Of a DNA stretch of 32,032 bases, positions 1-32,032 are shown piece by piece. This stretch comes from an uncultured bacterium (GTDB lineage: Bacteria > Patescibacteriota > Minisyncoccia > Phycocordibacterales > UBA9973), in assembly GCA_903894565.1 (NCBI GenBank), contig CAITQP010000006.1, positions 1-32,032 of the forward strand. The letters are read 5' to 3'. The position numbers were made by a program, and so were the translations under genes. Under the pieces are notes generated by a model, which did not search any database, was not told the DNA's origin, and worked only from the letters and a program-made list of their open reading frames with translations. How positions within the stretch are numbered: position 1 is the first letter of the stretch; every line of letters starts with the position of its first letter.

Positions 1-1
1 A

Positions 2-727
2 GAGAAGGAGGGTGCGAAGAACCGTATCATAAATGCACTTGGAGGTGTTGTTCTTGCCCTTGCTTCATATCTCATACTAAATACCATTAACCCGAACTTG
101 GTGAACATTACTGTTTCTGCTCCTCAGGCGGTTTTGGAGTTGGGGGAAGAGGGTCTTGAAAGCGATGATAGTACACTTGTAGTTCCAAGTGATACCCAAT
201 CAAATATTAGCGTCGCTGTTCCTTCTGGTTCGGCACAAGATCTCGCAAAACAAATTCTTCAGAACTCAAACATCACACTCAGTCCTCCGTGGGGATCACA
301 AGACTCAAAATCAAGTGTACGACAAAACATTACCGACACAGCGAATGGTGCACCTGCGTGGACAAGCCCATCAAGACAAGGGGGACAGATCCAGGCGAGT
401 CTTGATTCACGAATGCTCGCAGGTCTCCTTGCTGTAGCAAACAATGTTCCATCTCTGAACGTAACTGAAATCTTAGGTGGTCAACACACGACAGGATCTG
501 CTCACTACAAAGGTCTCGCCTTTGATATTGGGGGAGCCTCATTTTCATACGACGTAGCAACTGCAAAAAAAATCATGGACATCTGTAAAGCAGCAGGAGC
601 AAAACCTCGACAAATATTTGGTCCATGTAACGGTGTCGGAAGTGGCCACAGTGAATTCGTTGCGTGCTCAGCGACAGGATACAGAACAAACAGCCAACAT
701 GAAAACCATGTGCACTGTGGGTGGTAG
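2..727 (+). CDS. pilin-like membrane segment joined to M15-type peptidase domain (5' partial)
   Basis: The reading frame is open from the left edge, so the N-terminus is missing; the TTG at 98 is not a credible start because coding sequence continues upstream of it. The visible part is 241 residues. It begins with a charged stretch and one hydrophobic helix (nt ~25-85, residues such as ALGGVVLALASYLILNTI), which resembles the second helix of the VirB2/TrbC-like pilin proteins of Parcubacteria. A Ser/Thr-rich linker follows, then a C-terminal domain with the M15 zinc-peptidase signature: SAHYKGLAFD (His at 503-505, Asp at 524-526) and a terminal HVH (707-715). M15 enzymes cleave D-Ala-containing peptidoglycan cross-links, so the likely role is local wall remodelling by a membrane-anchored enzyme. 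The domain call rests on motifs only. The gene is 33 bp upstream of the next anchored protein. Confidence 0.62.
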   Translation, partial: EKEGAKNRIINALGGVVLALASYLILNTINPNLVNITVSAPQAVLELGEEGLESDDSTLVVPSDTQSNISVAVPSGSAQDLAKQILQNSNITLSPPWGSQDSKSSVRQNITDTANGAPAWTSPSRQGGQIQASLDSRMLAGLLAVANNVPSLNVTEILGGQHTTGSAHYKGLAFDIGGASFSYDVATAKKIMDICKAAGAKPRQIFGPCNGVGSGHSEFVACSATGYRTNSQHENHVHCGW

Positions 728-744
728 CACTCTTTTCTCCGTGG

Positions 745-750
745 TACAAT
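745..750 (+). promoter_or_regulatory. -10 box (TACAAT) for the gene at 761
   Basis: TACAAT ends 10 nt before the ATG at 761. Transcription should start about 4 nt before the start codon, and no Shine-Dalgarno sequence lies between them. Confidence 0.45.
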
Positions 751-760
751 AAAAGTACTA

Positions 761-2062
761 ATGTCTCGCCGAACACTTCTTGTTATTATCGCCGTACTCT
801 TACTCCTTCTTGGAGTTTGGTTCTATTTTTCTTTGCAAAAAAATTCAGCTACCCCTGGTTCTTCATCGGCACCATCCTTTAGTTCGCTTTTTCCGTTTGG
901 ACCAAGCAAGACAACCACGCCGACGACAACCACGCCGACAAATACTGACACGGGAAGTACTGATACCTCAACAAACCCTACTCAAACCCCCGTCGTACCT
1001 CGACTGCTTCAGCTCTCGCCAAAACTTACAGCTGGGTTAACAATCTTAGAGCCTCAGACGACAAGCCCCGTAAGCATCGTTGATATCAACGATCCAACAG
1101 GCACGCAAAAACAAGCTCCGTTACCTCTCCCTGTCGTCCGATTTGCTGAAAAGGGAACTGGCTATATCTATGATATTGATGCACGAGGGAAGGGGCTCAT
1201 AAAACAGTCCGGAACAATCATCGCTCGTACTGTCGAAGCAATTTTCGGTAACACCGGGACGTCGATCATCTTTCGCTATGCAAAAACAGACAACATGACG
1301 ATCGCTTCGTATCTTGGACAACTCACTCCCTCGACAAACCCGACAACAACAGGAACTGTGCGCGGGGATTTCCTTCCAGATAATATTTCTGAAATCATAC
1401 CCTCAGTTGATTCAAAAAACTTTTTCTTCTTACTCCCAACGAATTCAGGTATCGCTGGAATGACCATGAAGGCAGATGGTTCTTCAAAAAAACAACTCTT
1501 CGCTAGCCCTTTTTCAGAATGGCTCCTCGACTGGCCAACAACTGGCCCTGTCATCACAACAAAAGCTTCTGGAGGTGTTCCAGGAGACGCTTACTCTGTT
1601 ACAGGCAACGGTATCTTTACAAAAATAGTAGGGGAGGTAAACGGCCTCACAACAAAAATGAGTCCTGACGGGAAAAATGTCCTTTATAGTATTTCAAAAA
1701 ATAACTCCGTTGTCCTTTATGTAAAACATCTCAATGACGGGCTCGAATTTAATACGGGCCTCTCTACACTTCCCGAAAAATGTACTTGGAATACAAAGAG
1801 CACAACTATCTACTGTGGATCGAGTATTGATATTTCGTCAGGGACATACCCCGACAATTGGTACCAAGGTTCAGTTCATTTTAATGATTCCCTCTGGCAG
1901 ATTAATCCGCAGAATGGAAGAACAACACTGCTCGACAATGGAGAGGGCAACGCTCTTGATGTCACAAATCCTGCTCTTGATAAAAACGAACGATATCTTT
2001 TCTTCGTTAACAAAAACGATGGTTCACTCTGGTCGCTCGACATGACCCCTCCTGCAAACTAG
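761..2062 (+). CDS. membrane-anchored protein with probable beta-propeller domain
   Basis: This 433-residue protein starts with a short basic N-terminus and one hydrophobic helix (residues ~5-24, LLVIIAVLLLLLGVWFYF), so it is anchored in the membrane with the bulk outside. Residues ~30-78 form a Ser/Thr/Pro-rich linker. The remainder has repeated strand-rich units with patterns such as 'MSPDGKNVLYS' and 'LDKNERYLFFVNKNDGSLWSLDM', which resemble TolB/WD40-like propeller blades. No catalytic motif was seen. It probably acts as a binding or scaffold protein beside the upstream pilin-like peptidase. A strong hairpin terminator follows 30 nt after the stop. The propeller assignment is from blade-like repeats, not a database match. 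Confidence 0.6.
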   Translation: MSRRTLLVIIAVLLLLLGVWFYFSLQKNSATPGSSSAPSFSSLFPFGPSKTTTPTTTTPTNTDTGSTDTSTNPTQTPVVPRLLQLSPKLTAGLTILEPQTTSPVSIVDINDPTGTQKQAPLPLPVVRFAEKGTGYIYDIDARGKGLIKQSGTIIARTVEAIFGNTGTSIIFRYAKTDNMTIASYLGQLTPSTNPTTTGTVRGDFLPDNISEIIPSVDSKNFFFLLPTNSGIAGMTMKADGSSKKQLFASPFSEWLLDWPTTGPVITTKASGGVPGDAYSVTGNGIFTKIVGEVNGLTTKMSPDGKNVLYSISKNNSVVLYVKHLNDGLEFNTGLSTLPEKCTWNTKSTTIYCGSSIDISSGTYPDNWYQGSVHFNDSLWQINPQNGRTTLLDNGEGNALDVTNPALDKNERYLFFVNKNDGSLWSLDMTPPAN

Positions 2063-2091
2063 CCAAACTCGAACTCAGGCACGCACTAAAC

Positions 2092-2124
2092 AAAAAAACT
2101 CTTGGGCTATCCAAGAGTTTTTTT
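2092..2124. terminator. bidirectional intrinsic terminator
   Basis: Perfect stem of AAAAAAACTCTTGG with CCAAGAGTTTTTTT around a GCTAT loop. The A-tract and T-tract make it work on both strands, between the gene ending at 2062 (+) and khpB ending at 2127 (-). Confidence 0.85.
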
Positions 2125-2126
2125 GT

Positions 2127-2597
2127 TTATATTCCGCCAGTATATTTGATAACAACGTGACGATTTTTGCCTTCTCCTTTTGATTCTGTAGTAATGTCAG
2201 ACATCTCGGAAAGAAATTCGTGTACAATCCTGCGTTCGTGGGGAGCCATTGGCTCAACTTCGATGCTTGATTTAAAATATCGTGCGCGTTCAGCCATCAT
2301 ATGCGCAACGGCTCGAAGATTATCAATTTTTTTCTTCTCATGACCGTTTGCATCAACAACAACGCGAGGCCGATTCTGCTCTTCATGGAATAACTGCTCA
2401 ACTAGTTTAGTTGCGACATGATTGAGTGCTTGGAGAGCCTCTCCGTCTCGATTAAAGAGGAGACGAGTATGTGGGGAAGTGATCGCAAACCAGTAGGTAT
2501 TTGTTTTCTCGTCGTACGAGATCTCAACATCCTTTTCTCCATACCCGAGCTTCTCGAGTAGTCCTTTGATATGTGTATGTACCTTTTCGTTATGCAT
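2127..2597 (-). CDS. khpB: KH/R3H RNA-binding protein KhpB (Jag, SpoIIIJ-associated)
   Basis: This 156-residue protein has a Jag-like fold. A central KH-type segment carries the NRDGEALQALNHVATKLV region (residues ~68-86), and a C-terminal R3H domain follows, with MAPHERRIVHEFLSE and TTESKGEGKNRHVV (residues ~117-150). KhpB binds RNA, usually with KhpA, and affects cell elongation and division. The N-terminal Jag_N domain seen in longer homologues is not evident. It sits directly downstream of yidC, the standard spijC/jag arrangement near oriC, but a hairpin terminator at 2614-2639 separates the two, so its expression may be lower or partly independent. No Shine-Dalgarno sequence precedes the ATG. 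Confidence 0.88.
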   Translation of the reverse strand: MHNEKVHTHIKGLLEKLGYGEKDVEISYDEKTNTYWFAITSPHTRLLFNRDGEALQALNHVATKLVEQLFHEEQNRPRVVVDANGHEKKKIDNLRAVAHMMAERARYFKSSIEVEPMAPHERRIVHEFLSEMSDITTESKGEGKNRHVVIKYTGGI

Positions 2598-2613
2598 ATG
2601 ATTTTTGAGAAAA

Positions 2614-2639
2614 GAAAAGCCCGCGGTAGCGGGCTTTTC
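2614..2639 (-). terminator. hairpin terminator between yidC and khpB
   Basis: An 11-bp perfect stem, GAAAAGCCCGC with GCGGGCTTTTC, surrounds a 4-nt loop. It lies between the yidC stop (2648) and khpB start (2597), so it probably terminates or attenuates the rpmH-yidC transcript. The T-tract is short (4). Confidence 0.65.
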
Positions 2640-2647
2640 AGAGAAGA

Positions 2648-3367
2648 TTAGGCAATTAATCCTGCCTTTTTCATCTTGCTTCTCGTATAAAGCTCCTGAC
2701 CTATAGTAAAGATATTACTCGTAATCCAATAAAGCGCAACCGCTGCTGACACACGGTAGGCGATAATGACAATCATTACTGGAAGCACGTAGAGCATCTG
2801 AGTCTGCATTGTCTCAGCAAACTGATTGCTCATACCACTACCAGATGGCTTCCCTTGACGGCCTTTCGCCAAATACCCTTGAATATACTGAGTAATTCCA
2901 GCAACCACAGCAAGAACGATACTACTCTTCGCGATATCAAAGAATCCAAGGAACTTCATATTAAACACGGCTGGAGCGTGGAGGAATGAATATGCAGGAA
3001 CCGTTCCAGTTCCAAGACCTTTCAAAAACACCCAATAGAGAGCGATGATAACGGGAAGCTGAATAAGCACAAGAAGGCAACTCGAGAAAGGGTTTACCTT
3101 TTTCTCCTTATAGAGTGCATATGTTCGCTTGCTCTGTTCTGCCTTATCTGTGACAGTTTCCTTGATCTTGGCAATCTCAGGCTCAAGGGCCTTCATTTCA
3201 AGCTGTGAATAAATAGACTTCTGAGTAAGTGGGAAGAGGATGAACTTTACGAGCAGAGTAAGCACGATAACAGCGACACCAACATCGCCGTGGGGAATAA
3301 TAGAAATAAAGAACAAGAGAACGTTATAGAGAGGGCGATAGAAGATCGCAGTCCAAAGTGTATGCAT
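2648..3367 (-). CDS. yidC: membrane protein insertase YidC/Oxa1 family
   Basis: This 239-residue protein has the core Oxa1/YidC fold only, without the large periplasmic domain of Gram-negative YidC. It has five hydrophobic segments: an N-terminal helix (~12-24), VAVIVLTLLVKFILFPLT (~31-48), SSCLLVLIQLPVIIALYWVFL (~95-115), one near 148-165, and VLPVMIVIIAYRVSAAVALYW near 193-215. A charged cytoplasmic hairpin follows the second segment. The positive residue of the hydrophilic groove is seen as Lys41 where most homologues have Arg. It inserts membrane proteins with or without SecYEG. The neighbours yidD, rnpA and rpmH confirm the assignment. The ATG at 3367 fits the expected N-terminus. Confidence 0.95.
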   Translation of the reverse strand: MHTLWTAIFYRPLYNVLLFFISIIPHGDVGVAVIVLTLLVKFILFPLTQKSIYSQLEMKALEPEIAKIKETVTDKAEQSKRTYALYKEKKVNPFSSCLLVLIQLPVIIALYWVFLKGLGTGTVPAYSFLHAPAVFNMKFLGFFDIAKSSIVLAVVAGITQYIQGYLAKGRQGKPSGSGMSNQFAETMQTQMLYVLPVMIVIIAYRVSAAVALYWITSNIFTIGQELYTRSKMKKAGLIA

Positions 3368-3405
3368 GGTGCTATTCTATCCTAGCCACACATGAAATGA
3401 AAGCG

Positions 3406-3654
3406 TTACGGCTTTTTAGGTACTAGGTCAACCCCTGGTGAATGAAACGGATTACACCTCCCAATACGAGCAACCGCCATCCGGCCACCCTTGAGCACCC
3501 CATATTCTTCAATTGCCTCTTTTGCGTACACTGAACATGTCGGATAATAGATACAAGTTGGCTTATTCCGCCCAAAGAGGGTAGGGATAAAGCCAGTATC
3601 AGGCGAAAAAACCTTTTGATATACCCCGATAAGGAAAATAATAGTTTGTTTCAT
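3406..3654 (-). CDS. yidD: membrane protein insertion efficiency factor YidD
   Basis: This 82-residue protein carries the family signature: an amphipathic N-terminal helix (IIFLIGVYQKVFSP), then C-x-YYPTCSVYAKEAIEEYG (residues ~34-52), and the end pattern RIGRCNPFHSPGVDLVP. It helps YidC-dependent insertion and lies between rnpA and yidC as in most bacteria. Its ATG at 3654 is only 3 nt from the rnpA stop. Unlike most genes here, it has a recognisable ribosome-binding site (GAGGT about 6 nt upstream), consistent with translation from inside a longer mRNA. Confidence 0.95.
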   Translation of the reverse strand: MKQTIIFLIGVYQKVFSPDTGFIPTLFGRNKPTCIYYPTCSVYAKEAIEEYGVLKGGRMAVARIGRCNPFHSPGVDLVPKKP

Positions 3655-3657
3655 TCT

Positions 3658-3999
3658 TTACCTCAAAAGACCAGCCTTTTCAAAAATACCCTTTATTTCT
3701 AAGGTTAAATCCTTAACCGGCGTCTTGGTATCAGGTGTAAGATATGAGACCAAAATAAGGGCACTTGGGGATAAGTCGGGGATAAGTGCCTTAATTGCTG
3801 CATAACCCCGCCGGCGAAGCCGATTTCTTAGAACCGCTGTGTTTGCAACCTTTTTTGAAACAGAAAACGATACCTGAGGAGCTGTTACCCCAGCCATATT
3901 GGTATACATAACAAGAAACCGCGAAGTTTTTATCCTTCGGGCTCTTAGTAACTGCTTTTCTATAGTTTGCTTCGATAGGCGAGAACGCTTCGGAAGCAT
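3658..3999 (-). CDS. rnpA: ribonuclease P protein component
   Basis: This 113-residue basic protein is the RNase P protein subunit, which binds the catalytic RNA and helps mature tRNA 5' ends. The diagnostic RNR motif is seen as AVLRNRLRRRGYAAI (residues ~74-88), preceded by the FSVSKKVANTA strand-helix. It lies between rpmH and yidD as in most bacteria, and its start is 9 nt after the rpmH stop. No Shine-Dalgarno sequence is visible, so translation may be coupled to rpmH. The RNA partner (rnpB) is not in this window. Confidence 0.95.
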   Translation of the reverse strand: MLPKRSRLSKQTIEKQLLRARRIKTSRFLVMYTNMAGVTAPQVSFSVSKKVANTAVLRNRLRRRGYAAIKALIPDLSPSALILVSYLTPDTKTPVKDLTLEIKGIFEKAGLLR

Positions 4000-4008
4000 A
4001 AGTTTACT

Positions 4009-4143
4009 TTAGACAGCGAGCTTAGCGCGACCTTTTTGACGTCTCTTGGCGAGAATCTTGCGTCCAGATGTGCTCTTTGAGCGGACGAGGAAACCGTGGG
4101 TCTTTGCGCGCTTGCGCTTTTTTGGCTGGTAGGTGAATGACAT
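4009..4143 (-). CDS. rpmH: 50S ribosomal protein L34
   Basis: This 44-residue, very basic protein is bL34 of the large ribosomal subunit. The pattern [18 protein letters not shown], then [16 protein letters not shown], matches the family end to end. A longer open frame runs upstream to 4248, but the L34 N-terminus (MSFTYQPKK) starts at 4143. An extended -10 promoter (4152-4157) lies 8 nt before that ATG, so the mRNA is probably leaderless and the upstream part cannot be translated from it. It heads the rpmH-rnpA-yidD-yidC unit, divergent from dnaA. Confidence 0.95.
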
Positions 4144-4151
4144 ACTGAGCC

Positions 4152-4179
4152 AATATAACATAAAAGATTGATTTTGCAA
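4152..4179 (-). promoter_or_regulatory. promoter of rpmH operon
   Basis: On the minus strand, TATATT (4152-4157) is preceded by TG one base upstream (extended -10), with TTGCAA (4174-4179) 16 nt further upstream as -35. Only 8 nt separate the -10 from the rpmH ATG, so the transcript should be almost leaderless. Confidence 0.6.
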
Positions 4180-4230
4180 CAAGAATCTCTGAATACCCGC
4201 GTGGGGCAAGCACGATCCATGGTATGATAG

Positions 4231-4279
4231 TTCTCCACAGGTTTTCAACAGAGATATGCAGTTTTATTTATTATCCACA
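4231..4279. promoter_or_regulatory. DnaA boxes upstream of dnaA
   Basis: A perfect DnaA box, TTATCCACA, lies at 4271-4279 and a one-mismatch copy, TTCTCCACA, at 4231-4239. The perfect box covers the expected -35 position of the dnaA promoter, which suggests autorepression by DnaA. It may also belong to a bipartite origin. Confidence 0.65.
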
Positions 4280-4293
4280 GACCCGAGTACATA

Positions 4294-4299
4294 TATAAT
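4294..4299 (+). promoter_or_regulatory. -10 box of dnaA
   Basis: A consensus TATAAT lies 7 nt before the dnaA ATG (4307), with no Shine-Dalgarno sequence. This predicts a leaderless dnaA mRNA. The -35 position (~4271-4276, TTATCC) is weak and overlaps a DnaA box. Confidence 0.65.
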
Positions 4300-4306
4300 C
4301 TGAATT

Positions 4307-5668
4307 ATGGATACAAAAGAGTTATGGAATCATTGCCTCGTCGAGATCGAAGTAGAAGTATCGAAGGCAAACTTCAGTACCTGGTTTAAAAATACCTCTA
4401 TTGTTAAAGAGGATTCAGGAACTGTATTTGTTGGAGTCCCAAACGAATTCGTTAAAGACTGGCTTTCAAATAAATTCCATAAACTTATTATGCGTGTTCT
4501 TCGAAACGCATGGGAGCACACTCGTAGTGTGGAATACATGGTTATAAAAACCGATGCGAAGAATCAAAAAATAGAGGTGATGACTCACCTAAAGCCTGAT
4601 TTCGCAATGAACCCAGAGCTCCCACTCAAAGATCTCTATATAAACAAAGACGACAACCTTAATCCTCGTTACACATTCGACTCCTTTATCGTTGGTCCTT
4701 TTAATGAACTCGCGTACGCCGCTACTCAAGCAGCAGTAGCACGGCCAGGGAAACAATATAATCCGCTTTTTATTTATGGTTCATCGGGTCTTGGAAAAAC
4801 TCATCTTATCCAATCTGTTGGAAACGCAATAAAAGAAAAACATCCTGACAAAAAGGTGTATTACATTACTCAAGAGAAATTCACAATTGATTACATCAAC
4901 TCCGTCTCAGCAAATAGGGGAGCGGGAAACCTTTTTAAGGAAAAATATCGCAAATATGACGCGATTATCATTGATGATGTGCAACTTGTAGGAAAAGCAG
5001 AGAAAACTCAAGAGGAACTCTTCCATTTGTTTAATAGTTTCTATGAAAACGGGAAACAAATCGTATTCTCTTCTGATAAACACCCTAATTTTATCCCAGG
5101 ACTTGAAGACCGTATGCGTTCACGCTTTGCTCAAGGAATGATTGTGGATATCACTGAGCCTGAATATGAGTCGCGTTTAGCTATTCTTAAGGCAAAGATG
5201 CATGATTCAGGAATAAACCTCCCTGACGAGCTTGTAGAGTATATAGCGAGCGTTATAGTTGGTAATGTCCGAGAGCTTGAAGGTAGTTTGAATGCTATTG
5301 TTCTCCAAACACAACTAAAAGGACGTTTCCCAACACTTCTTGAAACTAAAAATCTTCTTAAGAACAGTATAAAACAAAAGAAAACTGCTTCTGTAAAAGA
5401 GGTTGTTAAAACAATAGCTGACTTTTATAGTATTGAAGAAGGTTCGATCTATGAAAAAACCCGCCGAAAGGAGATTGTGAAGGTTCGCCAGATTGTTATG
5501 TATATTCTGCGCGAGGATTTCAATGTCTCATACCCATTGATTGGCCAGAAATTAGGTGGAAAAGACCATACGACAGTTATTCACTCTTGTTTAAAGATTA
5601 AGAATGATATGAAGAATGATATGTTGATAGCCCAAGAAGTAGAACAAATACGCGCATTGTTTAAATAG
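4307..5668 (+). CDS. dnaA: chromosomal replication initiator DnaA
   Basis: This 453-residue protein is complete DnaA. It has the N-terminal oligomerisation domain I (LWNHCLVEIEVEVSKANFSTWF), a short linker, the AAA+ domain starting around residue 118 (NPRYTFDSFIVGPFNELAYAA), Walker A GSSGLGKTH near residue 158, Walker B IIIDDVQ near residue 220, the sensor region, and the C-terminal DNA-binding domain with GKDHTTVIHSC near residue 420. It binds DnaA boxes, opens oriC and recruits the helicase. It is divergent from rpmH and followed by oriC-like DNA and dnaN, the classical origin arrangement. Confidence 0.98.
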   Translation: MDTKELWNHCLVEIEVEVSKANFSTWFKNTSIVKEDSGTVFVGVPNEFVKDWLSNKFHKLIMRVLRNAWEHTRSVEYMVIKTDAKNQKIEVMTHLKPDFAMNPELPLKDLYINKDDNLNPRYTFDSFIVGPFNELAYAATQAAVARPGKQYNPLFIYGSSGLGKTHLIQSVGNAIKEKHPDKKVYYITQEKFTIDYINSVSANRGAGNLFKEKYRKYDAIIIDDVQLVGKAEKTQEELFHLFNSFYENGKQIVFSSDKHPNFIPGLEDRMRSRFAQGMIVDITEPEYESRLAILKAKMHDSGINLPDELVEYIASVIVGNVRELEGSLNAIVLQTQLKGRFPTLLETKNLLKNSIKQKKTASVKEVVKTIADFYSIEEGSIYEKTRRKEIVKVRQIVMYILREDFNVSYPLIGQKLGGKDHTTVIHSCLKIKNDMKNDMLIAQEVEQIRALFK

Positions 5669-5870
5669 GTGTGGAAAACAACTGGGATAGTGTGGAAAGA
5701 AACTGAATAAGTGCCGATAAAAAAGAGAGAAAATTAAGGGGGTGTTGGTAAGTGGTTTTATTCACAGAAGAAATTCACAGAAGGGAAGGGGTTTATGGGT
5801 TGATGAATAAGGTTTTAAATAACTTATACACATATCCACACTGTTAGTAGTAATAGTATTTATTATATAT
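5669..5870. other. probable replication origin (oriC) between dnaA and dnaN
   Basis: This AT-rich 202-nt spacer holds several DnaA-box-like 9-mers: TGTGGAAAA (5670-5678) and TGTGGAAAG (5691-5699) on the reverse strand, TTATTCACA (5758-5766), TTATACACA (5824-5832, identical to the R2-type box of E. coli) and ATATCCACA (5832-5840). The last 35 nt before dnaN are nearly pure A/T (TAGTATTTATTATATATATG) and could be the unwinding element. This is inference from motif clustering and position; GC skew across the chromosome would test it. Confidence 0.7.
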
Positions 5871-6968
5871 ATGATATTCGAAACCACTGTTGAGAAACTC
5901 GTAAACGCAATTGAAAATGCGGATCGTGTAACAGCACGAAATGCATCACTCCCAATACTCAGTACTGTTTTAATCCTTGTCTCAAATAAAACAGTAAAGA
6001 TTCGAGCTACAAACCTGAGTCTAGGAGTTGAATTTGAACTTTCTGTTAAAGCCGAAGCAGACGGAGTTGTTGCACTCGATGGGAAGACACTCTCAAGTTT
6101 TTTAAACACACTTCCTAAAAACGAAAAAGTTCGCCTCTCTCAAAATGAAACAACCCTCCATGTTACGGCTGGAAATAATAAAACAACAATCAAAACCCAC
6201 CCATACGAGGATTTCCCTACCCTCCCTACAATTTCAGGTGTTGAGGTTGTTATACCTAAAGACGAATTTATAAGAGGTATTAAAAGTACTTATTTTGCAG
6301 CTGCGAGTTCTGATATTAAACCAGAGATTGCGAGCGTGTATTTAACTGTTGATAAAAACACACTCTATTTTGTGGCAACAGATTCATTCCGTCTTGCTGA
6401 GAAAAAAGAAATAATAAAAAAACAGGTTGAATTTCCTGCAATCATTATTCCTTATAAAAATATTATCGAGATGGCCCGAATTCTTGAGCCATTAAATGAT
6501 GAAATAACACTTACGATTAATGAAAACCAAGTAGCTATTACAACCACTGGAGTTTACATAACATCACGTATTGTTTCAGGGAGTTTTCCTGATTATAAAC
6601 AAATTATTCCAAAAGATTTCTTGACTGAGGTTATTGTTTTAAAACAAGATCTTTTAAATACACTAAAAGCAGCGAATATATTTTCTGATAAATTTAACCA
6701 GATCATATTCTCAATTTCCCCAGCAAAAAAGAAATTCGAGTGTGTTGCTAAAAATAGTGATGTTGGAGAGTATTCAGGTTTGATTAGCGCGGCTCTCACA
6801 GGTGATGATGTTTCTATCTCAATCAACCAAAGATACCTCATTGAGTGTTTATCAATGATTCCTCAGGATAGTATTATGATTGGTTTAAATGGAGGGAATA
6901 AGGCTCTTGTTATACGAGGTGTTTCAGATTCGTCATTCACTTATTTGTTAATGCCAATGAATCGATAA
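5871..6968 (+). CDS. dnaN: DNA polymerase III sliding clamp (beta subunit)
   Basis: This 365-residue protein is the size of a normal beta clamp. It starts with the typical MIFETTVEKLVNAIENADRVTARNASLPILSTVLI and ends with the family C-terminus VSDSSFTYLLMPMNR. Three clamp domains fit the length. It encircles DNA and tethers the replicative polymerase. It follows dnaA across the probable oriC and precedes a DciA-like protein by 6 nt. Several -10-like hexamers lie close to its ATG (TAGTAT 5854-5859, TATTAT 5861-5866), so its own mRNA may also have a very short leader. Confidence 0.97.
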   Translation: MIFETTVEKLVNAIENADRVTARNASLPILSTVLILVSNKTVKIRATNLSLGVEFELSVKAEADGVVALDGKTLSSFLNTLPKNEKVRLSQNETTLHVTAGNNKTTIKTHPYEDFPTLPTISGVEVVIPKDEFIRGIKSTYFAAASSDIKPEIASVYLTVDKNTLYFVATDSFRLAEKKEIIKKQVEFPAIIIPYKNIIEMARILEPLNDEITLTINENQVAITTTGVYITSRIVSGSFPDYKQIIPKDFLTEVIVLKQDLLNTLKAANIFSDKFNQIIFSISPAKKKFECVAKNSDVGEYSGLISAALTGDDVSISINQRYLIECLSMIPQDSIMIGLNGGNKALVIRGVSDSSFTYLLMPMNR

Positions 6969-6974
6969 TTCTCT

Positions 6975-7232
6975 ATGAAAAGGATTGGTGATTTTCTTGA
7001 AAAATTCACAAAACTCGCCCAATCAAGCGACGAGGCAAAAAAAACAATACTTACTGTACTTAAAATACACTCAATTACAGTAATTGATATATCAAAAATT
7101 TCTATCAAAGGTACAAGTGTACAAATAAAAATGAGTGCACTTCAAAAAAATGAAGTTTTTTTAAAACAACAAAAAATACTAAGTTCCCTAAAAGAAAACC
7201 CAATTACAAAACACATCACACGAGTCTCTTAA
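6975..7232 (+). CDS. short DciA/DUF721-like protein
   Basis: This 85-residue protein starts 6 nt after dnaN and is probably co-transcribed with it. An N-terminal helix (MKRIGDFLEKFTKLA) is followed by SIKGTSVQIKMSALQKNEVFLKQQKILSSLKE, which matches the DUF721 core pattern 'G-x-L-x-V-x-V-x-[SN]-x-x-x-x-E-L-x-x-x-K-x-x-I-L'. DUF721 includes DciA, the ancestral loader of the replicative helicase, typically longer (about 100-180 residues). The position beside dnaA-dnaN supports a replication role. The similarity is weak and motif-based, so the assignment is tentative. Its stop codon overlaps the stop of the converging PBP gene. Confidence 0.5.
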   Translation: MKRIGDFLEKFTKLAQSSDEAKKTILTVLKIHSITVIDISKISIKGTSVQIKMSALQKNEVFLKQQKILSSLKENPITKHITRVS

Positions 7233-7257
7233 TCGGTAATAGTGATTAAGAGACTCG
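7221..7257. terminator. 14-bp perfect inverted repeat over shared stop codons (probable bidirectional terminator)
   Basis: CGAGTCTCTTAATC (7221-7234) and GATTAAGAGACTCG (7244-7257) form a perfect stem around a 9-nt loop. The two converging genes end inside it: TAA of the DciA-like gene (7230-7232) and TAA of the PBP gene (7229-7231, minus) share one TTAA. There is no clear T-tract on either side, so terminator function is inferred from position. Confidence 0.6.
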
Positions 7258-9745
7258 TTGTAACAGTATTACCAGCAGTGTCTGTCCCCGTGACACTTAA
7301 TTTGTTTTCACCAACAACAACACCAGTTACTTGGCTTGGGGTGAATGTGAGTAGTGGGGTACCGTTCTGTGTTGATCCAACAAAAGAATTGTTTAAAAAT
7401 ACCTCAATTTTTTGAAGGGGGAATTGTCCTGTTTCACTCACAATCACAGGAATTTGATCATCTTGTTTAAACGATTGTGTGTTTCTTGGGCTCCCTATTG
7501 TGATGTGTGGTGTGTTTGTTGATGTGTGAATATCGTCAAACCCTGCTGGTTTTTGTGATTCTGTAATACTTGGATATTTTGAGTAATTTTGAGCCCACCA
7601 ATTTTGAACAGCTGTTTCAAAATTATTATACAAAGCATCGTTTTCTGGATTTGTTGGTGTGCCATTTGTTGGATCTGTTTTGTTTACCCAATGTAAAATA
7701 TCATGCACATCAGTGATTACATATTCTTTCTGAGTTGAGAGTGGTGTTTTGTCTGTCGCGAGTTTTCCTGAAACAGTATCAACAATAAAACTCTTCCCTC
7801 CTTGCCAATACCCACGAAGTACTGGTGGGAGAGAAGTGTAATTAGGATTTATTGCTGGTTTATCAAATGTTTCATTTGGATATTTTTTAAGTGCATCTTC
7901 CATGAAAGCATGCCAGACAGGAGAGGCAGTTACCGCGACTGGCATTGAGGTATTATCATTTTTGCCAACCCAAACTCCAGCAGTGAGTGATGGTGTATAT
8001 CCAATAGCCCAGGAATCTTTGTAGTCGTTTGTTGTTCCTGTTTTTACTGCGACTTGGTGATCAGGGAAATAAAGAGAAGAATTTGCTCCAAATGTTGGAG
8101 TACGCGCAGTATTATCAGAGAGAATATCACTCATTGTAAGTGACACATCTTTTGGAAGGACTGTTACTGGATTATCTTGCCATGACTCCAATGTGTTCCC
8201 ATTTTTATCTTGTACAGATAATACACTTGAATATGGATGACGCACTCCTTCTGCTGCAAAATCACTATATGCACTTACCATTTCCAAGAGCTTCACCTCG
8301 CCACCTCCAAGCACAAGCGCGAGACCGTATCGTGATGAATCAGAGAGAGTAGTGATACCCATATCTTGAGCTGTTTTGATGGCATTCTGAACCCCAACCA
8401 TATACAACATCTTCACCGCAGGTACGTTCATTGACCGAGCGAGAGCTTCACGGATTGTCATTGGGCCATGATATTTTTGGTCATAGTTTTGAGGCATATA
8501 ACACTGATCAGTGGTGGTGCCTGGGTATGGTTTTCCGTAGGGGTCGCATTTCGCATTAAATTCAGTCGGTACATCAAAGAGTGATGTTTCTGGTGTATAC
8601 CCATCTTCAAACGCGGTTGCATACATGAATGGTTTAAAGGATGATCCTGGCTGGCGTTGCGCAGTGGTTACATTAAAATTACCGTCGATTTCTGTATCGA
8701 AATAATTACGAGAACCAACCATCGCAAGGAGTTGTCCTGTTTTTGGATCAATCGCGATAAGTCCTGCATTTTCTTTATCAATCTGTTTTTTGTCACCGGT
8801 CGTATATTCAGTAACCGCTTTTTCTGCGGACTGTTGTAGGTCGTAATCAAGTGTACTAATTACTTTGAGTCCACCTGACTCGACAACGTCAGCCCCGTAT
8901 TTTTGCTCAAGATAATCTTTGATAAAGAAAACAAAGTGAGGAGCTTTAATCCCATTTGATTGTTGTGGTTTGAATACAACTTCCTCGTTTTTTGCTTGAG
9001 TAAATTGAGTATCAGTAATAAGACTAAGGTCTCGTTCGCGAGAGAGAACAAAATTTTTTCGCGTGACGAGATCATCACGGTGCGAACCATATGGAGAGTA
9101 GTGGGTCGGCGCATTTGGAATTGCTGCGAGGTAGGCAGCTTCCGCGAGTGTTAAGTCGCTTGGGTTTTTACCAAAAAATGACTGGGCCGCCTCTTGGATT
9201 CCATAGACGTTTCCACCATAGGGAATTTCGTTGAGATAGGCTCCGAGTATTTGGTCTTTTGTGTACTCGTGTTCAAGTTTAAGCGCGAGAACAACTTCTT
9301 TTAATTTTCGAACAATTGTTTTGTCGTCGGAGAGTAAACTTTTTTTGATCACTTGTTGTGTTATTGTTGATCCACCTTGCACTGCGCCGACATGGGTGAT
9401 GTCGGCGATTAACGCACGGATCATTGCTTTTGGTTCAATACCAAAATTTTGATAGAAATTTGAATCTTCAATTGCGACTGTCGCATTTTTTATTGCCGTC
9501 CCCATGTCGGTGTAGGGGATTGAGGTACGATGGGCATCTTGACCTAGGTCATACAGCACGATTGTTCCAGTACGGTCGTAAATCTTGGTTGAATTCGTGA
9601 CTTTTCGACTATCAAACGAGCTGAAGTCTGGGAGTTTGATAAGACTGATCCAAACAAGAAGGACTCCACCAAGGAGGGCGCAAGTTCCGAGAAAAGCGAA
9701 TCCGATATTACGAAGAATATGGTGAGTTTTTGTTTGGTTGTTCAT
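7229..9745 (-). CDS. class A penicillin-binding protein (transglycosylase/transpeptidase)
   Basis: With the start at 9745 (MNNQTKTHH), the protein is 838 residues. An N-terminal cytoplasmic tail and membrane helix (IGFAFLGTCALLGGVLLVWISL) precede the GT51 transglycosylase domain, with EDSNFYQNFG near residue 95 and QGGSTITQQ near residue 130. The transpeptidase domain has SSFK (in QPGSSFKPF, active Ser near 367), SMN and KTGTT near 566. The C-terminal ~90 residues look like an Ig-like domain (ITIGSPRNTQSF to the end). It polymerises and cross-links peptidoglycan at the outer membrane face. An open frame extends to 9976, but a -10 box (TATGAT, 9753-9758) sits 7 nt before 9745, making 9745 the leaderless start. 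It is divergent from tyrS. Confidence 0.93.
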   Translation of the reverse strand: MNNQTKTHHILRNIGFAFLGTCALLGGVLLVWISLIKLPDFSSFDSRKVTNSTKIYDRTGTIVLYDLGQDAHRTSIPYTDMGTAIKNATVAIEDSNFYQNFGIEPKAMIRALIADITHVGAVQGGSTITQQVIKKSLLSDDKTIVRKLKEVVLALKLEHEYTKDQILGAYLNEIPYGGNVYGIQEAAQSFFGKNPSDLTLAEAAYLAAIPNAPTHYSPYGSHRDDLVTRKNFVLSRERDLSLITDTQFTQAKNEEVVFKPQQSNGIKAPHFVFFIKDYLEQKYGADVVESGGLKVISTLDYDLQQSAEKAVTEYTTGDKKQIDKENAGLIAIDPKTGQLLAMVGSRNYFDTEIDGNFNVTTAQRQPGSSFKPFMYATAFEDGYTPETSLFDVPTEFNAKCDPYGKPYPGTTTDQCYMPQNYDQKYHGPMTIREALARSMNVPAVKMLYMVGVQNAIKTAQDMGITTLSDSSRYGLALVLGGGEVKLLEMVSAYSDFAAEGVRHPYSSVLSVQDKNGNTLESWQDNPVTVLPKDVSLTMSDILSDNTARTPTFGANSSLYFPDHQVAVKTGTTNDYKDSWAIGYTPSLTAGVWVGKNDNTSMPVAVTASPVWHAFMEDALKKYPNETFDKPAINPNYTSLPPVLRGYWQGGKSFIVDTVSGKLATDKTPLSTQKEYVITDVHDILHWVNKTDPTNGTPTNPENDALYNNFETAVQNWWAQNYSKYPSITESQKPAGFDDIHTSTNTPHITIGSPRNTQSFKQDDQIPVIVSETGQFPLQKIEVFLNNSFVGSTQNGTPLLTFTPSQVTGVVVGENKLSVTGTDTAGNTVTTSLLITITD

Positions 9746-9752
9746 GAAAACA

Positions 9753-9758
9753 ATCATA
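9753..9758 (-). promoter_or_regulatory. -10 box of the PBP gene
   Basis: TATGAT on the minus strand ends 7 nt before the ATG at 9745, with no Shine-Dalgarno sequence. It overlaps the alternative ATG at 9757, which argues against that start. Confidence 0.5.
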
Positions 9759-9792
9759 TCACGCGCCCGAGGACAAAAAAAACCTTTTGTGG

Positions 9793-9798
9793 TAAAGT
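9793..9798 (+). promoter_or_regulatory. -10 box of tyrS
   Basis: TAAAGT ends 7 nt before the tyrS ATG at 9806, again without a Shine-Dalgarno sequence. The divergent PBP -10 box is 34 bp away. Confidence 0.4.
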
Positions 9799-9805
9799 GC
9801 ATCGT

Positions 9806-11194
9806 ATGAATACAGTGAATCTTGATGAACTTTTTTCTCGCGGGGTTGCAACATTGATCGACCCAGAAAATACGTTTCGTGAGAAAGTTGCAAAGAAGGC
9901 TCGCGGAGAATACGCGGGTGATATTGTAATAAAACTTGGTATTGATCCAACTCGACCTGATATCCATCTTGGCCATGCTGTTATCCTACGCAAACTTCGA
10001 GCATTCCAAGATATTGGGTGTAAGGTTATTTTTTTGATTGGTGACTATACATCCCTCATTGGTGATCCAACCGGAAAATCAAAAACTCGCCCAGAGATAA
10101 GCCAAGCAGAGATTCGTGCGAACATGCAGACCTACCTTGATCAGGTCGGGAAGATTCTTTCAACAGATCCAAAAGTATTTTCGTGGATTTGTAACTCAGA
10201 TTGGTTTTTGGACGTCACAGATATTGAACCAAGTGAAACAACAAAGGTTGCTATGAATATCGAGATTGAGGGGAAAAAAACTGAGTATGCTCTCGACCCA
10301 CGTTCGTTTGTGGGGAAGGCGGTATTGTTTGATAGTACTCGCATGCAGAAAACTACTTTGCACAATAAGCAAATTCATTCTGTCTCCTTCATGCGTATTT
10401 TGGGTACACTCCGTCACATCACCCATGCCCGCCTAATCGAACGCGATATGTTTCAAGATCGTATCAAAAGTGGAGCAGAGCTCCATATGCACGAAATGCT
10501 CTACCCAGTACTGCAGGGAATTGATTCCTCGCTTCTCGCGAATATCTATGGATCATGTGACCTTGAGATCGGCGGAACAGACCAGACATTCAATATGCTT
10601 ATGGGGCGCGACGTGATGAGGATGAACAAGCAGACGGAGCAAGCTGTAATAAGTATGGATATTCTCGAAGGGCTTGATGGGAAAGAAAAGATGAGTAAGT
10701 CACTCGACAATTATGTCAGTATTGCTGATGAGCCGAATGATATGTATGGCAAAATCATGTCTCTCCCCGATGCGCTTATCCCACGTTACTTTGAACTTAC
10801 AACATACACACCGCTTGCTGAAGTAACGGAGATCGCCAAAACACTTACTGATAGCCAGGTGAACCCACGTGATATCAAAATGAGACTTGCGCGCGAAATT
10901 GTTGCGATTTATCACGGAGAGCCGATTGTGAAAACCGCGGAGAATTCGTGGGTGGAAACATTTTCTGAGAAGAAAATTCCCGAGGATGTTCCCGTTGTTT
11001 CTGGTGACTTTGCGACGATCATTGATTTGATGATGCATGCTGAGGTTGCAAGCTCAAAGACAGAGGCTCGTCGATTGGTTGAAGCTGGTGCCGTGACAAA
11101 CCTTGAGCAAGAACTGAAAGTGACTGATGTTGGGGCCGTTCCACACAAAGGGACATATCGCGTTGGAAAGATGAGATTCTTTCGATTTGAATAA
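9806..11194 (+). CDS. tyrS: tyrosine--tRNA ligase
   Basis: This 462-residue class I aminoacyl-tRNA synthetase attaches tyrosine to tRNA-Tyr. Signatures seen: the HIGH motif as HLGH (residues 54-57), GDYTSLIGDPTGKS downstream, the GGTDQTFN tyrosine/ATP pocket, and KMSKS near residue 295. A C-terminal S4 RNA-binding domain starts near residue 400 (EASSKTEARRLVEAGAV). An open frame extends upstream to 9719, but that part overlaps the PBP promoter region; the -10 box at 9793-9798 puts transcription just before 9806. A strong terminator follows. Confidence 0.96.
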   Translation: MNTVNLDELFSRGVATLIDPENTFREKVAKKARGEYAGDIVIKLGIDPTRPDIHLGHAVILRKLRAFQDIGCKVIFLIGDYTSLIGDPTGKSKTRPEISQAEIRANMQTYLDQVGKILSTDPKVFSWICNSDWFLDVTDIEPSETTKVAMNIEIEGKKTEYALDPRSFVGKAVLFDSTRMQKTTLHNKQIHSVSFMRILGTLRHITHARLIERDMFQDRIKSGAELHMHEMLYPVLQGIDSSLLANIYGSCDLEIGGTDQTFNMLMGRDVMRMNKQTEQAVISMDILEGLDGKEKMSKSLDNYVSIADEPNDMYGKIMSLPDALIPRYFELTTYTPLAEVTEIAKTLTDSQVNPRDIKMRLAREIVAIYHGEPIVKTAENSWVETFSEKKIPEDVPVVSGDFATIIDLMMHAEVASSKTEARRLVEAGAVTNLEQELKVTDVGAVPHKGTYRVGKMRFFRFE

Positions 11195-11203
11195 GAGGAC
11201 AAA

Positions 11204-11241
11204 AAAGAAACAGCCCGCGCGTATGCGCGGGCTGTTTCTTT
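11204..11241. terminator. bidirectional intrinsic terminator after tyrS
   Basis: A 17-bp perfect stem (AAAGAAACAGCCCGCGC with its complement) surrounds a GTAT loop. The A-tract and T-tract at the two ends make it suitable for both tyrS (+) and the acidic protein gene (-). Confidence 0.85.
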
Positions 11242-11252
11242 GAGTGAGTAGA

Positions 11253-11432
11253 CTAGAGGTCTGCTGCAACCTCGTCCTCTTCATCCTCCTCATCGTCGAG
11301 GAGTTCTCCTTCCTCATCAGCTGGAATATCATCGTCGTCAATGAATTCATCGTCTACACTGTCGTCTGTCGGTGTGCCCGTGAATTCTGGATCTTCATCT
11401 GACTGGCGAACTTCATCTTCTTCAAATTGCAT
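11253..11432 (-). CDS. small, highly acidic protein of unknown function
   Basis: This is a 59-residue frame from ATG at 11432 to TAG at 11253. More than half of the residues are Asp or Glu, including the tail LLDDEEDEEDEVAADL, and almost none are basic. There is no signal peptide or membrane segment, and it is probably disordered. It ends just before the bidirectional tyrS terminator, which would serve it on this strand. AT-rich -10-like hexamers (TATTCA, TAGTAT) lie just upstream. Coding status rests on the clean frame, the strong codon bias to acidic residues and the flanking signals; no family is recognised. It could be a nucleic-acid mimic or a chaperone/polymerase accessory tail, but that is guesswork. 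Confidence 0.6.
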   Translation of the reverse strand: MQFEEDEVRQSDEDPEFTGTPTDDSVDDEFIDDDDIPADEEGELLDDEEDEEDEVAADL

Positions 11433-11533
11433 ATACTATATGAATACTATTATTACGAACGACCTTGTACGCATCCATTTGTATCAAAAGCAGTTTTTCT
11501 TCGCAACCTCTTTACGTCGCGAGTTGGGGAAAA

Positions 11534-12007
11534 CTATATTTTTTCATAAGCGAAACACGTGAGCGCAATTGCGATTGCATCTACTTCGTCGTCGATCATG
11601 GCGCGGTCGGGGAGCTTGATGAGGCGAGGCACCATGTCCATAATCGCATGTTTGTCGCTTTTGCCGTAGCCGGTGACTGCAACCTTGATTTGGAGCGGAG
11701 TGTATTCATAGAGCGCGAGCTTTGCTCGCGCTCCCGAGTACAACATCACTCCTCGTGCCTCTGCGACGCTCATGGCTGTTTTTGTGTTTGTTTCAAAATA
11801 CAATTTTTCAATTGCCATCCCTTGTGGGGACCATTCAGTGACGACGCGTTCCAACTCTTCACCAATCAGTGCAAGACGCTCTGCGTGAGGGAGTTTTGAG
11901 GACGTCTTAAAACACGCGGAATAGAGGTGTGTTTCTTTTCCGTTTGTTCGTTCAACGACGGCTATCCCGACGCGTTCGATTCCAGGGTCTATACCAAGAA
12001 TACGCAT
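11534..12007 (-). CDS. ruvC: Holliday junction resolvase RuvC
   Basis: This 157-residue protein has the RuvC RNase H-like fold. The acidic metal-binding residues are visible: Asp7 in MRILGIDPG, Glu67 in AIEKLYF, and the Asp139/Asp140/Asp143 group in IDDEVDAIAIA. It cuts Holliday junctions symmetrically during recombination. It follows yebC after a 3-nt gap, in the common yebC-ruvC order. Translation is probably coupled because no ribosome-binding site is visible. ruvB lies 760 bp away in the same orientation but under its own promoter; ruvA is not in this window. Confidence 0.95.
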   Translation of the reverse strand: MRILGIDPGIERVGIAVVERTNGKETHLYSACFKTSSKLPHAERLALIGEELERVVTEWSPQGMAIEKLYFETNTKTAMSVAEARGVMLYSGARAKLALYEYTPLQIKVAVTGYGKSDKHAIMDMVPRLIKLPDRAMIDDEVDAIAIALTCFAYEKI

Positions 12008-12010
12008 ATA

Positions 12011-12535
12011 TTATTCAGCGTTGGTAATTACTTCTTGGACTTCTTCGTTTGCTTCAAGTTCTTCGACAAGTTTCATGAGGATGCTTGTGTCTGCTTCTGA
12101 AAGAGGAACGGTCATTGTTGGAGTGAGTTCGTTCTCAATTTTTTGAAAGGCCCACATGACGCTTCCAATCCCGGCAAGAGCGAAACCGTTTTTCGAAAGA
12201 ATGTGACGGATCTCTTGCGCCGCCTTGTTGCGGTTTTCGGTGAGTGCCTCGATGATAAGACCCGCTCCACCAGGCCCATATGCCTCGTAGGCGATAGTTT
12301 CGAGGTCTTTCTGCTCCGTAGCCTTGGAGATGGCTCGTTCGATGGTGTCCAGAGGCATATCTGCTGAACGAGCCTTTTCAATTGCCTGGCGAACAAGAAC
12401 TGCGTTGCGATCGCCTTTTGCTACTTTTACTTGTGCAGAAATCATACGCGAAAGCTTGCCGAATTGCTGAGCTCGTTTTGAATCGCTGGCGCCCTTTTGG
12501 CGCATAATTTGTGACCATTTATTGTGTCCTGACAT
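12011..12535 (-). CDS. yebC: YebC/PmpR/TACO1-family protein, shortened
   Basis: This 174-residue protein begins with the family signature MSGHNKWSQIMRQKGASDSKR and carries YEAYGPGGAGLIIEALTENRNK and IRHILSKNGFALAGIGSVMWAF. Family members are usually about 240-250 residues. After GSVMWAFQK the sequence jumps to a C-terminal part (TMTVPLSEADTSILMKLVEELEANEEVQEVITN), so roughly 60-70 residues of the middle region are missing. YebC proteins act as regulators and, in recent work, ease translation of difficult motifs on the ribosome. A -10 box lies 8 nt upstream, so the yebC-ruvC transcript is probably leaderless. Confidence 0.9.
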   Translation of the reverse strand: MSGHNKWSQIMRQKGASDSKRAQQFGKLSRMISAQVKVAKGDRNAVLVRQAIEKARSADMPLDTIERAISKATEQKDLETIAYEAYGPGGAGLIIEALTENRNKAAQEIRHILSKNGFALAGIGSVMWAFQKIENELTPTMTVPLSEADTSILMKLVEELEANEEVQEVITNAE

Positions 12536-12543
12536 ACAAAATC

Positions 12544-12549
12544 AGCATA
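12544..12549 (-). promoter_or_regulatory. -10 box of yebC-ruvC
   Basis: TATGCT on the minus strand, 8 nt before the yebC ATG at 12535, without a Shine-Dalgarno sequence. Confidence 0.45.
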
Positions 12550-12556
12550 CCGCTTT

Positions 12557-12585
12557 TTGATTCTGAAGGAAAGATGCGCTATGAT
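12557..12585 (+). promoter_or_regulatory. promoter for the structured RNA at 12592
   Basis: TTGATT (12557-12562) and TATGAT (12580-12585) have an ideal 17-nt spacing on the plus strand, pointing into the intergenic region and away from yebC. GCGCT/AGCGC inverted half-sites flank the -10. Confidence 0.45.
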
Positions 12586-12591
12586 GAGCGC

Positions 12592-12765
12592 CAAAACCAA
12601 AATCAAATTGATAACCGTTGTTTTTTATATAGTAGTGCAAAATGTTCACTACTATTCACCCCGTACCGCAAGGTATGTTATTTCCGGACTTCAAGCATTA
12701 GAAGTCTGGACTCGGTGTTTGTAAAGTTTTCTAAGACCGGGTGCCCATAAAGCCCCGGTTTTTTT
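12592..12765 (+). ncRNA. candidate structured small RNA (~174 nt)
   Basis: This plus-strand stretch lies between two minus-strand genes and contains four hairpins: ATAGTAGTG/CACTACTAT (12629-12655, perfect 9 bp), TACC-GCAA-GGTA with a GNRA tetraloop (12664-12675), CCGGACTTC/GAAGTCTGG (12684-12709) and a terminator ACCGGG/CCCGGT followed by seven T (12736-12765). A 17-nt-spaced promoter lies just upstream. The T-tract is only on the plus strand, so the terminator serves a plus-strand transcript although no recognised plus-strand gene is here. It does not show SRP, tmRNA or RNase P core motifs. An alternative is the 19-codon leaderless mini-gene at 12642. Confidence 0.45.
12642..12701 (+). CDS. 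possible leaderless 19-residue mini-gene
   Basis: ATG at 12642 lies 8 nt after TATAGT (12628-12633), the same spacing seen for established genes in this window. It opens a 19-codon frame (MFTTIHPVPQGMLFPDFKH) ending at TAG 12701. The start codon is in the loop of the ATAGTAGTG/CACTACTAT inverted repeat. It may be a real microprotein, a leader peptide or chance, and it competes with the RNA interpretation. Confidence 0.2.
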   Translation: MFTTIHPVPQGMLFPDFKH

Positions 12766-12770
12766 CTTGC

Positions 12771-13787
12771 CTATTGTTCCGGATATTCAAACCCAAGATG
12801 CTCGTATGCTTTCTTTGTGGCAATGCGTCCGCGCGTTGTGCGGTCGAGTAATCCTCGTTGAATGAGATATGGCTCGATGACTTCTTCAATCGTTGCTTCC
12901 TCCTCGCTTGTTGCTGCAGCAATCGTATTTAGTCCAACCGGCCCACCATTAAATTTCTCAATGATTATTGTAAGTACTTGGCGATCGCTTTCCGAAAGTC
13001 CTTGTTCGTCGATACCGAGGAGAGAGAGTGCGAGAAAGACAGTTTTTTTGTCGAGGTCTTTTTTGTGTACTTGTGCGTAGTCACGACAGCGTTTGAGGAA
13101 ATAGTTTGCTGTGCGGGGAGTGAAGCGCGCACGTTTTGCAATCTCGATCACGGCTTCATCCTCAATCGTGACACCAAGTACACTTGCACTGCGACGGATA
13201 ATTTTTGCGATTTCCTCCTCTGTATAGAACTCGAGACGGAACGTTCCTCCTGAGAAACGTGAGCGAAGCGGTGCTGAGAGAAGGGCGATGCGCGTTGTAG
13301 CTGCGATGAGCGTGAATGCGGGAAGATCAAGTTGAATAGTACGAGCACTTGGACCTTTTCCAATGATGATATCAAGCACGCCACTTTCCATTGCAGGGTA
13401 GAGGACCTCTTCAATCGTTTTGTTGAGGCGATGAATTTCATCAACGAACAGAATATCTCCAGGTTGAAGATTTGTGAGGATCGACGCAAGGTCTCCAACT
13501 TTTTCAATTGCAGGACCGGACGTTGCTTTGAGGGAACGTCCGGTTTCTTTTGCGATCAAATGGGCGAGTGTTGTTTTGCCGAGCCCGGGTGGTCCGTAAA
13601 AAAGAATATGCTCTGCTGGATGGTTACGTTCGCTCGCTGCTTGCAACAATATCTTGAGATTTTCTTTGATTGATTCTTGTCCGATGTAGTCGGCGAAGGT
13701 GCTCGGTCGGAGTGTGTGATCGAGATATGAGTCGTATTCCTTTTTCTGTTCAGGGTCGTTCATGGGGTGTGGATAGGGGGTTGACAT
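12771..13787 (-). CDS. ruvB: Holliday junction branch migration ATPase RuvB
   Basis: This 338-residue protein is full-length RuvB. It begins with the typical LRPSTFADYIGQ region, has Walker A GPPGLGKTT at residues 65-73, Walker B DILFVDEIHRLN, sensor 1 IAATTR, the arginine finger region APLRSRF, and the C-terminal winged helix ending with GRIATKKAYEHLG. It drives branch migration of Holliday junctions as a hexameric motor with RuvA. Its -10 box is 7 nt upstream, so it has its own near-leaderless transcript. The upstream intergenic region holds a candidate RNA. Confidence 0.97.
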   Translation of the reverse strand: MSTPYPHPMNDPEQKKEYDSYLDHTLRPSTFADYIGQESIKENLKILLQAASERNHPAEHILFYGPPGLGKTTLAHLIAKETGRSLKATSGPAIEKVGDLASILTNLQPGDILFVDEIHRLNKTIEEVLYPAMESGVLDIIIGKGPSARTIQLDLPAFTLIAATTRIALLSAPLRSRFSGGTFRLEFYTEEEIAKIIRRSASVLGVTIEDEAVIEIAKRARFTPRTANYFLKRCRDYAQVHKKDLDKKTVFLALSLLGIDEQGLSESDRQVLTIIIEKFNGGPVGLNTIAAATSEEEATIEEVIEPYLIQRGLLDRTTRGRIATKKAYEHLGFEYPEQ

Positions 13788-13794
13788 TTAAAAC

Positions 13795-13800
13795 ATGATA
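13795..13800 (-). promoter_or_regulatory. -10 box of ruvB
   Basis: TATCAT on the minus strand, 7 nt before the ruvB ATG at 13787, with no Shine-Dalgarno sequence. Confidence 0.45.
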
Positions 13801-13926
13801 TGCTAGACTACATTTAATTGAATCAATACCCACCTTTTGCACAGGGTATACACACAGTATACCATTTGTTCCCTTTGCGCGGTGCGCAATAGGGAGTACG
13901 ATAGATGGGTTGTCGTTTTAAAGAAG

Positions 13927-14089
13927 GCATAAATCTCTAAGTGATCAGGCTCTTGGGCCGTATAGGATCTCGTAAAGGACGTTTTGGCTCCCGGGCTCGT
14001 TTCCGGAAGTGCTGCAGCCATCCTCCGCGGTCTCCTTACTTTTAACACCTAGCTGTTTGAAGGATTATTTAGAGATTTATGCTTTTTTT
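13927..14089 (+). ncRNA. candidate structured RNA with long closing stem (~163 nt)
   Basis: GCATAAATCTCTAA (13927-13940) and TTAGAGATTTATGC (14069-14082) form a perfect 14-bp stem joining the ends of the element, followed by seven T (14083-14089), so the closing stem doubles as a plus-strand terminator. Inside, AGGAT/ATCCT, GGCT/AGCC and CCGG/CCGG nest around a GC-rich centre (~13971-14023), flanked by two less paired strands. A possible promoter is TACGAT at 13897-13902 with TTGCGC 16 nt upstream. Size and shape (closing stem, open bubble, terminal stem) recall 6S RNA, which binds RNA polymerase, but no conserved 6S sequence can be claimed. No open frame of note is present. Confidence 0.55.
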
Positions 14090-14096
14090 CTTGCCC

Positions 14097-14221
14097 CACG
14101 CACAAAATTAAAAACTCTCTTTTGAAAAGGCAACTCGTCGCGCGTGCTCGCGCGCGAGCTTCTCGGCGCCAAGCGCCTGCGAAAGGCCTTTTTCAAAAGA
14201 GAGTTTTTAATTTTGTGCGTG
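14097..14221. repeat. 126-nt near-perfect inverted repeat (giant hairpin)
   Basis: The left arm, 14097-14131 (starts CACGCACAAAATTAAAAACT), and the right arm, 14186-14221 (ends TTTTTAATTTTGTGCGTG), pair over 35 positions with a single extra T. The arms are AT-rich, while the 54-nt centre is very GC-rich and has its own palindromes: GCTCGCGCGCGAGC (14146-14159) and GGCGC-CAA-GCGCC (14165-14177). It lies 14 nt beyond the stop of the pilus ATPase gene (minus strand) and 7 nt from the end of the candidate RNA. It could be an oversized terminator, a MITE-like element or a protein-binding cruciform. No target-site duplication was seen. Confidence 0.85.
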
Positions 14222-14235
14222 ATTCAATAACAAAA

Positions 14236-15930
14236 CTATTCTTCAGTGAGATCAACGACTGATTGGACTTCTTCGATGGAAGTGATACCGGAAAGAATTT
14301 TGACCATGCCATCTTCTTGCATATTGAAAATTCCTTGAGTTGCGGCGACGCGTTTGATTTCGCGTTCACTTGGATTGGTTGGAATTATCTTTTCAATCGC
14401 CTCATCTGTTTTGATTGCTTCAAAAATACCCATGCGTCCTTTGAATCCTGTGTGATTACATTTGTCACAACCGGGCGCAGTAAAAAGTTTGATTGGCATG
14501 TCGGCGGTGAGATTATACGAACCAATATTTTTGTTTTGATCGGACGCTTGCTTCAGGAGTTTGCGGAGGAGTGTTTCCTCTTCTGGTTTTACAGGACGCT
14601 CAACTTTACATACGGAGCAGAGTTTGCGCACAAGACGTTGTGCGATAGAGAGCGACAGAGCGGAGACTAAAATTTTTGGATTTACATCAAGGTCAATCAA
14701 ACGGGGGATGACTCCAGCCGCATTGTTGGTGTGCAGTGTTGAGAACACAATATGTCCTGTAAGCGCAGATTCAACTGCGATTTTTGCTGTTTCTCCATCA
14801 CGAATTTCTCCCACCATGATGACGTCAGGGTCCTGACGAAGTGCCGCACGCAAGCCATCGAGGAACGTGTACCCTGGCTCTACTTGTGTTTGCGTGATGC
14901 CCTCGAGGTGGTATTCCACTGGATCTTCAATCGTAATCATCTTGATTTCAGGACTGTAGATTTTGCGCAAAAACGCATACAGCGTCGTGGTTTTTCCGCT
15001 TCCTGTTGGACCAGTGATGAGAATGAGTCCATTTGGTTTTTTGATTTCTGCGTCGATGATCGTGAAGAGTCGAGGCTCGATACCCATGTTTGCGAGGTCT
15101 ACCTGGATCGATTTTGGATCGAGAATACGCATAACGATTGATTCTCCATAGGAACCGGGAATAGTAGAAGTACGCATGGAAATTTCCATGCCATTTTCAA
15201 AGATACTAAAACGTCCGTCCTGCGCCTTTGTAACGATTGTGAGTTTTAATCCTGCGATAAGTTTGATGCGTGAGTTGAGGAGGTGGTAGAGTTTTGGGTC
15301 AAGAAAAAGAATATCTTGCAGTACTCCGTCGAGACGAAAACGGACACGAGCTTGTTTTTCTTCTGGTTCGATGTGCACGTCAGAACACTGGAGAGAAATA
15401 GCTCCAGCGAGAATAACCTCAAGGAGACGAGAGGTCGCATGTGTTTCGTGTCCGGTCGTAATTGTATCAACGATACGCTTCACGTCGCCGAGTGTTTTGA
15501 TTTCTTTGGCGAGATCTTCAAGTGTTGCGCTTGAAACATCAAGTCCTCCACGACGAGATTCTTGAGCAAAAGAAATTTCTTTGTAGCGAGCCCACGCATG
15601 TTCAAGACTTGCGTGACTTGCCATGTATGGACGGGGAGTCCAGCCTTTGTGTTCGAGTTCTTCGAAGCAAGTTACGACGTCATCGCTCGATGGATCGAGA
15701 ATTGCCACAAAGACTTCCTTTCCAGAAATTTTGAAAGGGGCGACTTTGATTCTGCGAGCATCTTCTTCGGAAATAAGGCGGAGTGCCTCGTTTTGGACGG
15801 CGGTAGTCGAGAGATCAACGTAGGGAATATCGTACTTTGACGAGGCAAGGACGCTCGCAAGCGCCTCTTCTTCCTCTGCACGAAATTCCGCAATACTACG
15901 GTCTATTTTGTCATCAAAGTCTTGGGGCAT
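14236..15930 (-). CDS. type IV pilus assembly / type II secretion ATPase (PilB/GspE family)
   Basis: With the ATG at 15930 (MPQDFDDKID) the protein is 564 residues. It has an N-terminal GspE_N-like domain (residues ~25-120) and the secretion ATPase domain: SDVHIEP (183-189), Walker A GPTGSGKTT (307-315), Walker B region DPDVIMVGEIRD, His box STLHTN, and a C-terminal four-cysteine zinc site (CSVC...CDKC) before NHTGFKGRMGIFE. It powers extension of a type IV pilus or pseudopilus from the cytoplasmic face. A TTG 9 codons upstream could extend the frame, but TATACT (15944-15949) would put transcription start between the two. Partner genes pilC, pilT and pilins are not in this window. Confidence 0.93.
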   Translation of the reverse strand: MPQDFDDKIDRSIAEFRAEEEEALASVLASSKYDIPYVDLSTTAVQNEALRLISEEDARRIKVAPFKISGKEVFVAILDPSSDDVVTCFEELEHKGWTPRPYMASHASLEHAWARYKEISFAQESRRGGLDVSSATLEDLAKEIKTLGDVKRIVDTITTGHETHATSRLLEVILAGAISLQCSDVHIEPEEKQARVRFRLDGVLQDILFLDPKLYHLLNSRIKLIAGLKLTIVTKAQDGRFSIFENGMEISMRTSTIPGSYGESIVMRILDPKSIQVDLANMGIEPRLFTIIDAEIKKPNGLILITGPTGSGKTTTLYAFLRKIYSPEIKMITIEDPVEYHLEGITQTQVEPGYTFLDGLRAALRQDPDVIMVGEIRDGETAKIAVESALTGHIVFSTLHTNNAAGVIPRLIDLDVNPKILVSALSLSIAQRLVRKLCSVCKVERPVKPEEETLLRKLLKQASDQNKNIGSYNLTADMPIKLFTAPGCDKCNHTGFKGRMGIFEAIKTDEAIEKIIPTNPSEREIKRVAATQGIFNMQEDGMVKILSGITSIEEVQSVVDLTEE

Positions 15931-15981
15931 ATGGTCTATAAATAGTATACCGCACAAAGGAACTTCAGGCGATACAGGCCC

Positions 15982-16010
15982 TTGACTTTTTTAAACAAAT
16001 GATATATAAT
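15982..16010 (+). promoter_or_regulatory. consensus sigma70-type promoter for the gene at 16068
   Basis: TTGACT (15982-15987) and TATAAT (16005-16010) are spaced 17 nt apart. It is the best-matching promoter in the window and gives an A-rich leader of about 50 nt, unlike the leaderless pattern of most genes here. Confidence 0.7.
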
Positions 16011-16067
16011 ATGTTCAAATTCAAAGACTAAAAAATTCATTCATAAACAACAACAAAATAGCTAGAA

Positions 16068-16811
16068 ATGAGAAAGCTCTGTTTATTTATCGCCACAATG
16101 ATTTTAGTGGCCACGTTGTCTGCTAGTGCGCAGACAACTACAGTGACTGGTAACAACAACAACGTTTATAACGGTTGTTGTCATTATCCTCACAAGGGTG
16201 GTGGAACAGGAGTTTCTACCAAAAAGTTCAATTCATTAAAGAAAATCGTCACGCAAAACTCGGACGACATTGAAGATGTGAACAACCGTTTAGTTTTGGT
16301 AGAAGCAAAGCAAGACGTAGTTATTGCTGAAAACACTGCATTGAAGGCCAGATTGGCCCTCGATGAGAGTATTATAGCGGATAATACTCGTCGGATCTAT
16401 CGTTTAGAGGACAGAGTTGACAGGCTGGATTCTATGAATTGGGTGTTCCAAAACGCCCTCATTTCAATACAGAACCATCCAGCTCAGCAGGATACTCGGC
16501 TAACTGATGAACAGTATAAAACGTTTAGATCTGTTCGAAGGGCAAATACGTGGAATACGATCATTAACGGGGTTTGTTGCCTCGTAAACATTGTTACGGG
16601 GACAGTCTTCCGGGTTGGTATTGCTCCTCGAGCAGCACCGAATGTGATTTGGGATAACGAAGGTCACACGCGGCAGTATGTTGCTCAGCAACAACCTCAA
16701 CAACAGTATTACCACCAAACTACAAACGGAGGTGGTACTGGTCAAGGTAGGCCTCAAATCGGGACTTACAATGACGGAGGAAATATTTTCTCCAATGGTG
16801 GAGGCCATTAG
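16068..16811 (+). CDS. secreted coiled-coil protein of unknown function
   Basis: This 247-residue protein has a clear signal peptide (MRKLCLFIATMILVATLSASA, cleavage near residue 22). An Asn/Gly-rich stretch follows with a CCHYPHKGGG segment. Residues ~50-125 are heptad-like (NSDDIEDVNNRLVLVEAKQD, then LDESIIADNTRRIYRLEDRVDRL) and should form a coiled coil, as in trimeric stalks. A hydrophobic patch with CC (residues ~166-182) and a Gln/Gly/Asn-rich tail end the protein. It has no recognised domain. It has its own strong promoter and a long A-rich leader without a Shine-Dalgarno sequence. The signal peptide ending in ASAQ and the leader style look different from the neighbours and may mark transfer. 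Confidence 0.65.
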   Translation: MRKLCLFIATMILVATLSASAQTTTVTGNNNNVYNGCCHYPHKGGGTGVSTKKFNSLKKIVTQNSDDIEDVNNRLVLVEAKQDVVIAENTALKARLALDESIIADNTRRIYRLEDRVDRLDSMNWVFQNALISIQNHPAQQDTRLTDEQYKTFRSVRRANTWNTIINGVCCLVNIVTGTVFRVGIAPRAAPNVIWDNEGHTRQYVAQQQPQQQYYHQTTNGGGTGQGRPQIGTYNDGGNIFSNGGGH

Positions 16812-16959
16812 TAAAAAACTCACAAGTAAAAAGTAGTTACGTGGCAAGGAACATTTCTTTGCCGCATAATCTAAGTTTTGAACGGAAACGTTGAAGATTT
16901 AGATGGTGCGTTCGGTCAGAAGACACACCAGAAGATTATAAGTACAAACAATTATTAGT

Positions 16960-19938
16960 ATGAAAAAAATGAGTATGAAAAAAATATATTCGTATACGCT
17001 CGCTACACTTGCTGTGGGAGCTTTTATGATGCTTGCGCCGGGTGCGCAGGCTGCGTCGTTTAACGACAACTCGATTCTCGGAGCAGGCTCCGATTGTCCT
17101 GTCGTCATGGTGGCAACCCCGACTGTGGGTCGTCTTCCAAACAATTGTTATCCTACCTATGCTAGTGGAATATCGAGTAGCACGGTAAACGTGGTAATCG
17201 ATTACCACAATACGGGGACTGATGCGGCAAACAATGTCGTCATCCGTCTTTCTCCACAGACTGCAACGCAGACTTCAAGCCAGACATTCTCTGGTTCGAT
17301 CTCAGCGACAAATGCAGCTCAAGCTTCAGGAAGTGCTGCAATTAACTTTACTATTCCATCAAACCTTACATACAACTCAGTTGTCTGGTACCCAAACCAA
17401 GGTGGTTCATCGGGGCTCTCAGCGAGTGCTCTCCCAAATGGTCAGACTGGTGCTGAACTTTTTGGAAATGGTTTGAGTCTTGGAACTATTCCTGGGTATA
17501 TGGATTGTCCAGTCACTGGAACAGTTCGAAACGCTTTTTGTCACGAAGGAATGATCTTTGTGAACTTCACGGTTAGTCAGGCGCTCACTGCTTCATGTAC
17601 CGTAAATCTCACTGCGAACCCTATGAGTGTTCAGAGTGGTAGTTCGACTCAGCTCAACTGGACATCAAGTACTGGCTGTACAAGTGTTTCTGTTACTGGA
17701 TCAAATGGTTTTAACTCAAACGCATTAAACGGAAATCAATCAAGTGGCGCGTTGAATCAAACAACAACATTCTCGATCAGTGGAAGTAACGGATTCACAT
17801 CCGCTGTACCATCGTCACAGACAGTTACTGTAATCAACAACCCAACATGTACAGTAGGTATGACTCCAGGTCTTACAACTGTGCCCTATGGCGGATCAAC
17901 AAATTTGAACTGGACAAGTTCTGGTTGTAACGGAGTCACCGTCAGCGGTCCTCAAGGTACGATCGGATGGGGAGCAACCGGAAACATTAGTACTGGCGCT
18001 CTCAATACATCTTCAACTTTCGTTGTTCAAGGATACCGTGCAGACGGAACCCCTGTTCAGCAAAGTACATTTATAACTGTTGGAAACAACGCGATCTGTC
18101 GCATCTCTAACTTCACAGGAATTACTCCTGTTGTAAGCGGATCAACATCGGTATTGAGTTGGAATACACAGAATTGTACAAGTATGACAGTAACAGGAGC
18201 AAACGTTTCTGATTCTTCAAGCGCAATCGCGCGTGTTTCATCGGGTACAACAATCACGGGTGCAATTTACGGACCAGTGACTTACACGATGACGGCAACA
18301 AATGGAACTACTTCAGACTCTCAGGTTTTCACCGTCACAACAACTTACGTGAACAATGTATGTACTGCATATTTGCAGGCATACCAGACACAAGTAGTTC
18401 AGGGTGGAACAACAACACTTACCTGGACAAGCTCAAATTGTTCATATGTCACAATTTCTGGACCGAACGGAACTATCTCTTCTGCTTTCAATAGCTCAGC
18501 GACAACTGCTCCTTTGTACGGCAGTAATAGCTCAGCAACGTACACACTTGTTGCTGGCGGCACAAATACCGTCAACCAAAGTGTGACAATCTACTCTTCA
18601 TCGAACAGTGGAACAAACATCGCACCGAGCGTAACTACAAATACGGCAACTTCAACAACAAACTCAAGCGCAACATTGAATGGATATATTTCAAACAATA
18701 GTTCGGGTTGTACGTACTACTACTCATGTAACAATAGCGGTACCTACTACTTCCTTTATGGAACAAGTCAGTACAACTTGAATAGTCAGACTCCGACCCA
18801 GGTGCTTACAAATAGTTCAAGTGCAGTATCGGCATACCTTACGAACCTCATTCCAAACACAACGTACTACTTTGAACTTGTTGGAACGAATTCATACGGA
18901 ACAAGTTATGGTTCAACCCTCTCGTTTGTAACCAACGGGGGAGGATCAACAGCTTTCGCTGCGATCACCTCACTTGCGACAAACGTTGCTTCATACTCTG
19001 TACGCTTGAACGGTCTTGTTATTGCTTCTCAGCAATACTCGACTGGAACTGTGTACTTCGAATACGGAACGTCACAAGCACTTGGACGTCAGACCTCAAG
19101 TCAGACACTCTCAAGTGTGACTGCGACAAACTACTTTGACACAATCACCACAAGCCCAAACACGACTTACTACTACCGCATCGTTGCTCTCTCAGGAGGC
19201 ATGCAGTACTCAGGTTCAATCATTTCGTTTACGACACCGGATCTTACGAATAATAATCCAGTCGTGATCACGAAATATGTTTCAGGAACAGGTGGTGGTT
19301 CATCATACGTATCACTCTCGATCACTGATCAATTCCAGACAGTTGCTCCTGGTGATGCAATCACATACACAGTTAATTACCAAAACATTTCGAGTTCAAC
19401 ACTTTCAAATGCTGTGCTCAATGTGATCCTTCCAACAGGTGTTACCTTCAAGCAAGCTTCACAAGGAATGCTTACGACCAACAATACGGTCGCAGCATCG
19501 ATTGGAACACTTGCTCCACAGGCACAAGGAACGATCACAATCATGGCGGCCACAGACGCAAACGTAACGAATGGTAACAATCTTGTTACGACAGCAACAC
19601 TCGCATTTACTGCTCCTTCAAAAGCGCAGGATAGTGCGATCGCGTATGTCTTGAACAACGTTGGAACTCCAGTTATGAATGGTGTCGGACTTGCCGGTCT
19701 CGCATTCTTCGGTGCTGGATTCTTCCCAACAACATTCCTTGGATGGATTTTGCTCCTCGGACTTATCCTCCTTCTTATCCTCATCGCGCGATACTACTAC
19801 CACCGCGCAAATGCACAGCGTCTTGCGACTCAGCCAGTAGTACATCAGTACTATGGTGCTCCTCAGACGCAAGCTCAGCCAATGCAACAGCAGGCTCCGC
19901 AGAATGGTTCATACCAGGGCGATCATTTGCCTCACTAA
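16960..19938 (+). CDS. large anchored surface protein with Ig-like repeats and DUF11 domain
   Basis: This 992-residue protein has a signal peptide (residues ~1-32, ending GAQAAS). An N-terminal strand-rich domain is followed by four tandem units of ~82-88 residues beginning near 212, 296, 378 and 466. Each has one Cys near its start and one after a WTSS-like strand (for example LNWTSSTGC, LNWTSSGC, LSWNTQNC, LTWTSSNC). Two fibronectin-III-like domains (from ~554 and ~665) and a DUF11-type domain (from ~782, VAPGDAITYTVNYQNISSS) follow. A hydrophobic helix (~918-942) and a Gln-rich cytoplasmic tail end it. It looks like an S-layer or adhesion stalk, with paired cysteines suited to disulfides. 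ATG 16960 and 16969 are both possible starts. Rich in Ser, Thr and Asn throughout. Confidence 0.82.
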   Translation: MKKMSMKKIYSYTLATLAVGAFMMLAPGAQAASFNDNSILGAGSDCPVVMVATPTVGRLPNNCYPTYASGISSSTVNVVIDYHNTGTDAANNVVIRLSPQTATQTSSQTFSGSISATNAAQASGSAAINFTIPSNLTYNSVVWYPNQGGSSGLSASALPNGQTGAELFGNGLSLGTIPGYMDCPVTGTVRNAFCHEGMIFVNFTVSQALTASCTVNLTANPMSVQSGSSTQLNWTSSTGCTSVSVTGSNGFNSNALNGNQSSGALNQTTTFSISGSNGFTSAVPSSQTVTVINNPTCTVGMTPGLTTVPYGGSTNLNWTSSGCNGVTVSGPQGTIGWGATGNISTGALNTSSTFVVQGYRADGTPVQQSTFITVGNNAICRISNFTGITPVVSGSTSVLSWNTQNCTSMTVTGANVSDSSSAIARVSSGTTITGAIYGPVTYTMTATNGTTSDSQVFTVTTTYVNNVCTAYLQAYQTQVVQGGTTTLTWTSSNCSYVTISGPNGTISSAFNSSATTAPLYGSNSSATYTLVAGGTNTVNQSVTIYSSSNSGTNIAPSVTTNTATSTTNSSATLNGYISNNSSGCTYYYSCNNSGTYYFLYGTSQYNLNSQTPTQVLTNSSSAVSAYLTNLIPNTTYYFELVGTNSYGTSYGSTLSFVTNGGGSTAFAAITSLATNVASYSVRLNGLVIASQQYSTGTVYFEYGTSQALGRQTSSQTLSSVTATNYFDTITTSPNTTYYYRIVALSGGMQYSGSIISFTTPDLTNNNPVVITKYVSGTGGGSSYVSLSITDQFQTVAPGDAITYTVNYQNISSSTLSNAVLNVILPTGVTFKQASQGMLTTNNTVAASIGTLAPQAQGTITIMAATDANVTNGNNLVTTATLAFTAPSKAQDSAIAYVLNNVGTPVMNGVGLAGLAFFGAGFFPTTFLGWILLLGLILLLILIARYYYHRANAQRLATQPVVHQYYGAPQTQAQPMQQQAPQNGSYQGDHLPH

Positions 19939-19990
19939 GGTTTCAGGATTGTTTACACTCGGGTCCAAAATCCGATTAATGCCAAACTAT

Positions 19991-20024
19991 ACACGGCGCG
20001 CTTCCGACAGGAAGCGCGCCGTGT
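19991..20024. terminator. 15-bp GC-rich hairpin between surface protein gene and tsaE
   Basis: ACACGGCGCGCTTCC (19991-20005) and its perfect complement (20010-20024) surround a GACA loop. No T-tract follows, so termination is inferred from its position 50 nt after the surface protein stop. The right arm runs into TAGTAT (20025-20030), a possible -10 for tsaE. Confidence 0.5.
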
Positions 20025-20042
20025 TAGTATTTCCGAAGCACA

Positions 20043-20513
20043 ATGAATACTACGTTTTCAAAAGATGAAATCACGAATGTGGCACGTGAATTGCTCGCTG
20101 TGCTTTCGCGTGTTCGCGGGGAGAGCGCGACTATCGTCGCGCTCTCCGGCGACCTTGGTGCCGGCAAAACCACGCTCACACAATCAATTGCCTGTGAACT
20201 TGGCGTCACCGAGCAACTCATCTCGCCGACGTTTGTAATTATGAAAAGATATGAAATACCAAAATCTAAAAGTGAGGGAATATTTTCCACACTCATTCAT
20301 ATTGATGCATATCGCCTCGAATCATCACGTGAACTTGAGCGCCTTGGTTGGGCCGAATTAATTGTCGACCCCAAGAATCTCATTATTATCGAATGGCCCG
20401 AAAAAGTTCCCGAGCTCATAAAACAAGAAGCATATGTGGTGTCTCTTTCTCATGTCGACGAGACACACCGAAGTATCCTTGTTGACATGAAAATTGTGAG
20501 TGATAGCCTATAG
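20043..20513 (+). CDS. tsaE: tRNA threonylcarbamoyladenosine biosynthesis ATPase TsaE
   Basis: This 156-residue protein has the TsaE signature: Walker A GDLGAGKTT (residues 36-44), SPTFVIMKRYE, the conserved HIDAYRLESSREL region and IIIEWPEKVPELI. TsaE works with TsaB and TsaD to make t6A37 on tRNAs that read ANN codons. It starts 18 nt after a strong hairpin and is followed by a tiny membrane protein gene. tsaB and tsaD are not in the window. The ATG at 20043 gives the expected N-terminus, and TAGTAT lies 12 nt upstream. Confidence 0.93.
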   Translation: MNTTFSKDEITNVARELLAVLSRVRGESATIVALSGDLGAGKTTLTQSIACELGVTEQLISPTFVIMKRYEIPKSKSEGIFSTLIHIDAYRLESSRELERLGWAELIVDPKNLIIIEWPEKVPELIKQEAYVVSLSHVDETHRSILVDMKIVSDSL

Positions 20514-20533
20514 ACAAGATGCTATTTATAACA

Positions 20534-20635
20534 ATGACTGAACACGTCTCTGTTGGGATTTTGCTCATAATATGGTCAGTGATTATGTTTGCTGTTGTCC
20601 TGCATAAAATTGCCGGAACGGAAAAAAATCCTTAA
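20534..20635 (+). CDS. 33-residue single-pass membrane microprotein
   Basis: ATG at 20534 opens a 33-codon frame ending at TAA 20633. The peptide has one hydrophobic helix (VGILLIIWSVIMFAVVL, residues ~7-23) and a short polar tail (HKIAGTEKNP), so it should be a single-pass inner-membrane protein. It lies 20 nt after tsaE, and its stop codon overlaps the left arm of an intrinsic terminator. The tight placement between tsaE and the terminator, plus a clean membrane helix, supports real coding. No family is recognised. Confidence 0.5.
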   Translation: MTEHVSVGILLIIWSVIMFAVVLHKIAGTEKNP

Positions 20636-20676
20636 GTCTGCCTATTTTGCGAAAAAGTAGCAGACTTTTTCTTTTT
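20634..20676 (+). terminator. intrinsic terminator after tsaE unit
   Basis: AAGTCTGC (20634-20641) and GCAGACTT (20660-20667) form a perfect stem around an 18-nt loop, followed by a T-rich tract to about 20676. Confidence 0.75.
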
Positions 20677-20691
20677 ACCTCATTCAAGTAG

Positions 20692-20697
20692 TATACT
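20692..20697 (+). promoter_or_regulatory. -10 box of polA
   Basis: TATACT lies 6 nt before the polA ATG at 20704, with no Shine-Dalgarno sequence. Confidence 0.5.
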
Positions 20698-20703
20698 TCC
20701 CAC

Positions 20704-23112
20704 ATGTCCGCAAAAACTACCCCGAAAAACTCTAAAAAGCGTCTTGTCCTCCTCGATGCTCATGCCATTATCCATCGCGCCTACCATGCGATGCCTGACT
20801 TCTCAAACTCGAAAGGCGAGCCAACGGGCGCTTTGTATGGCATCAGTGCCATGCTCATGAAGATCGCCACTGATCTCAAGCCCGACTATATCGTCGCTTG
20901 TTACGACCTTCCCCAAAAGACTTTTCGTCATGAAGCGTACGAAGCATACAAAGGTACCCGTCAAAAAGCTGACGAAGGGCTTGTGGCGCAGATCATTAGT
21001 TCACGCAGAATTTTTGAAGCATTCAATATCCCAATGTACGACGCACCTGGATTCGAGGCTGATGACATTCTCGGCACGATCGTTGAGAAAATGCATGCTG
21101 ACAAAAATATCGAGATAGTGATCGCTTCCGGCGACATGGATACGCTTCAGCTCGTTGATGGTACGAAAGTACAGGTATTTACTCTCAAGAAAGGGCTCAA
21201 CGACACGATCATGTACGACGAAGACGCAGTCCTTGCGCGCTTCGGCTTTGGTCCAAAACTTCTCCCTGACTACAAAGGTTTGCGCGGTGACCCGTCTGAC
21301 AACATTATCGGTATCGCAGGGATTGGTGAAAAAACGGCAACAGATTTGATTACACAATTCGGTTCGATCGAATCAATTTACAAAAAATTACAAAAAGATG
21401 AAGCCGAAGTCGCGAAGGTAGTGAAGCCACGCATTGTTGAACTTTTGAAAAATGGAGAAGAGGAAGCGCTCTTCTCAAAGACACTTGCCACGATTCGTCG
21501 TGATGCCCCAATTGATTTCATTGTTCCCGAAAAAACATTTCAAGAATCTGCCGACCTCGCGAAAGTCGAGACTCTCTTTCGCGAGCTTGAGTTTCGAGCG
21601 CTCACACCACGCGTACAGACACTTTTTGGGGTGAGTCCAAAAAGTGAGTTGAGCGCTGATGGCTCGACAGGCGAGAATGAGCAAAAGGAAACAATCGAGC
21701 CCGCACAATTTAAAAAACTGAGTCTCGCATTGTGGCTTCTCAATTCTGATCTTACGAACCCAACTCCTGAAGATGTTTTGTATTATTGTGGGGCAAAAAA
21801 TCTCGCCGAAGCCGAGGCCAAAATCCTTGCGGATATAAAAGACAGAGGACTTACCTATGTGTACGAAAATATCGAACTTCCAATCATGCCAATCATCGAG
21901 AGTATGGAGAAATACGGTGTGAAGCTTGATGTCAGAAAAATGGCAAAGCTCGCCGAGATTGGCCACACTGAACTCGATGGTATCGAGAAGCGCATCAAGG
22001 AATTTGCCGGGCGTGATTTTAATATCAATTCTCCAAAACAACTCGGCGAAATCCTGTTTGATGAATTGAAAGTTGGCGAAGGCACCGGAACAAAACTGAA
22101 AAAGACTGAAGGTGGCGCGCGTTCAACACGAGAAAGCGAACTCCAAAAATTGAAGGGGATGCATCCAATCATCGACGAGATTTTGCGCTATCGCGAACTC
22201 TCGAAATTACTCTCCACGTATATTGATGTGCTTCCGGTACAGGTAGATGAGGGCGGACGAATTCATGCGACATTCAATCAGGCTGGTACGACGACGGGAC
22301 GATTCAATTCACAAAATCCAAATCTTCAAAATATTCCGGCGAGCGATGGTCTCGCCAAGCAAATCCGTGAAGCATTTGTTGCTGCGCCTGGCTACAAACT
22401 CGTAGCGTTTGATTACTCCCAAATCGAGCTTCGTGTTGCTGCACTCATGTCAGGCGATGATTATTTGATCGACACGTTTGAAGCAGGCAAGGACGTGCAC
22501 TCTGCTGTCGCGAGTCGTGTATTTCACGTACCAGAAAACGAGGTGACACATGAGATGCGTCGCACGGCCAAAGTCATCAACTTCGGAATTCTCTACGGTA
22601 TGGGTGTGACTGCGCTCCAACAAAATCTTGGCACTTCGCGTAAAGAGGCGCAGGAATTTCACGATGCGTATTTCGCAAGCTTCCCAAAGATTCGTGAGTA
22701 TTCTGACAGCGTCGTTGAGTTTGCCAAGAAACACAATTATACGGAAACACTTTTTGGACGCAGACGTAATTTCAAAGACCTCCGTTCGCCGCTTCCATAT
22801 CTCCGCGCAAGTGCAGAGCGCCAAGCAGGGAACGCTCCACTCCAAGGCACAGCCGCCGACTGTATCAAGATAGCAATCCGAGAAGCAGACGAAGCACTCC
22901 GCAAGGAAAATTTGATCGAGTCCGCACACCTCGTCCTTCAAGTTCATGACGAACTCGTGTATGAAGTCAAAGAGAGCGATGTAGAAAAAGTTTCCGTGCT
23001 TGTCGAGAATGCTATGAAAAATGTGTTACCGAAAGAGTTCCTTAAGGGCCGACGCTCAGTTCCTTTCGAAGTGCATGTTTCGGCGGGCGACAATTGGGGA
23101 GAGTTGAAATAA
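20704..23112 (+). CDS. polA: DNA polymerase I
   Basis: This 802-residue protein has an N-terminal 5'-3' exonuclease domain (residues ~14-300, VLLDAHAIIHRAYHAM, FEADDILGT, and the helix-hairpin GDPSDNIIGIAGIGEKTA). A middle region of ~100 residues takes the place of the 3'-5' exonuclease and lacks its DxE motif, so proofreading is very likely absent, as in Taq polymerase. The polymerase domain has motif A DYSQIELR near 569, motif B RRTAKVINFGILYG near 618 and motif C VHDELVYEV near 746. It removes primers and fills gaps. The next gene starts 1 nt after its stop. At 802 residues it is shorter than the common 850-930. Confidence 0.97.
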   Translation: MSAKTTPKNSKKRLVLLDAHAIIHRAYHAMPDFSNSKGEPTGALYGISAMLMKIATDLKPDYIVACYDLPQKTFRHEAYEAYKGTRQKADEGLVAQIISSRRIFEAFNIPMYDAPGFEADDILGTIVEKMHADKNIEIVIASGDMDTLQLVDGTKVQVFTLKKGLNDTIMYDEDAVLARFGFGPKLLPDYKGLRGDPSDNIIGIAGIGEKTATDLITQFGSIESIYKKLQKDEAEVAKVVKPRIVELLKNGEEEALFSKTLATIRRDAPIDFIVPEKTFQESADLAKVETLFRELEFRALTPRVQTLFGVSPKSELSADGSTGENEQKETIEPAQFKKLSLALWLLNSDLTNPTPEDVLYYCGAKNLAEAEAKILADIKDRGLTYVYENIELPIMPIIESMEKYGVKLDVRKMAKLAEIGHTELDGIEKRIKEFAGRDFNINSPKQLGEILFDELKVGEGTGTKLKKTEGGARSTRESELQKLKGMHPIIDEILRYRELSKLLSTYIDVLPVQVDEGGRIHATFNQAGTTTGRFNSQNPNLQNIPASDGLAKQIREAFVAAPGYKLVAFDYSQIELRVAALMSGDDYLIDTFEAGKDVHSAVASRVFHVPENEVTHEMRRTAKVINFGILYGMGVTALQQNLGTSRKEAQEFHDAYFASFPKIREYSDSVVEFAKKHNYTETLFGRRRNFKDLRSPLPYLRASAERQAGNAPLQGTAADCIKIAIREADEALRKENLIESAHLVLQVHDELVYEVKESDVEKVSVLVENAMKNVLPKEFLKGRRSVPFEVHVSAGDNWGELK

Positions 23113-23113
23113 C

Positions 23114-23431
23114 ATGGAAAAAATTATTCTGTTAGCGTCATGCGGTATTGCTGTTGTCGGTGACAGTCTGTTTGTTTTTTATGCTAAATCAAAAGGGCAT
23201 TCATCGGCATTCTTGATTGTCGGACTTATTCTCGTTAATATTTCAAGTATTATTTGGGCGTATAGTATGCGAAAGGGTATTGAGTCTTCTATTGCGATTA
23301 CATTCTACGCACTCTTTACCGTTGCTGCTTGCTCCTCGATCGGAGTTCTTCTTTTTGGAGAGCATTTATCTCGGGTGAACACTTTTGGTATTTTTCTTGC
23401 GATCGTCGCGCTCATATTGATCGGAATTTAG
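23114..23431 (+). CDS. small four-helix membrane transporter (SMR/EamA-like)
   Basis: This 105-residue protein has four hydrophobic helices (about 4-22, 31-48, 57-79, 84-104), the size and topology of small multidrug resistance (SMR) proteins and half-EamA transporters. The segment AVVGDSLFVFYAKSKG aligns by eye with the SMR helix-1 motif AxxxEVxGxxxxKxSxG, with Asp17 in place of the proton-coupling Glu. The C-terminal helix GIFLAIVALILIGI fits the same family. It would work as a dimer exporting cations or metabolites. It begins 1 nt after the polA stop, so translation is probably coupled. The substrate is unknown. Confidence 0.6.
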   Translation: MEKIILLASCGIAVVGDSLFVFYAKSKGHSSAFLIVGLILVNISSIIWAYSMRKGIESSIAITFYALFTVAACSSIGVLLFGEHLSRVNTFGIFLAIVALILIGI

Positions 23432-23465
23432 ATTTGCACTATACTCGACTTGTATCGTATTTCGT

Positions 23466-25142
23466 ATGAAAAAAGTCTGCACAACCTGCTCGAATGAGTT
23501 CACGATTCGCCCTGAGGACGAGGTGTTTTATACTCAGGTGGATGCTCCGCTTCCGAAACTCTGTCCTGATTGTCGTATGGCGCGACGACTCGCATATCGC
23601 AATGAACGTACTTTGTACAAGCGACCTTGCGATCTGTGTCAAAAGGATAGTATCTCACTATATCCCGCAGGGACGGCCTTTCCTGTGTACTGTCATACGT
23701 GTTGGTGGAGCGATAAATGGGATCCACGAGAGCATGCAATGGACTATGACGAGAATCAGCCATTCCTTGAACAATTCCGAAAACTGCAATCCAAAGTTCC
23801 ACGCATCGCACTGCTTGTGATTGATTCTGTGCGTTGTGATTACACAAACAATGCAGCTGACAACAAAGATTGTTATCTCATTTTTGCCTCGGAACAAAAC
23901 GAAGACTCAATGTATTCGCGTCTCATAATGCGCAGTAAACAGGTGTGCGACTGCGCATTCGTTTACGACTCTGAACTCTCTTATGAATGTGTGGATTGCC
24001 GGCAGTGTTTCAAATGTTTGTATTCAGAGCAGTGTCAGAGTTCTACGGACTTACTGTTTTGTTTCGACCTGCGCGATTCTCAAAATTGTATTTTCTGTAC
24101 GAATGGTCGTCACATGAACTATTCGATCTTCAACCAGAAATGCACGAAGGAAGAATATGAACAGAAGAAGGCTGAAATCTTGAGTAGCTATGAATCAATC
24201 GAACAAGCGAAAGCTGAGTATTCGAAATTGAAAGCGCAATCAATCGTAAAATATGCAACTGCGACCAAGTGTAATAACGCGACGGGGGACTACATGTTCA
24301 ACTGCCACGAAGGTGTGCGTCTCTTCGATGCCTCTGATACAAAGAATTCTTCCTACATGGCAGACAGTGAACAGCCGATTGATTGTCAGGATTGCAACAA
24401 CGTCTACTACAAACCAGAGTTGTGCTATGACATGATGGGAATTCTTCAAACGAGCAAGTCAAAGCACTCTATTTATGTTATGTACTCGAACGAATGTGAG
24501 TACTCTGACAGCTGTTACAATTCGACAGCATGCTTCGGGTGTATTCGTTTGAACCAGGCCAAGTATTCTATTTTGAACAAAGCATATACGAAGGAAGAAT
24601 ATGACGTACTCAAACAAAAGATAGTTGCGTCGATGGTGGCAGATGGTACGTACGGAACATTTTTCCCGGGTGACATGTCTCCGCACGGATACAATGAAAC
24701 GGTTGCAATGGAACATTTTCCACTTTCAAAGGAAGAGGCACTTGCGAGGGGTTTTCGTTGGCAAGATATCTCGACGGGTACTTTTGGCAAAGAGACAGTT
24801 CCACTTACGGGAATGCCACAAACTATTGCTGAAGTCAGTGACGAAATACTCAAAAGTATTTTCGCGTGCGAGGATTGTGGTAAAAATTTTCGAGTCACCT
24901 CGAGTGAACTACAGTTCTATCGACGCCTTGGTCTTCCACTTCCACGCAAAGATTTTGAATGTCGCCACCAAGCTCGTATGAGTAAGCGCAACCCACGCAA
25001 GCTCTGGTCCCGTACCTGTATGTGCGACAAAACCAATCATACACACGAGGGTGAGTGTCCGAACGTCTTCGATACTGCGTATGCTCCAGAGAGGGTAGAG
25101 CGTGTCTATTGTGAGGCCTGCTATCAAGCAGAAATTGCTTAG
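23466..25142 (+). CDS. large cysteine-rich multi-zinc-ribbon protein of the CPR type
   Basis: This 558-residue protein has 38 cysteines, nearly all in C-x2-C or C-x(5-10)-C patterns. The N-terminal 85 residues hold three pairs (CTTC, CPDC, CDLC) and the segment FPVYCHTCWWSDKWDP. From ~115 to 215 is a dense run including CVDCRQCFKCLYSEQC. A related module recurs later (~270-365). Both modules end with a similar stretch (MNYSIFNQKCTKEEYEQKKAEI near 217 and AKYSILNKAYTKEEYDVLKQKI near 365). Two more clusters close the protein. It resembles hypothetical proteins common in Parcubacteria, often under unreliable names. No signal peptide, so cytoplasmic zinc or iron-sulfur binding is inferred. A -10-like TATCGT lies 7 nt upstream. 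Function unknown. Confidence 0.75.
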   Translation: MKKVCTTCSNEFTIRPEDEVFYTQVDAPLPKLCPDCRMARRLAYRNERTLYKRPCDLCQKDSISLYPAGTAFPVYCHTCWWSDKWDPREHAMDYDENQPFLEQFRKLQSKVPRIALLVIDSVRCDYTNNAADNKDCYLIFASEQNEDSMYSRLIMRSKQVCDCAFVYDSELSYECVDCRQCFKCLYSEQCQSSTDLLFCFDLRDSQNCIFCTNGRHMNYSIFNQKCTKEEYEQKKAEILSSYESIEQAKAEYSKLKAQSIVKYATATKCNNATGDYMFNCHEGVRLFDASDTKNSSYMADSEQPIDCQDCNNVYYKPELCYDMMGILQTSKSKHSIYVMYSNECEYSDSCYNSTACFGCIRLNQAKYSILNKAYTKEEYDVLKQKIVASMVADGTYGTFFPGDMSPHGYNETVAMEHFPLSKEEALARGFRWQDISTGTFGKETVPLTGMPQTIAEVSDEILKSIFACEDCGKNFRVTSSELQFYRRLGLPLPRKDFECRHQARMSKRNPRKLWSRTCMCDKTNHTHEGECPNVFDTAYAPERVERVYCEACYQAEIA

Positions 25143-25189
25143 CCGTACAGCGGGTTGTCGGGACACTCGCTCTAGTGTACACTTCGCGT

Positions 25190-25681
25190 ATGGATGAACA
25201 ACTCAAAAAGATAGAAGAAGCTTCGGGGCGGCTCGTTCATGAATTTCTTGCCCACTCCTATTTTGTATACCTCGCCGCCGTTGTTATTGGATTCGGCCTC
25301 GACATGATGTGGCCAATCAATTTCGCATATCTATGGACAGAGCCAGTTGGTTTCTTTTTGATTATCCTCGGCACAATTTTGTCCGTATGGGCACAAGCTT
25401 CATCTGAAAAGGGTGGTCACGTCCGATTTGAGAGCAAAGAGAAACTCGCGCACCATCACTTTAAGTACGGGCCGTATTCATATACTCGCACGCCAACACA
25501 ATATGGGCTCTTTCTCATGACACTTGGACTCGCGCTTCTATTCGGTTCCGTTTTTATGGTTATCACGACAATAATTGCCTTTTTGTTCGGCAAATTGTTC
25601 TTCATCAAAAAACAAGAAGCACACCTCGAAAAAAAATACGGCGAACCGTATCGTGAATACAAAAAGCAGGTGCGTTTTTAA
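25190..25681 (+). CDS. isoprenylcysteine/phospholipid methyltransferase-like membrane protein (ICMT/PEMT fold)
   Basis: This 163-residue protein has four membrane helices (about 22-40, 50-72, 98-118, 119-135 from the ATG at 25190). The C-terminal half carries the ICMT/PEMT signature: GPYSYTRTPTQYGLFLMTLGLALL, then a Glu-rich end with EKKYGEPYREYKKQVRF. Family members use S-adenosylmethionine to methylate lipid-like or prenyl substrates at the membrane; in bacteria the substrate is generally unknown. A GTG five codons upstream is possible, but the ATG is preferred because a -10-like TAGTGT lies between. It follows the Cys-rich gene by 47 nt and precedes holA by 15 nt. Confidence 0.75.
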   Translation: MDEQLKKIEEASGRLVHEFLAHSYFVYLAAVVIGFGLDMMWPINFAYLWTEPVGFFLIILGTILSVWAQASSEKGGHVRFESKEKLAHHHFKYGPYSYTRTPTQYGLFLMTLGLALLFGSVFMVITTIIAFLFGKLFFIKKQEAHLEKKYGEPYREYKKQVRF

Positions 25682-25684
25682 TTC

Positions 25685-25690
25685 TATTTT
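25685..25690 (+). promoter_or_regulatory. -10 box of holA
   Basis: TATTTT lies 6 nt before the ATG at 25697, without a Shine-Dalgarno sequence. It falls within the 15-nt gap after the upstream gene. Confidence 0.35.
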
Positions 25691-25696
25691 CGTTTA

Positions 25697-26419
25697 ATGC
25701 TTACTGTCCTTGTTGGTTTAGATACGAGTGCTCGAGCGAAACGTCTCGAGACATTACTTGCGCCAATGCGACGTCATGGCGCAGACATCCGTACATACAC
25801 GGATGTGAATTTTTCTGTTGACGCTGTTCGAGACACAGCACAAGGCCAGTCACTCTTTGGCGATACAATCGTTTCCGTACTTTTGGGCGTCGCTGATACG
25901 GCAGAACTTCGCGACTCTGTTGAGTCGCTTATTTCGCTTCTTGCTGAGAGCCCACATCAATTTATCATTGTGGAGAACGCATTGCTCGTTGGATTTTTGA
26001 GAAAAGTTGAAAGCAAAAAGGGAATCGTTGAGAAATTTGATTTAAAAGACAAGCTGAAGAAAGAAGAAGTATTTAATTCGTTTTTGTTGACGGACGCATT
26101 TAGTGATCGCAAACGTTCGCTCGCGTGGCCGTTATATCGAAAAGCCATATCGCTTGGTGTGGAGCCACGTGAACTACACGGCAAGATTTATTGGGTAGTG
26201 AAATCGATGCTTGTAGCCGGGAACGCGAAGACTGCAGGTGACTCAGGATTGAACCCGTTTGTATATCAAAAAGCCAAACGAGGTGCGGAGAAATTCGCCC
26301 GAGAAGAACTGATGGCGATGCTTGAGATTCTGACTACGATGTACCATGAGACGCTTGTTTCCGGGGTTGATATGGAAACTGCCCTCGAATCTTTTCTTTT
26401 ACGAGTACTCGCAAAGTAG
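25697..26419 (+). CDS. holA: DNA polymerase III delta subunit-like protein (HolA)
   Basis: This 240-residue protein resembles the delta subunit of the clamp loader, which opens the beta clamp. Visible family-like features are the N-terminal nucleotide-fold strand (MLTVLVGLDTSARAKRLETLL), a middle segment with a conserved 'GVEPRELHGKIYWVVKSML' pattern and the C-terminal collar helices (LNPFVYQKAKRGAEKFAREELMAML, then VDMETALESFLLRVL). Typical HolA is about 330-340 residues, so this one is short. No intact Walker A is visible, as expected for delta. The assignment is from pattern recognition and is moderately secure. It converges on a structured minus-strand region. Confidence 0.68.
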   Translation: MLTVLVGLDTSARAKRLETLLAPMRRHGADIRTYTDVNFSVDAVRDTAQGQSLFGDTIVSVLLGVADTAELRDSVESLISLLAESPHQFIIVENALLVGFLRKVESKKGIVEKFDLKDKLKKEEVFNSFLLTDAFSDRKRSLAWPLYRKAISLGVEPRELHGKIYWVVKSMLVAGNAKTAGDSGLNPFVYQKAKRGAEKFAREELMAMLEILTTMYHETLVSGVDMETALESFLLRVLAK

Positions 26420-26424
26420 CTGAC

Positions 26425-26641
26425 GCAAAAAAACAGCCTGGCATCAAATTCCGAATTTCTTCAGAACCTTATGCCAGGCTGTTTAGCCTTTAGTGGGGAA
26501 TATCCCCCTGCCTACAATGTACCGTAAAGATTAGTTCACTAAATAATAGTGTGTGAACATCTTCGAGATGCGGGTCAATCATTCGTGTAAATTCCCAAAG
26601 TGGGTGACTTCAATGATTGAAGATTCCACGACCTCTCCTTG
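26425..26641 (-). ncRNA. candidate structured RNA or long structured 3' UTR downstream of dsbB
   Basis: On the minus strand this ~215-nt region ends in a perfect 14-bp hairpin (AAACAGCCTGGCAT complement, 26431-26444 with 26471-26484) followed by seven T. More hairpins lie upstream: GGGGA/TCCCC (26495-26507), GTTCAC/GTGAAC (26534-26558), CATCT-TCG-AGATG (26558-26570), and TCAATCATT/AATGATTGA (26575-26620). The last competes with a local hairpin CTTCAA-TGA-TTGAAG (26608-26622), so two folds exclude each other. TACAAT at 26648-26653 could be a -10 but has a poor -35. No open frame accounts for the region, so it is either an independent RNA or a long 3' UTR of the thioredoxin-dsbB transcript. Confidence 0.45.
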
Positions 26642-26704
26642 CTCACTATTGTACTCTCAATATGTGGATACGGAAGGCACTGTTGGGGATAACCGAAACA
26701 AGCC

Positions 26705-27241
26705 TTACTTTGCTTGGCGTTTTGAGAGATAGAGACAGAGGAACAAAACCAGAAATCCAATGAATCCCATGAATGGAATCGTGATGAATCCATAAGTGAA
26801 GACTTGTCGTGTGACGCAGGAGATACCATCCGCACTGCAAGGGATTGGTGATTCACCAACCCATTGAATCATAGAGTGGAATCCTGTGATGAGAAGACCA
26901 AAGGCAGTGAGACCGATCGCGTAATCAATAATCTTGCGATCGTTCTTAAAAATCGCTATTGCAAAGAGGATTACTTGAGGATAGAAAGCAACACGAGCAT
27001 ACCAACAGAGGAGGCATGGCGGATATCCAATGACATTTGAGTACACCAAGCTTCCAACTAGGGCTGCGAAGTTTATAAAGAAAGCAACACCAAGGATATT
27101 TTTGTGCACAAAGTCGATCACTGCCTTTCCATAAGGAGTTTTTGGCGTAAGGAGGGCAACAATAAGCCCAAAACTCGCGAAAATCCCTGCGAATACGGAC
27201 ACGGACATAACTTGGTCCCAAACGAGAGCAAATGGTGTCAT
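26705..27241 (-). CDS. dsbB: disulfide bond formation protein DsbB family
   Basis: This 178-residue protein has four to five membrane helices and both redox cysteine pairs: Cys76-x-x-Cys79 in PPCLLCW at the start of a helix, and Cys135...Cys142 in SPIPCSADGISCV in a periplasmic loop. DsbB reoxidises a thioredoxin-like partner and passes electrons to quinone. It starts 4 nt after the stop of a thioredoxin-like gene, its likely partner, and shares its transcript. The surface protein at 16960-19938 has regular paired cysteines and would be a natural client. A structured region with a terminator follows. Confidence 0.93.
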   Translation of the reverse strand: MTPFALVWDQVMSVSVFAGIFASFGLIVALLTPKTPYGKAVIDFVHKNILGVAFFINFAALVGSLVYSNVIGYPPCLLCWYARVAFYPQVILFAIAIFKNDRKIIDYAIGLTAFGLLITGFHSMIQWVGESPIPCSADGISCVTRQVFTYGFITIPFMGFIGFLVLFLCLYLSKRQAK

Positions 27242-27245
27242 ACGA

Positions 27246-27731
27246 TTACTTTGTTACAGCTGAAGAAGACGACGTACCTCCGAGGCTTGCGCCACTTGTG
27301 TCAGTCGCGTTTGCTGCCGCTGCTCCCGGGAGCGTACAGCCAGTCTTTTGGGAGAGCTTGGCGAGACTTTGTTCTCCGACATCACGAGTGCCATCCTTGT
27401 AGATCCATGTTGGGTAGCTTTGGATGCCTTTGTCGGTACACACTTGGGTTTGTCCGCGGGTATCTGCAGTAGAACATTCAGTATATAGTCCTTCGTTTGC
27501 AAGCTTTTGACGTGATGCATCAAGCCACTGTTCTTGCTGTTGGCAGTGAGGGCACCAGAAGGCACCATAGAATTTTGTACCATTTTGGACGAGACATTGT
27601 GCGAAATTGTCATATGTTCCAGCGGTCTTTGTCGCCCGAACGACGACACGCATGAGAACAACAATCGCGATGATAATGAGAGCGAAGATGATAATACGCA
27701 CAGTGAGAGTCTTTTTGTTGCCTGTATCCAT
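27246..27731 (-). CDS. membrane-anchored thioredoxin-like oxidoreductase
   Basis: This 161-residue protein has one N-terminal membrane helix (residues ~11-32), then a thioredoxin-like domain with active-site Cys60-Pro-His-Cys63 in FYGAFWCPHCQQQEQW and the conserved cis-proline region GIQSYPTWIYKDG. CPHC is the DsbA-type site. The domain resembles the thioredoxin module fused to VKOR in other bacteria. A low-complexity Ala/Ser/Thr tail ends it. It should sit outside the membrane and oxidise exported proteins, with DsbB (next gene, 4 nt away) recycling it. TATACT (27740-27745, minus) lies 8 nt before the ATG, giving a near-leaderless transcript. Confidence 0.88.
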   Translation of the reverse strand: MDTGNKKTLTVRIIIFALIIIAIVVLMRVVVRATKTAGTYDNFAQCLVQNGTKFYGAFWCPHCQQQEQWLDASRQKLANEGLYTECSTADTRGQTQVCTDKGIQSYPTWIYKDGTRDVGEQSLAKLSQKTGCTLPGAAAANATDTSGASLGGTSSSSAVTK

Positions 27732-27739
27732 AGAAGCTA

Positions 27740-27745
27740 AGTATA
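27740..27745 (-). promoter_or_regulatory. -10 box of the thioredoxin-dsbB operon
   Basis: TATACT on the minus strand, 8 nt before the ATG at 27731, with no Shine-Dalgarno sequence. Confidence 0.5.
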
Positions 27746-27773
27746 TACTGCCCGCGTGCGCTTCGCCAGAAAG

Positions 27774-27802
27774 TTGATTAAAAGCTTAATTTATGGTACT
27801 TT
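27774..27802 (+). promoter_or_regulatory. promoter of tRNA-Lys
   Basis: TTGATT (27774-27779) and TACTTT (27797-27802) are spaced 17 nt apart. A perfect inverted repeat TTGTGCA/TGCACAA (27811-27830) lies in the presumed 5' leader, just before the mature tRNA. Confidence 0.5.
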
Positions 27803-27833
27803 CGAGGTACTTGTGCAAGTATCTGCACAACTT

Positions 27834-27906
27834 CCGCCCATAGCTCAGCTGGTAGAGCAGCTCCCTTTTAAGGAGAGGGTCGCAGGTTCGATTCCTGCTG
27901 GGCGGA
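27834..27906 (+). tRNA. tRNA-Lys (anticodon UUU)
   Basis: A 73-nt cloverleaf: acceptor CCGCCCA with TGGGCGG, D stem GCTC/GAGC, anticodon loop CTTTTAA (anticodon TTT), variable loop GGGTC, T stem GCAGG/CCTGC with loop TTCGATT, discriminator A. The outermost anticodon-stem pair is a G-A mismatch and the acceptor begins with C1-G72, where bacterial tRNA-Lys usually has G1-C72. CCA is not encoded (the next bases are CAA), so it must be added by a nucleotidyltransferase. A terminator follows 5 nt later. Confidence 0.95.
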
Positions 27907-27911
27907 CAAGG

Positions 27912-27943
27912 AAAAAGGACGACCCGTTAGGGTCGTCCTTTTT
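27912..27943 (+). terminator. intrinsic terminator of tRNA-Lys
   Basis: AAAAAGGACGACCC (27912-27925) and GGGTCGTCCTTTTT (27930-27943) form a 14-bp perfect stem with a GTTA loop. The bases beyond it, GTCCGCCCAG (27946-27955), are the complement of the tRNA 3' acceptor strand and its next base, CTGGGCGGAC, so a longer hairpin is possible. Confidence 0.85.
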
Positions 27944-27993
27944 GCGTCCGCCCAGAGAAAGCCGCTTGAGTGGCTTTCGGCCGGAATCGAAAG

Positions 27994-28038
27994 ACTTTTC
28001 GTTGTCTTGATGAGCCTGCGAAATCAAGACCGAAAAGT
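27994..28038. repeat. 16-bp stem-loop downstream of tRNA-Lys
   Basis: ACTTTTCG (27994-28001) plus GTCTTGAT (28004-28011) pair perfectly with ATCAAGAC (28023-28030) and CGAAAAGT (28031-28038), with a TT bulge and an 11-nt loop. There is no T-tract. The region 27944-28180 holds no gene; it contains this stem-loop, a 10-nt copy of the tRNA T-arm/acceptor sequence GATTCCTGCT (near 28069) and the repeats at 28107-28144. Confidence 0.7.
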
Positions 28039-28106
28039 ACCCGCGCCCGTGGGGCGAGATTCCTGCTAGGGAAGCGAATTTCGAAAAGATTTTTGCAGAA
28101 GGTGCA

Positions 28107-28144
28107 TTCTTGATATCAAGATACTTTTATGTCAGTATCAAGAA
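28107..28144. promoter_or_regulatory. operator-like TCTTGATA/TATCAAGA repeats
   Basis: A perfect 14-bp palindrome TCTTGATATCAAGA (28108-28121) is followed 14 nt later by another half-site TATCAAGA (28136-28143). TTCTTGATA (28107-28115) and TATCAAGAA (28136-28144) also pair as an inverted repeat. The core TCTTGAT/ATCAAGA also forms the stem at 28005-28029. They lie 37 nt upstream of the membrane protein gene and could be a regulator site. Confidence 0.4.
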
Positions 28145-28180
28145 AACAGGTGCTAATGATGGCACTTTAAAAACTTGCGT

Positions 28181-28945
28181 ATGAACAGACTCGATTCGGC
28201 GACACTCCAGCTTCGCCAACTGAAAGGAGGACTTGCGAGCCTTTTTGTCGCAACCTCGGTTTTCCTCATTTTTTACTGGTTTATGCCAGAACTATGGGAA
28301 AAATATGTAGTAACCACAGGATCAGGTTGTCCTGTAGTACTTTTTAACGCCTTCGGAACAGGAGGATTGTATGGGATCGGTATGTCCGTGATCCTTTTAA
28401 ACTGCAAAGTGTTCGGTGCCGAGGGTGCCCACCACCCTGTGTTTATTATCGTAAACACGGTTGGAGCCTTCTTGCACTTGTTGTCGTTCACCTACTATTT
28501 CAATCCGTTCGGGGTGACGCTCGACACGCTGTACACGCTCGTGGGGATTTTTGCTTGGTTCCATCATCGTGCGTGGAAAAAAGACTGGGCGATAGGTCGC
28601 ATCTCATGGGGGATTGTCGCACAAATTGTAGTTGTCTTTTCAGTAATTTTTGTGTTTGTCTGGAACGTGTGGCCAGGCGTGGAAGTTTTCGCGAAAGCGA
28701 CGAACTTTCCGTTCCACAACATTGGGTTTGCAGGAGGTATATGTATCCTCGCCTCATTCATTGGGATCTCAAAAAGATGGATTGATTCACAAGGGAGAGT
28801 ATTTGCGGTGATATATGTTCTTGGTTGCGCCTTCTACATCACAAATCTGATGCTAGACTTTAACCCGTTCACCGTGGCACTCCAGTCAGGACTGATTTAT
28901 TTTTTTCTTTTTCCAATACGAATTCCAGTAAGAAGATTTGCTTGA
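28181..28945 (+). CDS. polytopic membrane protein of unknown function
   Basis: From the ATG at 28181 the protein has 254 residues and about seven hydrophobic helices, for example LASLFVATSVFLIFYWFM, VFIIVNTVGAFLHLLSFTYYF, WGIVAQIVVVFSVIFVFVW and the C-terminal VALQSGLIYFFLFPI. Two segments, YYFNPFGVTLDTLYTLVGIFAW and LDFNPFTVALQSGLIYFFLF, are alike, which suggests an internal duplication of a three- or four-helix unit. No transporter or enzyme motif is recognised. A TTG two codons upstream is less likely. The upstream region holds TCTTGATA-type repeats that may control it, and a strong terminator follows, so it is transcribed alone. Confidence 0.65.
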   Translation: MNRLDSATLQLRQLKGGLASLFVATSVFLIFYWFMPELWEKYVVTTGSGCPVVLFNAFGTGGLYGIGMSVILLNCKVFGAEGAHHPVFIIVNTVGAFLHLLSFTYYFNPFGVTLDTLYTLVGIFAWFHHRAWKKDWAIGRISWGIVAQIVVVFSVIFVFVWNVWPGVEVFAKATNFPFHNIGFAGGICILASFIGISKRWIDSQGRVFAVIYVLGCAFYITNLMLDFNPFTVALQSGLIYFFLFPIRIPVRRFA

Positions 28946-28960
28946 TTTAAACAAGAAGTT

Positions 28961-28991
28961 AAGGGCCCTCTCGATTTACGAGAGGGCCCTT
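28961..28991. terminator. hairpin terminator after the membrane protein gene
   Basis: AAGGGCCCTCTCG (28961-28973) and CGAGAGGGCCCTT (28979-28991) form a perfect 13-bp stem with an ATTTA loop. The T-tract is only three bases. Confidence 0.7.
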
Positions 28992-29047
28992 TACCATTGC
29001 GATAGAGCATGATAGTGTCGGGGAAAGATCCACTGTTTTCTGTGTAG

Positions 29048-29097
29048 TTTTTTGGTGATACGAGGCCGTTATCCTGTGGCTTCTCATGACCAAAAAA
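29048..29097 (+). promoter_or_regulatory. stem-loop in the 5' leader of the AMP nucleosidase gene
   Basis: TTTTTTGGT (29048-29056) pairs with ACCAAAAAA (29089-29097). Inside, GAGGCC pairs with GGCTTC (one wobble). The stem ends 8 nt before the ATG at 29106, where ribosome access would be affected. Regulation is inferred; no known riboswitch class is recognised. Confidence 0.35.
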
Positions 29098-29105
29098 CGC
29101 ATAGA

Positions 29106-29873
29106 ATGAAAACTAAAAAAGAGATTGTTGAAAATTGGCTTCCACGGTATTTGGGTAAGCCTGTCGAAAAAATTGGGAATTATATACTTCTGTGTAATTT
29201 TCAGAATTACGTAGATAGTTTCGCTCAAAAGTTTCAAGTTAAAGTTACTACTGATGTTGTTATGTCGTCCGCGACATTTGAAGGAATTACGATAATCAAT
29301 TTTGGCATGGGGAGTGCTAATGCAGCGACAATCATGGATTTGCTTATGGCGGTAAAACCCAAAGCCGTTCTTTTTCTGGGTAAATGCGGAGGACTAAAAA
29401 AGAAAAGTAATGTTGGCGATTTAATTCTTCCTATCGCAGCACTTCGCGGAGAGGGAACAAGCGACGATTATTTTCCTCCTGAAGTTCCGGCCCTCCCAGC
29501 GTTTGCCTTACAAAAAGCGGTGTCTACAACAATTAGGGATTTTAATACTGATTATTGGACTGGTACGGTGTACACAACGAATCGTCGTGTGTGGGAACAT
29601 GACGAGGAATTTAAAGACTATCTCAAAAAGGTTAAGGCAATGGCAATTGACATGGAGACTGCGACAATTTTTATTGTCGGGTTTCACAACAAGATTCCTA
29701 CCGGAGCCTTGTTGCTGGTATCAGACCAGCCGATGACTCCTGAGGGGGTCAAAACGAGGGAGAGTGATGACACTGTTACGATGAAATTTACTTCACGGCA
29801 TCTTGAGATCGGTATTGTTTCGCTCGGACAGTTGATCAAAAAAGGATCAACGGTAAAACATTTGCAGTTTTAA
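29106..29873 (+). CDS. amn: AMP nucleosidase
   Basis: This 255-residue protein belongs to the nucleoside phosphorylase superfamily and matches the short AMP nucleosidase form known from Bacteroidetes and others. It starts MKTKKEIVENWLPRYLGKPV and carries ITIINFGMGSANAATIMDLL, VLFLGKCGGLKKKSNVGDLILP, RGEGTSDDYFPPEVPALPAFAL and AMAIDMETATIF, whose Glu binds ribose. It hydrolyses AMP to adenine and ribose 5-phosphate. The open frame begins at 29052, but family N-termini fit the ATG at 29106. It is followed by a terminator and then by a deoxyribonucleotidase, so both neighbours act on nucleoside monophosphates. The very close match to other phyla suggests horizontal acquisition. Confidence 0.87.
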   Translation: MKTKKEIVENWLPRYLGKPVEKIGNYILLCNFQNYVDSFAQKFQVKVTTDVVMSSATFEGITIINFGMGSANAATIMDLLMAVKPKAVLFLGKCGGLKKKSNVGDLILPIAALRGEGTSDDYFPPEVPALPAFALQKAVSTTIRDFNTDYWTGTVYTTNRRVWEHDEEFKDYLKKVKAMAIDMETATIFIVGFHNKIPTGALLLVSDQPMTPEGVKTRESDDTVTMKFTSRHLEIGIVSLGQLIKKGSTVKHLQF

Positions 29874-29879
29874 ATTACG

Positions 29880-29911
29880 CAAAAGAGCTTCTTACAAAAG
29901 AAGCTCTTTTG
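29880..29911 (+). terminator. intrinsic terminator after amn
   Basis: CAAAAGAGCTTCTT (29880-29893) and AAGAAGCTCTTTTG (29898-29911) form a perfect 14-bp stem with an ACAA loop, followed by ACTTTTT. Confidence 0.8.
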
Positions 29912-29961
29912 ACTTTTTGCTTCAAAAATGATGTTATTAAGGCAACCAAATATATTGAAAA

Positions 29962-30552
29962 ATGAATAAAAAGAAGATTGGTGTCGACTTCGATGACACT
30001 TTTGTAAAAACGACCAAGTATTTACTTAAGTTTTATAACAAAAAACATAAAACAAAGTATAAACAAGGACACATGTACTCGTATGCGTTCGACGAAATAC
30101 TGGGACTCTCGAGAGTTGAATGGAGAGAACTCGAAACCGAGTTTTATAATTCGGACCTTCATTCGCAAATACCGCTTCGTGCAGGTGCTGTAGAGACGCT
30201 TCGGGCGTATTCTAAAAAGCACGATTTTGAGATTGTGACGGCTCGTCCAAAGGAGAACATGGTTTTTTTGGAGAAAACCTTGGAAAAACATAATGCGAGG
30301 AATTTGTTTACAGCGGTTCACTCAACAGGTCACATGCAAAATATGCACAAACGTCAAAAATGGGAGGTTTGTCTTGAGGAAGGTTTCATTCTCTTGATTG
30401 ATGATTATCCTGTGCATTTAAATAAGGCAGCCGAACAGGGTATTCCTGGATTGTTAATGACAACACCGTGGAATAAAAGTTTCCCATTACATAAGGATGT
30501 TTCGAGGGTGCACAATTGGAAAGATGTAGGCCATTTTCTCAAGGATTTATGA
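29962..30552 (+). CDS. 5'(3')-deoxyribonucleotidase-like HAD phosphatase
   Basis: This 196-residue protein is a HAD-superfamily hydrolase. Motif I is IGVDFDDTFVKT with nucleophile Asp9 and acid Asp11, motif II is FEIVTARP, and the C-terminal acidic motif is FILLIDDYPVHLNKA. The arrangement fits the NT5C 5'(3')-deoxyribonucleotidase group, which removes phosphate from dNMPs and trims nucleotide pools; specificity is inferred. TATATT lies 5 nt before its ATG, so the transcript is near-leaderless. It follows amn behind a terminator, so the two are co-located but transcribed separately. A small terminator follows at 30578-30604. Confidence 0.78.
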   Translation: MNKKKIGVDFDDTFVKTTKYLLKFYNKKHKTKYKQGHMYSYAFDEILGLSRVEWRELETEFYNSDLHSQIPLRAGAVETLRAYSKKHDFEIVTARPKENMVFLEKTLEKHNARNLFTAVHSTGHMQNMHKRQKWEVCLEEGFILLIDDYPVHLNKAAEQGIPGLLMTTPWNKSFPLHKDVSRVHNWKDVGHFLKDL

Positions 30553-30577
30553 AATTTTGAATTTAAACGTAATTTTG

Positions 30578-30604
30578 ACACTCGCGCAAGCCAGTGTTTT
30601 TTTT
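30578..30604 (+). terminator. intrinsic terminator after the deoxyribonucleotidase gene
   Basis: ACACT (30578-30582) and AGTGT (30593-30597) form a short stem directly followed by a run of eight T. The loop contains GC-GCAA-GC. Confidence 0.6.
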
Positions 30605-30626
30605 ATTGGAAAGGTTAATCTCGTAG

Positions 30627-30632
30627 TATAAT
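30627..30632 (+). promoter_or_regulatory. -10 box of the gene at 30675
   Basis: A consensus TATAAT with no strong -35 at standard spacing (TTGGAA lies 15 nt upstream). It gives a leader of about 36 nt, longer than most here. Confidence 0.45.
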
Positions 30633-30674
30633 TTAAATACAACGAAATTTAATTCAGGACTTGAATACTCGCCG

Positions 30675-31061
30675 ATGCATAAAGACGATGAAAGTGACCA
30701 CGAAAAGATGGAGGGCGTAACACAGATCGTTCCAGAGACAGGAATGTCAAAGGATTACATGAGCGACTTTATTGGTTTTTCGCCGGTCATTCAGATGGGA
30801 GGAATACAAGGTCTTATAAATGCGGTCAAAAGATATAAGTGGACTCCAAAAACATACGAAGAATTTTTTGCGTCGAAGACAACCGAAAATCCTGTGACGG
30901 AACAAAATCGGAGTCGTGTTTCGGCGCTCAATCTTGAGGTAGAAAAATTCAAAAAAATAATTGATGAAAATGTCGAGAGCCTAACTCTCAAAGATTTTAA
31001 TAATTACGCGAGGAGTATTCAGGCTATCATCAAACCTGAAATTGAGTGGACGGATCTGTAG
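30675..31061 (+). CDS. hypothetical protein, 128 residues
   Basis: This soluble-looking protein starts with a charged, His/Asp/Glu-rich segment (MHKDDESDHEKMEG), followed by a mixed middle (DYMSDFIGFSPVIQMGGIQGLINAVKRYKWTPKTYEEFF) and a helical C-terminal half (SRVSALNLEVEKFKKIIDENVESLTLKDFNNYARSIQAII). There is no signal peptide, membrane helix or cysteine. No family is recognised. It has its own consensus -10 box. Codon use matches the neighbours and the frame is uninterrupted, which supports real coding. Function unknown. Confidence 0.6.
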   Translation: MHKDDESDHEKMEGVTQIVPETGMSKDYMSDFIGFSPVIQMGGIQGLINAVKRYKWTPKTYEEFFASKTTENPVTEQNRSRVSALNLEVEKFKKIIDENVESLTLKDFNNYARSIQAIIKPEIEWTDL

Positions 31062-31126
31062 CCTCTTGTCACCATTCTCGTGGTTCGGTATACTGAATGT
31101 GTTATTAGTTAATTTAACAAATCGAT

Positions 31127-31267
31127 ATGGTTACACAAGAACGCGATTTTCTCGTTGAGGAAGAGCATTTTTCTGACACAGAGCGCATGATTCTCTGGAA
31201 GGAAGTGCAGGATTCTCTCGACAACGAAGAAGACAATGAAGCGCCTGTCCGAAGCAAATACTTTTAA
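31127..31267 (+). CDS. 46-residue acidic protein of unknown function
   Basis: ATG at 31127 opens a 46-codon frame to TAA 31265. The peptide is charged and mainly acidic, probably helical in the middle (DTERMILWKEVQDSLDNEEDNE), and ends with RSKYF. TATACT (31089-31094) could be a -10 box, giving a leader of about 26 nt without a Shine-Dalgarno sequence. A terminator follows 40 nt after the stop, so the frame is neatly enclosed by a promoter and a terminator, which supports coding. No family is recognised. Confidence 0.5.
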   Translation: MVTQERDFLVEEEHFSDTERMILWKEVQDSLDNEEDNEAPVRSKYF

Positions 31268-31305
31268 TTGCGCCGGTCGGCGAGCAATGAGTGCCCTGTG
31301 AGCAT

Positions 31306-31328
31306 AAATCCCTTAGCGGGGTTTTTTT
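31306..31328 (+). terminator. intrinsic terminator after the 46-residue gene
   Basis: AAATCCC (31306-31312) and GGGGTTT (31318-31324) pair with one wobble around TTAGC, followed by a T-run to 31328. Confidence 0.75.
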
Positions 31329-31406
31329 ATTGCTTGGACACTCATTTTTCGTGACTTTTGAACCAAAAACCCTTACTCTTACGTATATATTATATAGAAG
31401 TAAACA

Positions 31407-31937
31407 ATGAAAAAAGTCATCCTATCCATTATCGTCTTGGGCTCGTTCGGTTATTATACGTTTTCCCAAAGTCAGAATACTCCGACGGTGGCATATGTCG
31501 CACCTCAAACAGTTGTTACTAAAAAACAGACAACACCCGTCGATCAAACTACAACGCCCGTCACTATTCCGGTTTCTGTACCTGTGTCTACACCTACACC
31601 CGTGCCTGTGACCAAGCCGACACCGACCCCTGTGCCTGTCACAAAGAAGGGTCTTTACAATGACGGCACATACACCGGTGATGTAGCTGATGCATACTAT
31701 GGCAACGTTCAGGTTCAGGCTGTCATTTCGAATGGCAAACTCGCGAATGTTATTTTTCTTGATTATCCGCAAGACCGCTCGCACTCACTTCAGTTGAGTC
31801 AGCGTGCAATGCCAATCCTTACACGTGAGGCGATCCAAGCACAGAGTGCAAACGTAAACGGAGTCTCTGGTGCATCTGATACAAGTGCTGCGTTCCAGCA
31901 GTCACTCACTTCAGCCCTCTCACAAGCACGTGCATAA
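31407..31937 (+). CDS. secreted FMN-binding domain protein
   Basis: This 176-residue protein has a signal peptide or anchor (residues ~1-20, MKKVILSIIVLGSFGYYTFS), then a Pro/Thr/Val repeat linker (~38-80, TPVPVTKPTPTPVPV), then an FMN_bind domain (~82-176). The domain begins GLYNDGTYTGDVADAYYGNVQVQAVI and carries the flavinylation-type motif VNGVSGASDTSAAF, where a Ser/Thr near SGASDTS would receive FMN through a phosphoester bond made by ApbE. Such domains carry electrons outside the membrane. The next gene, 17 nt downstream, begins apbE, so substrate and modifying enzyme are encoded together. The Pro-rich linker suggests the domain is held away from the membrane. Confidence 0.87.
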   Translation: MKKVILSIIVLGSFGYYTFSQSQNTPTVAYVAPQTVVTKKQTTPVDQTTTPVTIPVSVPVSTPTPVPVTKPTPTPVPVTKKGLYNDGTYTGDVADAYYGNVQVQAVISNGKLANVIFLDYPQDRSHSLQLSQRAMPILTREAIQAQSANVNGVSGASDTSAAFQQSLTSALSQARA

Positions 31938-31954
31938 CAGCACGTTTCAACAAG

Positions 31955-32032
31955 ATGAAAGAAACACGAATCACCATGGGCATGCCCGCGACAATTGAAA
32001 TTGTCGATGCGAGCGCAACACAGGAAGCACTC
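31955..32032 (+). CDS. apbE: FAD:protein FMN transferase ApbE (3' partial)
   Basis: Only the first 26 codons are inside the window. The visible N-terminus contains TRITMGMPATIEIVD, which fits the start of ApbE proteins (MGTPxTIxI pattern). ApbE transfers FMN from FAD onto a Ser or Thr of FMN_bind domains. It begins 17 nt after the FMN-binding protein gene, so the two probably form an operon. The call rests on a short segment and context. No lipoprotein signal is visible at the N-terminus, so it may act from the cytoplasm or start differently. Confidence 0.68.
   Translation, partial: MKETRITMGMPATIEIVDASATQEAL

What the first reader, a model, noticed from the sequence alone, without database searches (positions are those of the whole stretch)
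23466..25142. 38-cysteine protein of a CPR-type family with unknown function
A 558-residue cytoplasmic protein has about 19 Cys pairs and two internal modules ending in near-identical KEEY segments. Similar proteins seem frequent in Parcubacteria, often under unreliable names. Such a metal-rich protein is costly for a reduced genome, so it probably has an important role (metal store, RNA or ribosome binding, redox buffer). It sits behind polA and a small transporter and before an ICMT-like methyltransferase.
Basis: partly seen in the sequence, partly recalled or inferred. Interest (0 to 1): 0.7.

Follow-up and report, generated by a model that had tools for sequence, protein, structure and literature searches.

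The report
Zinc-finger solenoid family with secretion-type ATPase
This gene encodes one of twelve relatives in a tiny bacterium of a large uncharacterised protein family (zinc fingers at both ends, a cysteine-lined rod in the middle) that is inherited together with its own secretion-type ATPase, so it is probably cargo of, or a cargo adaptor for, a repurposed secretion machine and not a metal store.

Summary
The ORF (23466-25142, 558 aa, 38 Cys) is real. It is one of 12 members in its 0.92-Mb genome, in a family scattered across Patescibacteria (1 to 18 or more copies per positive genome). Two AlphaFold models (pLDDT 87-88) agree. A pair of treble-clef zinc fingers sits at each end (the two ends are homologous). 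Between them lie two homologous beta-solenoids with 12-residue coils. Solenoid cysteines fall on every third (core) position, interchange with Ser/Leu/Val/Thr, and are poorly conserved, so a metal store is not supported. The 15 treble-clef cysteines are conserved. The new result is genetic. The family co-occurs with one clade of VirD4/TraG-type ATPase (12/12 positive versus 4/48 negative relatives; 39/44 versus 1/30 in a distant family) and is often encoded directly beside it. Paralogues are ancient subfamilies retained differently by each genome. Solenoids are conserved between orthologues but divergent between paralogues, whereas the ends stay similar. I read this as a shared docking end plus a subfamily-specific recognition rod, serving a coupling-type ATPase as cargo or cargo adaptor. 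The ATPase link is strong; the mechanism is inferred. No known fold or family covers the whole protein.

The parts
23466..25142 (+). 558-aa member of the treble-clef / beta-solenoid family (called FAM here)
   Evidence: ORF; 11 paralogues in the genome; family alignment A1; AlphaFold model pLDDT 88.1, pTM 0.88
23466..23801 (+). N-terminal module (residues 1-112): treble clef 1 (C5 C8 C33 C36; PF13451-like) and treble clef 2 (C55 C58 C76 C79), then the conserved SDxWD...FFEQ...VP segment
   Evidence: Cys conserved 8/8 in orthologues; homologous to the C-terminal module
23802..24140 (+). Solenoid 1 (residues 113-225), 12-residue coils, Cys/Ser-lined core
   Evidence: strands at 194, 206, 218 in the model; Cys period 3/12; core composition; pLDDT lower (65-77) at residues 121-190
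24141..24251 (+). First cap/helical linker (residues 226-262) with CTKEEY motif
24252..24584 (+). Solenoid 2 (residues 263-373), homologous to solenoid 1
   Evidence: hhalign 99.9%; strands at 342, 354, 366
24585..24830 (+). Second YTKEEY cap and conserved linker (residues 374-455; P401, Y409-N410 and G429 at least 90% conserved)
24831..25142 (+). C-terminal module (residues 456-558): treble clef 1 (C468 C471 C499; the usual fourth Cys is D496 here) and treble clef 2 (C518 C531 C549 C552; PF23477-like in 38/72 relatives)
20704..23112 (+). polA (upstream neighbour; context only)
   Evidence: by inspection; 79% identical to a congener over 394 aa, where the FAM orthologue is 61% identical
23114..23431 (+). 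SMR-type small multidrug transporter-like gene, 34 nt upstream of FAM (context only)
   Evidence: PF00893 E 0.0014, below cut-off
25175..25681 (+). PEMT/ICMT-type methyltransferase, 32 nt downstream (context; order FAM-methyltransferase-holA-like kept in congener L118)

Best explanation
The protein is one member of an ancient repertoire of paralogous Patescibacteria proteins. Each has a shared zinc-finger platform at both ends (two treble clefs each, shown by sequence and model) and a subfamily-specific rod of two 12-residue-coil beta-solenoids (model). The repertoire works with a dedicated VirD4/TraG-family ATPase (ATPase1); the support is strong co-inheritance and adjacency. Inferred mechanism: the treble-clef ends dock on the coupling-type ATPase machinery of a repurposed type IV secretion system. 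The solenoid recognises one specific, conserved partner, so each paralogue is either a transported substrate or an adaptor that brings a particular cargo to the ATPase. Several copies sit next to a TrmB-family regulator, so individual members are probably expressed under different conditions (inferred).
For: Co-occurrence: among 60 relatives (window genome included) all 12 FAM-positive genomes have a close ATPase1 (67% identity or more) against 4 FAM-negative ones (Fisher 1.3e-9). In a phylum sample of 287 genomes 21 genomes are in both sets, out of 22 FAM+ and 23 with ATPase1-type (p 1.4e-28). Follow-up test in another family of 74 genomes: all 39 genomes with ATPase1 are FAM+, 5 FAM+ lack it, 1 FAM- has a fragment (p 2.4e-14), with splits inside genera g297, g156, g288 going together. 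ATPase1 forms one supported clade (SH-aLRT 99; 35 rows from FAM+ genomes or loci, 3 from FAM- congeners). Adjacency: in the window's genome ATPase1 is followed by two FAM genes 8-13 nt apart, same strand, then ATPase2; elsewhere FAM lies 7-120 nt upstream of ATPase1. ATPase2 of FAM lineages carries the same PF23477 finger as FAM. In two FAM-negative congeners ATPase1 has diverged (67-68% vs 93%) while ATPase2 (91-92%) and gdhA (84-85%) have not. Recognition rod: on variable columns, solenoids are less alike than ends between paralogues (0.25 vs 0.35 at 35-40% identity) but more alike between close orthologues (0.79 vs 0.68 at 70% or more). Paralogues do not group by genome. TrmB: 4 of the 6 TrmB genes over the Pfam cut-off lie within 2 kb of a FAM (binomial 2e-4). 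The genome has a VirB4-type ATPase.
Against: No physical interaction, export or cargo is shown. No classical C-terminal basic secretion signal is obvious. Most FAM copies, including the window's, are dispersed away from ATPase1. Five FAM+ genomes of family f101 lack ATPase1 (three with 7-18 copies). VirD4-like ATPases also occur in genomes without FAM, and PF23477 fingers occur in some ATPases of FAM-negative lineages. A T4CP homologue was non-essential for epibiotic growth in Ca. S. epibionticum (PMC12102498), so the Patescibacteria ATPases may not serve secretion. The orthologue/paralogue crossing could partly reflect different rate distributions.
Confidence: 0.45

Rival explanations
1. FAM proteins are nucleic-acid-binding or regulatory scaffolds: the treble clefs and the rod bind DNA or RNA and hand it to ATPase1, which acts as a HerA/FtsK-like DNA pump instead of a secretion coupler.
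For: ATPase1 also matches HerA DUF87 (E 5e-9); treble clefs are often nucleic-acid binders (general knowledge); neighbours of the window copy are replication genes.
Against: The family is acidic overall (mean net charge about -10) and the end modules are neutral; the outward solenoid positions are rich in N/Y/D/F and not basic; no nuclease motif or helicase partner such as NurA was seen beside it.
Confidence: 0.2
2. FAM proteins are exported effectors aimed at host or competitor cells, like the Bartonella Bep or Xanthomonas X-Tfe arrays next to VirD4.
For: Paralogous arrays of up to 10 genes in one fetched stretch beside a coupling ATPase, a conserved C-terminal module, no signal peptide evident, gene birth and death with broken copies.
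Against: Solenoids are conserved between orthologues, with no sign of an arms race; no toxin or enzyme domain and no immunity gene seen; the N-terminal module is as conserved as the C-terminal one.
Confidence: 0.2
3. Metal store or redox buffer: the cysteine ladders of the solenoid bind metal or form reversible disulfides.
For: 38 Cys; Cys stacked at 3- and 12-residue spacing could form inter-coil Cys4 sites.
Against: Solenoid Cys are interchangeable with S/L/V/T/A (core of solenoid 1: C 30%, S 22%); 161 and 344 are Cys in 0/8 orthologues and 124 and 178 in 1/8; a store would not need about 15-20 ancient subfamilies and an ATPase partner.
Confidence: 0.08
4. No functional link: FAM and ATPase1 are genomic-island passengers that travel together by linkage.
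For: Adjacency alone would make co-transfer likely; distribution is patchy.
Against: Gene order differs between lineages (ATPase1-FAM in f1, FAM-ATPase1 in f101) while association persists; in G001 and G023 ATPase1 and ATPase2 are adjacent and kept although the FAM copies are elsewhere; the flanks (gdhA ... LTD protein) are conserved chromosomal synteny.
Confidence: 0.07

Closest known systems
PF13451 zf_Tbcl and PF23477 zf_Tbcl_2 (probable treble clefs)
   Same: Both finger types occur, paired, at the N- and C-terminus; 33/72 and 38/72 relatives match
   Different: These are about 40-residue domains without a function; the solenoids and the whole architecture are not covered by any Pfam, NCBIfam or PDB entry searched
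12-residue-coil beta-helix of the Tenebrio antifreeze protein type (from memory)
   Same: 12 residues per coil, one small inward residue (Cys/Ser/Ala) every third position
   Different: No sequence or fold match; outward face N/Y/D/F-rich; cytoplasmic-looking; capped by KEEY helices and zinc fingers
VirD4/TraG/TrwB type IV coupling proteins, for the partner ATPase1
   Same: PF02534, PF10412, PF12696 (TraG-D_C), Walker A GKSGVGKS and Walker B YLYVDEF
   Different: A separate clade found with FAM; encoded away from VirB4 (C3 vs C15); no relaxase seen beside it
VirD4-linked effector arrays: Bartonella Bep, Xanthomonas X-Tfe (from memory)
   Same: Tandem paralogues beside a coupling ATPase with a conserved C-terminal module
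   Different: No toxin/enzyme domain, no immunity genes, both ends conserved, orthologue-conserved middle; translocation not shown

Membership tests
Metal-storage / metallothionein-like protein | Conserved metal-ligand cysteines throughout the chain | tested here: not met
   Only end-module Cys are conserved; solenoid Cys drift
PF13451 zf_Tbcl | Score above Pfam gathering cut-off (24 bits) | tested here: inconclusive
   Window protein 22.3 bits, E 1.3e-4; best relative E 2.4e-6
PF23477 zf_Tbcl_2 | Profile match of the C-terminal finger | tested here: inconclusive
   Not listed for the window protein; 38/72 relatives match, best 2.1e-9
VirD4-linked secreted effector repertoire (Bep / X-Tfe type) | Encoded beside a VirD4-type ATPase and co-inherited with it | tested here: met
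   (for the family; the window copy itself is dispersed)
VirD4-linked secreted effector repertoire (Bep / X-Tfe type) | Paralogous array | tested here: met
   Arrays up to 10 in one fetched stretch
VirD4-linked secreted effector repertoire (Bep / X-Tfe type) | Toxin or host-directed catalytic domain | tested here: not met
   No Pfam/PADLOC/PHROG domain of that kind
VirD4-linked secreted effector repertoire (Bep / X-Tfe type) | Translocation through the T4SS | not testable with these tools
   Needs an experiment
12-residue-coil beta-solenoid (TmAFP-like fold) | 12-residue coil, every third residue in the core | tested here: met
   Strand spacing 12 in two models; Cys period 3/12
12-residue-coil beta-solenoid (TmAFP-like fold) | Detectable structural match to a solved member | tested here: not met
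   Foldseek best E 0.26 and 1.4, generic beta-helices or zinc fingers
T4SS coupling protein (partner ATPase1) | VirD4/TraG ATPase domains and Walker motifs | tested here: met
T4SS coupling protein (partner ATPase1) | N-terminal membrane anchor | not tested
   No topology tool; none obvious by eye in the 497-aa form

The most novel reading that the evidence does not exclude
Patescibacteria run a previously undescribed export or delivery system: a dedicated VirD4-like ATPase clade served by a repertoire of 1 to 18 or more treble-clef/beta-solenoid adaptors or cargos, each subfamily with its own conserved target and some under their own TrmB regulator, giving these reduced genomes a modular secretion or host-interaction programme.
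Probability: 0.35. Interest if true: 0.87.

Novelty: new variant of a known kind. Interest (0 to 1): 0.68.

Why it matters
How reduced Patescibacteria act on host cells is a major open question. Their type IV secretion machinery is widespread, usually has no relaxase, and what it moves is unclear (PMC12102498). A large unnamed family that spends about 2% of a 0.92-Mb genome and is gained and lost with its own coupling-type ATPase is a concrete, testable candidate for what that machinery handles. The predicted fold (two Cys-lined 12-residue solenoids between zinc-finger pairs) also has no solved relative.

Tried and rejected
Phage origin: phrog_15341 matches the middle weakly (31/72 members), but tblastn on phages gives nothing for the protein, weak E 0.2-0.9 Campylobacter phage hits for the solenoid-1 consensus and none for solenoid 2; IMG/VR gave one 37-residue edge hit. 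Plasmid origin, tested with one paralogue: none. Defence system: PADLOC none. Mobile element: no flanking inverted repeats around the window gene; conserved chromosomal synteny at the ATPase locus. Recent expansion: rejected, paralogues do not cluster by genome. LIM-domain similarity in the PDB sequence search covers only the C-terminal finger. The BFVD fold search found only zinc-ribbon fragments. MreB, aminoacyl-tRNA synthetase and CCA-transferase neighbours were taken as local synteny of related genomes.

Full report
What is there. The ORF at 23466-25142 (+) is intact, 558 aa with 38 Cys. The window is G000:C6:1-32032 of a 0.92-Mb genome that holds 12 copies of the family; the other 11 are 32-44% identical to the window copy. 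The nearest named relatives are Candidatus Nomurabacteria/Paceibacterota, and further relatives span Staskawicz-, Lipton-, Peregrini-, Gracili-, Uhr-, Kerfeld- and Jorgensenbacteria and others. No library names the whole protein: Pfam gives only a sub-threshold treble clef (PF13451), NCBIfam, PADLOC and the PDB nothing useful, PHROGs one weak match of unknown function.

Architecture. Two AlphaFold models from distant members (window protein, pLDDT 88.1; a Peregrinibacteria member, 86.8) agree. Each end carries two treble clefs; the N- and C-modules are homologous to each other (99.8%, E 4.4e-28) and so are the two middle halves (99.9%, E 5.6e-36). The middle halves are beta-solenoids with strands every 12 residues, each capped by an [I/L]NxxYxKEEY-type helix. 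The models are less sure in parts of the solenoids (pLDDT 65-77). Cysteines of the solenoids sit almost only on every third residue. In solenoid 1 those positions are C 30%, S 22%, then L, V, N, T, against 0.3% Cys elsewhere; the pattern is weaker in solenoid 2. This is a small-residue core, as in Tenebrio antifreeze-type helices (comparison from memory). In 8 orthologues the 15 treble-clef Cys are kept 8/8, while solenoid Cys range from 0/8 to 8/8. So the finding's cysteine richness has two sources: zinc fingers (conserved) and solenoid packing (interchangeable). Foldseek finds no solved relative.

The partner. Neighbour clustering of 80 named loci showed two enriched non-housekeeping families: VirD4/HerA-type ATPases (18 loci) and TrmB regulators (13 loci). 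In the window's genome two FAM copies lie between two such ATPases: ATPase1-13 nt-FAM-8 nt-FAM-...-ATPase2. ATPase2 carries the same PF23477 finger as the FAM C-terminus. ATPase1 is specific: all 12 FAM+ relatives have it, 4 of 48 FAM- do, and those 4 are from genera that also contain FAM+ genomes. At phylum level 21 genomes are shared between 22 FAM+ and 23 ATPase1-type (the 470-bit threshold was set after seeing the data). I therefore tested the prediction in a different family, 12 of whose members had been in the phylum sample: 74 genomes, 39 with ATPase1, all FAM+; 5 FAM+ without; one FAM- with a fragment. There the score gap between ATPase1 and the next paralogue is wide (841 against 512 bits; one truncated copy at 536). 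Genera that contain both states mostly split together. A tree puts ATPase1 of all lineages in one clade (SH-aLRT 99). In two FAM-negative congeners ATPase1 is 67-68% identical to the window genome's copy against 93% in FAM+ congeners, while ATPase2 and gdhA are not similarly diverged, as expected if its constraint had relaxed; a third (G003) has no close ATPase1.

Evolution. The family tree does not group copies by genome: about 15-20 old subfamilies (my count from the tree) are retained differently by each genome, with some broken copies. On variable columns, the ends are more alike than the solenoids between most paralogues, and the reverse holds between close orthologues. The simplest reading is one shared function at the ends and a different conserved partner for each solenoid.

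Mechanism. Shown: architecture (prediction), copy number, ATPase1 coupling (genetic), subfamily-specific solenoids (sequence). Inferred: docking of the ends on ATPase1/ATPase2, and a role as cargo or cargo adaptor. Published work reports 5,713 VirD4-like proteins in 2,918 Patescibacteria genomes, only 148 near virB4, relaxases rare, and a T4CP that was not essential for epibiotic growth (PMC12102498); a term search of that paper found no zinc and no cargo. The genome does have a VirB4-type ATPase. I cannot exclude that ATPase1 is a DNA pump and FAM its DNA-side partner.

The window copy. It sits in a housekeeping run (polA, SMR-like, FAM, PEMT/ICMT-like, holA-like; polA and holA by inspection). 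The congener L118 keeps FAM-methyltransferase-holA but has a TrmB gene divergently upstream. It is a dispersed member, not part of the ATPase1 operon. The polA neighbourhood therefore says little about function.

Noticed in passing
26705-27731 (-): DsbB homologue (PF02600 E 5.8e-11) next to a membrane-anchored thioredoxin-like protein with a CPHC motif: an oxidative folding pair close to the Cys-rich gene.
   Followed up: partly
27834-27907 (+): ARAGORN calls a tRNA with anticodon tta (stop); the Rfam alignment gives a 7-base loop CUUUUAA, so it is most likely an ordinary tRNA-Lys(UUU) shifted by one base.
   Followed up: yes
L011:2213-3706 and 7557-9971 (G000:C3): Two VirD4/HerA-type ATPases flanking a FAM pair; ATPase2 has a PF23477 finger and is followed by a lamin-tail-domain secreted protein, an order kept in many genomes.
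   Followed up: yes
L009, L010 (G000:C9:64-85 kb): Five FAM copies interspersed with four TrmB-family regulators; 4 of the 6 TrmB genes over the Pfam cut-off lie here beside FAM.
   Followed up: partly
L012:4599-6290 (G000:C5): A FAM copy with an in-frame TGA, read as two ORFs: a likely pseudogene.
   Followed up: no
L010 and L121-L125: The interval between CCA-transferase and exonuclease III holds FAM genes of different subfamilies in different genomes: a recurrent site for FAM.
   Followed up: partly
L258, L259 (G002, G005): FAM-negative congeners have a diverged ATPase1 (67-68% vs 93%) while ATPase2 and gdhA stay similar.
   Followed up: yes
L009:14063-14154 and 14628-14719: 92-nt direct repeat, 97% identical, beside two short ORFs.
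   Followed up: no
16960-19938 (+): 992-aa secreted, Ser/Thr/Asn-rich repetitive protein with a C-terminal transmembrane segment by eye; possible surface protein.
   Followed up: no
phylum genomes, e.g. G165:C2:268703-268969: Stand-alone proteins of about 90-140 aa match the C-terminal double treble clef alone in many genomes without FAM.
   Followed up: no
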